The notes under the pieces are model-generated. The model made no database searches. It had not been told where the DNA came from and was given only the letters and a program-made list of their open reading frames with translations. Of a stretch of DNA of 64,000 nucleotides, positions 1 to 64,000 are shown piece by piece (position 1 is the stretch's first letter; each line of letters begins with the position of its first letter). Both the position numbers and the translations under genes were made by a program. Source of the DNA: Mesobacillus subterraneus (GTDB lineage Bacteria; Bacillota; Bacilli; Bacillales; Cytobacillaceae); the NCBI RefSeq assembly GCF_000934845.1, contig NZ_JXIQ01000023.1, forward strand, positions 1 through 64,000. The letters are read 5' to 3'.

Positions 1-21
1 AGAGTAGGACGCCGCCGGGCA
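1..21 (+). rRNA. rrf: 3' end of 5S rRNA (partial)
   Basis: The first 21 bases match the conserved 3' end of Bacillus 5S rRNA (GAGTAGGAC followed by GCCGGGC) and are followed at once by an intrinsic terminator. The rest of the gene, and presumably an rRNA operon, lies to the left of the window. The call rests on recognition of this short end only. Confidence 0.6.
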
Positions 22-28
22 AACGAAA

Positions 29-56
29 GAACAGCTAATATAGCTGTTCTTTTTTT
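29..56 (+). terminator. Intrinsic terminator of the rRNA operon
   Basis: A perfect 8-bp stem, GAACAGCT (29-36) with AGCTGTTC (42-49), has a 5-nt loop and is followed by a seven-T run. It lies 8 bases after the 5S rRNA end, as expected for an rrn terminator. Confidence 0.85.
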
Positions 57-144
57 GTTACTGGAAAAAAACAATAAAGTCAAAGAAACACCAAAATCAT
101 ATAAATAAGGGAGGTTACTACTGGAATCAAGGCATCTTTCCGCT

Positions 145-425
145 TGATAGATACCCTTATAGAGGTGGAAGTGCTCGCAAAAGGGTATCATTCCGCTCGA
201 AAGATACCCTTATAGAGGTGGAAATGCTCGCAAAAGGGTATCATTCCGCTCGAAAGATACCCTTATAGAGGTGGAAGTGCTCGCATGAGGGTATCATTCC
301 GCTCAAAAGATACCCTTATAGAGGTGGAAGTTGCTCGCAAAAGGGTATCATTCCGCTCGAAAAATACCCTTATAGAGATGGAAGTGCTCGCATAAGGGTA
401 TGATTCGCATAATAGATGCCCTTAT
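145..425. repeat. Tandem array of about five 53-bp hairpin units
   Basis: The motif ATACCCTTATAGAGGTGG recurs at 151, 204, 257, 310 and 364, with a degenerate sixth copy near 415, giving periods of 53, 53, 53, 54 and 51. Within each unit AAGGGTATC and GATACCCTT form an inverted repeat of about 9 bp around a loop containing TTCCGCTCGAA, so the array would fold as a row of similar hairpins. Units differ by only a few bases. There are no unique spacers, so this is not a CRISPR array, and no ORF runs through it. Confidence 0.9.
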
Positions 426-604
426 GGTTTTAGTAAAAAAAACATATAAAATTACGGGGAGTTTAGATAACGACCAAGGAGCTTGCCCTTTTCATATATA
501 AAGCTCTAATTTTTCCTTGCGGTTCGCAAATTTGTCCATTTTAAGAAATTTCATGTCGAATAATTCATATATACAGGAAACCTCCGATATATCCTAGGTA
601 CAAA

Positions 605-636
605 TTGTTTCTATCATCACAATAATATAGAAACAG
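605..636. promoter_or_regulatory. Inverted repeat in the leader of the chemotaxis gene
   Basis: GTTTCTAT (607-614) and ATAGAAAC (627-634) form a perfect 8-bp inverted repeat 12 bp apart, ending about 25 bp before the TTG start of the chemotaxis receptor. It could be an operator or an mRNA hairpin. There is no T-run after it. No convincing promoter was located beside it. Confidence 0.4.
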
Positions 637-659
637 TTTCATCAAGGGGGGAAAGTATT

Positions 660-2366
660 TTGCGAAAAAACGGGACGGGTCTAAAATTGAAATTAGGGAC
701 GAAAATCAATTTAATTGTACTTGGCACGGTTCTATTGATTTCTGCGATCATTGGTGTCATCGTGACCAGAGAAGTGACGGCAGGGATTAAAACTTTTGCA
801 GTGGAAAAAGCAAAAGGGGACTTGGCTTTAAGCAAGCGATATATTGCTAATGAATATCCAGGTGAGTGGGAAATCAAAGACGGTAGGCTATATAAGGGGG
901 ATCAGGTTTTTAATGACCATTTTGAGCTAGTAGACAAAATTGGTGAGGATACAGGGGATACAGTCACTATTTTTCAGGAAAACACTCGGATTGCCACAAA
1001 TGTAATGCTGGAGGGTAAGCGTGCTGTTGGGACAACAGTTTCCGCAGAGGTTGCTGACGTAGTGCTAAAACAAGGAAAGCCATATTATGGAGAGGCAAAT
1101 GTGGCAGGTCACACGTACCAAACAGCTTATGAGCCTATAATTGATCAGAACGGCAAGGCAATCGGAATTCTGTACGTTGGTGCTCCAGACGGGATCATCG
1201 GACAAATTTTGTCTTCTTTTATGACCAAATTTTTGATTCAGGTCGTTATCGTTTTACTCCTCGCATTTATAGGAATCTACTGGTTTACACGTAGTTTAAA
1301 AAGAAGATTGGATGCTATTGCAGCAGCGATGATCAAGTCAGGAGCCGGAGATTTTACAGCTGTGGTTGAAGATAACAGCGGAGATGAGCTTGGTGATCTT
1401 GCGAAAAGCTATCATAGCATGAAAAAAAGCTTGAGTACAATGCTGCAGGATGTACTTGAAACTTCAGAGCAGGTTGCAGCTTCATCTGAACAGCTAACAG
1501 CAGGCGCTGAACAGACAAGCAGAGCGACAGAGCAAATAACGGAGGCTATCCAACAAGTCGCTAGCGGTTCGGATGCTCAAGCACAAGGGATAGAGGAAAG
1601 TGCAGGAGCCCTTGCGGAACTGGCAAGAGGAGTGGCGGAAATTGCAGAGACTTCTTCATTAATTGCTGAGTCAAGTTCACAAGCAAGTGTTCATGCAAAG
1701 CAGGGGGAAACATTTGTCGAAGAGACAGCAAGTCAAATGAATCGGATCCACACTTCCGTTGAACAAACAGGAGAAGTTTTTCGTTTGTTGAATAAAAGGT
1801 CCAGGGAAATTGATACTATCTCGCAGGCGATTAGCGAGATTGCAGACCAAACCAATTTACTAGCATTAAATGCGGCCATTGAGGCAGCAAGGGCTGGTGA
1901 ACATGGCAAAGGTTTTGCCGTGGTTGCCTCAGAGGTCAGGAAGCTCGCGGAACAATCGCAAAAATCTTCTTCTCAGATTTCAGATTTGATTAATCAGATA
2001 CAAATTGATATGGAGCAATCCAATGATTCGATTGAAACAGTAAAACATGAAGTGCTAAGTGGTCTGGAGATTGTGGAAGGGACTCAAGGGAGCTTCCGGG
2101 AAATCCTTAACTCCATGAAAGATATGAGTGCGAGAATGGATGAGATGGCCGCTACAGCAGAACAAATGTCGGCTAGCACAGAGGAAATCTCAGCAACCGT
2201 CCATGAAATTTCAACTGTTTCGAAGGCATCAACTATCCATACTCAAAATGTTGCGGCTTCAGCTGAGGAGCAATTAGCTTCCATGGAGGAAATCACAGCA
2301 GCTGCAAATAACTTGTCTACAATGGCAGAAACTTTAAAAGATACAGTCAGCCGATTTCAAATGTAA
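660..2366 (+). CDS. Methyl-accepting chemotaxis protein with Cache-type sensor
   Basis: This 568-aa membrane receptor senses an extracellular ligand and signals to CheA/CheW. Transmembrane helix 1 spans about residues 15-37. The extracellular region (about 38-188) resembles a single Cache fold, with the typical ending in which a GILYVGAP stretch precedes the second helix. Transmembrane helix 2 (about 190-210) is followed by a HAMP domain (to about 263) and a long coiled-coil signalling domain. The conserved hairpin tip is present at about 392-432 ([20 protein letters not shown], then [12 protein letters not shown]). The start is TTG at 660, chosen because AAGGGGGG lies 9-15 bp upstream and no ATG fits. 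It is monocistronic, with a terminator directly downstream. The ligand cannot be told from the sequence. Confidence 0.93.
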
Positions 2367-2370
2367 TAGA

Positions 2371-2410
2371 AAACCATCAGTGCCATTCTTTGGCTTGATG
2401 GTTTTTTTTT
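2371..2410 (+). terminator. Terminator of the chemotaxis gene
   Basis: AACCATCAGTGCC pairs with GGCTTGATGG(TT) around a 7-nt loop and is followed by nine or more T. It begins five bases after the stop codon. Confidence 0.85.
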
Positions 2411-2563
2411 CGATCAAATCGCAAAATAGCGCCTTTTCAGTGTGGACATCTTAATAAATTTCTATAAATTTCCTTTTTTGTTCTTTTGCAAGATGCTTTA
2501 CATGGGACTTGATTAATGGGAACATTAAGGCTTGTAGGATAACATGTCTGGAGGGGTTAGGAA

Positions 2564-3106
2564 ATGCTGGAGAATAGTTTTGTCATGGTATCCATCATCT
2601 TAATCATCAATATTGTTTACGTGTCTTTTTTTACCATAAGGATGATTCTGACGTTGAAGGGGCAGCGTTATACGGCTGCGGGTTTAAGCATGATCGAAGT
2701 GGTGGTTTATGTTGTCGGCCTTGGCTTAGTACTGGATAATTTGAACCAGATCCAGAACTTAGCTGCCTACGCAATTGGCTATGGGATCGGTGTCATTGTC
2801 GGAATGAAAATTGAAGAGAAGCTGGCGCTTGGATATATTACGGTTAATGTCATTACAAAGGAATATGATCGGGATCTTCCTAAAGCATTGCGGGATCAGG
2901 GGTTTGGTGTGACAGACTGGGCTGCGCACGGGCTGGAGGGGAACCGGATGGCGATGCAGATTCTTACGCCGAGGAAATATGAGCTGAAGCTATATCACAC
3001 TATTAAGGAACTGGATCCAAAAGCGTTTATCATCGCGTTTGAACCGAAAGCCATTCATGGCGGGTTTTGGGTGAAATCTGTACGGAAAGGAAAACTATTT
3101 TCATGA
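2564..3106 (+). CDS. yebE: UPF0316 membrane protein, YebE-like
   Basis: This 180-aa protein has hydrophobic segments at about residues 5-30, 42-60 and 66-82, followed by a soluble DUF2179-type domain (from about 90) with the [20 protein letters not shown] and [12 protein letters not shown] stretches typical of UPF0316. The function is unknown. DUF2179 domains are thought to bind small ligands. Its position directly before the NETI-motif gene and the pur operon matches yebE-yebG in B. subtilis. The ATG start has GGAGGGGTTAGG upstream. Its stop overlaps the next start in ATGA. Confidence 0.85.
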
Positions 3107-3309
3107 GCAAAGCAAAAAAGAAACAGATGTATGAAGTCGGTGAACATGAATCGATTGATGATTGCCTTAATAGAATGAAGATGGATGGGTTTGCTCCTGT
3201 ACGCAGATTGGAAAAACCAATTTTTAAGGAAATAGAAAAAAACGGAACAATGGCGTACGAGCCTGCTGGCCGGAAAATTATTTTTGAGGCCAGATCGATA
3301 GAAGAATAA
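3103..3309 (+). CDS. yebG: NETI-motif small protein, YebG-like
   Basis: This 68-aa protein contains [16 protein letters not shown], a variant of the NETI (N/H-E-x-I) motif, followed by [13 protein letters not shown], the pattern of the YebG/NETI family of unknown function. The reading frame is open upstream to 3067, but the ATG at 3103 is preferred. It overlaps the yebE stop by 4 bp (ATGA) and has GGAAAGG at a proper distance, so it is translationally coupled to yebE. Confidence 0.8.
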
Positions 3310-3312
3310 TCA

Positions 3313-3361
3313 TTTAAACACGAACGAAAAAAATAAAAGACATATTAATGTTCGATTATTG
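3313..3361 (+). promoter_or_regulatory. PurR operator (two inverted PurBoxes)
   Basis: ACACGAACGAA (core CGAAC at 3321-3325) and the inverted TAATGTTCGATTAT (core GTTCG at 3350-3354) face each other with 24 bp between cores. This fits the known B. subtilis PurR arrangement of two inverted CGAAC boxes upstream of purE. Box 1 is the weaker match. PurR would repress here when PRPP is low. Confidence 0.7.
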
Positions 3362-3362
3362 G

Positions 3363-3392
3363 TTGACAACAAGGCGAAATGGTTGGTAATAT
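3363..3392 (+). promoter_or_regulatory. Sigma-A promoter of the pur operon
   Basis: A perfect -35 box TTGACA (3363-3368) and a -10 box TAATAT (3387-3392) are 18 bp apart. The promoter lies directly after the PurBox pair and just before the riboswitch aptamer. Confidence 0.8.
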
Positions 3393-3417
3393 GTAGATGT
3401 CGAAAGTGAAATTTAGT

Positions 3418-3494
3418 TTTCCCTCGTATAATAATGGGGATATGGCCCATGAGTCTCTACCCGGCTGCCGTAAATGGCCGGACTATGAGGGAAA
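3418..3494 (+). promoter_or_regulatory. Guanine riboswitch aptamer (purine riboswitch)
   Basis: The conserved purine aptamer is recognisable. The P1 strands are TTCCCTC and GAGGGAA. J1/2 is TATAAT, followed by GATATGGCCCATGAGTCTCTACC, the core of P2/L2/J2-3. The P3 arm ends in CCGTAAATGGCCGGAC. The base corresponding to position 74 (in GGACTATG) is C, which specifies guanine/hypoxanthine rather than adenine. It sits in the purE leader, as in B. subtilis. Confidence 0.95.
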
Positions 3495-3557
3495 GTAGTT
3501 TATAGCGAAGGGAACAGAAATCGCGTTCACTTATGGATTTCTTGCGCACAAACGCAC

Positions 3558-3610
3558 CCGGACAGACTACTTTCTCTTCTTTATGGAGGAAGCAGTCTAT
3601 CCGGTTTTTT
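3558..3610 (+). terminator. Riboswitch-controlled terminator of the pur leader
   Basis: CCGGACAGACTAC (3558-3570) pairs with GCAGTCTATCCGG (3592-3604) and is followed by six T. ACTACTTTC (3566-3574) is also complementary to GAAAGTAGT (3491-3499), which contains the 3' strand of P1. Without guanine that alternative pairing forms an antiterminator. With guanine P1 is held, the terminator forms and the operon is switched off. Confidence 0.9.
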
Positions 3611-3643
3611 GTTTTTATAACTCCAAAAGGGAGGCGAGAAAAA

Positions 3644-4126
3644 ATGTCGGTTGCGGTCATAATGGGGAGCAAGTCGGATTGGGAAACAATGAAGCATGCA
3701 TGTGACATACTGGACCAATTGGAAATTTCTTATATAAAAAAAGTTGTATCCGCCCACCGGACGCCGGACTTGATGTTTGAGTTTGCTGAAAATGCGCGAG
3801 CGGAAGGAATCAAAGTTATCATCGCAGGTGCGGGTGGGGCAGCTCATTTGCCAGGGATGGTAGCAGCGAAAACCACCCTTCCGGTCATCGGGGTGCCTGT
3901 GCAGTCGCGGGCGCTGAATGGATTGGACTCGCTTTTATCAATCGTCCAGATGCCTGGAGGAGTGCCAGTTGCAACGGTAGCAATTGGCAAGGCTGGGGCA
4001 ACGAACGCAGGCTTGCTGGCAGCACAAATTATCGGAGCATTTGACCAGGAGCTTGCAAAGAGGCTGGAGCGATTGCGGGAAGAGACAAAGATTTCGGTGA
4101 TGGAAAGCAGTGATGAGCTTGTCTAA
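3644..4126 (+). CDS. purE: N5-carboxyaminoimidazole ribonucleotide mutase
   Basis: PurE (160 aa) converts N5-CAIR to CAIR in purine synthesis. The N-terminus [15 protein letters not shown] carries the substrate-binding GSxSD motif. SAHRTPD and the [11 protein letters not shown] loop with its catalytic-site His are present. The frame is open further upstream, into the leader terminator, but ATG 3644 has GGGAGGCG 7 bp upstream and starts at the family's usual position. It is the first gene of the operon and overlaps purK by 17 bp. Confidence 0.97.
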
Positions 4127-5273
4127 ATTGATTTTACCAGGAGAGACGATCGGGATAATTGGCGGCGGACAGCTTGGCAAAATGATGGCGCAATCGGCAA
4201 AGGCAATGGGTTTTAGGGTCATCGTACTTGACCCGGTAGCGGATTGCCCATGCGGCCAAGTAGCAGATGAGCAGATTGTTGGCGGCTATGAGGACCTTGA
4301 AAAAATAAAGCAGCTGTCTGAACAGAGTGACGTGATTACGTATGAGTTCGAGAATATTGACGCGGATGCGCTGGAGTGGCTGAATAAATACGCCTATGTG
4401 CCGCAGGGAACAGAATTGCTGCGCGTTACACAGGACAGGATAGAAGAGAAGCGCCATTTGGAAGCAGCAGGTGTGAAGGTGGCACCCTACACGGTTGTTG
4501 AAAAAATCGAAGATGTCAGGGCTGGAATCGAGAAGTTGGGAGTGCCAGCTGTTCTGAAAACTGCACGCGGCGGTTATGACGGCAAAGGGCAACTGGTGAT
4601 CAAGTCCATCGATGATATCGTTTTGGCGGGAACACTTGTCAGCCAGGGGACTTGCGTACTGGAAAAATGGATTTCTTTCGAGAAAGAGATTTCAGTAATC
4701 GTCACCCGCGGTACGAATGGCGAAACGAGTATTTTCCCTGTTGCTGAAAATATCCACGAGGAAAATATTCTGCATCAGACGATTGTGCCGGCAAGAATGA
4801 GCGCAGAGGCTGGAGCTAAGGCTATAAAAGCAGCCAAACAGATTGCGGAGGCGTTGGAGTTAACTGGGACGCTTGCGGTGGAGATGTTTTTGGCGGCTAA
4901 CGATGAGCTTTTCATAAATGAACTGGCACCGAGACCGCATAACTCGGGTCATTATACGATTGAAGCATGTGAGACTTCGCAGTTCGAGCAGCATATCAGG
5001 GCGGTATGCGGCTGGCCGCTTGGAAGCACAAATTTGCTGAAGCCGGCTGTGATGGTGAATATTCTCGGGCAGCACCAGCAGCCATTGCTTGAAAAGATCG
5101 CCGAGCTATCGGATTGGAAAATTCATATATATGGCAAAAAAGAAGCAAAGCATCAACGGAAGATGGGGCATGTGACCCTTTTACGAGACACAGTAGAGGT
5201 TGCGCTGGATGAAGCTGAGAGAAGTTGTATTTGGAAAGGCGCAGCACAATGGATCGGAGGACAAAACAAATGA
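4110..5273 (+). CDS. purK: N5-carboxyaminoimidazole ribonucleotide synthetase
   Basis: PurK (387 aa) is an ATP-grasp enzyme that makes N5-CAIR from AIR, bicarbonate and ATP, feeding PurE. The N-terminal [20 protein letters not shown] marks the family. An ATP-grasp core follows ([12 protein letters not shown] at about 148-159), with [13 protein letters not shown] near 275 as the metal/substrate region. The start inside purE and the 4-bp overlap with purB indicate translational coupling. Confidence 0.97.
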
Positions 5274-6562
5274 TAGATCGTTATACAAGACCGGAAATGG
5301 GAGCAATCTGGACGGAGGAAAACCGCTTTAAGGCATGGCTTGAGGTGGAAATTTTGGCATGTGAAGCTTGGGCTGAACTTGGCGAAATTCCTAAGGAAGA
5401 TGTAAAGAAGCTAAGGGAAAATGCCTCTTTTGATGTGGACCGGATCAAGGAGATCGAGGAAGAGACACGTCATGATGTGGTTGCTTTTACAAGGGCGGTG
5501 TCCGAGACGCTTGGGGAAGAGCGCAAATGGGTGCATTATGGCTTGACGTCTACAGACGTTGTTGATACGGCTTTATCTTATGTTCTTAAACAGGCAAATG
5601 CGATCCTTCTGAAGGACCTTGAGAACTTCGTTGAAATTTTGGCGAATAAGGCGAAAGAACATAAGTACACCGTGATGATGGGCCGCACGCATGGCGTGCA
5701 TGCAGAGCCGACGACATTTGGCCTGAAGCTTGCTCTTTGGCTGGAGGAAATGAAACGAAATCTCGAGCGTTTCAAAATGGCTGCCCGTGATGTCGAATTC
5801 GGCAAGATTTCCGGTGCGGTTGGAACGTATGCGAATATTGATCCATTTGTTGAATCTTATGTTTGTGAAAAATTAGGGCTGCAGCCGGCACCGATTTCTA
5901 CACAGACTTTGCAGCGTGACCGCCATGCGTTTTATATGTCGACGCTCGCGTTGATTGCGACTTCGATGGAAAAATTCGCTGTGGAAATCCGCGGCCTGCA
6001 AAAGAGCGAGACTCGTGAGGTGGAGGAGTTTTTTGCAAAAGGCCAAAAAGGGTCTTCCGCTATGCCGCATAAGCGGAATCCGATTGGTTCTGAGAACATG
6101 ACCGGAATGGCGCGGGTCATCCGTGGCTATATGACAACAGCCTACGAGAATGTGCCGCTATGGCATGAACGGGATATCTCGCATTCTTCAGCAGAGAGAA
6201 TTATTTTGCCAGACGCAACGATCGCGTTGAACTACATGCTGAACCGTTTTGGCAATATCGTAAAGAACTTGACGGTTTATCCGGAGAATATGAAGCGCAA
6301 TATGGACCGGACGCTTGGCTTGATTTACTCCCAACGCGTGCTGCTAGCCTTGATTGATAAAGGCATGTCCCGTGAGGAAGCGTACGATACAGTGCAGCCA
6401 CGCGCGATGGAAGCCTGGGAGAAGCAGGTGCAGTTTCGCAGCCTGATCGAGAGTGATGAGACAATCTCCGGGCTATTAAGTGAAGCGGAACTCGATGACT
6501 GCTTTGATTACCACTATCACATCAAGCATGTAGAGATGATTTTTGAGCGTTTAGGTCTGTGA
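5270..6562 (+). CDS. purB: Adenylosuccinate lyase
   Basis: PurB (430 aa) releases fumarate from SAICAR and from adenylosuccinate, so it acts in both IMP and AMP synthesis. The fumarase-superfamily signature [10 protein letters not shown] (about residue 265) and [14 protein letters not shown] with the catalytic His are present. The frame opens at 5225, but the family start [14 protein letters not shown] falls at ATG 5270, which overlaps the purK stop (ATGA) and follows GGAGG. Confidence 0.97.
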
Positions 6563-6621
6563 TGGAAGATTTACCTGCAGGTGACTGAGATTGCCAATTA
6601 TCTTAATCGGAGGGCGTTAAA

Positions 6622-7341
6622 ATGGAAGAGCAGACATTGCTGTACGAAGGGAAAGCGAAGCGGGTTTATGCAACAGATCAAGAAGGGATTGTCAGGATTC
6701 AATATAAGGATTCGGCGACTGCTTACAACGGCGAGAAAAAGGCGGAAATTGCCGGCAAGGGCCGACTGAATAATGAGATTACCAGTCTTTTATTTTTGAA
6801 GCTTAGCGAAGCGGGAATCCAGTCCCATTTTATCAAAAAGATCTCCGAAACAGAGCAGCTTGTGAAGCAAGTGAAAATCATACCACTTGAGGTTGTCGTG
6901 AGGAATTACGCAGCTGGGAGTTTTTCCAAGCGGCTCGGAGTTGAGGAAGGCGAGAAGCTCCGGCGCTCGATCGTTGAGTTTTACCTGAAGGATGATTTGC
7001 TTGGCGACCCGCTCATTACCGATGATCATGTCGATGTACTGAATCTTGCGACTGAGGAAGAAGTGGCGGAGTTGAAGGCAGCGGCTTTAAAAATCAATCA
7101 AGTCCTTGGTGGATTTTTCGCGGAAATTGGCGTCAGGTTAATAGACTTCAAGCTTGAATTTGGCAAGGACGGAGACGGCAGCATCCTGCTGGCTGACGAG
7201 ATTTCACCTGACACATGCCGCCTGTGGGACATGAAAACGCAGCAGAAGCTTGATAAAGACGTGTTCCGCCGTGATCTGGGGAATTTGACCGATGCATACG
7301 AAACCATTTTAACGAGATTGGGAGGACAATTGCATGTATAA
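6622..7341 (+). CDS. purC: SAICAR synthase
   Basis: PurC (239 aa) joins aspartate to CAIR using ATP. The motifs [11 protein letters not shown] at the N-terminus, [13 protein letters not shown] and [12 protein letters not shown] are diagnostic. Length is standard. It is separated from purB by 59 bp with GGAGGG before the ATG, and its end overlaps purS by 8 bp. Confidence 0.97.
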
Positions 7342-7588
7342 AGTGAAGGTGTATGTCACGTTAAGGGAAAGTGTGTTGGATCCGCAGGGAACGGCAGTCA
7401 AAAATGCGCTTGCGACACATAGGTATGAGGGAATCCAGGATGTACGGATCGGCAAGTATATGGAACTGACTTTAGATGAAAGTGTGCAGGATGTCGATAG
7501 TACTGTGAAGGAAATGTGCGAGCGCCTGTTGGCAAATACGGTAATCGAGGATTACAGGTACGAGGTTGAGGAGGTAGTTGCACAGTGA
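7334..7588 (+). CDS. purS: Phosphoribosylformylglycinamidine synthase subunit PurS
   Basis: PurS (84 aa) is the small accessory subunit that bridges PurQ and PurL in the three-part FGAM synthase of Gram-positive bacteria. [20 protein letters not shown] is the family N-terminus. It overlaps purC upstream and purQ downstream, which fits stoichiometric production of the complex. Confidence 0.96.
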
Positions 7589-8271
7589 AATTTGCGGTGA
7601 TTGTCTTTCCGGGTTCGAACTGTGATATCGACATGTACCATGCCGCAAAGGATGAGCTTGGTGAACAAGCCGAGTATGTATGGCATGACACTGAAAGTCT
7701 AGAAGACTATGACGCGGTGCTTTTGCCAGGCGGTTTTTCCTACGGAGATTATTTAAGATCCGGTGCAATCGCGCAGTTCAGCAATGTCATGAAGGAAGTT
7801 GTGAAGGCTGCGGAAGCAGGGAAGCCTGTACTAGGCGTCTGCAACGGGTTCCAGATTTTGCTAGAGGCAGGACTTCTTCCAGGGGCAATGCGTCGCAATG
7901 AAAGCCTTAAGTTCATCTGCAGGCAGGTAGAGCTGAAAGTCGAGAACAACGAGACGATGTTCTCAGCAGGCTATGAAAAAGGCGAGGTCATTACGATTCC
8001 GGTTGCACATGGAGAGGGCAACTATTATTGCGATGATGCAACGCTTGCCCGATTGAAGGAAAATAATCAAATCGTGTTCACCTATAGTGGAGAGAATCCA
8101 AACGGAAGTCTTGAGGATATCGCTGGTATCATGAATGAGCGCGGCAATGTTCTTGGGATGATGCCGCATCCGGAACGAGCTGTTGATGAGTTACTTGGCG
8201 GCGCAGACGGCCTGAAGCTTTTTAAATCAATCGTCAAACAATGGAGGGAAGCAAATGCGGTTAATGCTTGA
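7585..8271 (+). CDS. purQ: FGAM synthase glutaminase subunit
   Basis: PurQ (228 aa) hydrolyses glutamine and passes ammonia to PurL. It is a class I glutamine amidotransferase with the nucleophile Cys86 in GVCNGFQIL and the His/Glu pair in [11 protein letters not shown] near the C-terminus. It starts with GTG at 7585, overlapping the purS stop by 4 bp (GTGA), which fixes the start. Confidence 0.97.
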
Positions 8272-10471
8272 ACCAAGTCCAGCGCAAATTAAACAGGAAA
8301 AGATTTATCGTCAAATGGGCCTGTCAGACAGCGAGTTTGCTTCTGCTGAAAAAATACTTGGACGCACACCTAATTATACAGAGACGGGCTTGTTCTCGGT
8401 TATGTGGTCGGAGCACTGCAGCTATAAGAATTCCAAGCCCGTGCTGAAAAAGTTTCCTGTCACCGGGGAGCGCGTGCTGCAAGGGCCGGGGGAAGGTGCG
8501 GGAATCGTTGATATCGGCGATGGCCAGGCGGTTGTTTTCAAAATCGAGAGCCATAACCACCCTTCAGCCATCGAGCCTTACCAAGGTGCAGCTACTGGTG
8601 TTGGCGGCATCATCCGCGATGTTTTTTCGATGGGAGCAAGGCCAATTGCATTATTGAATTCCCTCCGTTTTGGCGAGCTGGAGTCGCCTCGGGTGAAATA
8701 CTTGTTTGAACAGGTTGTTGCCGGGATTGCTGGCTACGGAAACTGTATCGGTATTCCGACTGTCGGCGGTGAGGTTCAGTTTGACTCTTCTTACGAAGGC
8801 AATCCGCTTGTGAATGCGATGTGTGTCGGACTGATCAACCACGAGGATATCAAGAAGGGCCAGGCACATGGAGTAGGCAATCCGGTTATGTATGTTGGTG
8901 CGAAGACTGGACGAGATGGTATCCACGGTGCCACTTTTGCTTCCGAGGAATTGAATGAAGCATCGGAAGAGAAGCGTCCTGCTGTCCAGGTCGGAGATCC
9001 CTTTATGGAAAAATTGCTTCTGGAAGCTTGCCTGGAGCTTGTGAAAAATGACGCGTTAGTCGGCATCCAGGACATGGGTGCTGCCGGTTTGACAAGTTCG
9101 GCTGCTGAAATGGCAAGCAAGGCAGGTTCCGGAATCGAGATGAATCTTGACCTTGTTCCTCAGCGCGAAACAGGCATGACACCTTATGAAATGATGCTCT
9201 CCGAGTCACAGGAACGTATGCTGATTGTGGTGGAAAAGGGTCGCGAGCAGGAAATCATCGATCTTTTTTCCAAGTACGAGCTGGAAGCGGTGGCGATTGG
9301 CACAGTAACGGACGACAAGATGCTTCGTCTTTTGCATAACGGGGAGGTAGTAGCGGAAGTGCCGGCAGATGCGCTGGCAGAAGAGGCTCCTGTCTATTAC
9401 AAGCCTTCTAGTGAACCAGCTTACTTCCGTGAATTCCAGGCAATGGATAAGCAAATTCCTAAAGTAGAAAACTATGAAACGACTCTTTTGCAGCTGCTCA
9501 AGCAGCCGACGATTGCGAGCAAAGAGTGGGTCTATGATCAATATGACTATATGGTGCGCACGAGCACAGTCGTTTCGCCAGGTTCGGATGCTGCTGTAGT
9601 CAGAATTCGCGGCACGGAAAAGGGTCTGGCGATGACGACGGATTGCAATTCCCGCTATCTCTATCTTGACCCGGAAACAGGCGGAAAGATTGCTGTTGCT
9701 GAAGCGGCACGCAATATCGTCTGTTCTGGCGGCGAGCCGCTGGCGATCACAGATTGCCTGAACTTCGGGAATCCGGAGAAGCCGGAGATATTCTGGCAGT
9801 TTGAAAAAGCAGTCGACGGGATGAGTGAAGCGTGCCGGACATTGAGCACACCCGTCATCGGCGGGAATGTAAGTTTGTACAATGAAACGAATGGAACAGC
9901 TGTCTATCCAACCCCGGTTGTCGGAATGGTCGGATTAGTTGAAAACCTGAAGCACGTTACGACGCAGCATTTTAAAAACGCCGGCGATTTGATTTATTTA
10001 TTGGGTGATACGAAGGATGAATTTGGCGGCAGCGAGCTGCAAAAGCTAGTTCATGGCCGGATTTTTGGCAAGGCGCCTGAACTAGATTTACAAGTAGAAG
10101 CAAGCTATCAGGCTCAAATTTTAATAGCAATCAGAAAGGGTGTTGTTGCTTCGGCACATGATGTCGCAGAGGGCGGCGTCGCGGTTGCACTTGCTGAATC
10201 CGTGATCGGCAGCAAAGGGCTCGGAGCAGAAGTGAAATTAGAAGGAAATGTTGTATCGGCGCTGTTCAGCGAATCGCAATCCCGCTTCCTTTTATCGATA
10301 GCACCTGATGACCAAATAGAGTTTGAAAAGATCACAAATGCGGTCTTGATCGGAAAAGTAACGGAAACTCCAGTCTTAAAAATAGATGTCAACGGTAAGA
10401 ACGTGATCCATCATGATGTAAAGGGGCTGAAAAAAGCCTGGAAAGGAGCCATCCCATGCTTGCTGAATTAA
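8255..10471 (+). CDS. purL: FGAM synthase large subunit (small PurL type)
   Basis: PurL (738 aa) converts FGAR to FGAM with ATP and ammonia from PurQ. The length fits the small PurL type used with PurS and PurQ. Typical stretches are [20 protein letters not shown] at the N-terminus, [20 protein letters not shown], and [20 protein letters not shown], the AIRS-type nucleotide-binding loop. It overlaps purQ by 17 bp and purF by 16 bp. Confidence 0.97.
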
Positions 10472-11868
10472 AAGGCTTGAATGAGGAATGCGGCGTTTTT
10501 GGAATCTGGGGACATCCTGAGGCAGCACAAATCAGCTATTACGGTCTACACAGCCTGCAACATCGCGGCCAGGAAGGGACGGGAATCGTTGTTAGCGATG
10601 GGCAGCAGCTAAAGGGCAAGAAAGGCGAGGGCCTTGTTACGGAAATTTTTACCGCAGAGGCAATGGAAGATTTGCAAGGTGTCGGTGCCATCGGCCATGT
10701 TCGCTATGCGACTGCAGGGGGAGGCGGCTACGAGAATGTTCAGCCGCTCCTGTTTCAATCGCAAAACGGCGGTCTTGCGTTGGCGCATAATGGCAATCTG
10801 GTAAATGCTGATTCATTGCGGAATCAGCTTGAAGCTCAAGGCAGCATCTTCCAGACAAGTTCTGATACGGAAGTACTCGCCCATTTAATTAAGCGTGGCG
10901 GCTTCAGTCAGCTGAAGGATCGTGTAAAAAATGCCTTGCCGATGCTGAAGGGTGCCTATGCCTTTTTGATTATGACCGAGACGGAGTTAATGGTGGCACT
11001 AGATCCGCATGGCCTTCGCCCGCTTTCGCTTGGCATACTTGGCGATGCCTATGTGGTCGCATCAGAGACATGTGCCTTCGATATTGTCGGAGCGGAATTT
11101 ATCCGGGATATCCTTCCGGGAGAACTGCTCGTGATCGATAAGGATGGTCTTCATTCTGAGATGTATTCAGTGAATACAACGACAGCCATCTGTACAATGG
11201 AATATATTTATTTTTCGCGGCCAGATAGCAATATCCACGGGATCAACGTCCATGCCGCCCGGAAAAATCTTGGCAAGCAGCTGGCAAAAGAAGTGCCAAT
11301 CGAAGCGGATGTGGTCACGGGTGTTCCGGATTCCAGTATTTCTGCAGCCATCGGTTATGCGGAGGAATCGGGAATTCCGTACGAAATGGGGTTAATCAAA
11401 AATCGCTATGTTGGCCGGACCTTCATCCAGCCATCGCAGTCCCTGCGGGAGCAGGGTGTGAAAATGAAGCTTTCACCGGTACGCGGGATTGTTGAAGGCA
11501 AGCGTGTCATTATGGTGGACGATTCCATTGTGCGCGGTACGACAAGCCGCCGGATCGTAAAGATGCTGAAGGAAGCGGGAGCAACCGAGGTGCATGTGGT
11601 GATTAGTTCGCCGCCGATTCAGAATCCATGCTTTTACGGGATCGATACCTCGAATAAGGAAGAGTTGATCGCATCTGAAAAATCGGTGGAAGAGATTCGC
11701 GAACTGATTGGCGCCGATTCGTTGACGTTTTTAAGTGTTGAAGGGATGCTAGACGCAATCGGACACAATGAACCAGGCGAAACACGCGGCCAGTGCTTGG
11801 CATGCTTTACAGGGAAGTACCCGACGGAAATCTATCCGCAGGCGATTCCTGCAGGACATAAGTGCTGA
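10456..11868 (+). CDS. purF: Amidophosphoribosyltransferase
   Basis: PurF (470 aa) is the first committed and feedback-regulated enzyme, making phosphoribosylamine from PRPP and glutamine. An 11-residue propeptide ([11 protein letters not shown]) precedes the N-terminal nucleophile Cys12, as in B. subtilis PurF. Cysteines consistent with its 4Fe-4S cluster are seen in [15 protein letters not shown] and GQCLACFTG. The PRPP-binding loop [14 protein letters not shown] is present. It overlaps purL by 16 bp. Confidence 0.97.
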
Positions 11869-11916
11869 TCAAAGAGTTTATTCCAAATATAGGCAATATT
11901 TTGATGTTTCCATTCG

Positions 11917-11955
11917 GCCAGTTTTACGAAATCTATACTAAACTGGCTCTTTTTT
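11917..11955 (+). terminator. Terminator-like hairpin inside the pur operon (purF-purM gap)
   Basis: GCCAGTTT (11917-11924) and AAACTGGC (11940-11947) form a perfect 8-bp stem with a 15-nt loop, followed by TCTTTTTTGG. It looks like an intrinsic terminator or partial attenuator that would lower expression of purMNHD relative to purE-F. Its strength in vivo is not known. Confidence 0.6.
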
Positions 11956-11998
11956 GGACAATAAGTAGAAAAAATCAGCCAAATCGGAGGTAGTGAAC

Positions 11999-13042
11999 AT
12001 GGCTAATGCGTATAAGCAGGCCGGTGTAGATATCGAGGCCGGATATGAAGCGGTTAAACGGATCAAAAAGCATGTGAATCGGACAGTCCGACCGGGTGTG
12101 TTCGGAGCGCTGGGCGGATTCGGCGGGATGTTCGATCTTTCTAGCCTTGAGCTGAAGGAACCGGTGCTCGTTTCGGGTACAGATGGTGTCGGCACGAAGC
12201 TCATGCTCGCCTTTATGATGGACCGCCACGATACAATTGGCATAGATGCAGTTGCAATGTGCGTGAACGACATTGTTGTCCAAGGGGCAGAACCACTCTA
12301 CTTCCTGGACTATATTGCCTGCGGAAAGGCACAGCCTGAAAAAATCGAGGCAATTGTCAAAGGAATTGCCGATGGCTGCGAGCTGGCTGGCTGCGCCCTT
12401 ATCGGCGGTGAAACAGCGGAAATGCCAGGAATGTACTCTCCGGATGAATATGATTTGGCTGGTTTTTCAGTCGGTGCATGTGAAAAAGCTGCTATCATAA
12501 CAGGGCAGCAAATTAAGGAAGGCGATGTGCTGATTGGGTTGGCGTCAAGCGGGATTCACAGCAATGGCTATTCGCTTGTGCGCAAGGTGTTTCTCGAGCA
12601 GGCCGACTGGAAGCTTGACCGATATATCGAGGAATTCGGCTGCACACTTGGCGAAGAGCTGCTGAAGCCGACCCGCATTTATGTAAAATCATTGCTGGCT
12701 GCGATGAAGCAATTCGAGCTAAAAGGACTTGCCCACATCACAGGCGGCGGTTTCATGGAAAACATTCCGCGGATGCTGCCGAAAGGACTTGGTGCAGAGA
12801 TCGAAGAAGGCAGCTGGGAAATATCCCAAGTCTTTAAGACGCTAGAGTCATTAGCCGAACTCGATCGCCAAGATATGTATCAAACTTTTAATATGGGCAT
12901 TGGCATGGTCGTGGCGGTTGATTCAAAACTTGCACCGGAACTTGTTGCATTTTTTACCGAAAAAGGGGAGCGGGCTTCAGTAATTGGGACAGTCACTGGT
13001 ACGGAGGGAATCTTGATCAAACCGGCTGGTGAAGCAATATGA
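11999..13042 (+). CDS. purM: Phosphoribosylformylglycinamidine cyclo-ligase (AIR synthase)
   Basis: PurM (347 aa) closes FGAM to AIR with [37 protein letters not shown] and [12 protein letters not shown] are family hallmarks. A GTG two codons upstream is in frame, but ATG 11999 has GGAGG (11986-11990) at 8 bp and gives the usual N-terminus. It is the first gene after the internal hairpin and overlaps purN by 4 bp. Confidence 0.97.
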
Positions 13043-13619
13043 AAAAAATTGCAGTGTTCGCATCAGGAAGCGGCAGCAATTTTCAGGCGATTGCAGTTGC
13101 AGCCCAGTCTGGTAGCCTAAACGCTGAAATCAGCCTGCTCGTATGCGACAAGCCGGATGCGTTTGCGGTGGATCGTGCCGAAATGCTGGGGATTCCTGCT
13201 CTGGTCATCAGCCCGAAAAACTATGCTTCTAAGGAAGCATACGAGAAAGAAATTTTGCAAAGGCTGACCAGTTTGCAAGTAGACATGATTGTACTTGCTG
13301 GCTATATGCGGTTGATTGGCCCAATATTATTGAATGCGTACGTGGGAAAAATCATCAATATCCATCCATCGCTGCTCCCGGCTTTTCCAGGAAAGGATGC
13401 CATTGGCCAGGCGCTGGCAGCGGGAGTCAAGACGACGGGAGTGACGATTCACTATGTCGATGAGGGAATGGACACCGGACCGGCGATTGCGAGTGCGGCA
13501 GTGGATATCATTGCTGGGGAGACACACGAGTCACTTCAGCGAAAAATACAGCGAATCGAGCACAGCTTATATCCAGAGGTTCTGGAGAAGCTGCTAAATG
13601 GAAAAGAGGAGGCAGTACA

Positions 13620-13623
<4 letters not shown>
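13039..13623 (+). CDS. purN: Phosphoribosylglycinamide formyltransferase
   Basis: PurN (194 aa) transfers a formyl group from 10-formyl-THF to GAR. The catalytic set is visible in [13 protein letters not shown] (Asn and His) and VDEGMDTGP (Asp). The N-terminal [11 protein letters not shown] is the phosphate-binding loop. It is coupled by 4-bp overlaps to purM and purH. Confidence 0.96.
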
Positions 13624-16570
<2,947 letters not shown>

Positions 16571-16589
16571 TAGAATCATCTCCTTTTTT

Positions 16590-16620
16590 GAAGCCCCCAG
16601 GTAATGGGGGCTTTCTATTT
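16590..16620 (+). terminator. Terminator at the end of the pur operon
   Basis: AGCCCCCA (16592-16599) pairs with TGGGGGCT (16605-16612) around a 5-nt loop and is followed by TTCTATTTT. It lies about 110 bp after purD and upstream of the small ORF that reads the other way. The T-run is on the + strand only. Confidence 0.7.
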
Positions 16621-16892
16621 TAACTAGGATTGTACTGGATCCATCCTTCAGAGTCTTGATCCTCCGAATTTTTCTGTTCCATTCTATCTTGGCATTTTTC
16701 ATAGGCGGCGGTCATTGGACAATAGCGAACGATTCCTTCGCCGACCTTCATGGCGCCGAGCATGGCAATAAAAAGATAGGAATCCTTCCACGGCCGCTTC
16801 ACCATTTTGGCGGTCGACCATGCCAGAATTGTCAGCCCCGAGGTAATTCGCACAAGGGCATTGAGGATGCCCATATTCGGACGCACGTTCAT
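16620..16892 (-). CDS. DUF2892 family membrane protein
   Basis: This 90-aa protein has the DUF2892 pattern. An N-terminal NVRPNMGILNALVRITSGLT is followed by two hydrophobic segments (about 14-30 and 39-56), with a conserved Gly and RYCPMTAAYEK at the end of the domain, and an acidic, non-conserved tail. The function is unknown. It lies between purD and the deaminase gene and reads against both. The ATG at 16892 is preceded by GGGAGCGATG. Confidence 0.8.
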   Translation of the reverse strand: MNVRPNMGILNALVRITSGLTILAWSTAKMVKRPWKDSYLFIAMLGAMKVGEGIVRYCPMTAAYEKCQDRMEQKNSEDQDSEGWIQYNPS

Positions 16893-17013
16893 TTTTCATC
16901 GCTCCCTTGATCGCTATTTTAAAATTCTTTAGTGCGTTAAACAGTAAAATATGATACGATAGTACAATAATGTAAAGGCTTTCTTTTTAAAACTTAGAAA
17001 AGGGGAACATGGT

Positions 17014-18753
17014 ATGGAACAACGTTACCGATGGAAAAACAAACAATTGCGCAACCATGCTGCTGTGCTGGACGGCACCCTTCCACCGACGATTTTATTG
17101 AAAAATGCAACGTATTTAAACCAGACATTCCGCAAATGGATGACTGCGAACATATGGATTTACAATGACAGGATTGTGTATGTTGGTGAAAACCTGCCGG
17201 AAAATACGGAGCAGTGTGAAATCGTGGATTGCACCGGAATGAGACTCGTTCCGGGGTATATTGAACCACACGCTCACCCATTTCAACTTTATAATCCCCA
17301 TTCTTTCGCTGCTTATGCAGCGCAAACGGGGACGACCACATTGATCAATGACAATATGGTGCTTGCTTTGCAATTAGGAAAAAAGAAAGCGTTTTCTTTT
17401 ATCAATGAGCTTAATGATATTCCCGTTACCATGTACTGGTGGAGCCGGTTTGACGCACAAACAGAGATTGATCACGAGGAAGAGGTATTTTCCAACAGCA
17501 ATGTCAGAGCATGGCTGGAGCATGAGAATGTCGTCCAGGGCGGGGAACTGACATGCTGGCCAAAGCTGTTGAGCGGCGATGACATGATTCTTCACTGGAT
17601 GCAGGAAACGAAGCGTTTGCACAAGAAAATAGAAGGGCATTTTCCAGGAGCATCAGAGAAAACCTTGGCAAAAATGATGCTGTTCGGTGCGGACTGCGAC
17701 CATGAGGCGATGACAGGCGAGGAAGTCAGAAGAAGATTGATGCAGGGGTATATGGTGTCGCTGCGGCATTCCTCCATCCGCCCAGATTTGCCGAAGCTGC
17801 TGGATGAAATTCATGAGCTTGATATCGCGGTGTACGACCGGTTTATGATGACGACTGATGGTTCATCAACAGCATTTTATGAAAATGGCGTTATGGATGA
17901 ATTGATCCGGATTGCCATGGATCATGGCGTTCCGGTTATCGATGCCTATAATATGGCGACCATCAATGTGGCGCGTTATTATAATTTCGAGCATCTGCAT
18001 GGGAATATCGCTACTGGACGGATTGCGCACATCAATATCCTGAGCGATGAAAGAAATCCAACTCCTGTATCGGTGCTCGCGAAGGGCCGTTGGGTGAAAC
18101 GAGATGGCGTGGCCATGGATGAAGCAAAAGAGTTGCCTTGGTCGGAGATGGGCTTTGCTCCGCTAGAATTGGATTGGAATTTGACAATGGACGATCTGCA
18201 GTTTTCGATGCCATTTGGAATTAAGATGGAGAATTCAGTGATTACGAAGCCTTATTCCATTTCGATCGATGTTTCCGCAGAGCAATTAGCATCAAACCAT
18301 GATGAATGCTTTTTCACCCTGTTCGACCGCAAAGGGAAATGGCGCATCAATACAGTGTTAAAAGGCTTCGCAACCGATTTGCAGGGGCTTGCAAGTTCAT
18401 TTTCCAATACCGGAGATATTATTTTAATTGGGAAAAACAAGCAGGATATGATTGCTGCTTTTGACAGACTGAAGGAGCTTGGAGGAGGCATTGTTGCCAG
18501 TGAAAATCGAGTCCCTGTCCGTGAAATCCCATTGACTCTTCAAGGAGTCATGTCGAGCCATCCAGTAATGGAGCTGATGGCAGAAGAAAAGCAGTTGCTG
18601 GAATATTTGAAGGACAAGGGCTATAAATTTGCGGATCCAATCTATTCCCTGTTATTCTTCTCATCAACGCATTTGCCTTATATCCGAATCACCCAGATGG
18701 GCATCTATGACGTGATGAAAAAAACGGTACTCTTTCCAACGATAATGCGTTAA
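17014..18753 (+). CDS. yerA: Putative adenine deaminase, YerA-like
   Basis: This 579-aa enzyme belongs to the amidohydrolase superfamily and matches the adenine deaminase/YerA type in length. The metal ligands begin with VPGYIEPHAHPFQLY (HxH). A conserved GHFPGAS and a late RHSSIRPDLPKLLDE region follow, then a C-terminal adenine-deaminase-like domain. Its place after the purine operon supports a role in turning adenine into hypoxanthine for salvage. The substrate is inferred from the family. ATG start with AAGGGGAAC upstream. Confidence 0.85.
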   Translation: MEQRYRWKNKQLRNHAAVLDGTLPPTILLKNATYLNQTFRKWMTANIWIYNDRIVYVGENLPENTEQCEIVDCTGMRLVPGYIEPHAHPFQLYNPHSFAAYAAQTGTTTLINDNMVLALQLGKKKAFSFINELNDIPVTMYWWSRFDAQTEIDHEEEVFSNSNVRAWLEHENVVQGGELTCWPKLLSGDDMILHWMQETKRLHKKIEGHFPGASEKTLAKMMLFGADCDHEAMTGEEVRRRLMQGYMVSLRHSSIRPDLPKLLDEIHELDIAVYDRFMMTTDGSSTAFYENGVMDELIRIAMDHGVPVIDAYNMATINVARYYNFEHLHGNIATGRIAHINILSDERNPTPVSVLAKGRWVKRDGVAMDEAKELPWSEMGFAPLELDWNLTMDDLQFSMPFGIKMENSVITKPYSISIDVSAEQLASNHDECFFTLFDRKGKWRINTVLKGFATDLQGLASSFSNTGDIILIGKNKQDMIAAFDRLKELGGGIVASENRVPVREIPLTLQGVMSSHPVMELMAEEKQLLEYLKDKGYKFADPIYSLLFFSSTHLPYIRITQMGIYDVMKKTVLFPTIMR

Positions 18754-18815
18754 AATATAAAAGTACATCTAAGAAATAGACAGCCATGCATGAACCGTGT
18801 TCTAGGGGTGGCCAA

Positions 18816-19847
18816 ATGAGAAAAATATCGATCGCTGTGCTGGCTGTAGCAATCGTGCTTGCAGGAGGATGCAGCAGCAAAGAGACAAAAAAACAAGAAA
18901 TAGAGAAAGAAAAACAAGCGGAAACAGATAAAACGGAAACAGAAGGATTGCAAGCTCCATTTCCGCTTACCGGAGTGGGCACAACAGAGGTATCGTCAGA
19001 CCGGGCAGTAGCAGTGGTTGTCAATAATCACCCGCAAGCAAGGCCGCAATCCGGGCTTAATAAAGCAGACATTGTTTATGAAGTTTTGGCCGAAGGAGGC
19101 GTAACAAGGTTCGTGGCGATTTTTCAGAGCGAGAAGCCTGAAAACATCGGCCCTGTTCGCAGTGCGAGGGAATACTTCATCGATTTGGCATCGGGGTTTG
19201 ACAGCTTTTTCATCGCCCATGGTTACAGTCCTGAAGCGAAGGAAATGCTGGAACGCGGCGAAATTGATAACATCAATGGCATGCAATATGATGGATCATT
19301 GTTCAAACGTGCTGATTTTCGCAAGGCACCTCATAATTCGTATATAACGTATGAGAATATCGTGAAGGGTGCGGAGATGAGAGGCTATGGAATGGACAAC
19401 TCGCCTGAACCTGCAGTATTCTTGAGCAGCAAGGAAGCAGAACTGCTCGAGGGAACTCCGGCGGAAGACTTAATGGTATCCTATGGTTCGCCGTCTTTCG
19501 ATGTTATTTACAAGTATAATCCGGTGGAGGCTAAGTACCACCGTTTTAATGGAAGCGAAGAAACCGTTGACTTTGAATCAAAGGGACCTATTCTACTCGA
19601 TAATATCCTTATCGTCCAAATGGACCATAAAGTTGTCGACAATGCCGGACGCAGGGAAATCGACATGAACTCCGGAGGCAAGGGCTATCTATTTCAAAAA
19701 GGCAAAGTGAATGAGATACAATGGAAAAAGGAAGCTGGCAGAATCATCCCTTATAAAGATGGGTCAAAAGCTGGTTTCGTTCCCGGGAAAACTTGGATCA
19801 ATATTGTCCCATCAATCAGTGATGTCTCATTCGACTCTCCACAATAA
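18816..19847 (+). CDS. yerB: DUF3048 lipoprotein, YerB-like
   Basis: This is a 343-aa secreted lipoprotein. The signal peptide MRKISIAVLAVAIVLAGGC has a lipobox with Cys19, followed by a Lys/Glu-rich linker (about 22-45). The two DUF3048 halves follow: VVNNHPQARPQSGLNKADIV, then VGPVRSAREYF-like text (seen as IGPVRSAREYFID), and a C-terminal part with NSGGKGYLFQKGK. An upstream ATG in frame at 18786 is rejected because it would bury the signal peptide. It sits between yerA and yerC as in B. subtilis. Confidence 0.88.
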   Translation: MRKISIAVLAVAIVLAGGCSSKETKKQEIEKEKQAETDKTETEGLQAPFPLTGVGTTEVSSDRAVAVVVNNHPQARPQSGLNKADIVYEVLAEGGVTRFVAIFQSEKPENIGPVRSAREYFIDLASGFDSFFIAHGYSPEAKEMLERGEIDNINGMQYDGSLFKRADFRKAPHNSYITYENIVKGAEMRGYGMDNSPEPAVFLSSKEAELLEGTPAEDLMVSYGSPSFDVIYKYNPVEAKYHRFNGSEETVDFESKGPILLDNILIVQMDHKVVDNAGRREIDMNSGGKGYLFQKGKVNEIQWKKEAGRIIPYKDGSKAGFVPGKTWINIVPSISDVSFDSPQ

Positions 19848-19875
19848 ATTCCGAGTGAATTAAGGGGTAGAATAT

Positions 19876-20190
19876 ATGCAAATTGATAAATTAAGAGGCA
19901 AGGAACTCGACCAATTGTTCAAGGCGATTTTATCGCTGAAGGACCTGGAAGAAGCGTACCGTTTCTTTGATGACCTGGCAACAGTGAATGAAGTCCAGTC
20001 ACTTGCACAGCGTCTGGAAGTAGCCCGCATGCTTCGAGAAGGGAAGACCTACCACAAAATCGAAACAGAAACAGGCGCAAGCACTGCCACAATTTCCCGC
20101 GTCAAGCGCTGCCTGAACTATGGGAACGATGCTTACGAAATGGCACTCGAACGATTGAAAGAGCAGGAAAATACCGAAAAAGCAAATTAG
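19876..20190 (+). CDS. yerC: TrpR-like DNA-binding protein YerC
   Basis: This 104-aa all-helical protein belongs to the YerC/YecD TrpR-like family. LFKAILSLKDLEEAYRFFDD and VARMLREGKTYHKIETETGA-STATISRVKRCL form the helix-turn-helix. It is probably a transcriptional regulator whose targets are not evident here. It lies 28 bp after yerB with AAGGGG upstream and is followed by a strong terminator. Confidence 0.9.
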   Translation: MQIDKLRGKELDQLFKAILSLKDLEEAYRFFDDLATVNEVQSLAQRLEVARMLREGKTYHKIETETGASTATISRVKRCLNYGNDAYEMALERLKEQENTEKAN

Positions 20191-20201
20191 TTTTTCTTGA
20201 G

Positions 20202-20233
20202 GACGGAATCAAATAGGATTCCGTCTTTTTTAA
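20202..20233 (+). terminator. Terminator after yerC
   Basis: GACGGAATC (20202-20210) and GATTCCGTC (20217-20225) form a perfect 9-bp stem with a 6-nt loop, followed by six T. A TATAAT box at 20250-20255 suggests that pcrB has its own promoter. Confidence 0.9.
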
Positions 20234-20291
20234 ATTATAGCACCAATGCTATAATGGGGAAATGGATAGTTAGAATGGGGGCAATTTTGCG

Positions 20292-20978
20292 ATGTACGAT
20301 GTTCGCGAGTGGAGACATGTGTTTAAACTCGACCCAAATAAGCAGATCACTGATGAAGAGTTAGAAAGAATTTGCGAGTCTGGAACCGACGCCATCTTAG
20401 TTGGTGGGACGGATGGAGTCACGCTGGAAGGCGTCCTCGATTTGATGGCTCGCGTACGCCGGTATACGGTACCATGCATTCTCGAGGTCTCGACGATCGA
20501 CTCAATCACGCCGGGATTTGATTTTTATTTTATCCCGACGGTGCTAAACAGCAGCAACGCGGAGTGGATTACCGGGATGCATGTTAAAGCGGTCAAGGAA
20601 TATGGCCATCTAATGGATTGGGCTGAGGTGAAAATGGAAGGCTATTGCATCCTCAATCCGGATTGCAAGGCGGCCAACTTGACCGAGGCGAAGACAGAGC
20701 TTTCAGTCGATGATGTACGAGCATACGCGATGATGGCGGAAAAAATGTTCCACTTGCCGATTTTCTATTTGGAATACAGCGGTACCTACGGAAATCCGGA
20801 ATATGCCAAAGCGGCAAAGGATGTGCTCGACCAAACGGTCCTCTTTTACGGTGGCGGGATTGAGTCCGCACAGCAGGCAGTCGAAATGGCTGCCCATGCC
20901 GATGTGATTGTTGTAGGGAATATCATCTACCAAAACATCGATGAAGCAGTGAAAACAGTTGCTTCAATTAAGTCCTAA
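20292..20978 (+). CDS. pcrB: Heptaprenylglyceryl phosphate synthase
   Basis: PcrB (228 aa) is a TIM-barrel enzyme that joins heptaprenyl diphosphate to sn-glycerol-1-phosphate, an archaeal-type ether lipid step found in Bacilli. Motifs include FKLDPNKQITDEELERICES, DAILVGGTDGVT, the phosphate-binding YLEYSGTYGNPE and YGGGIESAQQA. It is the first gene of the pcrB-pcrA-ligA cluster. Confidence 0.95.
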   Translation: MYDVREWRHVFKLDPNKQITDEELERICESGTDAILVGGTDGVTLEGVLDLMARVRRYTVPCILEVSTIDSITPGFDFYFIPTVLNSSNAEWITGMHVKAVKEYGHLMDWAEVKMEGYCILNPDCKAANLTEAKTELSVDDVRAYAMMAEKMFHLPIFYLEYSGTYGNPEYAKAAKDVLDQTVLFYGGGIESAQQAVEMAAHADVIVVGNIIYQNIDEAVKTVASIKS

Positions 20979-21044
20979 TCTAGTTGAATTGTATGGTTTT
21001 ATCGGGTAAAATAAGAACAAGTGTTTGTATAGGTGGTGGAGAGT

Positions 21045-23312
21045 GTGCAGTTTTTAACGGATAAATTATTGAATAGCCTGAATCCGGAGCAGCAAAAGGC
21101 TGTCAAGAAAGTCGACGGACCGCTGCTTCTGATGGCCGGAGCAGGCTCAGGGAAAACAAGAGTTTTGACCCACAGGATTGCCTATTTAATGGTCGAAAAA
21201 GGGGTAAATCCTTATAACATCCTGGCGATTACATTTACGAATAAAGCGGCGCGCGAGATGCGCGACAGAATTCAAAAGATGATGGGCGGAGCGGCAGACC
21301 AAATTTGGATTTCGACGTTCCATTCCATGTGTGTGCGAATTTTGCGCCGGGACATCGATCGTCTAGGCTATAATCGGAATTTTACGATCCTTGACTCAAC
21401 AGACCAGCAATCGGTCATTAAGTCCATTTTGAAAGATAAGAACATGGATCCGAAGAAATTCGATCCAAGAGCGATCCTAGGGACGATCAGCTCGGCGAAG
21501 AATGAATTGATTACACCTGAAGAATATGCGAAAACAGCTGCGGATTATTTTTCGCAGAAGGTCAGCGATGTATATGAAGAATACCAGCGCAGGCTCCGCA
21601 AAAATAACGCGCTCGATTTCGATGATCTAATCATGACAACGATCACCTTATTCATCCGCATACCGGAAGTACTTGAATATTATCAGCGCAAATTTCAATA
21701 TATACACGTAGATGAATACCAGGATACAAACAAGGCACAATACATGCTGGTAAAACTGCTTGCGCAGCGCTTCCAGAATCTTTGTGTTGTCGGTGACTCC
21801 GACCAATCGATTTATCGCTGGCGAGGTGCGGATATCACGAATATCCTTTCTTTTGAAAAAGACTACCCGAGAGCCAGCGTGATTCTGCTCGAGCAGAACT
21901 ATCGCTCGACGAAAAAGATTTTGCTGGCGGCGAATATGGTGATCCAAAACAATATGAACCGCAAGCCGAAAAATTTGTGGACGGAAAATGCCGAGGGCAA
22001 TAAAATCATGTATTACCGTGCAGATAGCGAGCATGGCGAAGCACAGTTCGTCATTGGAAAAATCCAGGAGCTACTGCGCCAGGGCCGCAAGCTGTCTGAT
22101 ATCGCGATCCTGTACCGGACAAACGCTCAGTCGCGCGTGATCGAGGAATCATTCCTGAAGTCCAACATTGATTACTTGATTGTCGGCGGCACTAAGTTCT
22201 ATGACAGGAAAGAAATTAAGGATATCCTTGCTTACTTGCGCCTGATTTCCAACCCGGATGATGACATCAGCTTGCAGAGAATCATCAACGTTCCGAAGCG
22301 CGCAATTGGGACAACCTCGATTGAAAAAATTTCCAACTTCACAACGATGCATGACCTGTCAATGTTCCAGGCGCTTGAGACGATTGAAATGATTGGACTC
22401 AGCCCGAAGGCGGAAAAAGCAGCGGCTGAATTCCGCACCTTGATCAGCCATTACACGCAGCAGCAGGAATACCTATCGGTTACTGAGCTGGTGGAGGAAA
22501 TCCTTGATAAGACAGGCTATCGCGATATGCTAAAGGCGGAGAAATCGTTGGAATCGGAGAGCAGACTGGAAAATATAGAGGAATTTTTATCGGTAACAAA
22601 GAGTTTTGAAGCAAGCAGTGAAGATAAGAGCCTAGTCGCGTTTCTGACGGATTTGGCGCTTGTTGCCGATATCGACCGTCTTGATGATGACGGCAAACAA
22701 AAAACCGATGTTATCACATTAATGACCCTGCATTCAGCCAAGGGACTAGAGTTCCCGGTGGTGTTCCTGATCGGAATGGAAGAGGGAGTTTTCCCGCATA
22801 GCCGTTCCTTGATGGAAGAGAATGAAATGGAGGAAGAGCGGCGTCTTGCTTACGTGGGAATCACCCGCGCCGAGGAAGAACTCTTCATCACGAATGCACA
22901 GATGCGTACTCTTTTCGGCCGCACGAATATGAACCAGGAATCACGTTTTATCAAAGAAATTCCTGATGAGTTAATCGAAGATGCCGTGCCAAGAGGAAGA
23001 ACATCGGCACCTGCTAGTGGGGCAAGACCAACACCAGCTAACGGAGCAAGACCAACACCAATCCGCGGAGGGAGAACTGGCGCGGCATCTATACCTGCGC
23101 GCGGGGCTGTGACTCGACCGGCTGCCGTAGCCAGCGGCGGCGAGGGTCTCGATTGGAAGGTTGGCGACAAAGCCCAGCATGGCAAATGGGGTACCGGCAC
23201 GGTTGTCAGTGTGAAGGGGTCCGGAGAAGGAACGGAGCTAGATATTGCTTTTCCGAGTCCTACGGGAATCAAACGATTGTTGGCCAAGTTTGCACCGATT
23301 ACGAAGGCGTAA
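21045..23312 (+). CDS. pcrA: ATP-dependent DNA helicase PcrA
   Basis: PcrA (755 aa from this start) is the essential 3'-5' UvrD-family helicase for repair and rolling-circle replication. It has Walker [14 protein letters not shown], motif [20 protein letters not shown], and the late motif [16 protein letters not shown]. After about residue 650 there is a low-complexity linker with repeated [16 protein letters not shown], then a Tudor-like tail [18 protein letters not shown]. The frame is open from GTG 21033. GTG 21045 is preferred because GGTGGTGGAG lies just upstream and [17 protein letters not shown] matches the family N-terminus. The choice is not certain. Confidence 0.95.
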
Positions 23313-23330
23313 GTTTCTGCACACAGTTAA

Positions 23331-25370
<2,040 letters not shown>

Positions 25371-25384
25371 GAGGTGTACATGCC

Positions 25385-26596
25385 ATGAGAAAGCTTTCCA
25401 TAGTCGCTCTATCTCTTGTCCTTTTGCTGACGGCCTGTGCCCCTAATTTTCAAAAGCAACAAGAGGTCGTCCAGAAAAAGGATGATGCTACGAAAGAAAA
25501 GGCGATTATCCCGAAATACAAAATTTCGGACAAATATTACCGTACCATCATGCCGTTCGAGCCGGGGTCGGCCCGCGGCATGGTCGTCAATAATTTGAAT
25601 ACTAGGTATGACATCACCGAGTTTGAAACGGGATTGATGCGGATTGCCCAAAACTCTTTTTCGACCGATCAGTACGTTTTTAAAGAAGGCCAGTACCTTG
25701 ACGGTGACACTGTCTCTGCCTGGCTGGCGAGAGAAATGACGCCTGCTCAGGTAAAAGCGAAGGAAGAAGAACTGCGGGCTAAGCAGGAGAATAAAAATAA
25801 GGATGTCACAGTGGAAAATCTTGGATTAAATCCGATCGATACTGGCACAGGAGACATCAAAACTCGAAATGAAAAAAATCCAATTTATCTGGCCCATATC
25901 CTCGAGCATGATTACCTCGTCCAGTCCGGGAAAGAGGGAACATACCAGCTTGGCGGCATTGCGATCGGGCTGGCGTTGAATTCCATTCATTATTATCGTA
26001 CCGAAGAATTTGGAGCTGTATACGAAAAAAACATAACCCGGTCTGAACTGGAAGCAGAAGGGAAGAAGATTGCCAAGCAAATACTGAGCAGACTCCGGAA
26101 TATCGAAGAGTTAAAGAATATCCCGATTACTATTGGGTTATTTGAACAGGAAAGCCGCTCTTCCGTCGTGCCGGGGAATTTCTTTGCTTTTACAGAAGTT
26201 TCCCAAGGAAGCAATGATATCGGCAACTGGAAAGAAGTAAAAGAAGAATATATCCTGTTTCCATCTGACAAAGCGGAGAAGGAACACAGGGATGATCTGA
26301 CATTTTTCGAGAATTTCAAACAGGATGTCGAAGCATACTTCCCTAACTACAATGGTGTCATTGGCAAAGGATTTTATTTAGATGGCCAGCTGCAGGAGCT
26401 GAACATCGAAATTCCTATCCAATTTTACGGAAAGGCAGAAGCAATCGGCTTCACCCAGTATGTAACCGGTCTTGTCATGGAGCATTTCCCTAACTATGTT
26501 ACCGTGCAGGTCAGCGTCTCCTCCGTCCTCGGGCAAGAGGCGCTAATTGTCAAAAAGCCAGAACAGGATGAACCTTTTGTCCATATTTATGAGTAA
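25385..26596 (+). CDS. camS: CamS family lipoprotein
   Basis: This 403-aa surface lipoprotein has the lipobox LLLTAC (Cys18). In B. subtilis the equivalent gene is yerH. In Enterococcus and Staphylococcus the signal peptide of CamS gives rise to a pheromone peptide. Domain landmarks are KYYRTIMPFEPGSARGMV and QFYGKAEAIGFTQYVTGL. The cellular role in Bacilli is not established. It follows ligA by 14 bp and ends at a terminator. Confidence 0.92.
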   Translation: MRKLSIVALSLVLLLTACAPNFQKQQEVVQKKDDATKEKAIIPKYKISDKYYRTIMPFEPGSARGMVVNNLNTRYDITEFETGLMRIAQNSFSTDQYVFKEGQYLDGDTVSAWLAREMTPAQVKAKEEELRAKQENKNKDVTVENLGLNPIDTGTGDIKTRNEKNPIYLAHILEHDYLVQSGKEGTYQLGGIAIGLALNSIHYYRTEEFGAVYEKNITRSELEAEGKKIAKQILSRLRNIEELKNIPITIGLFEQESRSSVVPGNFFAFTEVSQGSNDIGNWKEVKEEYILFPSDKAEKEHRDDLTFFENFKQDVEAYFPNYNGVIGKGFYLDGQLQELNIEIPIQFYGKAEAIGFTQYVTGLVMEHFPNYVTVQVSVSSVLGQEALIVKKPEQDEPFVHIYE

Positions 26597-26603
26597 AAGC
26601 AAA

Positions 26604-26632
26604 GCAAAGAGCAGAATGGCTCTTTGCTTTTT
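26604..26632 (+). terminator. Terminator after camS
   Basis: GCAAAGAGC (26604-26612) pairs with GCTCTTTGC (26619-26627) around a 6-nt loop, followed by five T. It starts 7 bases after the camS stop. Confidence 0.88.
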
Positions 26633-26683
26633 CCGTATCGTCTAAAATCGTCGAAATAAGCAGGACTTGCTAATACGTTGGCA

Positions 26684-26713
26684 TTGAACACTAAGAGACT
26701 CTCATGATAGAAT
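26684..26713 (+). promoter_or_regulatory. Probable sigma-A promoter of the P5C dehydrogenase gene
   Basis: TTGAAC (26684-26689) and TAGAAT (26708-26713) are 18 bp apart and end 42 bp before the start codon. A sigma-L -24/-12 element, which drives roc genes in B. subtilis, was looked for. The nearby TTGGCAT lacks a GC at the -12 position. Confidence 0.5.
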
Positions 26714-26755
26714 GGAAAGGGAATGAAAACGATTTACTACATAGGAGGGGATCGA

Positions 26756-28303
26756 ATGGTTCAGCCATACAAACACGAGCCTTTCACGAATTTTAAAGTT
26801 GATGAAAACCGTGAAGGATACTTAACAGGACTTAAGACAGTGGAAGGTTATCTAGGCAAGGATTACGATTTGGTTATTGGCGGAGAGAGAGTCTCGACAG
26901 AAGCTAAAATTGTATCTTACAACCCATCCAATAAAGAAGAAGTTGTTGGACGCGTTTCCAAGGCCAACCGAGAGCTTGCTGAAAAAGCAATGCAGGCGGC
27001 TGTCGAAGCGTTCAAGAGCTGGAGAAAAGTGAAGCCTGAAACACGTGCAGATGTTTTGTTCAAGGCTGCTGCCATCATTCGCCGCCGCAAGCACGAATTT
27101 TCGGCGCTTTTAACAAAAGAAGCTGGTAAGCCATGGAATGAGGCAGATGCTGATACAGCAGAAGCAATCGACTTCCTTGAGTTTTATGCTCGCCAAATGC
27201 TGCGAATCAAAGACGGCGTCCATGTAGAAAGCCGTCCAAATGAAGACAATCGATATGACTATATTCCTCTTGGAGTTGGAATCATCATTTCGCCATGGAA
27301 TTTCCCGTTGGCGATCATGGCTGGAACAACTGTAGCAGCAATCGTCACTGGAAACACAGTTCTATTAAAGCCTGCTTCGACCACACCGGTTGTTGCCGCT
27401 AAGTTTGTTGAAGTCATGGAAGAAGCAGGACTTCCTGCAGGAGTTCTTAACTTTGTACCAGGAAGCGGCGCAGAAGTTGGCGACTACCTTGTTGACCATA
27501 AAGACACTCGCTTTGTAAGCTTCACCGGTTCACGCGATGTAGGTCTGCGCATTTACGAGCGAGCTTCAAAATTGAATGAGGGTCAAATCTGGCTGAAGCG
27601 GGTCATCGCTGAAATGGGTGGCAAAGACACAATCGTTGTCGACAAAGACGCTGACCTAGAATTGGCTGCACAAGCGATTACTGCATCTTCATTTGGCTTT
27701 TCCGGCCAAAAGTGCTCCGCATGCTCACGTGCCGTCATCGTTGAGGACGTATATGACCAGGTCCTTAACCGTGTTGTTGAACTGACAAATGAGCTTAAGC
27801 TGGATGATCCTACCGACCAGAGCACATTCATGGGTCCTGTTAACGACCAAAGTGCATTCGATAAGATCATGAGCTATATTGAAATTGGCAAAGAAGAAGG
27901 GCGTTTGATGACTGGCGGCGAGGGCGATAGCTCAAAGGGTTATTTTATTAAGCCAACCATCTTTGCAGACGCTGATCCAAAAGCTCGCATCATGCAGGAA
28001 GAAATCTTCGGCCCAGTTGTTGCATTCGCAAAAGCGAAGGACTTTGACGAAGCGCTTGAAATCGCGAACAACACAGAATACGGCCTAACTGGAGCAGTAA
28101 TCACGCGTAACCGTGAACACATCCAGAAGGCACGTGAAGACTTCCACGTCGGTAACCTTTACTTCAACCGCGGCTGCACAGGCGCAATTGTCGGATATCA
28201 GCCATTTGGCGGTTTCAACATGTCAGGAACAGATTCAAAAGCTGGCGGACCTGACTACCTACTGCTCCACATGCAAGCTAAGACTACTTCCGAAATGTAT
28301 TAA
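26756..28303 (+). CDS. rocA: L-glutamate gamma-semialdehyde (P5C) dehydrogenase
   Basis: This 515-aa NAD-dependent aldehyde dehydrogenase oxidises pyrroline-5-carboxylate/glutamate semialdehyde to glutamate in proline and arginine breakdown. The N-terminal [12 protein letters not shown], the catalytic Glu in AEMGGKD, the nucleophile Cys in [10 protein letters not shown] and the C-terminal [19 protein letters not shown] match the RocA/PruA type. An upstream in-frame ATG (26723) is rejected because AGGAGGGG lies 5 bp before ATG 26756. It is monocistronic, with a strong terminator. Whether it serves proline or arginine use cannot be told. Confidence 0.95.
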
Positions 28304-28319
28304 CAAATAGAGCTGTGAC

Positions 28320-28355
28320 ATCCCCCTTCTCATATGAGGAGGGGGATTTTTTTTA
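28320..28355 (+). terminator. Terminator after rocA
   Basis: ATCCCCCTTCTCA and TGAGGAGGGGGAT form a long GC-rich stem with a 2-nt tip, followed by eight T. It begins 16 bases after the stop. Confidence 0.92.
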
Positions 28356-28388
28356 ATAACAGAATTTATATGTTGACCCTTTTTGTGA
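28355..28388. repeat. Copy 1 of a 33-bp dispersed repeat
   Basis: AATAACAGAATTTATATGTTG followed by ACCCTTTTTGTGA recurs at 30523-30557 as a near-identical sequence (AATATCAGAATTTATATGTTG, CCCCTTTTTTGCA). The two copies lie on either side of aceA. Confidence 0.7.
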
Positions 28389-28492
28389 AGCCGGAGCACA
28401 AACCATTTTTAGCTTTAGAAGGAGCAAGCCCATCATCCTAAAGAGGATAGCCTAGGTCCTATTTATCCCAAGGGCAACCCTTTTAACGAACC

Positions 28493-28561
28493 TTATAACA
28501 AACCGAACAAGAAACCGATCATGATAATTGCCACGATGATCATTAGAATGGTTCCTACCAC
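28493..28561 (-). CDS. Possible 22-aa hydrophobic peptide
   Basis: A GTG at 28561, preceded by AGGTG seven bases upstream, opens a 22-codon frame, MVGTILMIIVAIIMIGFLFG then LL, ending in TAA. It is almost wholly hydrophobic and could form one membrane helix. It lies alone in a 560-bp gap between rocA and aceA. I do not recognise it. Short length makes chance possible, but the ribosome binding site and composition support it. Confidence 0.4.
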   Translation of the reverse strand: MVGTILMIIVAIIMIGFLFGLL

Positions 28562-28713
28562 AAAACATCACCTAATACTATGACTACATTGCCCCAAAAA
28601 AACCGGAAATCGGAAAAAGAGGTCACCAATGAGCACTATACTAAGTCTATTTTTCATCAAATAGGGTCTAAAGTCTCAATTTTAGAATCTTTTCAGAAAA
28701 ATTCACAAAATGG

Positions 28714-28741
28714 TTGCATTCAAAAAATTCTGTTATATAAT
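28714..28741 (+). promoter_or_regulatory. Promoter of aceA
   Basis: TTGCAT (28714-28719) and a perfect TATAAT (28736-28741) are 16 bp apart, giving a leader of about 115 bases before aceA. The rest of the 28388-28714 gap holds only the small hydrophobic ORF on the other strand. Confidence 0.65.
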
Positions 28742-28865
28742 ACTTATTAGATATATCCGATCTGTACTATAACAAAGGGGTGAAACGCAGAAAAGAAATT
28801 AATAGGAAGTATCTATCAGTCTCTCGTTTAGTAGCTGGAAAAATCGTAAATCAGGAGGAATGAAA

Positions 28866-30149
28866 ATGACTCAAGATCGTGTAAAGCAATTGCAGGAAAG
28901 CTGGGAATTGGATAACAGATGGGCTGCGGTAGAAAGAACCTATACTGCGGAAGATGTTATCAAGCTTCGCGGTTCAATTGATATGGAATATACACTTGCA
29001 CGTCGCGGTGCGGAAAAACTTTGGAAACTACTAAATGAAGAAGACTTTGTCAATGCACTCGGAGCATTAACTGGCAACCAGGCAGTGCAGCAGGTAAAAG
29101 CGGGCCTTAAGGCGATTTACTTGAGCGGCTGGCAGGTAGCTGCAGACGCAAACCTATCCGGAAATATGTATCCAGACCAAAGCTTGTACCCTGCAAATAG
29201 TGTCCCTGCGGTAGTTAAGCGGATCAACCAAGCTTTGCAGCGGGCCGACCAGATCACTTATGGCGAAGGAGAGGATTCTATTGACTGGTTCGCGCCAATC
29301 ATAGCGGATGCAGAAGCGGGCTTCGGCGGCCAGCTAAACGTGTTCGAATTGATGAAGGGAATGATTGAAGCGGGTGCTGCAGGCGTGCATTTTGAGGACC
29401 AGCTTTCTTCTGAAAAAAAATGCGGACACCTTGGCGGCAAAGTGCTGCTTCCAACACAGACAGCAGTACGCAATCTAATTGCTGCACGACTTGCGGCAGA
29501 TGTAATGGGAACGCCAACCTTGATTGTTGCGCGAACGGATGCGAATGCAGCAGATTTGATCACAAGCGATGTCGATCCGACTGATGCCCCATTCATCACA
29601 GGCGAAAGAACTCCTGAAGGATTCTTCCGCACGAAGGCTGGTCTAGATCAGGCAATTGCCCGCGGTTTGGCGTATGCCCCATATGCTGACCTGGTCTGGT
29701 GTGAAACATCTGAACCAGACTTGGAAGAAGCTCGCCGGTTTGCAGAAGCCATCCAGGAAAAGTTCCCTGGAAAGCTGCTTGCTTACAACTGTTCGCCGTC
29801 ATTCAATTGGAAAAAGAAGCTGGACGAGGAAACGATCGCAAAGTTCCAAATCGAGCTTGGGAAAATGGGCTATAAATTCCAGTTCGTTACATTGGCAGGC
29901 TTCCATGCGCTAAATCATAGCATGTTCGAACTGGCTCGCGGCTACAAAGAGCGCGGCATGGCTGCATACTCCGAGCTGCAGCAAGCCGAATTCGCAAGTG
30001 AGCAGTACGGCTACACAGCAACAAGACATCAGCGCGAAGTCGGAACTGGCTATTTCGATGATGTATCAATGGTCATCTCTGGAGGAACTTCCTCAACGAC
30101 TGCGCTAAAAGGGTCCACTGAGGAAGCGCAATTTACTGCTTCTAGATGA
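28866..30149 (+). CDS. aceA: Isocitrate lyase
   Basis: AceA (427 aa) cleaves isocitrate to glyoxylate and succinate in the glyoxylate shunt. The catalytic signature KKCGHLGGK (Cys186) is intact. [11 protein letters not shown] provides the metal-binding region and [13 protein letters not shown] is typical. ATG 28866 is preferred to ATG 28860 because AGGAGG (28853-28858) is only 1 bp from the latter and 7 bp from the former. Malate synthase is not adjacent. B. subtilis lacks this gene, so it separates this organism from that species. Confidence 0.96.
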
Positions 30150-30206
30150 ATTTGTCCGTTTAACGGGTTTTCTTCAAAAGATAAGAAAAGCATAAAATTC
30201 ACTACG

Positions 30207-30525
30207 AGAATTGTCTAGCTCCAGCGGCTAGCCCCTCGAGTCGCTAGGCTAGTGTCGCCTCCTAGAAACTCCGAAACTTCAACTCCACCGGCAGAAGCAA
30301 AAAGCGCTTCTTCCGGTGGAGTCTCCAGTTTCTGTGTTTCTGGGCAGTCGGCTATACTTATTGGTTTCGATCCGCCCATTCGATCCGCCCAATGAAGTCA
30401 AAGAACGACTTCACCGGTCGGCCCTCCGAGGCACAGGACGTGCTAGACCCGCCCGCCACGGGACTTGCGTTTTAGGCGGGCAGCGCTTGTCGGAGCTGAC
30501 CAAGGCGCTTGCGCTTTTCTCATAA
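30207..30525. repeat. Long copy of a Bacillaceae intergenic repeat (CCAGCTCCAGCG type)
   Basis: It opens with TTGTCTAGCTCCAGCGGCTA and closes with GAGCTGACCAAGGCGCTTGC. These are the two ends I recognise as a repeat common between genes in Bacillaceae. Shorter partial copies occur at 35240-35300 and 42738-42780. This copy holds internal palindromes: CTCCACCGG...CCGGTGGAG around a 19-nt loop, and CCCGCC...GGCGGG. ORFs within it are not credible genes. Confidence 0.7.
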
Positions 30526-30557
30526 TATCAGAATTTATATGTTGCCCCTTTTTTGCA
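30523..30557. repeat. Copy 2 of the 33-bp dispersed repeat
   Basis: This matches the element at 28355-28388 and directly abuts the end of the long CCAGCTCCAGCG-type repeat. It is followed at once by a coding-like remnant. Confidence 0.65.
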
Positions 30558-30675
30558 ATTGCGGGAAAATCGAGGCGTGGAGCCAAATATTCTTAAACGA
30601 ATCTATTTTGTTGATAGACCAGAAGGTGAAAAACGTCTCGAGGAGTTAGCGGCAAACGGGTTGCCTAAGCGTTGA
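30553..30675 (+). pseudogene. Coding remnant (C-terminal fragment of an unknown protein)
   Basis: An open frame without a start reads LQLRENRGVEPNILKRIYFV and continues DRPEGEKRLEELAANGLPKR to a stop. The amphipathic, charged composition looks like true protein rather than chance. There is no start codon or ribosome binding site, and the frame begins inside a repeat copy. It is probably the tail of a gene lost by recombination between repeats. The family is not recognised. Confidence 0.3.
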
Positions 30676-30773
30676 GCAATGTGCTAGTGCTGGACAAGAC
30701 AAGAAACCGACGTTATTTTGACAGGTTTGGGTGCTTGGAGTGAAAAGTTGTCAAGAAAGCCCTGTTATTTTGA

Positions 30774-30849
30774 CAGGTTCTATGTTCTTATCAAAAAAAC
30801 CGATCCTGTGAGGGTTTGGGGTGAAATTATTTATTCGGATGGTGATAGG
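30774..30849. repeat. Copy 1 of a 76-80 bp dispersed repeat
   Basis: CAGGTTCTATGTTCTTATC, an A-run, CCGATCCTGTGAGGGTT and GGGGTGAAATTATTTATTCGGATGGTGA recur with small changes at 35300-35380. In both places the element follows a CCAGCTCCAGCG-type repeat, so the two may be parts of one larger element. Near copy 1, GTTATTTTGACAGGTT also occurs twice, 52 bp apart (30712 and 30764). The remainder of 30850-31297 shows no gene. Confidence 0.65.
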
Positions 30850-31297
30850 CTCGGTTACGATCGGAATAGGTTTGAGCGAAGCGAGGAGGAGGCTCGCCTG
30901 ACGCCCAACGGAAAGTGAGTGTCTGGAGTAGAAATCGATTATCCGCCAAACCCAAAAAAGGACCGGGCGCAGTTTGCCCGGTTTTTCTCATCCCTGGGTC
31001 ATTTAACTCAGGGATGGATTTACCATTTGATTTTTTCACCTTGCATTCTCCTATTTGTGTCCTTCTCTTCGATGCGAAGAGAAGGTTTTTTTTGCCCTGA
31101 AATAGGTTAACCTTAAACTAGCACAGACAAATGGGCGCGAACATACATAATATTAGCCAAGGTTTTTATTTACGATTCAATCAATGACGAAACGCAAAAA
31201 CCAAAAAACTGTCGAGAATCGATGTGTGGGAAAGCAGGGGTTTCGCTCAATAGCACACAAAGAGGTAAGATGATACAATAAGTTGGAGGTGGACCAA

Positions 31298-31732
31298 TTG
31301 AGCAATAGTAAGATGGATGATTATTTGCAACAAGGGATCCATGGTGCAAAGCAGACAAAACCTGATGAGCGAAGAAGGTTTCTGACAACTCTTCGGGAAA
31401 GGGTGGTCATCGCGCTTACACAAAGAGAAGTGATCCGAAATGGCGTTGAACCAGAGGTGGAACAACTGATGGATCAAAATCAAGATGCCCATCTGTTTTT
31501 AAATGGCAATCTCTCCTATCCATATTTATCAGAATATATTAAGGCGGCAGAGAAGCGCGGGATCGAGTTTACGATCGTGACCAACAAGGAGTATGACTCC
31601 GAGTTGGGGCTAGTTTTAGCGCATGATTATGCGATCGATAAGGAAGATATTTATCTCAGTAAAAAGAAACCAATGCCCAAAACTGCTCCAGTCAAGAAAA
31701 AAGGATTCTTTTCTCGATTATTCAGCAAATGA
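31298..31732 (+). CDS. yueI: YueI family protein (DUF1694)
   Basis: This 144-aa protein has SKMDDYLQQGIHGAKQTKPD at the N-terminus, RRRFLTTLRERVVIALTQ and LFLNGNLSYPYLSEYIKAAE, all typical of YueI. The function is unknown. The start is TTG 31298: GGAGGTGG lies 5 bp upstream and the family begins MSxxKMD here. The C-terminal Lys-rich tail (KKKPMPKTAPVKKKGFFSRL) is longer than the conserved core. It is monocistronic, with a terminator. Confidence 0.88.
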   Translation: MSNSKMDDYLQQGIHGAKQTKPDERRRFLTTLRERVVIALTQREVIRNGVEPEVEQLMDQNQDAHLFLNGNLSYPYLSEYIKAAEKRGIEFTIVTNKEYDSELGLVLAHDYAIDKEDIYLSKKKPMPKTAPVKKKGFFSRLFSK

Positions 31733-31767
31733 GCAAGCCAGTTAATCTAGGCCTGCTCCTTTTTTTG
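31731..31767 (+). terminator. Terminator after yueI
   Basis: GAGCAAGCC (31731-31739) pairs with GGCCTGCTC (31750-31758) with one mismatch, followed by nine T-rich bases. It begins at the stop codon. Confidence 0.8.
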
Positions 31768-31838
31768 TCTAGGAAAGAAATAAAGAGTTCCAGTAATAGG
31801 TACCTTGTGTAGAAATAGTACAAACGGCAAGGCTTATA

Positions 31839-31868
31839 TTGCTTTAAGGACGAAAACTTTGCTATGAT
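31839..31868 (+). promoter_or_regulatory. Probable promoter of gatCAB
   Basis: TTGCTT (31839-31844) and TATGAT (31863-31868) are 18 bp apart and about 40 bp before gatC. Confidence 0.5.
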
Positions 31869-31907
31869 GATTATTATTGACTGACGATTGAACATGGAGG
31901 TGCTTAT

Positions 31908-32198
31908 ATGTCAAGGATTTCAGAAGGTCAGGTGAAGCATGTCGCACACCTGGCAAGATTGGCGATTACGGAAGAAGAGGCGCAATTGCTGACAGACCAG
32001 TTGGATAAAATCATTACATACGCAGAACAGTTGAATGAGCTGAATACGGATAATGTTGAGCCGACTGCTCATGTGCTGGAAATAAAGAATGTGATGCGAG
32101 AGGATCGTGCCCAAAAAGGACTGCCACGTGAAGAGGTTTTAAAGAATGCACCGGAACACCAGGATGGGCAGGTAAAAGTACCTGGAATTATCGAGTAG
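31908..32198 (+). CDS. gatC: Asp/Glu-tRNA amidotransferase subunit C
   Basis: GatC (96 aa) is the clamp subunit that holds GatA and GatB together in the enzyme that converts Glu-tRNA(Gln) and Asp-tRNA(Asn) to the amidated forms. Landmarks are [18 protein letters not shown] and [20 protein letters not shown]. It is the first gene of gatCAB, 11 bp before gatA. Confidence 0.96.
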
Positions 32199-32209
32199 GA
32201 GGATCGGCG

Positions 32210-33667
32210 ATGAGTTTATTTGAACATAAGATTTCGGAACTTCATAAGCTTTTACATAAAAGAGACATAAGTGTTTCCGACCTGGTCGACGAATCATACA
32301 AGCGAATTGGCGAGGTCGAAGGCAAGGTGCAGGCGTTTTTAACCTTGGATGAAGAAAATGCCAGAACAACCGCAAAAGCATTGGATGAAAAGGCCGTGCA
32401 AAACGGTCCAACGAGTAAATTATATGGCCTGCCAATTGGAATAAAGGACAATCTTGTAACAAATGGTCTGCGTACGACGGCAGCAAGCAAGATTCTCGAA
32501 AACTTCCATCCTATTTATGATGCAACGGTAATCCAGAAGCTTAAACAAGCCGAAACCGTGACAATAGGCAAGCTGAACATGGACGAGTTCGCGATGGGAT
32601 CATCGAATGAAAACTCAGGCTTTCAAAAAACACACAACCCATGGGATTTGGACCGCGTACCTGGTGGGTCTTCAGGCGGTTCAGCTGCATCAGTAGCAGC
32701 AGGGGAAGTGCTGTTCTCTTTGGGTTCTGATACAGGTGGATCCATCCGCCAGCCGGCATCGTTCTGTGGAGTGGTAGGCATGAAGCCAACATACGGACTT
32801 GTTTCCCGTTTCGGATTGATCGCGTTTGCGTCTTCTTTGGACCAGATCGGCCCGATTACACGAAATGTAGAAGACAATGCCTATTTGTTAACAGCAATCG
32901 CTGGCTACGATGAGATGGATTCAACTTCTGCAAAAGTTGATGTACCAGACTATATTGCTTCCCTAAATGGCGATATAAAAGGGTTGAAGATCGCAGTACC
33001 AAAGGAATATCTTGGTGAGGGTGTGAACGAAGAGATTCGCAAGTCTGTGATGGATGCTCTTGCAGTCCTGGAACAACTAGGAGCAACATGGGAAGAGGTT
33101 TCCCTGCCGCACTCCAAGTATGCTCTGGCTACTTATTATCTATTGTCCTCTTCCGAAGCGTCCGCGAACCTGGCACGCTTTGATGGCGTTCGCTACGGTT
33201 ATCGGACACCAAACGCAGAGAATCTGATCGAAATGTATAAAAAGACTCGAGCAGAAGGCTTCGGTGAGGAAGTGAAACGCCGGATCATGCTTGGAACTTT
33301 TGCGCTTAGCTCTGGATATTATGATGCTTATTATAAAAAAGCGCAGAAAGTTCGGACACTGATCAAGCAGGACTTTGAAAAAGTATTTGAACAATATGAT
33401 GTCATTGTAGGACCGACAACGCCTACGCCTGCATTTAAATTCGGCGAGAATACGAGCGATCCGCTGACAATGTACGCAAACGATATTTTAACGATTCCGG
33501 TAAACCTAGCTGGCGTTCCAGCCATTTCGGTTCCATGCGGATTCGACCAGGGACTGCCGCTTGGTTTGCAAATTATTGGCCGTCATTTTGATGAAAGCAC
33601 CGTGTATAAGGTTGCCCATGCTTTCGAGCAGGCGACATCATTCCATAAACAACAACCTGAGCTATAA
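32210..33667 (+). CDS. gatA: Asp/Glu-tRNA amidotransferase subunit A
   Basis: GatA (485 aa) is the glutaminase subunit. It is an amidase-signature enzyme with the Lys in [12 protein letters not shown], the Gly/Ser-rich loop [17 protein letters not shown] and the nucleophile region [17 protein letters not shown] forming the Ser-cisSer-Lys triad. Length is standard. It lies 13 bp before the gatB start. Confidence 0.97.
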
Positions 33668-33680
33668 AGGGGTGAAACAG

Positions 33681-35108
33681 ATGAAGTTTGAAACGGTAAT
33701 TGGCCTTGAGGTCCATGTGGAATTAAAAACAGAGTCTAAAATCTTTTCGGCAAGTCCAAACCAGTTTGGTGCCGAGCCGAATACAAATACAAGCGTGATC
33801 GATCTCGGCTATCCGGGGGTACTGCCGGTCTTAAATAAGAAAGCAGTCGATTACGCTATGAAAGCGGCTATGGCTTTGAACTGTGAAATTGCAGAGCATA
33901 CGAAATTTGATCGCAAGAACTATTTTTACCCGGACAATCCGAAAGCCTATCAGATTTCCCAGTTTGATAAGCCGATCGGGGAAAATGGCTGGATTGAAAT
34001 AGAAGTCAATGGCTATAAAAAGAAGATTGGCATCACGCGCATCCATATGGAAGAGGATGCCGGAAAACTAACTCATGGAGACGGCTATTCATTAGTAGAC
34101 TACAATCGTCAAGGAACGCCGCTCGTGGAGATCGTATCGGAACCCGATATACGCACGCCGGATGAGGCATATGCCTATCTTGAAAAGCTGAAGTCCATCA
34201 TCCAATATACAGGCGTATCGGATTGTAAAATGGAAGAAGGCTCCCTCCGGTGTGATGCGAATATCTCCATCCGTCCAGTTGGCCAGAAGGAATTTGGCAC
34301 AAAGACAGAGCTGAAAAATTTGAATTCCTTTAACTTTGTGCGCAAAGGGCTTGAGTATGAGGAAAAACGCCAGGAACAGGAAATCCTAGCTGGCCGCAAA
34401 ATTCAGCAAGAGACAAGGCGATATGATGAAGCCACGAACACGACACTGCTCATGCGCGTGAAAGAGGGATCAGATGATTATCGCTATTTCCCTGAACCGG
34501 ACTTACCTGATCTTTACATCGATGAAGAATGGAAAACAAGAGTCCGTGCAGAAATTCCAGAACTCCCTGACGAGCGGAAGAAGCGATATGTCGAGGAAAT
34601 GGGACTGCCGCCTTATGATGCTGAAGTGTTGACTGTTTCAAAGGAAATGGCTGATTTCTTTGAATCAGCAGTGCAAGCAGGTGCAAACCCTAAGCAGGCA
34701 TCCAATTGGCTGATGGGAGAGGTTTCAGCTTATCTGAAATCCGAATCGAAGGAGCTTCATGAAACAGCACTGACATCTAAAACACTTGCCGACTTAATCA
34801 GTCTGATCGAGAAAGGCACGATCTCTTCCAAGATCGCCAAGCAGGTTTTCAAGGAATTAATCGAAAATGGCGGTGAGCCGGCGCAAATAGTCAAGGAGAA
34901 GGGTCTTGTGCAAATCTCTGACGAAGGAGAGCTGCTAAAAATCATTACTGAAATCATCGATGCCAATCCACAATCTGTTGAAGACTTTAAAGGTGGAAAG
35001 GACAAGGCAAAAGGTTTCCTTGTCGGTCAAATTATGAAAGCGACAAAAGGCCAGGCGAACCCGCCATTAGTTAATAAACTGTTGGTGGAAGAACTGAATA
35101 AAAAATAA
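33681..35108 (+). CDS. gatB: Asp/Glu-tRNA amidotransferase subunit B
   Basis: GatB (475 aa) phosphorylates the misacylated tRNA and uses ammonia from GatA. It starts with [38 protein letters not shown] and the C-terminal YqeY-like domain (about 330-475) are recognised. The frame is open 120 bp upstream, inside gatA, but AAGGGGTGAAACAG before ATG 33681 sets the start. A short hairpin follows. Confidence 0.97.
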
Positions 35109-35116
35109 TAGCGAAG

Positions 35117-35143
35117 GCTGGCGAATCAATCGCCAGCTTTCTT
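35117..35143 (+). terminator. Terminator after gatB
   Basis: GCTGGCGA (35117-35124) pairs with TCGCCAGC (35130-35137), followed by a broken T-run (TTTCTTGTCGTT). Confidence 0.7.
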
Positions 35144-35239
35144 GTCGTTATTTCCCGAGAAATGATGTCGAAATTACCCAATAAACTTTCAAACTTGATT
35201 CTTTTTTTATAGATTAAGAAAGTAGAAAAGTTGTTTGAG

Positions 35240-35380
35240 AACTGTCCAGCTCCAGCGATAGTCGGGACACGCCAAGGCACTTGCGCTGTTCTTTATTGGC
35301 AGGTTCGATGTTCTTATCGAAAAAAAACCCGGTCCTATGAGAAGGTTCGGGTTGAAATTCTTTATTTGGATGGTGAAATG
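35240..35380. repeat. Partial CCAGCTCCAGCG repeat followed by copy 2 of the 76-80 bp repeat
   Basis: CTGTCCAGCTCCAGCGATAG with GCCAAGGCACTTGCGCTGTT (35242-35292) is a short form of the long repeat at 30207. It is followed at 35300-35380 by CAGGTTCGATGTTCTTATC through TTTATTTGGATGGTGA, the second copy of the element at 30774. A 73-codon ORF across it has no support as a gene. Confidence 0.65.
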
Positions 35381-35417
35381 ACGAAATGTCAGTGGACCTC
35401 GCTCGGTGCCATCGGTT

Positions 35418-36896
35418 TTATTCCGATTTTAAGTTCTCTACACTCTGATTAAATTCCTTTTCTATCTCCGGGTTTGTCTTAAAAGTAACCAGGCTGACGA
35501 CGATGGATACAATCAGATTGATCAGGAAGCCAGGGACGATTTCATACATGGTGTCGCTCAGACCGGCATTGCTCCAGATGACGACGGTGGCTGCGCCGGC
35601 AACCATCCCGAATATCGCTCCCCAGTTGGTCATCTTACGCCAGTACAGGCTTAGCAGGATGATCGGTCCGAACGCTGCACCGAAGCCTGCCCATGCGTAT
35701 GCCACCAGTCCAAGAATGGTATCGTTCTGAGCCCATGCAAGCACAGCGGCTACGATTGCTACTAAGAGCACAGCCAAGCGTCCGAAAAATACATATTGCA
35801 TATCGGATTTCTCTTTTTTGAATAAAATTTTGTATAAATCTTCCGTAAGGGCGCTGGATGTAACAATCAACTGAGAAGAAATCGTGCTCATGATCGCAGC
35901 CAGCACCGCAGCCAGCATGAATCCAGCAAACAATGGATGGAAGAAGATTTGCCCGAGCACAATGAAAACTGCCTCAGGGTTATCCAGTTTCACATCTGGG
36001 TTCTGATTGAAATAAGCAAGACCGACAAGAGATGTTAGAACAGCCCCAATTAAGGAGAAAATCATCCAGCCCATTCCGATTCTTCTGGCACTTTTTATTT
36101 CTTTTATCGATGTAATCGCCATAAAGCGGGTGATGATATGCGGCTGGCCAAAGTAACCAAGCCCCCATGCGGAAGTGGAAATGATCCCGAGTACGGTAGT
36201 CCCTTTAAATAAATCAAGCAAGGAAGGATCAATTGACCGGATTGTGTTGAACGTCTCGGCAGTTCCGCCTGTTTTTGAGAAGCCGATGATCGGTACAAGC
36301 AGCAGAGCGAGGACCATCATCATTCCTTGAATGAAGTCGGTGTAGCTTACCGCGAGGAAGCCACCAAATAAGGTATAGGCTACGACAACAACGGAAACAA
36401 GCAGCAAGCCGGTATGATAATTAAGGCCGAAGGAACTCTGGAAGAACACGGCACCGGCGACCATTCCAGAGGAGACATAGAAAGTGAAAAATAGTAGAAT
36501 AACAATGCCGGAGATAATTCTTAAAAGCTTTGTATCATCTTTAAAACGGTTTTCAAGGAAGCTTGGGATGGTGATCGAGTCATTCGCTACAAGTGTGTAG
36601 GAACGAAGTCGAGGCGCAACATACAACCAGTTCAGGTATGCACCTACCGTAAGGCCAATCGCAATCCATGCATTCGCCAAACCACTAACATAAATTCCTC
36701 CTGGAAGACCCATCAAAAGCCAACCGCTCATATCGGCCGCTCCGGCACTAAGTGCGGTGACTGCTGGACCGAGCGATCTCCCGCCCAGCATGTAGTCTGT
36801 CAGATTGGCAGTCTTTTTGTAAGCGTACCAGCCGATATAGAGCATCACGGCCATGTAAATTCCAATCGCGATAATTTGATACATTTCATTGGACAT
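35418..36896 (-). CDS. opuE: Sodium/proline symporter, OpuE/PutP type
   Basis: This 492-aa inner-membrane carrier of the sodium:solute symporter family has about 13 hydrophobic helices. LTDYMLGGRSLGPAVTALSA and the ADMSGWLLMGLPG stretch hold the sodium- and proline-binding residues known from PutP. ATG 36896 is preferred over the adjacent ATG 36899 because GGAGG is 7 bp away, and the resulting 492 residues equals OpuE of B. subtilis. In B. subtilis opuE lies just before gatC. Here it follows gatB and is inverted. OpuE (osmoprotection) and PutP (nutrition) cannot be separated by sequence alone. Confidence 0.88.
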   Translation of the reverse strand: MSNEMYQIIAIGIYMAVMLYIGWYAYKKTANLTDYMLGGRSLGPAVTALSAGAADMSGWLLMGLPGGIYVSGLANAWIAIGLTVGAYLNWLYVAPRLRSYTLVANDSITIPSFLENRFKDDTKLLRIISGIVILLFFTFYVSSGMVAGAVFFQSSFGLNYHTGLLLVSVVVVAYTLFGGFLAVSYTDFIQGMMMVLALLLVPIIGFSKTGGTAETFNTIRSIDPSLLDLFKGTTVLGIISTSAWGLGYFGQPHIITRFMAITSIKEIKSARRIGMGWMIFSLIGAVLTSLVGLAYFNQNPDVKLDNPEAVFIVLGQIFFHPLFAGFMLAAVLAAIMSTISSQLIVTSSALTEDLYKILFKKEKSDMQYVFFGRLAVLLVAIVAAVLAWAQNDTILGLVAYAWAGFGAAFGPIILLSLYWRKMTNWGAIFGMVAGAATVVIWSNAGLSDTMYEIVPGFLINLIVSIVVSLVTFKTNPEIEKEFNQSVENLKSE

Positions 36897-37051
36897 CATC
36901 TTTCCTCCTTTATTTTTGCTAATAAAAATAAAAAAATATTGCCAATACATGTAATATTCTATCATTTTTTCTGAAAAATTAACACTCTATTTTTCTGCAA
37001 AAAAACTATTCATTTCATAGTAATTTTCTCTATTACTATACTAAATTGATG

Positions 37052-37663
37052 TTAGCGTTTTTTAGGAGGAATGCGATCGCGGCCTTTCTTATCAGTGATC
37101 TTCGGTTCACTGCCATTAAAGAAATTCTGGATGTTTGACCGGTGCAAGAAAAGTAACAAAATAATAAATGCAGTAAAAATAAGTGGTTCTTCGATGTTCG
37201 GTGAGAAGAATGAATAAATAAGCATCGCAATTCCAACTGAAATAGAGCCGATAAATACATATTTGGTCAAAAGAATAACGGTGAAAAAGGTAAGATAGAC
37301 GGCCAGGAACATGCCGACATCAGCAATCAGCAGCACACCTGCTGTTGTTGCGATTGCTTTGCCGCCGCGAAATCCGGCAAAAATTGGGAAGCAGTGACCG
37401 ATGACCGCAATTAATCCCGCATACAAAGGTTCGACCGGGACATTGAAAATCAACGGAAGGGAAGCAGCCAGCACTCCTTTTCCCCCATCAATCAGCAGGA
37501 CAATGATCGCAGCCTTTTTGCCCATCACTCGAAGTGTATTCGTGGCACCAGGATTTTTGCTGCCGTGGTTCCTAATATCGACTTGGAAAAAATATTTTCC
37601 CATCCATAAGGCTGTTGGAATCGAGCCAATCAAATAGGCAGCTAGGACCATCATCCAAATCAT
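37052..37663 (-). CDS. plsY: Acyl-phosphate:glycerol-3-phosphate acyltransferase
   Basis: PlsY (203 aa) is the membrane enzyme that adds the first acyl chain to glycerol-3-phosphate in phospholipid synthesis. It has the three known active-site loops: GSKNPGATNTLRVMG, a GGKGVLAA motif, and GFRGGKAIATTAGV. It has about five to six membrane helices and a basic tail (KKGRDRIPPKKR). The ATG has GGGGGATG upstream. It lies alone, divergent from dagK. Confidence 0.95.
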   Translation of the reverse strand: MIWMMVLAAYLIGSIPTALWMGKYFFQVDIRNHGSKNPGATNTLRVMGKKAAIIVLLIDGGKGVLAASLPLIFNVPVEPLYAGLIAVIGHCFPIFAGFRGGKAIATTAGVLLIADVGMFLAVYLTFFTVILLTKYVFIGSISVGIAMLIYSFFSPNIEEPLIFTAFIILLLFLHRSNIQNFFNGSEPKITDKKGRDRIPPKKR

Positions 37664-37912
37664 GAAACATCCCCCTTTTTCCCGTATAGATTTTTAAAAG
37701 ATATTGCCAATAAATGTAATCGCTCTCTTTGTATTGTACGGAAAAAAGAGTAAAATGGAAAGAACATTTCTGGAGTGCTTTTTTGGCAAATAGTTTTGAA
37801 GTAGCTTATGATAGATCTGGTAGTGTCTCGGTGATTGCATGGACGAGAAATATGAGCTATGATGTAAAATGATGGAACAAAATTAAAAACCAAGGTAAAT
37901 AGGATGATGGGT

Positions 37913-38854
37913 ATGAAAAGAGCAAGAATCATTTATAATCCGACTTCCGGACGGGAAGCTTTTAAAAAGCATCTTGCTGATGTTTTAGTGAAACTAGAAA
38001 ATGCCGGCTATGAAACCTCTTGCCATGCAACAACAGGGGAAGGGGATGCGACGCATGCAGCGAGGATTGCAATCGAGCGGCGCTATGACCTGGTGATTGC
38101 AGCTGGCGGTGACGGGACGATCAATGAAGTGGTCAATGGCATTGCTGACCAGGAATACCGCCCGAAAATTGGTGTCATTCCAGTAGGTACAACGAATGAC
38201 TTCGCCCGCGCACTGCATATTCCTCGTGATATCGATGCGGCAGTCGACATCATTGTAAATGGCGAAACGATCCCGGTGGACGTGGGCCGGATTAACGATA
38301 GATATTTTATTAATATTGCAGGCGGCGGCAGGATGACTGAGCTGACATACGAAGTTCCAAGCAAACTCAAGACGATGCTTGGCCAGCTCGCGTACTATTT
38401 AAAAGGAATAGAGATGCTGCCATCCATCCGTGCGTCCCATGTGACGATAGAGTACGATGGCAAGCTGTTTGAAGGCGAAGTGATGATGTTTCTCGTCGGA
38501 CTTACAAACTCAGTCGGCGGCTTTGAGCGCCTTGCCCCTGATTCATCGATCAATGATGGCTTGTTTTCGCTGTTAATATTAAAAAAGACAAGCCTGGCTG
38601 ATTTTATCAGGATAGCTTCGCTGGCAGTGAGGGGCGAACACATCTATGACCCTGGGGTGATCTACACACAAGCAAATCGGATCAAGGTGCAGGCGAAAGA
38701 AACGGTGCAGTTGAATCTGGACGGCGAATATGGAGGCAATCTTCCAGCTGAATTCGAAAATTTGTACAGGCATATCGAAGTTTACGTCCCGCTTGATGAA
38801 ATCCGTCCTGAAGATCGTCCGGAGAACCTCGAAAGGAAGTTTATAGCTGAATGA
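37913..38854 (+). CDS. dagK: Diacylglycerol kinase (soluble type)
   Basis: DagK (313 aa) phosphorylates diacylglycerol to recycle it into phospholipid synthesis. The family N-terminus KRARIIYNPTSGREAFKKHL and the catalytic loop AAGGDGTINEVVNGIAD are present, with the substrate-region VGTTNDFARAL. An ATG at 37904 is in frame, but MKRARIIYNPTSG at 37913 is the family start. It is about ten residues longer than the B. subtilis protein. It sits upstream of pncB. Confidence 0.95.
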   Translation: MKRARIIYNPTSGREAFKKHLADVLVKLENAGYETSCHATTGEGDATHAARIAIERRYDLVIAAGGDGTINEVVNGIADQEYRPKIGVIPVGTTNDFARALHIPRDIDAAVDIIVNGETIPVDVGRINDRYFINIAGGGRMTELTYEVPSKLKTMLGQLAYYLKGIEMLPSIRASHVTIEYDGKLFEGEVMMFLVGLTNSVGGFERLAPDSSINDGLFSLLILKKTSLADFIRIASLAVRGEHIYDPGVIYTQANRIKVQAKETVQLNLDGEYGGNLPAEFENLYRHIEVYVPLDEIRPEDRPENLERKFIAE

Positions 38855-38984
38855 AGAAACGGGGGAAAGGTGCTTCCCTCTGTCCCTTCGAGGGCTCGAT
38901 TGGTTAGATGGGAATGCGGCATCATTGAAATAGATCAGTGCATCAGCAAAGACAAATCAGATGCAGTAATTTGGGGGTTTTTTT

Positions 38985-40460
38985 TTGAGTACGAAATTTA
39001 TAGATGACAGCTTAATGCTCCATACGGACTTATATCAATTAAACATGATGGAAACTTACTGGCGTGATGGCGTTCACAATCGCCGGGCGGTTTTTGATTT
39101 GTTTTTCCGCAAGCTTCCTTTCGGCAATGGTTATGCGGTTTTTGCCGGGCTGGAAAAAGTCATTCATTATATCAAGAACTTTGGCTTCACAGAAAGCGAT
39201 ATCCAGTATTTAAGAGAGGAAGGGGAATTTGGAGAGGATTTCCTAGCCTTTTTACAAGATATGAAATTCACTGGTTCGATCCGCTCGATGCAGGAAGGGG
39301 AAATTGTTTTTGCCAATGAACCGCTGTTACGGGTGGACGCTCCACTTGCCCAAGCGCAGTTAATCGAGACGGCGCTGCTGAATATCGTTAACTATCAGAC
39401 ACTGATTGCAACAAAAGCCTCGCGTATCAAGCAGGTCGTGAAGGCTGAGGTGGCGATGGAGTTCGGTACGCGCCGGGCACATGAACTGGATGCGGCGCTC
39501 TGGGGCACTCGTGCTGCCTATATTGGAGGATTTGACTCGACAAGCAACGTACGTGCAGGCAAGCTTTTCGGTATTCCAACTGCTGGAACCCACGCGCATT
39601 CCATGGTTCAGGCGTACAAGGATGATTATACCTCCTTTAAAAAATACGCGGAAACCCATAACGATTGCGTATTCCTCGTCGATACTTACGATACGCTCAG
39701 ATCGGGTGTGCCGAATGCAATCAAGGTCGCCAGGGAATTTCGCGACAAAATCAATTTTATCGGAATTCGTCTCGACAGCGGCGACCTTGCTTATCTTTCA
39801 AAGGAAGCGCGCAAGATGCTGGATGAAGCAGGTTTTAAGCAAGCGAAAATTGTCGCTTCCAGCGATCTGGATGAATACACGATAATGAACCTGAAAGCCC
39901 AGGGGGCTAAGATCGATATTTGGGGAGTCGGCACCAAATTGATCACCGCTTATGAACAAGCTGCGCTCGGAGCTGTTTATAAAATTGTTGCAGTGGAGCA
40001 GTCTGATGGAAGAATGGAGGACACCATCAAAATTTCCTCCAATCCTGAAAAAGTAACCACACCGGGAATTAAAAATGTATACAGGATCATCAATAATATC
40101 AATAATCGCTCTGAAGGGGATTATATTACACTGGAGGATGAAAATCCGCAGCAGGAAAATCGCCTGAAGATGTTTCACCCTGTCCACACTTTTGTCAGCA
40201 AATTTGTCACTAATTTTTCAGCACGCGATTTGCATCATGATATATTTACGGATGGCCAGCTCGTGTACAATCAGCCAAGCCTGGGGGAAGTCCGCAAGCA
40301 TTCGACATACTGCCTCGGTGTGCTTTGGGAAGAATACACACGTATGCTCAATCCAGAAGAATATCCGGTTGACCTCAGCCAAAAATGCTGGGACAATAAA
40401 ATGCGCAATATAGAAGAAGTGAAAGAAAAGATCGCAAAAATGACTGGTGAGAGTATGTAA
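38985..40460 (+). CDS. pncB: Nicotinate phosphoribosyltransferase
   Basis: PncB (491 aa) makes nicotinate mononucleotide from nicotinate and PRPP for NAD salvage. Landmarks are MLHTDLYQLNMMETYW, FDLFFRKLPFGNGYAVFAGL, GTRRAHELDAALWGTRAAY, GTHAHSMVQAY with the active-site His, and RLDSGDLAYLS. It starts with TTG 38985, supported by TTGGGGG upstream and by the family N-terminus. It is followed by a terminator. Confidence 0.95.
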   Translation: MSTKFIDDSLMLHTDLYQLNMMETYWRDGVHNRRAVFDLFFRKLPFGNGYAVFAGLEKVIHYIKNFGFTESDIQYLREEGEFGEDFLAFLQDMKFTGSIRSMQEGEIVFANEPLLRVDAPLAQAQLIETALLNIVNYQTLIATKASRIKQVVKAEVAMEFGTRRAHELDAALWGTRAAYIGGFDSTSNVRAGKLFGIPTAGTHAHSMVQAYKDDYTSFKKYAETHNDCVFLVDTYDTLRSGVPNAIKVAREFRDKINFIGIRLDSGDLAYLSKEARKMLDEAGFKQAKIVASSDLDEYTIMNLKAQGAKIDIWGVGTKLITAYEQAALGAVYKIVAVEQSDGRMEDTIKISSNPEKVTTPGIKNVYRIINNINNRSEGDYITLEDENPQQENRLKMFHPVHTFVSKFVTNFSARDLHHDIFTDGQLVYNQPSLGEVRKHSTYCLGVLWEEYTRMLNPEEYPVDLSQKCWDNKMRNIEEVKEKIAKMTGESM

Positions 40461-40468
40461 GGGTATAT

Positions 40469-40500
40469 GCTGCTTCCTGAGGGAGGCAGCTTTTTCCTTT
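40469..40500 (+). terminator. Terminator after pncB
   Basis: GCTGCTTCC (40469-40477) and GGAGGCAGC (40482-40490) form a 9-bp stem with a 4-nt loop, followed by TTTTTCCTTTT. Confidence 0.85.
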
Positions 40501-40592
40501 TAAGACGGGGGCATTTTTGCATGTTTTCTGATACAATGAAAGAGTATTTCCTCAGCCAATCCACATTTTTTCTCACTGAAAGGAGCCCACAA

Positions 40593-42725
40593 ATGCTGCA
40601 AAAAGCCATTGAATTATTGCAAAAATATTTTGGTTATACGACATTCCGCCGAGGCCAGGACGAGGCGATCGCCTCCGTGCTGGATGGGAAAAGCACGGTC
40701 TGCGTTATGCCAACCGGCGGCGGAAAGTCAATTGTTTACCAAATTCCTGCTCTTGTGATGCCGGGAACGACTCTCGTTATTTCCCCGCTGATCTCGTTGA
40801 TGAAGGATCAGGTGGATACGCTCAGCCAGCTCGGTATTCCAGCTGCCTATATCAATAGTTCGCTGACTGCCCGCGAAGCTGCATCAAGGATGAATGATGC
40901 TAGGAATGGAAAGTACAAGCTGCTGTATATTGCACCCGAACGCCTTAGTTCCTGGGAATTCATTCAAGACTTGCAGGAAATGGACATTCCGTTGATCGCG
41001 GTCGATGAAGCGCACTGTATTTCCCAGTGGGGCCATGATTTTCGCCCAAGCTATCTGCAGATTTCCGGGCTTGTTGACCGTCTGCCGCGAAAACCGATTG
41101 TACTGGCCTTGACGGCTACCGCAACTCCAAAGGTTAGGGAAGATATTTGCGCCTCGCTAAAAATAGACCCTAATCATACCGTGATTACCGGGTTCGAGCG
41201 CAGCAACCTGAGTTTTTCTGTTGTTAAAGGACAAGATCGCCAAGTCTTTTTAAAAGATTTCATCAAAAAGAATGAAAAAGAAGCAGGGATCATTTATGCG
41301 GCGACACGCAAAACGGTTGACCAGCTTTATGAGTGGCTGCACAAGGAAGGCTTCCATGCTGCCCGCTACCATGCTGGCATGAATGATGAAGACCGGACTC
41401 GTGAACAGGACCGCTTTTTACAGGACGAGGCCACCGTAATGGTCGCGACATCGGCGTTCGGAATGGGAATTGATAAGAGCAATATTCGCTACGTCCTCCA
41501 TTTTCAGCTGCCTAAGAATATGGAAAGCTATTATCAGGAAGCTGGCCGTGCCGGTCGGGACGGCCTGAACAGCGAATGTGTCTTGCTGTATTCCTCTCAG
41601 GATGTCCAGGTACAGCGCTTTTTGATTGACCAATCAGCGGATCGCGAACGAATAGCACCCGAACTGGAAAAACTGCAGCAAATGGTCGGGTACTGCCACA
41701 CCGAGGAATGCTTGCAATCCTATATCCTCCATTATTTTGGTGAAAGGGAAACGGAACCATGCGGCCGCTGCGGAAATTGTACGGACTCACGTGAAACGGA
41801 AGACGTCACAAAGGATGCCCAAATGGTGCTGTCCTGCATCATCAGGATGGGGCAGAAGTACGGGAAAGCGATGACGGCGAATGTTTTGACTGGATCGCGA
41901 AATAAAAAAGTGACCGAGCTGCGCCTCGATAAACTGCCGACGTACGGATTGATGAAAAACCGCAGTTCCAAACAGGTGAACGACTTGATCGAGTTCCTGA
42001 TTTCGCAGGAATTAATTGGCGTTGAGCATGGAACCTACCCAACCATCTATGTCCCTGAAAAGGGGAAGGGTGTATTGCTCGGCAAGACGAAGGTGTTTAG
42101 GAAGGAAGCAGTTCGAGTCAAGCAGGTTTCAAACGATGACCCGTTATTTGAAGAACTGCGAGAGTTACGGAGAGAGATTGCTTCAGCCGAAAAAGTTCCG
42201 CCATTTGTCATTTTCTCCGATTCTTCTTTGAAGGATATGTGCCTGAAGCTGCCGCTGACGAATGCGGATTTTCTTAATGTAGCTGGTGTCGGAGAGCACA
42301 AGCTGCAGAAGTACGGGGAACCATTCATTCAACGGATCATCGAATTCTGCAAGGAATATCCAGAGCGTCAGCCTGTGATGAATGCCGTTGTCGAGGGCGG
42401 AAAGAAACCGGCGAAAAAAGCTGTTGGCGACTCTCATCTTGAAACCTACAAGCTGCATCAGTCGAAACTGTCAGTTGCTGAAATTGCCGCCAATCGCGAA
42501 CTTGCGGAAAGTACCATCGAAAATCACTTGATTCAATGTATCCAGCAGGATATGGAAGTTGACTATAACGTGCTGATTCCAGCAAAGTTTATGAACGACC
42601 TCGAGCAGGCCGTATCTGAAGCCGGCCGCGACAAACTCAAGCCAATCAAGGAACTCCTTCCCGATCATATCAGTTATTTTATGATCAAAGTCTTTTTGTA
42701 CATGTCTAAAAAGAAGGTACATTAA
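40593..42725 (+). CDS. recQ: ATP-dependent DNA helicase RecQ (long form)
   Basis: This 710-aa 3'-5' helicase acts in recombinational repair. It has Walker A PTGGGKSIVYQIPAL, the DEAH box VDEAHCISQWGHDFRPSY, a zinc-binding CGRCGNCTDS in the RQC region, an HRDC domain (about 510-590) with SLKDMCLKLPLTNADFLNVA, and a C-terminal helix-turn-helix (about 620-705) with LSVAEIAANRELAESTIENH. The last domain makes it longer than the standard 590-610 aa enzyme. ATG 40593 follows AAAGGAG by 8 bp. The longer open frame upstream is rejected. Confidence 0.94.
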   Translation: MLQKAIELLQKYFGYTTFRRGQDEAIASVLDGKSTVCVMPTGGGKSIVYQIPALVMPGTTLVISPLISLMKDQVDTLSQLGIPAAYINSSLTAREAASRMNDARNGKYKLLYIAPERLSSWEFIQDLQEMDIPLIAVDEAHCISQWGHDFRPSYLQISGLVDRLPRKPIVLALTATATPKVREDICASLKIDPNHTVITGFERSNLSFSVVKGQDRQVFLKDFIKKNEKEAGIIYAATRKTVDQLYEWLHKEGFHAARYHAGMNDEDRTREQDRFLQDEATVMVATSAFGMGIDKSNIRYVLHFQLPKNMESYYQEAGRAGRDGLNSECVLLYSSQDVQVQRFLIDQSADRERIAPELEKLQQMVGYCHTEECLQSYILHYFGERETEPCGRCGNCTDSRETEDVTKDAQMVLSCIIRMGQKYGKAMTANVLTGSRNKKVTELRLDKLPTYGLMKNRSSKQVNDLIEFLISQELIGVEHGTYPTIYVPEKGKGVLLGKTKVFRKEAVRVKQVSNDDPLFEELRELRREIASAEKVPPFVIFSDSSLKDMCLKLPLTNADFLNVAGVGEHKLQKYGEPFIQRIIEFCKEYPERQPVMNAVVEGGKKPAKKAVGDSHLETYKLHQSKLSVAEIAANRELAESTIENHLIQCIQQDMEVDYNVLIPAKFMNDLEQAVSEAGRDKLKPIKELLPDHISYFMIKVFLYMSKKKVH

Positions 42726-42737
42726 GAGAGACGCAGC

Positions 42738-42780
42738 TTAGTTGTCCAGTTCCAGCGTTAGCCCATTCGAGACGCCACAA
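42738..42780. repeat. Short copy of the CCAGCTCCAGCG-type intergenic repeat
   Basis: TTAGTTGTCCAGTTCCAGCG followed by TTAGCCCATTCGAGACGCC matches the opening of the repeat at 30207 with a few changes. Confidence 0.55.
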
Positions 42781-42872
42781 GTACAATGATAGTTGCAGAC
42801 TGTGCCTTTCGCAATCATACAAGCAATGTGATAAACTCTGACTTAGCTAATTCACAGCAAAGGACGGAAATG

Positions 42873-44249
42873 ATGAGCAAAACAATCCCGGTTAAAAAGA
42901 ATGATTATCTAGAGGTTGAGTTTGAAGATTTGACGCATGACGGTGCTGGTGTCGCAAAGATCGATGGCTACCCGATTTTCGTGCAGGGCGGTCTCCCCGG
43001 AGAACATGCGAAAATAAAAGTTACCAAGGTAAACAAAGGATACGGCTTCGGCCGGCTGATAGAAATTCTTGAACAAAGCCCATTCCGTGTTGAATGTCCG
43101 GCTGAGGATGCCCATAAGTACGGAGGCTGCCAGCTGCAGCATATTAGCTATAAGGGTCAGCTTAAGTATAAGGAAAATATGGTGAAGCAAGTGCTGACAC
43201 GGATTGGAAAGCTTGAGGATGTTGTGGTGCACCCGATTATCGGGATGGACAACCCGTGGCATTACCGAAACAAAGCCCAAGTGCCAGTTGGGGAGAAAGA
43301 CGGCAAGCTGATCGCCGGCTTTTTCAAGCCGCGAAGCCACGAGATCGTCGATACAGACGAGAGCCTGCTTCACCTTCATGAAATAAATGAGGCAATCAAG
43401 GTGGTAAAAGAAATCGCCAGTGAGCTTGGAATCCAGCCTTATCAGGAAGAATCGCACAAAGGTGTGCTACGCCACATCATGGCCAGGTATGGCAGACAAA
43501 CCGGTGAGTTGATGGTGGTTATGGTAACGAGGACAAATGAGCTTCCTCAGCGCGCGAAACTGGTTGAAAAGATTATCGAGCGGCTTCCTAAGGTAAAATC
43601 AATCGTTCACAACAGTAACTCCAAAAAAACAAATGTCATCATGGGCGATCAAACAGAGGTACTATGGGGCAGCGAAGTCATCTATGACTACATCGGAGAC
43701 ATCAAGTTCGCCATCTCAGCGCGGTCTTTCTATCAAGTTAACCCTGAACAAACAAAAGTACTCTACGATAAAGCACTTGAATATGCAGAGCTTACAGGCA
43801 AAGAGTCCGTTATTGACGCCTATTGCGGCATCGGCACCATCTCGTTATTTTTAGCACAAAAAGCCAAAAAGGTATTCGGAGTCGAAATCGTTCCCGAAGC
43901 CATCGAAGACGCAAAGCGAAATGCCCAACTAAACGGCATCATAAATACCGAATTTGCAGTCGGTGAAGCAGAAACAGTCATACCTGCCTGGTATAAAGAA
44001 GGGAATAGTGCCGATGTTTTGGTTGTCGACCCACCGCGCAAAGGCTGCGACGAAGCACTTCTGCAAACCATCATAGACATGAAACCGAAGAAGGTAGTGT
44101 ACGTCTCATGCAATCCAGCCACCCTCGCAAGAGACCTGCGAATCCTGGAAGAAGGCGGGTTCAAAACCCTTGAAGTACAACCGGTTGATATGTTCCCGCA
44201 GACGACGCATGTGGAGACGGTAGTATTGTTATCAAGGGTAGAGAAGTAA
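42873..44249 (+). CDS. rlmCD: 23S rRNA (uracil-C5)-methyltransferase RlmCD
   Basis: This 458-aa enzyme methylates 23S rRNA uridines (two sites in B. subtilis). An N-terminal TRAM domain (about 10-70) precedes a central part and a SAM-binding domain with [14 protein letters not shown] and [12 protein letters not shown]. The catalytic Cys is in [13 protein letters not shown]. The usual iron-sulfur motif C-x5-CGGC reads [12 protein letters not shown] here (Tyr for one Cys), and the later Cys in the DE-C-L context is Ser (DTDESLLHL). ATG 42873 gives the family start. An adjacent ATG 42870 and a longer frame are rejected. Confidence 0.93.
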
Positions 44250-44280
44250 GAGTGTAAAAAGGTAAGTAAATAAGCACTTT

Positions 44281-44338
44281 CTGTGATTTGAGATCTGGTT
44301 TCATGCCGGAAGGATAATCACGGTTTTTTATTTTGTGG
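44281..44338 (+). terminator. Probable terminator after rlmCD
   Basis: CTGTGATT (44282-44289) pairs with AATCACGG near 44317-44324 around a long loop, followed by TTTTTTATTTT. Confidence 0.55.
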
Positions 44339-44395
44339 GAACTTATCTAAGAATGCGGAATGCAAGGTTTATAGGTTAGATTTACTTTAGGGCTC

Positions 44396-44456
44396 GTGAG
44401 TTGATAAGATTGCTGACAAAAATGCGGTGAGTGGATAGGATTATTGTCAAAAAATT
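44396..44456. repeat. Two-copy 31-bp imperfect tandem repeat before the restriction operon
   Basis: GTGAGTTGATAAGATTGCTG at 44396 is repeated with changes as GTGAGTGGATAGGATTATTG at 44427, each followed by (A)CAAAAAT or TCAAAAAAT. It lies at the left edge of the accessory island, upstream of the promoter. It could be a regulatory site or a junction scar. Confidence 0.5.
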
Positions 44457-44476
44457 AGAAAACATTTACACTTTTT

Positions 44477-44506
44477 ATTGACCGAGTCAATAAAATGAAG
44501 TACAAT
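44477..44506 (+). promoter_or_regulatory. Promoter and palindromic operator of the type I R-M operon
   Basis: -35 TTGACC (44478-44483) and -10 TACAAT (44501-44506) are 17 bp apart. The -35 box lies inside a perfect palindrome, ATTGAC-CGA-GTCAAT (44477-44491). The first gene downstream encodes a helix-turn-helix protein, so autoregulation by binding this palindrome is likely (inference). Confidence 0.65.
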
Positions 44507-44549
44507 AAATATTAGGTGGGATTATAGCCCTGCACCAGGAGGTGAGAAC

Positions 44550-45143
44550 TTGATAGGATTAGAATATATTTTAAACCTCTATAACCTTCAACATATAGAA
44601 CTAGCTGAAAAACTTGGCATTAAAAAACAAAATATAAACATGTGGGTGAAAGGGCGACAGAACATTCCAAAGAAATATCTACCGGTTTTAGAAGAACTCT
44701 TTGGCATTGATCAGTCCTACTTTGGGCGTGAGCTTACAGAAATTGATCAGTTGGAAATCCAAAAGGAAAAGCTGAAAAGAGATCTTAAGCCTGTAATCAA
44801 AAAGCATGAGCAGCAGTTTTCACTGGGAGAGATTAATGATCTCATTGAAGTTCCCATCTATGATAAAGAAGAAATGAATGCAATAGAGCGAGATATTGAA
44901 AAGGCCAAGCTTGTATCTAAGTTTAAGGCCGCGATGGATATAGTGGATAATAATCCATACTTGGAGACTTATAAACTGATCGTAGAACTACTTGAAAAAG
45001 TGCAGCATGAATCAGTTCTGCACAAAACAATTGAAGCATTGGCTCACTATTATCAAGTCTTACCTGATTGGGTAAGCAGCGAACCTGAACAAGAAGGCTT
45101 TGAAGGTGAAATATTTGAAGTCTTTGATGATCATAATTATTAA
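44550..45143 (+). CDS. Helix-turn-helix regulator leading the type I R-M operon
   Basis: This 197-aa protein has an N-terminal XRE-like helix-turn-helix (about residues 3-50, LAEKLGIKKQNINMWVKGRQ with NIPKKYLPVLEELFGI), then a charged helical region (about 60-135) and an acidic C-terminus. It probably controls expression of the hsd genes, in the manner of controller proteins. It starts with TTG 44550, set by AGGAGGTGAG 4 bp upstream. It is 21 bp before hsdM. The C-terminal part has no family I recognise. Confidence 0.8.
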   Translation: MIGLEYILNLYNLQHIELAEKLGIKKQNINMWVKGRQNIPKKYLPVLEELFGIDQSYFGRELTEIDQLEIQKEKLKRDLKPVIKKHEQQFSLGEINDLIEVPIYDKEEMNAIERDIEKAKLVSKFKAAMDIVDNNPYLETYKLIVELLEKVQHESVLHKTIEALAHYYQVLPDWVSSEPEQEGFEGEIFEVFDDHNY

Positions 45144-45164
45144 ACATTTGGAGGGAATATATAA

Positions 45165-46688
45165 ATGGCTGAGAACACAGGGAACATCGGATTTGAAGAG
45201 ACACTTTGGAAAGCGGCAGACAAACTTAGAGGGAGTATGGATGCCAGTGAGTATAAACATGTGGTACTGGGATTGATCTTCCTTAAGTACATATCCGATA
45301 AATTTGAAACAAAGTTTAACGCTCTAGTGGAAGAAGGAGCAGGCTTTGAAGAGGACCGAGATGAATATGAAGCAGAGAATATTTTTTGGGTTCCCAAAGA
45401 AGCTAGATGGTCATTTATCAAAGACAATGCAAAAGACTCTAAAATTGGCCAGTACATTGATGATGCCATGATTCTTATTGAAAAAGAGAATACATCGTTA
45501 AAGGGTGTACTAGATAAGCGCTACGCAAGGCCAGAAATAGATAAACGGAGGCTTGGAGAACTGATTGATCTTATCTCAACCATCAAGCTTCACCAAAATG
45601 GAGAAAAGGACTTACTTGGTAGAGTTTATGAGTACTTCCTTGGCCAGTTTGCAAGTGTTGAAGGAAAAGGTGGTGGAGAATTCTATACCCCTACCAGTGT
45701 TGTTAAGACTTTGGTTGACATGATCGAACCATACCAAGGTAGAGTCTACGACCCCTGCTGTGGATCGGGCGGTATGTTTGTGCAGAGTGAAAAGTTTGTG
45801 GAAGATCATCAAGGGAAAGTTGAAAATCTCTCCATCTATGGTCAGGAGATGAACTCAACAACGTGGAAACTTTGTAAAATGAACCTCGCTATCAGAGGTC
45901 TTGATGCCAATTTAGGACCACACCATGATGATACGTTCCATCACGACCTTCATAAGACTTTAAAGGCAGACTATATCCTTGCTAATCCCCCATTTAACAT
46001 TAGTGACTGGGGAGGAAATCAACTTACAGATGATGTGAGATGGAAGTTTGGTATTCCACCTGCAGGGAATGCGAACTACGCATGGCTTCAGCATATGGTT
46101 TATCACTTGGCCCCTAATGGAAGCGCGGGTATTGTTCTCGCTAACGGATCATTAAGCACAAATACATCGAACGAAGGTGAGATTAGAAAGAATTTGTTAG
46201 AAGGGGATATAATCGATGCAATTGTTGCGCTTCCTGATAGATTATTTTATTCAACAAGCATTCCTGTCTCGCTTTGGATTTTAAATAGAAACAAGAAGGA
46301 TAATCCGAGGTTTAGGCCAAGAGATCACGAAGTTCTCTTTATTGATGCTCGACAACTAGGTGTAATGATTGACAGAAGACATAGAGAACTATCGGAAGAA
46401 GATATCACTAAGATATCCGAAACCTATCATGAATGGCGAAATATAGATGGAGACTATGAAGATATTAAGGGGTATTGTAAGTCAGCAAAGATTGAAGATA
46501 TCAGAGAGCATGAATATGTCCTAACGCCTGGAAGGTATGTAGGCATTGAAGATGTCGAAGATGATGGTGTACCATTCGATGAGAAGATGGAGAATATGAC
46601 AGCAGAGCTGGCCGAACTATTTGCAAAATCCCGACACTTAGAGGAGGAGATAAGAAAGAATCTTGGGGGTATCGGGTATGAGTTCTAG
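45165..46688 (+). CDS. hsdM: Type I restriction-modification system, methyltransferase subunit HsdM
   Basis: HsdM (507 aa) is the N6-adenine methyltransferase subunit of the type I complex. The N-terminal domain starts [53 protein letters not shown], motif [12 protein letters not shown] and the catalytic [11 protein letters not shown] are all intact. Length is normal. Its last 11 bp are overlapped by the PIN-domain gene, which is unusual because hsdS normally follows. Confidence 0.97.
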
Positions 46689-47760
46689 TAACCCCAATAA
46701 TTATGTCATAATATTTGATACTAATATTCTATATGAAAAAGCGGAAAATGGATGTGACTTTTGTGAATTTAAGTTTAATAGACTTTTTCAAAATATCGTA
46801 GATGAGATTGAAGAACGTGATCTTGTTGAACATATTACTATTGCGGTACCTGATGTGGCTTGGAACGAGTTATATCAACAAAGGATACAATCATATAACC
46901 GAAAGAATCAAGAGTTGGAAAAGTTATTAGAAGCTTTTAAGTTTCCAAATTTTCAGTATGAAATGTCATTACTCGATTATGAAATCTACTTAAATGAGCA
47001 AGTTGACTTATTTAAAAAAAAGCTTGATAACTATTCAATGAATGTAATCAGTATAGATTTACCTAGTGAAACAAGATTTAAATCAATTGTAAAACGTGCT
47101 TTTTCTAAACTTCCCCCATTTGAAGGAATTGACAAAAAAAGTGATAAAGGATTTAAGGATGCTTTAATATGGGAGAGTGTATTAGAATTTAAGACGAAGT
47201 GTTCTGAATCTAAAGTAATATTATATTCTCGAGATGGATTATTCAACGATGTGCTTGCGGAAGAATACAATGATCTCTTTAAAGATTATTTGATATTGTT
47301 AAATAAAGAAGTTGATGTAATAAAACAAATTGCGGAGATTCAAAAGACTGTAAATCAGCTTCGCAAAATAGATATAGATGAAGTTAAGTATTACGAGGAG
47401 ATAAGACTTCTGACAAGCTTCGAACTAATAAAAGATGTGATTTTTGAAACTGAATTATATAAAAAAATCGGTTCACAAATTTATGATGTTAGTGATGTTA
47501 GGGATAGTGAAATCAAGAATGTTATAGAAACTACAGATATTAATTCTAAAGAGTATATTAATTTTGAAATAAATATTCAACTCAGTTTGACATTCTCAAA
47601 TTCTGAAAAAGAAGAAGATATTGATTTAGAAAATGAAGAAATCGTGTTTTATGTTGAGTATAGCTTTTATGAGAAGTGTTTTTATATCACAAAAGTTTAT
47701 GCATTAGAAAACTTTTATGATCTTAATAAAAGGCAGTTAGGCGGTGGAAAATTTGTTTAG
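46678..47760 (+). CDS. PIN-domain protein between hsdM and hsdS (putative RNase)
   Basis: This 360-aa protein has a PIN-type nuclease fold in its N-terminal 200 residues. The acidic set is visible as Asp14 in IIFDTNILY, Glu64 in [10 protein letters not shown], Asp161 in [13 protein letters not shown] and Asp186/Asp191 in [10 protein letters not shown]. This resembles the DUF4935 group of PIN proteins (recognition, not searched). The C-terminal half is helical and acidic, with no family I know. ATG 46678 follows GGGGGTATCGGGT. It overlaps hsdM by 11 bp and hsdS by 17 bp, so it is made together with the R-M subunits. It could be a toxin RNase guarded by the complex, like PrrC (inference). Confidence 0.8.
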
Positions 47761-49042
47761 AAGAATGAAACTTTCAGAGATAGGTCAAATAGTTGCTGGT
47801 GGAACACCAAAAACAAAGATTGAAGAATATTGGAACGGAGATGTCTCTTGGATAACCCCCAAAGACTTATCTTCTCATGCAGGCATGTATATTTCAAAAG
47901 GAGAACGAAATATTAGCCAGAAGGGACTAGACAACTCCAGTGCAAAACTTCTTCCCAAAGGGACCGTTTTGTTTACTTCAAGAGCGCCTATTGGTTATGT
48001 TGCTATAGCAAGGAATGAAGTGACTACTAATCAAGGGTTTAAGAGTATTATTGTGGACGATGAAAACGATAATATATTTGTATATTACTTGTTAAAAAAC
48101 AATATAAGTCTAATAGAAAATCATGCAAATGGATCAACATTTAAAGAAATATCTGGCGCAGTTATGAAGAATTTAGAGTTTGACATTCCATCGCTAATGG
48201 AACAAAAATCCATAGCCCACATCCTTTCAACTTTAGATGACAAAATTGAAGTCAACAATAAGATTAACAAAACACTTGAAAATATGGCACATGAAATCTT
48301 CAAGCAATGGTTTGTGGATTTCGAATTTCCCAATGAAGATGGAGAACCTTATAACTCCAGTGGTGGAGAAATGGTTGAAAGTAAGCTTGGATTGATTCCT
48401 AAGGGATGGGAAGTAAGCACATTAAAAGACGTGATCAATATAATTGATAATAGAGGAAAAACACCTCCACAGGAGCCCAACAAAACAATCTACCCAATAA
48501 TCGATGTGAAGGCTTTGTCAGGTGATATTAGAGTAATTGATTATAATAATTGCATGAAATATGTTAGCAAAGAAACTTATGACAATTGGTTTAGGAGTGG
48601 GCATCCGAGCCAAGGAGATATTCTTTTATCAACTGTGGGTAGTTTAGCAGAATTGAAAATATTTATGGGGAATACAGGATGTATTGCTCAGAATGTCGTT
48701 GCTTTAAGAGCTATAAATATTTCCAATCTTTATTTATTTGAGTTGCTGAAAAATATTAAAAACGATTTAGTATCTTATAATATTGGATCAGTGCAGCCTA
48801 GTATTAAGGTAACACATATTGTTAAACATAAGATTCTTATTCCAAATAATATTATTGTTGAGAAATTCCATCATTTTATTGATAGAATTACAAATAAAAT
48901 ATTTGTTAAGCATAATGAAAACGTGTTATTAACTTCAATGAGGGATTCACTTATCCCTAAACTAATGTCCGGTGAAATCAGAGTTCCCTGCTTGCTTGAC
49001 GGCGCAGGTAAACCTTGTGATGAAGAAGGTGCCGCATCGTGA
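47744..49042 (+). CDS. hsdS: Type I restriction-modification system, specificity subunit HsdS
   Basis: HsdS (432 aa) recognises the DNA target with two half-subunits. TRD1 (about 8-150) begins with KLSEIGQIVAGGTPKTKIEE. The central conserved region has STLDDKIEVNNKINKTLENM then AHEIFKQWFVDFEFP. TRD2 (about 218-390) begins with GLIPKGWEVSTLKDVI. The C-terminal repeat has RDSLIPKLMSGEIRV. The start is uncertain: GTG 47744, TTG 47753 (5 bp after GGTGG) and ATG 47765 are all possible. It overlaps the PIN gene upstream and the small basic gene downstream. Confidence 0.93.
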   Translation: MENLFRRMKLSEIGQIVAGGTPKTKIEEYWNGDVSWITPKDLSSHAGMYISKGERNISQKGLDNSSAKLLPKGTVLFTSRAPIGYVAIARNEVTTNQGFKSIIVDDENDNIFVYYLLKNNISLIENHANGSTFKEISGAVMKNLEFDIPSLMEQKSIAHILSTLDDKIEVNNKINKTLENMAHEIFKQWFVDFEFPNEDGEPYNSSGGEMVESKLGLIPKGWEVSTLKDVINIIDNRGKTPPQEPNKTIYPIIDVKALSGDIRVIDYNNCMKYVSKETYDNWFRSGHPSQGDILLSTVGSLAELKIFMGNTGCIAQNVVALRAINISNLYLFELLKNIKNDLVSYNIGSVQPSIKVTHIVKHKILIPNNIIVEKFHHFIDRITNKIFVKHNENVLLTSMRDSLIPKLMSGEIRVPCLLDGAGKPCDEEGAAS

Positions 49043-49242
49043 AGTTTGGGTTCCGAAAACCAAGTTTAAAAAGAAGAATCTCTGCAAGAACCAGCATCAA
49101 AAGACAGCTGGTGCATCGAGCAGGGATAAAGATGCCGCGGGGATATGGATTTCTGAGGAATCCCAAGAAAGCAGTTTACAACAAGGTATATAATCGGACA
49201 TCATTTGATATATTTAAGGTCCTTAAAAGGCTATTCAAATAA
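49039..49242 (+). CDS. Small basic protein between hsdS and hsdR (67 aa)
   Basis: This 67-aa, strongly basic protein (KFGFRKPSLKRRISARTSIK near the start, AVYNKVYNRTSFDIFKVLKR near the end) starts with GTG 49039 in a GTGA overlap with the hsdS stop, with GAAGGTG 8 bp upstream. The overlap and composition support a real gene. I have the impression of similar small proteins near other Firmicute type I loci but no family name. Nucleic-acid binding is a guess from charge. Confidence 0.6.
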   Translation: MKFGFRKPSLKRRISARTSIKRQLVHRAGIKMPRGYGFLRNPKKAVYNKVYNRTSFDIFKVLKRLFK

Positions 49243-49289
49243 TCACTCATTCAAGGCGGATTCGTTGAATGGAGAAGTGGAGGTGTGGG

Positions 49290-49382
49290 GTGATCAATAA
49301 ATTAATAGAATTAAATCAAAAGACGGTATTGGAAAGGCTAATCAAATTTAAAGATTGTCTGGGAGGTGGTAGTGATGAGTAG
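49290..49382 (+). CDS. Possible 30-aa leader ORF overlapping hsdR
   Basis: GTG 49290, with GGAGGTG 5-6 bp upstream, opens a frame reading [20 protein letters not shown] then [10 protein letters not shown]. Its end overlaps the hsdR start by 8 bp and covers the hsdR ribosome binding site, so its translation could control hsdR. It may also be the remains of a longer gene. Not recognised. Confidence 0.35.
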
Positions 49383-52300
49383 TAAAAATAGTATTTTTAC
49401 AGAAGCGATGCTTGAAGAAGCAGCTATTGAAATATTAGAAAGTCTTGGCTACGATTATGCCTTTGGCCCGGACATCTCTTTAGGTGGAGATTATGAAGAG
49501 CGAAAAGATTATCGTGAGGTGATCCTTCCACATCGAGTAAAGGAAGCGCTCTTTAAGATCAATCGAGATCTACCAAGGGAGGCACTTGATGATGCCTATC
49601 GTCAACTGATCACATTCAATAGCCCAATGCTGGAAGAAAACAATCGATATTTTCATCAGTTAATGACAGAGGGGATAGAAGTATCCTTTAATGAAGGTGG
49701 ACAAATTCGCACCAAAAGAGCCTTCATCATAGACTTTGAAAATATGAATAATAATGAGTTCGTGGTCGTCAATCAATTTACAATTATTGAAAATGAAGAG
49801 AGAAGACCGGACCTTATTGTCTTTGTGAATGGTCTGCCTCTTGTGGTTATTGAATTAAAGTCTGCCAGTGATGAAAATGTAGGGATTGATGGGGCCTATA
49901 ATCAAATACAGACCTATAAACTAGACATTCCATCCCTTTTCAACTATAACGCTTTTTGCATCATCTCAGATGGAATCAATGCAAAAGCTGGCACCATTAC
50001 CTCTAATGAAGAGTGGTTTATGAACTGGAGAACCGTTGATGGAGAGGATATCGCACCTTTGTCCCAGCCTCAGTATGAAGTACTGCTAAATGGCATGTTC
50101 CATAAGGACAGATTACTTGATATTATTAAAAACTTTCTTCTTTTCCAGGAGTCAAAAGAATCTGAGAAGGATATCGATGGGAAGAAGATAGGGGATAAAA
50201 AATCCATCATCAAAATTCTGGCAGCATATCACCAGTACTTTGCTGTTAAGAAAGCCATTGAAAAAACAAAAGAAGCAACAAAGGAAGACGGCGATCGAAA
50301 GATTGGTGTTATTTGGCATACACAAGGTTCTGGAAAGAGTTTTTCTATGGTGTTTTATACCGGAGGACTTGTGAGAGAACTTAACAATCCTACCATCGTG
50401 GTCATAACCGATAGAAATGACCTGGATGATCAGCTCTTTACAACCTTCACCAAATCGAAAGATATCCTACGTCAGACACCAAAACAAGCAACCGTAAGGA
50501 AACTTTCAGATAACCAAAGAACGAATTATGCCAATGGAAATAGCACTGAGGTTAATGGACTTTATGACCTTTTAAATGATAGAGAGTCTGGTGGGATTAT
50601 CTTCACCACCATTCAAAAGTTCAAACCAGAAGAAGGCGAGATGCCAGTACTCACTGATCGTAAGAATGTCATCATCATTGCAGATGAAGCCCACAGAAGC
50701 CAATATGGCCTAGAGGCCAAAGTGGACTCTAAGACCGGAGAAGTGAATTATGGTTATGCGAAATACCTAAGAGATGCACTACCCAACGCCTCTTTTATCG
50801 GCTTTACAGGAACACCGATTGATCTAGAAGATCGATCAACTGTAGCCATATTTGGTCATACCATTGATACATATGACATGACCCAGGCGGTTGAAGATGA
50901 AGCAACGGTTCGAATTTATTATGAAAACCGCATCATTAAACTGGAAACCGATGAAGAAGAACTGACCAAAATCGATGATGAATTTGAAGAAATCACAGAA
51001 GGTCAGGAAGAATTTGAGAAGGATAAGAACAGGGCCAAATGGTCCAGAATGGAATCCATTGTGGGATCTCCAAACAGAATCAAAAAGCTTGCTGAAGATG
51101 TAGTAAATCACTACGAAGAAAAGGCTAAGAGCATCGATGGCAAAGCTATGGTGGTCTGCATGAGTCGCAGAATCTGCGTTGAGCTCTATGATGCCGTAAC
51201 AGCGCTGAGACCCGATTGGCATAACGATGATATTGATAAAGGGAAGATAAAAGTTGTTATGACCGGCAGCGCTGCAGATAATGAAAAGCTACAGAAGCAT
51301 CTAGGTGGCAAACAGCGTAGGGATTTGCTGGCCAAACGAATGAAAGACAACAGTGATGAGTTGAAAATCGTTATTGTAAGGGACATGTGGCTCACGGGAT
51401 TTGACGTTCCTTCCATGCATACCATGTACATTGATAAACCCATGAAAGGGCATAACCTGATGCAAGCCATTGCAAGGGTTAATCGCGTCTTTAAAGAAAA
51501 ATCTGGCGGTGTAGTTGTTGACTATATTGGGATTCTAGAAAGTTTAAAGAGCGCCTTAAAACAATACACCAATACGGATCGTCTAAATACCGGTATTGAT
51601 ACGGATGTTGCTGTTGCTGTAATGCTTGAAAAACTGGAAGTCTTAAGAGACATGATGCATGGCTATGATTACTCAAAATATATGGGCAACTCTAAAGTGG
51701 AAAGAATGAGGACCATTGTAGGCGGTATGGACTTCATTCTCGGAAAGAAAGAAGAAGAACAAAAGGAATTTAAAAAGACAGCTCTTGAACTAGGCAAGGC
51801 TCATGCCCTATGTGCTGCGACTGAAAAGGGGAAAGAGAAGGCTCTTGAAGTCAGCTATTTTAAAGCAGTTAAAGCAAGTCTAGTTAAACTGAAGGAAAAA
51901 GACAAAGCGCCATTATCCAAAAGAGAAATTGAAGCAAGACTTCATCAAATGCTGGAGCGCTCCATTATCTCAGAAGATGTTATCGATGTATTTGATGCCA
52001 TGGGAATCAAGAGGCCTGAGATCTCAATCCTTTCTGAAGACTTCTTAAAAGAAGTTCAGCAAATGAAGCAGAAGAACCTAGCACTGGAAATGCTTAAAAA
52101 ATTATTAGAAGGCAACATCAAAACCATGGAAAAGAGAAACCTTGTGAAGTCTGAGAAGTTCTCGGAAAGGCTCACAAAGGCTCTAAACAAGTATCGAAAT
52201 CAAGCACTTACAAATGCTGAAGTAATTGAGGAACTTATTCGAATGGCCCACGATATTAAAAAGATGCGAGAGGAAGAAACAGAACTGGGACTAAGTGACG

Positions 52301-52629
52301 ATGAAATTGCTTTTTATGATGCACTGACAGCGGATGATATAGTAAAAGAACTTATGGAAGATGAAACGCTTAAGAAAATCGCTCATGAATTGACTTTAGC
52401 CATAAGAAACAACATTACCATTGATTGGAGTGTTCGTAAAAGTGCTAGGGCAAGCATGAGACGTGTGATTAAAAGGCTTCTTAGCAAGTATGACTATCCA
52501 CCAGATCAAGCATTAAAAGCGATGAATATCGTTATGCGGCAAGCGGAGAAAATGGCCGGAAATGTTTATGAAGAAGTTATCTGGTCAGACAGAGTTGCAG
52601 AAGAACCTGGAAAATTCACAACGGATTGA
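49375..52629 (+). CDS. hsdR: Type I restriction-modification system, restriction/translocase subunit HsdR
   Basis: HsdR (1084 aa) translocates and cuts unmodified DNA. The N-terminal PD-(D/E)xK nuclease has [20 protein letters not shown] (Asp, then Glu-x-Lys). Motor domains carry Walker [19 protein letters not shown]-type [10 protein letters not shown], motif [10 protein letters not shown], and motif [13 protein letters not shown] long helical C-terminal region binds HsdM/S. ATG 49375 follows GGGAGGTGG by 5 bp. An upstream in-frame start at 49366 is rejected. There is no sign of inactivation. Confidence 0.97.
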
Positions 52630-52647
52630 TGAAAGGATTGAAGAATA

Positions 52648-52869
52648 ATGGCAGAAATAAAATATGAAATCAAAGAAACCGTGGGCGCTCTCTCAGAAAA
52701 CAATAAAGGCTGGTCAAAGGAATTGAATTTGATTAGCTGGAATGACAGGGAGCCTAAATACGACATCAGGGATTGGTCGCCGGAACATGAGAAAATGGGC
52801 AAAGGTGTAACCTTAAGCGTAGAAGAACTTAAAAAGCTGAGGGATTTACTGAATGAGATGAAACTTTAG
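52648..52869 (+). CDS. PC4/YdbC-like nucleic-acid-binding protein
   Basis: This 73-aa protein matches the YdbC family (PC4-like fold, known from a Lactococcus structure): KYEIKETVGALSENNKGWSK, ELNLISWNDREPKYDIRDW, SPEHEKMGKGVTLS. PC4-like proteins bind single-stranded and melted DNA. It lies 18 bp after hsdR on the same strand with GAAAGGA upstream and is probably co-transcribed with the R-M genes. A role in restriction or repair is inferred only from position. Confidence 0.88.
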   Translation: MAEIKYEIKETVGALSENNKGWSKELNLISWNDREPKYDIRDWSPEHEKMGKGVTLSVEELKKLRDLLNEMKL

Positions 52870-52881
52870 GGAGGTTGAGAG

Positions 52882-53064
52882 ATGAGCAAATTACAAAAAC
52901 CGGGTGAAAAACCTGATCGATCTGGTGAGTATATTGAGAGAGGACCACGAGGTGGAGAAGTAAGTAAACCTAGACAAGTAACAATTGAACCAGGAGATGA
53001 TAAACTTCCGCCTACAGCTGAAAAAAATAGAAAGTGGGAGAGAATTGGTCCTGAGAAGAAATAG
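52882..53064 (+). CDS. YjzC-like small protein
   Basis: This 60-aa hydrophilic protein with KPGEKPDRSGEYIERGPRGG and PRQVTIEPGDDKLPPTAEKN resembles the YjzC family of small proteins (PGxKAPxxGxY...G...). The function is unknown. ATG with GGGAGG upstream, 12 bp after the YdbC-like gene, so it is probably in the same transcript. Confidence 0.7.
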   Translation: MSKLQKPGEKPDRSGEYIERGPRGGEVSKPRQVTIEPGDDKLPPTAEKNRKWERIGPEKK

Positions 53065-53083
53065 GCATTGATACAGTATTGAT

Positions 53084-53806
53084 ATGATCTGTGATGAAGA
53101 AGAGTCAATGCTTATTGTCGGTAGACAAGTCAGAAATGAAAAGAATGGAAGAAGTGATTTGACTGCAGTAGATAACAATGGAAATATTGTACTCATTGAA
53201 ATCAAGAGGGACCGTAAGGATATTGAACACCGCAAAGAAGCGTTTGAATTCCAGGCAATAAGATATGCTGCCAGTTATGCAACAATAGATAAGACCGATG
53301 ATTTAGTGAAAAAAGTTTATGCTCCCTACATTGAAAATTATAGAAGTGAGTTTGAACTTGGAGAGTTAACCTCATTTGAACTTGGTATTCGCAAGTTGAA
53401 CGAGTTCCTTCAGGTCAATGATGCACAAAAGAACTTCAATGAAAAGCAAAGGATCATCTTGGTGGCGTCTGATTTTGATGAGCAGACATTGCCGGCAGCT
53501 GCGTGGCTAAATAGTAATAATGTTGACATGAGTTGCTATAGATTAACTCCATACAAGCTAAATGAAGATTTGTTTTTCTATGTGGAAAAGCTACTCCCTG
53601 TGACCAACTATGATGATTATTATGTGAATTTGATGGATAAATCAATCGTGACAACAGTAATAGGAGATAAGAAAATCACACGGAGATCTTTGCCTAAAAT
53701 TGACATAATGCTCGAATGGGGTGTTGTTAAAGAAGGCGACATCATTGTTGCTAAAGGTAGCGGTGTGGAAGATTTTAAAAGCTTTTTGATGACATCCAAT
53801 TGTTGA
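53084..53806 (+). pseudogene. Truncated NucS/DUF91-like nuclease
   Basis: The 240-aa frame carries a PD-(D/E)xK core: GRSDLTAVDNNGNIVLIEIK (Asp, then Glu-x-Lys), preceded by MLIVGRQVRN. In the families I know, about 50 residues come before this GRQV motif. Here they are missing and there is no ribosome binding site before the ATG. The C-terminus, WGVVKEGDIIVAKGSG then VEDFKSFLMTSNC, also seems cut short, where a further 60-residue DUF4357-like domain would be expected. It is probably a decayed gene trimmed at both ends. Confidence 0.55.
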
Positions 53807-53848
53807 TTATGAAAGAAAATAGTAATGGGGTTTTATAAATTTACCAAA

Positions 53849-55633
53849 CTATTTAATAGGTTTTATTTTGTCTATCTCTAAAAATTCAATTAGTTTTTGT
53901 GGGATTAACTCTTCACCAAAAGTTTCAATTTTATTTATGGTATCCCAGATCCCAAAACTATCTTTATCATTTTTATTGTAACCAATTACATTCTCTAATT
54001 TTGGTATATTAAAATGTATTTGGTCAGGTTTAGATTCCTGTATTAATCTCCAATTAGTTGTTATCATTGCTCTTTTTGTTGTAACACTTAATTCTTCGCT
54101 TTTAAGGTTAAATGCTTGGATTTTTTGGATTTCATTTTTATAAAAATTACTACTCTTATATTCATTTTCAGTTTTAAAGTCTAGTTTACAGATGAAATCG
54201 TCATTAAAATCAAAATCGTTAATCACAAAAAAGTTTAGACCTAAGTGCTTGCAAAGCTTGATGAGTACCAGTGCTGTTATTTTACCGTGATGTGGAATTA
54301 TGGCTATATTATTAAAATTTAGATAAGCATCTGAAAACTTTGCATCATTTGTTATTTTCAATACTTTCTTTCTTATAACTTCTTTATATACCAACATATC
54401 ATTTGGACCTTCAACAAGGAGTACTTTTCTACTAAATATTATTTTATTTAGATTAGGTTCGATAATCTTAATGTAATTGTTATAGTCTCTAACCTGTTCT
54501 ACTAATTCATCGTCCTCAATCTGTGAAATTGTAACTTCAGATGAAAAATCCGCCTTAGCCTTATTATATTTTATTTCAGTTTGCTTACTATTTTCATCGA
54601 ACTCTAATCTTATCAAACCTTTTGTATCGAAAATATCAATCATCTTATGTGAATGTGTAGTATAAATGACTTGATGATTATTTTCTGCTAATCCACATAA
54701 AACAATTTTATAAAAATACTCTTGGTGATTTTCATGTAAAAAACTTTCAGGTTCTTCAAATAAAAATAGGCATCTATCATCAGAATTAGTTTCTGCTATG
54801 GCTTGTATTACAGCCATTACAAACATTGAAATATAACCATCACCAAAATGTTCAATTGGAATCAAATTTCCAGAATCACCGTTCAATCCGATTTTGAACA
54901 TCATTTCTAAAAAAATTTCTTCATAGTCTGGCAAACCAAACTCAATATTACAATTGTTATTTCTAAGATTTTTTGAATAATTTATTTGAATTTGTTTAAT
55001 AAACGTATTTAGTTTGGAATCTATAAGGACATTTTTAGTAGAATCTTTTATTTGATCTTTAAAAGTATTTTTTTTCTTTAGCATATCTTTATCTGAATCT
55101 ACAATACTTTTAATATGTTTTGCGAGAAATGATGTGAGATTCCCCCAACTGGTTTTTTTAGTAGATATCTCTTTTTTTATCTCATGGAAATTTACATAGA
55201 AAATCTTATAGTATTTTGAAGCTCCAAATGCATTCCAATTTTTATCCTGTTGCTCCCAATCTTTGTAAGATTCGATTTTTGCATTTTCTATCTCAGTTCC
55301 ATCTAAATCTATGTTGAGAAAATGATATCCTGTTAAATCAGCATATTTACCATCAGGTTTTAATTCTGTACTACTTTCTATACCTGTAATAATACCTGGT
55401 ACATTATTAAAATCTCTATTATGGAAGTCATCTCGAGTAAAGGTATTCCTGTTAACATATCTTTCCGTAATTCCATATAGGATAGCATTTAGTAAATTGG
55501 TTTTACCAGCATTATTGTATCCTACAATTGCAATTGGTTTCTTATAGTCTTCTTTAGGAAATACAATATCTCTTTTTTCTCCAAATGAACGATAATTTTT
55601 AATTGATATTCCGTTTATTCTAATGCTACTCAT
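53849..55633 (-). CDS. OLD-family ATP-dependent nuclease (AAA + TOPRIM)
   Basis: This 594-aa protein joins an ABC-type ATPase and a TOPRIM nuclease domain. It has Walker A GYNNAGKTNLL (38-48), a long helical insertion (about 120-240), a signature-like HFGDGYISMFV, Walker B CLFLFEEPESFLHE and the H-loop VIYTTHSHK. TOPRIM follows with VLLVEGPNDMLVY (Glu) and VINDFDFNDD (DxD). Such proteins cut DNA and act in phage defence. No UvrD-like partner (as in Gabija) or reverse transcriptase lies beside it, so it is a stand-alone class 1 type. It is on the opposite strand from the R-M operon. The ATG has GGAGGTTC upstream. Confidence 0.9.
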   Translation of the reverse strand: MSSIRINGISIKNYRSFGEKRDIVFPKEDYKKPIAIVGYNNAGKTNLLNAILYGITERYVNRNTFTRDDFHNRDFNNVPGIITGIESSTELKPDGKYADLTGYHFLNIDLDGTEIENAKIESYKDWEQQDKNWNAFGASKYYKIFYVNFHEIKKEISTKKTSWGNLTSFLAKHIKSIVDSDKDMLKKKNTFKDQIKDSTKNVLIDSKLNTFIKQIQINYSKNLRNNNCNIEFGLPDYEEIFLEMMFKIGLNGDSGNLIPIEHFGDGYISMFVMAVIQAIAETNSDDRCLFLFEEPESFLHENHQEYFYKIVLCGLAENNHQVIYTTHSHKMIDIFDTKGLIRLEFDENSKQTEIKYNKAKADFSSEVTISQIEDDELVEQVRDYNNYIKIIEPNLNKIIFSRKVLLVEGPNDMLVYKEVIRKKVLKITNDAKFSDAYLNFNNIAIIPHHGKITALVLIKLCKHLGLNFFVINDFDFNDDFICKLDFKTENEYKSSNFYKNEIQKIQAFNLKSEELSVTTKRAMITTNWRLIQESKPDQIHFNIPKLENVIGYNKNDKDSFGIWDTINKIETFGEELIPQKLIEFLEIDKIKPIK

Positions 55634-55870
55634 ACAAGAACCTCCATAATAGAATTCATTGTAAATAATTGTCTTATTATAACATATTAAACTGACATCA
55701 ATAATCGTGACTTAGGCTTATTAACTATCCTAAATTGTTATACAAATATTCAAACAAAATGTATTTGCTTCAGGTTGACTCCTCGCATGATTGTAATTTA
55801 TTGTGTTGTTTGCTATTACCCTATCATTTTTTCTCTTATAATAGATAGTGAAAAAAGGAGTGTGAAATAA

Positions 55871-55993
55871 ATGGGTGTGCCAATCGGAATTTTTAAAAAT
55901 GGTGAGTTTTTAAAAGAATGCTCCAACATACAAGAAGCCGGGAGCGTCACTTCGTTCATCTTGTCGATGATGAAGCACAGATTGATTTTCTAA
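55871..55993 (+). CDS. Short ORF (40 aa), probably a gene remnant
   Basis: A well-placed AAAAGGAGTG precedes ATG 55871, which reads MGVPIGIFKNGEFLKECSNI then QEAGSV and soon loses protein-like character before a stop. A second frame (55918-56106, 62 codons) continues to the DUF262 start and overlaps it by 8 bp. One possibility is an older gene of which the two frames are halves after a frameshift. The start resembles NUMOD-like modules (weak). Function unknown. Confidence 0.35.
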   Translation: MGVPIGIFKNGEFLKECSNIQEAGSVTSFILSMMKHRLIF

Positions 55994-56098
55994 ATGTCAT
56001 AGAAAATATTCCACAGGCATATGTGTTGGCTGATGTTTGGAAAATAAGAAAAACTTGGATAACTATGAGAAAACGCCGGAGCTATATGGAGACAAACG

Positions 56099-57405
56099 AT
56101 GAGTAAAATTACTTTTTCAGTGAAATCAATAAAAGATGTTCTACAGAATGAAAGTCTTAAAATCCCAGAATATCAGCGACCATACAAATGGGAACGCAGG
56201 CATATTCGCAACCTTTTTTATGATATACGAGAAGCCATTGACAGAAACATGAGTGAGTATCGAATCGGCTCTATCATTTTGCATAATAAAGACGATGAAA
56301 ACATAGACATCGTGGACGGGCAGCAACGTTTGATTTCAATTTCATTATTCATGTATTGTGTTGCAAAAGACAATCTGCCTGATGGTGCTAGTAACTTATT
56401 AAACGGCAGTTATGTAGGCATCTCACAGCTTCACGCTAAAGAGAACTATGATGAATGGCGTTTTCTTTGTGGTTTAATTTCGAAGGAAGAGGTCGACGTC
56501 ATAAGCAACTTTATGATGAACCATTGCAAAGTTTCTGTTATAGAGATGCCATCAGAATGCTTATCAGAAGCTTTTCAGCTTTTTGATTCGCAAAATAACC
56601 GTGGCAAGGCCTTAGAACCTCACGATTTATTGAAAGCCTATCATTTAAGAGCAATTGAAAATCCGTCCGAACTCACGGTAGAAAACTGGGAAAAATTTGT
56701 TAATGACAGAGAACTTAATCTCCGCGATTTGTTTGACAAGCACCTATTTAGAATAAGACGCTGGATTAACGGCGATACAGGATTGTATCAAAAAAAGTAT
56801 GGCAGTGAGCTAAAATTCACTGAGCGTTTTATCGAAGATTTCAAGGGTGTTAATCTTCAAAATGCGTCATACCCCTATTTGCAGTTATACGAGGAATTAC
56901 TTAAACACGACATTTCTTTCCCAAATTCTATTTGTATGCCAATAATTAATGGAACGCCTTCTTCAATTTTATTGAATTCTCGTATGTGCTTTTCAAAAAC
57001 AATTTTTATAAGAACAGTATAGTAGACGGCTTCCTTTCAGATGAACTCAAAGATATAGTGAACAGTAAGAAAAGCAAATATTCAAGAAACATCAATCTGT
57101 ATACTAACCTACTAGCAACATTTATTGATCGTTTTGGAGTGGAAAAACTCGACAGAGAAACGTGTGAAAAGGTGTTTGTTTGGGCGTTTTATCCAAGAAC
57201 TGCCGCAAAAGCAATATACGATACAACACTCGCAAATTATGCAGCAAGCGGGACATTCCAGAAGAAAAAATGGCAGAAGCTATTTCAAGAATTAGCGGTT
57301 TCGGCTACTCCACGTGAATTTGTTGCTCGAATTGATACAGATATGCTTGGCAATCTAACCGCTGAAGACATCATAAATAAGCTTAATGAGGGGGTCAAAA
57401 GGTGA
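56099..57405 (+). pseudogene. DUF262 protein (GmrS-like), frameshifted
   Basis: The first frame (56099-57022) encodes a DUF262 domain: LKIPEYQRPYKWERRHIRNL and the nucleotide-pocket motif IVDGQQRLISISLF, with FDSQNNRGKALEPHDLLKAY. It then runs into PSSILLNSRMCFSKTIFIRT and a stop. From about 56955 the +1 frame reads NAFFNFIEFSYVLFKNNFYK and continues to 57405 as a normal helical domain. A single missing base near GGAACGCC (56951-56958) explains this. The restored protein would have about 435 residues. Its stop overlaps the next DUF262 gene by 4 bp. DUF262 proteins are the nucleotide-dependent subunit of type IV GmrSD-like enzymes. Confidence 0.8.
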
Positions 57406-59348
57406 ACAATCCTCTGTCTATATTTGATTTGCTGAACGATAATAGCTATTCAATTCCGCTGTACCAACGAAATTTTGCGTGGACTGACGTGGAAATAACA
57501 CAACTAATAATAGATGTGCTCGATTCTATCAAAGAAAATCGTCCCGAGTATTTCATAGGGACTCTCGTCGTAAGCAAAAATGGAAATGAATATTCTATCA
57601 TAGATGGGCAACAGCGATTTACCTCAATACTACTTATTGCTCTTGCCATTCAAAATGAATATTCTCCTTCCACTAAGCGCGTTGAAAAAATCAACTTGTG
57701 CTTTTCAGCACGAAAACGGTCGAATGATACGTTAAGTAGTTTATTTTTAAACGATATCAATACTGGAAAAATTACTAACGACGAGTTGCGTCGTGGTTAT
57801 GGTGAAACAGTGAGCGCTATTAAAGAGCATATTGGGTCTAGCGATTATCTAGACATTTCAATTGAAGACTTCTATGGATACCTTTTTGATAAGGTAAAAA
57901 TTTTCATTAGCGAAATGCCTGAAGACTTAGATGTTAATCTGTATTTCGAGCGATTCAACTCGCGCGGTGAACAATTAGAATATCATGAAATTATAAAAGC
58001 TGAGCTTATGCAGCGCCTTGTAGCAAATGGTATCGCTTTTGCCAAAGTTCAAAAGTTTGCTAAAGTTTGGGATGCTTGTTCCGAATTCGAAACCCCTTGT
58101 ATTAAGTTTTTTAAGAAAAAGACAAAGGGATCAGATGCTGATGAAGAACGAGAAAAAGTATTTAAGTGCGAGTGGAGCGAATATGAGCCAGGGAGAAATT
58201 CTTGGAGGTATGGATATAGTCTTAAAAACATCTATTCGAAAATGGTCGTTAACAAGGAAAGTAAAAAATCACTAATTAGCGCCATTGAAGAAACGGTTGA
58301 AAGTGGTGCCGATGCAGGTATTGAAGCTGTAGAGAACGAAGATTCCAATAAATATCGTTGTATTGTGAATTTTAATACATTCCTTTATTATGTTTTGTAT
58401 TTGACTGATAACGTAGGTGCAGATTCAATCCAGCTGGATGATAAAAAGCTGAAATCAGCTTTTAAAGTATCTTCAAGAGATAGCCAATGGATATTAAGTT
58501 TCGGGGAAAACTTGCTAAAAGCGAAATTCATCTTTGACAATTTGATCATCCGGAGCTCTCTTGAAACGACCAACAGGCGCAAAGAGGGGGAATGGTTTCT
58601 ACAAAAGGCCTATCGCGAAGACAAGAATGAAAAAGCGAGAGGGCATTTATATGTTCAAACACGGTTTGATAAAAACTCTTTTCCGACCAATAATCACGAA
58701 ATACTTATGTTGCAGTCGATGTTTGCTGTCACCTTTACTGCCTACAAAGATACTAAATGGTTATATTCAACGCTCAAATACTTGTTTGAAAATGCAGACA
58801 AGTTAAATGAGGCTAACTTCGGTGATAAATTCTACGCTTTTCTGGAGTCTATGTCTAAGAGATTTGCGATAGAAAGAATATGCAATAGCAGCGGACTTGA
58901 TGCTGAGAGATTGAGGTACAACAATTTTGTGCCTGTGTACGCTTTTAACTTAACCGATTATGTGTTATGGAAAAACAGAGAAAAGTTGGGATTAGGCTAT
59001 ACTGCAATCAAGTTTGATGATTTCCGCTTTACATACAGACGTTCAATTGAGCATTGGTATCCGCAAAACCCAAACGAGACCGAAGGAAAATCAAAATTAC
59101 CTGATGATTTGCTACATTGTTTTGGAAATCTATGTTTAATAGTGGCTAGTCAGAATTCTGCATTCGGCAATTTATATCCACTTGCAAAACTAGCAAACTG
59201 GCGAAGTATTTTTAGTACACAAAGCCTTAAATTACAAATGATGGCAGCAAACACTGATTCTTGGAGTTGTTGGGACGAAACGAAGCGCACGGAAATTTTA
59301 GAAATGGAAAAAGATATATTGCAATTGCTTAAAGAATACATCTATTGA
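57402..59348 (+). CDS. DUF262-DUF1524 protein (GmrSD-like type IV restriction enzyme)
   Basis: This 648-aa protein has an N-terminal DUF262 domain (SIPLYQRNFAWTDVEITQLI, IIDGQQRFTSILL, RFNSRGEQLEYHEIIKAE) and a C-terminal HNH/His-Me-finger domain of DUF1524 type with SIEHWYPQNP (His551), then HCFGNLCLI and SQNSAFGN. GmrSD-type enzymes cut DNA with modified cytosines. The substrate here is unknown. GTG 57402 is set by the GTGA overlap with the upstream gene and by GAGGGGG 7 bp before it. It is intact, unlike its partner. Confidence 0.88.
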   Translation: MNNPLSIFDLLNDNSYSIPLYQRNFAWTDVEITQLIIDVLDSIKENRPEYFIGTLVVSKNGNEYSIIDGQQRFTSILLIALAIQNEYSPSTKRVEKINLCFSARKRSNDTLSSLFLNDINTGKITNDELRRGYGETVSAIKEHIGSSDYLDISIEDFYGYLFDKVKIFISEMPEDLDVNLYFERFNSRGEQLEYHEIIKAELMQRLVANGIAFAKVQKFAKVWDACSEFETPCIKFFKKKTKGSDADEEREKVFKCEWSEYEPGRNSWRYGYSLKNIYSKMVVNKESKKSLISAIEETVESGADAGIEAVENEDSNKYRCIVNFNTFLYYVLYLTDNVGADSIQLDDKKLKSAFKVSSRDSQWILSFGENLLKAKFIFDNLIIRSSLETTNRRKEGEWFLQKAYREDKNEKARGHLYVQTRFDKNSFPTNNHEILMLQSMFAVTFTAYKDTKWLYSTLKYLFENADKLNEANFGDKFYAFLESMSKRFAIERICNSSGLDAERLRYNNFVPVYAFNLTDYVLWKNREKLGLGYTAIKFDDFRFTYRRSIEHWYPQNPNETEGKSKLPDDLLHCFGNLCLIVASQNSAFGNLYPLAKLANWRSIFSTQSLKLQMMAANTDSWSCWDETKRTEILEMEKDILQLLKEYIY

Positions 59349-59548
59349 GCTATAGCCTTTGCTCGCTAACGAAAACCCTACTCGTGTCCATGTGATATAT
59401 TGAAAGTATTTAGGATGAAATAGGTAGTAAACCATTGCAATTGATTTTCTTTGTAAGAAGGGAAAATGGTGCGAATGTTCTTGTGATTTGACTTTTTCTG
59501 TTTTCAGAGCATTACTACTTGATAACGAAATTCAAGGAGTGATGCTTT

Positions 59549-60046
59549 TTGAAATTAACAGATGAAGTTAAGAATGAAATTAGAACCTTGCGTATGAAAG
59601 GCTTAAGTTATCGGCAAGTTGCTGCTGAAACCAGTTTGAGTAGAGATTGTGTCAGGAATTATTGCAAATTGATTGGTTTAGATGGTTTGGGCAGTGAATT
59701 GCCAGCGGTGTTAAGATGTAAATTTTGTGGCAAGCCTATAGATAAAAAAGCAACAGGAAGGAAGCCGGTTTATTGCTCTGTTGACTGTAAAAGGAAATGG
59801 TATCAAGCCAACCCAAAAATGCATGGACATACATGCTATTACTGCGGTAAAGAATTTAATAGTGTGGCTTCTATAGCCAAGTTCTGTAGTCACAAGTGCT
59901 ATGAAAGAAACAGATTTTATCAAATGGAAGATATACAAATGATTATCGAATATCTTGAAAAGAAAGAGCCTGTGCCAAACGCTCCTGGCTGGATAAAAGA
60001 GCTGATTAATGGAATATCAATAACAGATGATAAGGATGATGTTTAG
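59549..60046 (+). CDS. Helix-turn-helix and double zinc-finger protein
   Basis: This 165-aa protein starts with a sigma-region-4-like helix-turn-helix (KNEIRTLRMKGLSYRQVAAE, TSLSRDCVRNYCK) and has two treble-clef-like zinc fingers (CKFCGKPI...YCSVDCKRKW and CYYCGKEF...FCSHKCYERN). I know this architecture from small proteins carried next to serine recombinase genes in Firmicute elements. No recombinase is visible here. The start is TTG 59549, with AAGGAG 9 bp upstream. The 200 bp before it hold no gene. Confidence 0.75.
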   Translation: MKLTDEVKNEIRTLRMKGLSYRQVAAETSLSRDCVRNYCKLIGLDGLGSELPAVLRCKFCGKPIDKKATGRKPVYCSVDCKRKWYQANPKMHGHTCYYCGKEFNSVASIAKFCSHKCYERNRFYQMEDIQMIIEYLEKKEPVPNAPGWIKELINGISITDDKDDV

Positions 60047-60305
60047 CACTAAGGTAAACCGACTAAAGGGTGATTTCCGTTTAGGAGGGGTGTTTTGCCA
60101 AAAAGTGAGGTAAATTACAACATATAGTGGTTGAAAGCCAAATTCTTTTGCGTAATTGTATAAGAAATAAGTTATCACACATGTTGAGACAGTTGCACTG
60201 TTGGAGCGAAAATAGACCATGGAATCAGGGTTTTGTAGAGATTTTTACAACGACTATTTCCTATCTTATTAGTCTAGGAAAACAGAAAACGGATAAAAAT
60301 GTGCA

Positions 60306-60375
60306 GGAAAAGGGTGTGCAGTTTTGCAGATTCATTTAACTGATTGGCTAAAGGGAGTACAGTTTAGCAAAAGAA
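60306..60375. repeat. Two imperfect copies of an AAAGGGnGTnCAGTTT motif
   Basis: AAAGGGTGTGCAGTTTTGCA (about 60308) and AAAGGGAGTACAGTTTAGCA (about 60351) are direct repeats 43 bp apart, in the 530-bp gap after the zinc-finger gene. Similar motifs could be recombination sites of a lost element (inference). The rest of 60047-60576 shows no gene. Confidence 0.4.
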
Positions 60376-60576
60376 GAAGTTCATAGAATAAAAATGAACA
60401 ATTTTTCTTACTCCTGAGTTGCGCCCTTTTCTTGAATAAATAAGAAGTTAGTCATTGTCATACAGAAGTAAATTTAGCCAATTTCAAGATCGATTAAAGT
60501 AACTTAAATTTCGCTTTTAGATTAATGATATGCAATTAGTTATAGCTTATAATAAAGGAAATGGGAGGGATGAAAT

Positions 60577-60822
60577 ATGAAGTGGCAGGAAGTTAGAGAA
60601 TTATTTCCTAATCAGTTTGTTTTAGTATCAATTCTTGATTATCATGAGGAAGATGAAAAAAAAATTATTGATGAAGTCGCACCCATTCGTTCCATTCCAG
60701 ATGAAAATGCTAATAAAGAGTTTTTTAAAGTAGAACCAGGAAACATTGTTTACCATACATCAAATGAGAACTGTATCGTTCATATACGTAAAGATCCGTT
60801 GATGAGAGTGAGACGAATTTAA
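60577..60822 (+). CDS. Conserved hypothetical partner of retropepsin-like protein
   Basis: This 81-aa protein, KWQEVRELFPNQFVLVSILD then YHEEDEKKIIDEVAPIRSI, resembles a small protein I have seen directly before retropepsin-like genes in Firmicutes. The function is unknown. ATG with GGGAGGG upstream. Its stop overlaps the next start by one base (TAATG), so the pair is co-translated. Confidence 0.75.
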   Translation: MKWQEVRELFPNQFVLVSILDYHEEDEKKIIDEVAPIRSIPDENANKEFFKVEPGNIVYHTSNENCIVHIRKDPLMRVRRI

Positions 60823-61328
60823 TGAAAATATCGTTTGATGGACAGCTTATTACAACATCACTTATTATTACTTTTCGAGGAAAAACGCTACAAATCGATG
60901 ATATAATTATTGATACAGGCTCCTCTCACACGGTTATTAGCCCAGATGTTTTAGAAGAAATAGGGGTAATATATGAAAATGGCGACGACATTTATGAAGC
61001 ATATGGGATAGGCGGATCAGTTCCTTTCTATACTAAAGTAATGGATGAGATTCAAATTGATAAATTTAATATAAAGAATATTGAAATTGATGTGGGAATT
61101 CTTCCAAAAGATCATAATGGACTTCTAGGGTTGGATATTTTAATGACCTACAATTTTATAGTGGATATGGACAAGTTAGAGTTATATACATCAAGGATGA
61201 AAGCCGAGGATTCGGTAAAAAATGAAGTGTTTCTTATGCAGACTTTAAAAAGGTGTCTGTCGTGCCCAGGATTTGTCGAAATGCGACATTATTCGGGGTG
61301 TGACAGGCACCTTTCTAATGGGTTCTAG
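60822..61328 (+). CDS. Retropepsin-like aspartic protease domain protein
   Basis: This 168-aa protein carries an aspartic-protease-like fold: the active-site IIDTGSSHTVIS, AYGIGGSVPFYTK (flap region), and HNGLLGLDILMTYNFIVDMD, the second conserved block. The natural domain ends near LELYTS (residue about 127). The last 25 or so residues (RCLSCPGFVEMRHYSGCDRH) are encoded by a REP-like palindrome, so the original C-terminus was probably lost. Such single-domain proteins may act as dimers. The substrate is unknown. Confidence 0.75.
   Translation: MKISFDGQLITTSLIITFRGKTLQIDDIIIDTGSSHTVISPDVLEEIGVIYENGDDIYEAYGIGGSVPFYTKVMDEIQIDKFNIKNIEIDVGILPKDHNGLLGLDILMTYNFIVDMDKLELYTSRMKAEDSVKNEVFLMQTLKRCLSCPGFVEMRHYSGCDRHLSNGF
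61249..61315. repeat. REP-like palindrome (GGTGCCTGTC type)
   Basis: AAAGGTGTCTGTCGTGCCC (61250-61268) is nearly complementary to GGGGTGTGACAGGCACC and TTT (61296-61315). An inner hairpin TGTCG-AAATG-CGACA (61274-61288) sits at its centre. I recognise this as a frequent extragenic palindrome in Bacillaceae genomes. Here it lies inside the 3' end of the protease frame. Confidence 0.75.
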
Positions 61329-61385
61329 AAATATTCTGTATAATTATAAAGTAGATTATGGGTAAGAATTTAATGAGAAAATAAA

Positions 61386-61429
61386 TAGAAACCCTTTCAG
61401 GATAGTGTTGAAATGTTTCTGTATATTCG
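61386..61429. repeat. Left copy of a 44-bp direct repeat flanking the toxin-antitoxin pair
   Basis: TAGAAACCCTTTCAGGATAG then TGTTGAAATGTTTCTGTATATTCG is repeated at 62379-62423. The first 22 bases are identical and the rest similar. Confidence 0.8.
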
Positions 61430-61431
61430 TT

Positions 61432-61766
61432 TTAATCCGTATCCATCTCCGAGAGTTGGTGAACCTGATCACGTTTTCCGTAAACAACAGCAGTTACCTG
61501 AACCTTTACATAATCCTCGTCTATCCAGAAGTAGACTAGAAAATTTTTAACAGGCATTTTACGAATTCCGTAGCTGTGCCACGGTTCTTCTTCAGTAAGG
61601 GCAATTCGCTGTGGAAATTCGGAGAGAGAGGAAATTGCATCCTCTAATGCCTCCAATAGATTTAGTGCTGCATCCGGAGCTTTCAGTTCAGAAGCAATGT
61701 AGAGTGTAATTTCATGCATCTGTTCTTCTCAAGAGTGGTAATTTTTACAGCGTAGGTTTCAGCCAT
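61432..61766 (-). pseudogene. RelE/ParE-family toxin with an N-terminal frameshift
   Basis: From ATG 61766 the frame reads MAETYAVKITTL then goes out of phase. The conserved rest, QMHEITLYIASELKAPDAAL, LLEALEDAISSLSEFPQRIA, YGIRKMPVKNFLVYFWID, lies in another frame. Adding one base between 61729 and 61730 (CTTG[C]AGAAGAACAG) restores a standard ParE-like toxin of about 111 aa. As written, only a shortened form could start at ATG 61719 (95 aa), without the first beta strand. It may be inactive. The toxin ribosome binding site lies within the antitoxin end. Confidence 0.75.
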
Positions 61767-61770
61767 CGTT

Positions 61771-62070
61771 TTATAACTCCCGTTTTAAGTCGGCAAATAC
61801 ATCGGCTGCAGGACGAGATCGGTTCGCTTTTGCATCTTTAAACCCAGCTTGCATCATGGCATCGAATTGTGCTGCATCCATTTCATCGAGAGCAATCGGT
61901 GCAGGGGGAACGGATAGAGAGAATGGAATGCTCTTTGTCATAATGATTTGTTTGTATAGCATATTGATGACAACTGAAGCTGGCACTCCCAATTGAGCCA
62001 TGATAGCTTCCGCTTTTTCTTTTACTTCCGGTTCAACACGAGCAAGGATATTTGCAGTTTTAGCTGCCAT
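61771..62070 (-). CDS. RelB/DinJ-family antitoxin
   Basis: This 99-aa antitoxin has an N-terminal ribbon-helix-helix (ANILARVEPEVKEKAEAIMA, QLGVPASVVINMLYKQIIMT) for DNA binding and a C-terminal toxin-binding tail (DAMMQAGFKDAKANRSRPAA). It precedes the toxin by 4 bp. It is intact and would autoregulate the pair. Confidence 0.88.
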   Translation of the reverse strand: MAAKTANILARVEPEVKEKAEAIMAQLGVPASVVINMLYKQIIMTKSIPFSLSVPPAPIALDEMDAAQFDAMMQAGFKDAKANRSRPAADVFADLKREL

Positions 62071-62105
62071 AAAAATTCCGCCTTTCTTTTTTCTTTATTG
62101 TATGC

Positions 62106-62132
62106 TTTTGTATAACTGTTAGCAATACAAAA
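62106..62132 (-). promoter_or_regulatory. Operator-like inverted repeat upstream of the antitoxin
   Basis: TTTTGTAT (62106-62113) and ATACAAAA (62125-62132) form a perfect 8-bp inverted repeat with an 11-bp spacer, about 36-62 bp before the antitoxin start. It is a likely RelB-type binding site. The remaining gap to 62516 holds the right-hand direct repeat and no gene. Confidence 0.55.
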
Positions 62133-62378
62133 CCTATACTTCTACAAGAAGGAGTAGGGGCAGTCTGAATCTCTACAGGCCAAAATCCTAAAGACCGGCG
62201 CCATATTTTGTAGAAAAATCGCAGAACTAATAGGGGGGATACCCAATAACCCTGGAATGACTGAAAAAAAGAATAAAAATTAACGAAAGTGCCGTAAAGA
62301 TGGGAAGTTTAAATTGCGGTAAAAAAATCAAACAACCGAAAATAGGTCGGTCGGAAATCAGCACATAATTTCAGGAAG

Positions 62379-62423
62379 TAGAAACCCTTTCAGGATAGTG
62401 GTAAAAGGTTTGTTTATATTCAG
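62379..62423. repeat. Right copy of the 44-bp direct repeat
   Basis: TAGAAACCCTTTCAGGATAG, TGGTAAAAGG and TTTGTTTATATTCAG match the copy at 61386-61429. Together they bracket the toxin-antitoxin module. Confidence 0.8.
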
Positions 62424-62516
62424 CAAAAAAATCTACCCATAAAAAGGATGCAGGGAAAATGATAAGAATTCCCCACTAGGAAATACTGTTATGAACAAGT
62501 ATAGGGGGACAGAATG

Positions 62517-63320
62517 ATGCCTGAATTGCCAGAGATGGAAACATATAAAACTTTGCTCGGGTCGTTGATCGGTGGGCAAAAAATTACGAATGTTGAGATC
62601 GGGCGGGAAAAGTCGATTAATGTACCAGTTGAACGATTTTCAATGCAAGTTTCAAATCAAGCTATAAAAACGATTTCCAGAAGAGCTAAGTATTTAATAT
62701 TTCAATTGCAGAATGGGAAATGTTTATTACTGCACCTGATGCTTGGCGGATGGATGTTTTTTGGCAAAGAGGAGGATAGACCAAACAGGACCATACAAGT
62801 AAAACTGTCATTCGGAGAACAACATTTATATTTTATTGGACTTCGATTGGGCTACCTGCATCTTTTATCACCTGAAGAGGTCCAGAAAGAGTTTGAAAAA
62901 CTGGGACCTGAAGTGCTTGATCCTCGTTTTACATTGGATGCTTTTCATCAAATCATGCAAAAAAGAAAAGGTACAATTAAAACAATATTAATCAATCAAG
63001 AAGTGCTGGCTGGAATAGGGAATGGGTACTCTGATGAGATTCTTTGGCATGCAGAGATTCGCCCTGATAAAAAAAGAACCGATCTGGACGATCAACAACT
63101 ATCACGGCTATATGATTCGATTCAGTTTATTTTTAAAAGAGGAATCGAACAAGGTGGTTATATGGAAAACCCGCTTTTTAAAGGAGATGGCAAAACAGGA
63201 GGCTACCAGTTTTATGTATACGACAGAGAAGGAGAAGCGTGTTCTCGTTGCAATGCTTCCATTATAAAAAGCGAAATATCTTCACGGAAAACGTACTTTT
63301 GCCCCAATTGCCAACGATGA
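62517..63320 (+). CDS. Fpg/Nei-family DNA glycosylase
   Basis: This 267-aa base-excision repair enzyme of the MutM family has the catalytic N-terminal PELPEM (Pro after Met, then Glu), a conserved Lys in SRRAKYLIFQL, the helix-two-turn-helix INQEVLAGIGNGYSDEILW and a C-terminal zinc finger CSRCNASI...YFCPNCQR. ATG 62517 is chosen over ATG 62514: the proline must be residue 2, and AGGGGGA is 7 bp away. A MutM gene proper is normally next to polA, so this is probably a paralogue. Substrate preference is not clear. Confidence 0.88.
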   Translation: MPELPEMETYKTLLGSLIGGQKITNVEIGREKSINVPVERFSMQVSNQAIKTISRRAKYLIFQLQNGKCLLLHLMLGGWMFFGKEEDRPNRTIQVKLSFGEQHLYFIGLRLGYLHLLSPEEVQKEFEKLGPEVLDPRFTLDAFHQIMQKRKGTIKTILINQEVLAGIGNGYSDEILWHAEIRPDKKRTDLDDQQLSRLYDSIQFIFKRGIEQGGYMENPLFKGDGKTGGYQFYVYDREGEACSRCNASIIKSEISSRKTYFCPNCQR

Positions 63321-63555
63321 ATGACGGAGTTGAAATTCCGCACTAATAGGTCTAAGGAGAGAGGAAACAGGATAACAATATGGAAAATGGGATGCCCGTC
63401 AATTAGGAGAAGGGCTTTTGGTTTTAATTTTTCAAATTTCGTAACGTACCAAAATGAAATTTTTTTAATCCATACCGTCTGCCTTTTTAATGAAATTATG
63501 TGATAATAAAGTTGGATTTTTGACAATTATATTAGTACATAAGACGGAGGATATC

Positions 63556-64000
63556 ATGAAAAATGTTTCGGTAAAAACAAAATTAGTGATTGGTTTTTCA
63601 GCAATTTTATTGATTTTTGTTGGTGGTTTTTTCATTTTATTGAATGAATTACATACGATTAATATGGATTTCACTAAAATCCATCAAGATATGAATGTAC
63701 TACAACAATTAAATCTAAATGAAAATGGCGAAATAGCCACCAGGGATGTTGTGAGTTCAATTGGAAATGGTGAAAACAATGTGGCGTCTTCAATCAATAC
63801 TTTATATAGTATTTTGGTTGTGGCTGTTCTCGTTAGTTTTCTAGTTATTTTCTATATCACCCGCCTGTTGACGAAACCAATCAATGAAATGGTCCTTGTG
63901 GCAAAACAAATTTCTAGCGGGAATTTACGGGTTGAGGAATTAGATGAAAATCGAAAGGACGAAATGGGAGCACTATCTAAAACAATAAATTCGATGTCGA
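63556..64000 (+). CDS. Methyl-accepting chemotaxis protein (partial, cut by window end)
   Basis: The first 148 codons are present. Transmembrane helix 1 is at about 9-29, the outside segment is only about 55 residues, transmembrane helix 2 is at about 84-104, and the HAMP domain starts at LTKPINEMVLVAKQISSGN. The signalling domain lies beyond the window. GGAGG lies 5 bp before ATG 63556. The short outside segment is too small for a full four-helix or Cache sensor. Confidence 0.85.
   Translation, partial: MKNVSVKTKLVIGFSAILLIFVGGFFILLNELHTINMDFTKIHQDMNVLQQLNLNENGEIATRDVVSSIGNGENNVASSINTLYSILVVAVLVSFLVIFYITRLLTKPINEMVLVAKQISSGNLRVEELDENRKDEMGALSKTINSMS

What the first reader, a model, noticed from the sequence alone, without database searches (positions are those of the whole stretch)
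56099..59348. Tandem DUF262 genes: GmrSD-like, but with two DUF262 copies
Both proteins carry the DGQQR motif, and only the second has the HNH (His551, IEHWYPQ). Classical GmrSD is one DUF262 plus one DUF1524, fused or split. A two-protein version with an extra DUF262 subunit coupled by a 4-bp overlap may be a separate type, in which the first protein is a regulator or specificity unit.
Basis: partly seen in the sequence, partly recalled or inferred. Interest (0 to 1): 0.55.

Follow-up and report, generated by a model that had tools for sequence, protein, structure and literature searches.

The report
TgvAB-type two-protein restriction system, broken copy

Summary
Gene A (56099-57405) has an N-terminal DUF262 and a C-terminal DUF7834, split by one frameshift near 56950. 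Gene B (57402-59348, intact) has DUF262 plus a DUF1524 HNH nuclease with H551. They overlap by 4 bp.

The pair is a tight, widespread unit. B or its pieces follow A in 78 of 78 testable loci among 80 kept from a search with A. A lies upstream in 12 of 12 genomes of the window's phylum with a full-length B. A and B trees agree, r=0.95 over 94 pairs.

This architecture is in print: TgvAB (2024), GmrS1/GmrSD2 of E. coli ECOR17 (2025) and the reversed GrwAB (2025). In each, both genes are required. So 'a separate two-protein type' is right but not new.

Added here: DUF7834 in 60 of 60 aligned A proteins, invariant DUF262 motifs in A, and a predicted A fold laid along DndI/SspE up to, but without, the nuclease. 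A may be a nuclease-less GmrSD protomer. Because of the frameshift this copy is probably inactive, unless the assembly is wrong.

The parts
56099..57022 (+). Gene A (tgvA-like), first piece: DUF262/GmrSD_N domain plus first part of DUF7834; runs into a stop after the frameshift
   Evidence: ORF 307 aa; PF03235 E=1.1e-30 at residues 11-182, PF25202 positions 5-101; GmrSD_N placed at 56129-56644
56950..56950 (+). Approximate site of the one-base frameshift in gene A
   Evidence: single gap column in the DNA alignment with intact relative L277; the two DUF7834 halves meet at 56956 in different frames
56986..57405 (+). Gene A, second piece in another frame: rest of DUF7834
   Evidence: ORF 139 aa; PF25202 positions 132-224, E=1.1e-13; 120 of 134 aligned residues identical to L277, dN/dS 0.14
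57388..57394 (+). Likely ribosome-binding site of gene B (GAGGGGG)
   Evidence: read by eye in the sequence; not tested
57402..57405 (+). 4-bp overlap GTGA between the end of gene A (shifted frame) and the start of gene B
   Evidence: sequence
57402..59348 (+). Gene B (tgvB-like), 648 aa: DUF262/GmrSD_N, helical middle, DUF1524/GmrSD_C HNH nuclease
   Evidence: PF03235 residues 8-203 and PF07510 residues 517-633
59049..59054 (+). Codons of E550-H551, the HNH catalytic motif of gene B
   Evidence: H551, N576, N585 invariant in the 55 aligned B proteins
45165..52629 (+). Neighbouring type I restriction-modification genes: hsdM 45165-46688, hsdS 47744-49042, hsdR 49366-52629; hsdR ends 3470 bp before gene A
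   Evidence: hsdR; hsdM = N6_Mtase + HsdM_N, hsdS = Methylase_S; distance

Best explanation
[quoted passage not shown] In an intact pair, A (DUF262-DUF7834) and B (DUF262-helical middle-HNH) most likely form a complex in which both DUF262 domains bind and hydrolyse NTP and help sense altered bases in incoming DNA, and only B carries the nuclease that cuts it. My preferred molecular picture is a mixed version of the BrxU/DndI dimer, with A as a protomer that lacks the nuclease. Shown here: domains, conserved motifs, A-B pairing, joint inheritance, predicted folds. Shown by others for relatives: need for both proteins and for both DGQQR motifs, and activity against phages with sugar-modified hydroxymethylcytosine. 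Inferred: that this pair acts in the same way, the heterodimer, the base that it would sense, and that the frameshift abolishes function in this genome.
For: Domain anatomy of both genes. 60 of 60 aligned A relatives carry GmrSD_N and DUF7834; 55 of 55 aligned B proteins (window included) carry GmrSD_N and GmrSD_C. QR, DGQQR and FxxxN are invariant in both alignments; H551/N576/N585 in B. B or its pieces directly follow A in 78 of 78 testable of the 80 loci kept from a search with A. From B, A is upstream in 12 of 12 genomes of the window's phylum with a full-length B, the window's own (A in two pieces) and one with A cut by the contig start (G452) included. Tree agreement of A and B r=0.951, 0 of 2000 permutations reach it, 94 pairs. 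Window 52001-62000 against the 12-kb G579 locus gives one match, 56086-59351, that is, the pair alone. Both A pieces and B show dN/dS well under 1 against G579: 0.20, 0.14, 0.14. hsdMSR genes lie close. Published function.
Against: The V. cholerae TgvA/TgvB sequences themselves were not compared, so membership rests on architecture, motifs and gene order. No activity was tested. No phage with modified DNA is tied to this host. The whole-length fold match of A is to families whose DUF262 alone already matches; Foldseek TM-scores of A are low (0.28-0.42 by query length) and its BrxU match is not significant (E=0.17). The C-terminal half of A shows no significant sequence-profile similarity to the middle of B or of other GmrSD proteins, and the TgvAB authors saw TgvA's likeness end at DUF262. 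Two genomes hold a B remnant without recognisable A.
Confidence: 0.87

Rival explanations
1. B is an ordinary single-chain GmrSD enzyme that works alone, and A is an unrelated neighbouring defence gene (tandem by the chance of a defence island).
For: B alone has the full DUF262-DUF1524 architecture of single-chain GmrSD. DUF262 genes are enriched near GmrSD genes in general (PMC4619093 passages). Two genomes hold a decayed B end without recognisable A.
Against: A and B are adjacent in 78 of 78 and 12 of 12 testable cases from the two directions (27, 28, 30, 35, 52, 56), their trees agree, and published relatives need both genes.
Confidence: 0.04
2. A is a specificity, chaperone or anti-inhibitor subunit rather than a half of a mixed dimer; for example it protects B from injected phage inhibitors of the Ip type.
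For: The TgvAB authors offer overcoming an inhibitor, or a regulatory or structural role, as possibilities. T4 Ip3 blocks GmrS1/GmrSD2 of ECOR17.
Against: The DUF262 motifs of A are invariant, and mutating DGQQR in TgvA abolishes protection, which asks for NTPase work, not mere shielding. The predicted fold of an A relative is laid along the non-nuclease body of DndI/SspE.
Confidence: 0.3
3. Gene A is intact in the cell: either the frameshift is an assembly error, or it is bypassed by programmed frameshifting.
For: Only one gap column in 1308 against an intact relative 88% identical in DNA, and no decay of the second piece (dN/dS 0.14). The genome is a draft of 208 contigs.
Against: No read data here. 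The intact A genes counted read in one frame (though they were picked as single ORFs), and I saw no classical slippery heptamer by eye. A recent true mutation fits equally well.
Confidence: 0.45
4. The pair belongs with the divergent OLD-nuclease gene at 53849-55633 in a Menshen-like system.
For: Menshen combines a DUF262 protein with a predicted OLD nuclease (PMC10952713 passages); the OLD gene starts 466 bp from A.
Against: An OLD relative was found in 1 of 103 A or pair loci (phmmer E<=1e-5, held flanks only), likeness with the G579 locus stops at the pair, and Menshen lacks DUF1524.
Confidence: 0.02

Closest known systems
TgvAB of Vibrio cholerae VPI-2 (VC1767/VC1766; PMC11411939)
   Same: A-then-B order; DUF262 with QR, DGQQR and FxxxN in both; DUF1524 with catalytic H and N only in B; close to a type I R-M system
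   Different: Window pair lies 3.5 kb beyond hsdR rather than inside the hsd operon; gene A is frameshifted; host is not a Vibrio (by its genes I read it as Bacillota; no call names it); activity untested; TgvAB sequence not compared
GmrS1/GmrSD2 of E. coli ECOR17 (PMC12373910)
   Same: Same doublet, HNH only in the second gene, both needed; its E582/H583 numbering equals that of the E. coli plasmid pair L013, which falls in the same A and B classes as the window pair
   Different: ECOR17 sequence not compared, and the numbering is not unique (L012, L061 and L108 share it); inhibited by T4 Ip3; window B is 31% identical to L013 B
GrwAB of V. cholerae WASA lineage (PMC12137116)
   Same: Two DUF262 proteins, one with DUF1524, both needed
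   Different: Nuclease gene comes first (GrwA), partner GrwB has a long multi-domain C-terminus, broader targets (7-deazaguanine as well)
Single-chain GmrSD, BrxU, SspE, DndI
   Same: B has their DUF262-helical-DUF1524 plan; predicted B fold aligns with SspE (Z 16.7), DndI (15.8) and BrxU (10.6)
   Different: They act as one kind of polypeptide; full-length B-type proteins were found here only with A

Membership tests
TgvAB-type two-protein GmrSD system | Two adjacent same-strand genes, partner first and nuclease second | tested here: met
   56099-57405 then 57402-59348
TgvAB-type two-protein GmrSD system | DUF262 with QR, DGQQR and FxxxN in both proteins | tested here: met
   both pass the Pfam cut-off
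TgvAB-type two-protein GmrSD system | DUF1524 with catalytic His and Asn in B only | tested here: met
   PF07510 in B, none in either piece of A; H551, N576, N585
TgvAB-type two-protein GmrSD system | Sequence orthology to VC1767/VC1766 | not tested
TgvAB-type two-protein GmrSD system | Both genes required for anti-phage activity | not testable with these tools
   published for TgvAB
TgvAB-type two-protein GmrSD system | Acts on sugar-modified hydroxymethylcytosine DNA | not testable with these tools
   published for TgvAB
TgvAB-type two-protein GmrSD system | Embedded inside the hsd operon (the origin of the name, not a condition: the paper finds 1341 tgvAB hits but 79 five-gene operons) | tested here: not met
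   hsdR ends 3470 bp upstream with two other genes between; paper numbers
TgvAB-type two-protein GmrSD system | Both genes intact (needed to work, not to be a relative) | tested here: not met
   gene A frameshifted near 56950
GrwAB | Nuclease gene first, partner with long C-terminus | tested here: not met
   order is reversed and A spans about 434 codons over both pieces
Classical single-chain GmrSD | Works as one DUF262-DUF1524 polypeptide without a DUF262 partner | tested here: inconclusive
   B has the domains, but every full-length B relative found in the phylum has A beside it
Menshen/Dazbog/PD-T4-2 | DUF262 component in a system without DUF1524 | tested here: not met
   B has PF07510; feature as stated in PMC10952713 passages

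The most novel reading that the evidence does not exclude
A-type proteins (DUF262-DUF7834) are whole GmrSD/DndI-like protomers without the nuclease, so that the system is an obligate mixed dimer: two working NTPase/sensor domains but a single nuclease, unlike the symmetric BrxU and DndI dimers. It may nick or cut only one strand per complex, or need two complexes to break DNA, and loss of A (as in this genome) would be a simple way to switch off a costly nuclease while B stays intact.
Probability: 0.35. Interest if true: 0.45.

Novelty: new member of a known kind. Interest (0 to 1): 0.27.

Why it matters
What stays open, and what this survey sharpens, is what A does. The constant DUF7834 tail, the invariant NTPase motifs and a nuclease-less GmrSD-like predicted fold point to a mixed dimer that can be tested on purified proteins. 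The broken copy in the window also fits reports that such nucleases can be harmful: joint induction of GmrS1/GmrSD2 was toxic in E. coli, and a DUF262/DUF1524 gene causes plasmid cost in Pseudomonas.

Tried and rejected
Rejected: chance adjacency; a Menshen-like link to the OLD gene (OLD relative in 1 of 103 loci); GrwAB (order reversed); A as a recent duplicate of B. On the last: A and B domains are each one clade in a FastTree tree (SH-like support 0.999 and 0.863; 63 A, 62 B, 73 other domains), but A and B together are not a clade apart from other DUF262 proteins. The classes were set beforehand by profile scores, with 30 proteins with hits left unclassified. Two IQ-TREE starts failed on their settings and a third was stopped by its time limit before bootstraps; its best tree so far keeps both clades.

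Led nowhere: profile comparison of A's C-terminus with the middle or end of B and with other GmrSD proteins gave no significant match, so the structural match rests on folds only. In PADLOC 2023 the window pieces and the first A relative find only partial matches to HEC-06, Orf5 and SspE models, mostly at DUF262, for B also at the HNH end. No paper held mentions DUF7834. The promoter/terminator scan is close to its shuffled expectation (17 against 13.2, 5 against 2.6). The structure comparisons list few families; what is not listed is not excluded.

Start codons, hence overlaps, come from a mechanical ORF caller. The line 'H at' printed for the relatives gives the Glu before the His.

Full report
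WHAT IS THERE. Gene A starts at 56099 and reads 307 residues to a stop at 57022; a second ORF, 56986-57405, continues it in another frame. The first piece holds the DUF262 (GmrSD_N) domain and the first part of DUF7834, the second piece the rest of DUF7834. Gene B, 57402-59348, is open over 648 codons with DUF262 at its start and DUF1524 (GmrSD_C) at its end. B begins with GTG and overlaps the end of A by four bases; a GAGGGGG stands seven bases before it. These are the only two GmrSD_N matches (E<=0.001) in the whole genome of 3.9 Mb. A type I R-M system lies upstream: hsdM, hsdS and hsdR. No call names the host; from its housekeeping genes I read it as Bacillota, so 'phylum' below means the phylum of the window's genome.

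THE LESION. It has an intact A. Over the A region 1153 of 1308 alignment columns are identical, with one gap column near 56950; B is identical at 1672 of 1943 columns. dN/dS against it is 0.20 before the shift, 0.14 after it and 0.14 in B. The part of A behind the shift was thus under selection until very recently, or the shift is an assembly error; this draft cannot tell. Window 52001-62000 against the 12-kb G579 locus matches only from 56086 to 59351: the pair looks like one cassette.

THE PAIR. In 76 a B-type ORF follows on the same strand, in two (L074, L106) B is there in pieces, and in two (L079, L085) the contig ends. In two of the 76 (L045, L099) B is short, and in L042 it runs off the contig. 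By record titles, with phyla assigned by me from the names, they come from Bacillota, Actinomycetota, Pseudomonadota, Campylobacterota, Bacteroidota, Verrucomicrobiota, Planctomycetota, Spirochaetota and others, with one archaeal MAG. By the ORF caller's starts, 75 of 89 pairs overlap, 32 by 8 bases and 7 by 4. From the other side, 9 of 398 genomes of the class hold a full-length B (480 bits or more), the window's own included; the 8 others were fetched and all have A directly upstream. In the phylum sample 2 of 398 hold it, the second being G015, also paired, though first met through A's DUF7834. Among 61 relatives, G418 is paired and G452 has the end of an A at its contig start. That makes 12 of 12. 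A viral scan with B kept 80 of 123 relatives; only three match over most of B, on the same contigs as A loci L108, L110 and L112. Against the reading: two genomes, one of them in the window's own genus (G414, G800), hold only a C-terminal remnant of B and no recognisable A. On plasmids, 1013 records match the first piece of A and 940 match B. The E. coli pair L013 sits between hsdS and hsdR, the layout reported for tgvAB, and 14 of 5426 E. coli genomes hold at least 80% of it. Type I genes occur in the held flank of 31 of 80 loci, all three in 21.

ANATOMY OF THE CLASS. All of 60 aligned A relatives match GmrSD_N and DUF7834, all of 55 aligned B proteins GmrSD_N and GmrSD_C. Residues of QR, DGQQR and FxxxN are invariant in A and in B, and H551, N576, N585 in B. 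A domains form one clade and B domains another (63 and 62 sequences, with 73 other DUF262 domains); the two are not an exclusive sister pair. A and B trees agree with r=0.951 over 94 pairs, reached by 0 of 2000 permutations; this shows joint inheritance and is no proof of contact.

FOLDS. A stand-in A (L035, 444 residues, pLDDT 90.4, pTM 0.78) and the window's B (pLDDT 83.0, pTM 0.71) were predicted. B aligns with SspE, DndI and BrxU over its whole length. A aligns with SspE (Z 15.6, 349 residues, rmsd 17.8) and DndI (Z 13.5, 347 of 444, rmsd 7.2, model 6-436 against chain 5-466 of a 588-residue chain). DUF262 cannot supply more than about 200 of these, so the C-terminal half of A is laid on the body of DndI short of its nuclease end. 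ParB proteins, which share only DUF262, reach Z 5.7. Foldseek ranks the same families first for A (SspE E=4.6e-06, DndI 1.4e-05) but with low TM-scores, and BrxU is not significant (0.17). The high rmsd, the tool's warning about helical folds and the lack of any sequence-profile match keep this at the level of a hint. It goes further than the TgvAB paper, which saw the likeness of TgvA limited to DUF262.

WHAT IS KNOWN. TgvAB (PMC11411939; abstract, passages and sections 5 and 9 seen) has this architecture; neither gene protects alone; DGQQR mutations in either protein and H571A or N602A in TgvB abolish protection; it acts on Tevenvirinae; 1341 hits were found in 41,142 genomes. A review (PMC12409362, passages) calls TgvAB and GrwAB unusual as two-protein systems. 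E. coli ECOR17 has GmrS1/GmrSD2 (PMC12373910, passages and section 9): neither alone protects, both together on induction are toxic, T4 Ip3 blocks them. The catalytic residues E582/H583 have the same numbers as in the L013 B protein, and in three other B proteins. GrwAB (PMC12137116, passages) is a second two-protein type with the reverse gene order. A 2015 survey had noted DUF262 neighbours of GmrSD genes (PMC4619093, passages). BrxU is an interlocked dimer that ATP separates (PMC8565348, passages); DndI is shown as a dimer (PMC11662687, passages).

VERDICT. A correct observation and a good guess, already published as a class; this is a further, damaged member. The open point worth an experiment is whether A is a nuclease-less protomer of a mixed dimer.

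Noticed in passing
L180, L226, L249 (viral contigs); G201, G070, G210, G030 (genomes of the window's phylum): A second kind of tandem DUF262 pair: an HNH-bearing ORF first, then a larger (731-792 aa) DUF262 ORF without the HNH pattern, as in GrwAB (by pattern, for the viral contigs; only frame lengths for the genomes).
   Followed up: partly
L284 10852-11157 (G414, same genus as the window); L285 6711-7133 (G800): Remnants of only the C-terminal nuclease end of a B-type protein, without a recognisable A: probably decayed pairs.
   Followed up: partly
window 53849-55633, - strand: OLD-family ATPase/TOPRIM gene next to the pair, divergent; a relative in 1 of 103 A or pair loci.
   Followed up: yes
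window 53084-53806, + strand: 240-aa protein with weak likeness to NucS nuclease and PADLOC PDC-S11, possibly a truncated candidate defence gene; relatives in 2 of 103 loci.
   Followed up: partly
window 46663-47760, + strand: 365-aa PIN-domain protein (PIN_12, E=3.9e-30) encoded between hsdM and hsdS, a gene embedded in the type I operon.
   Followed up: partly
window 55871-56085, + strand: Short broken reading frame just upstream of gene A, outside the stretch shared with G579; unassigned.
   Followed up: no
window 59549-60046, + strand: 165-aa protein with a helix-turn-helix-like start and cysteine pairs (by eye); no relative in 103 loci.
   Followed up: partly
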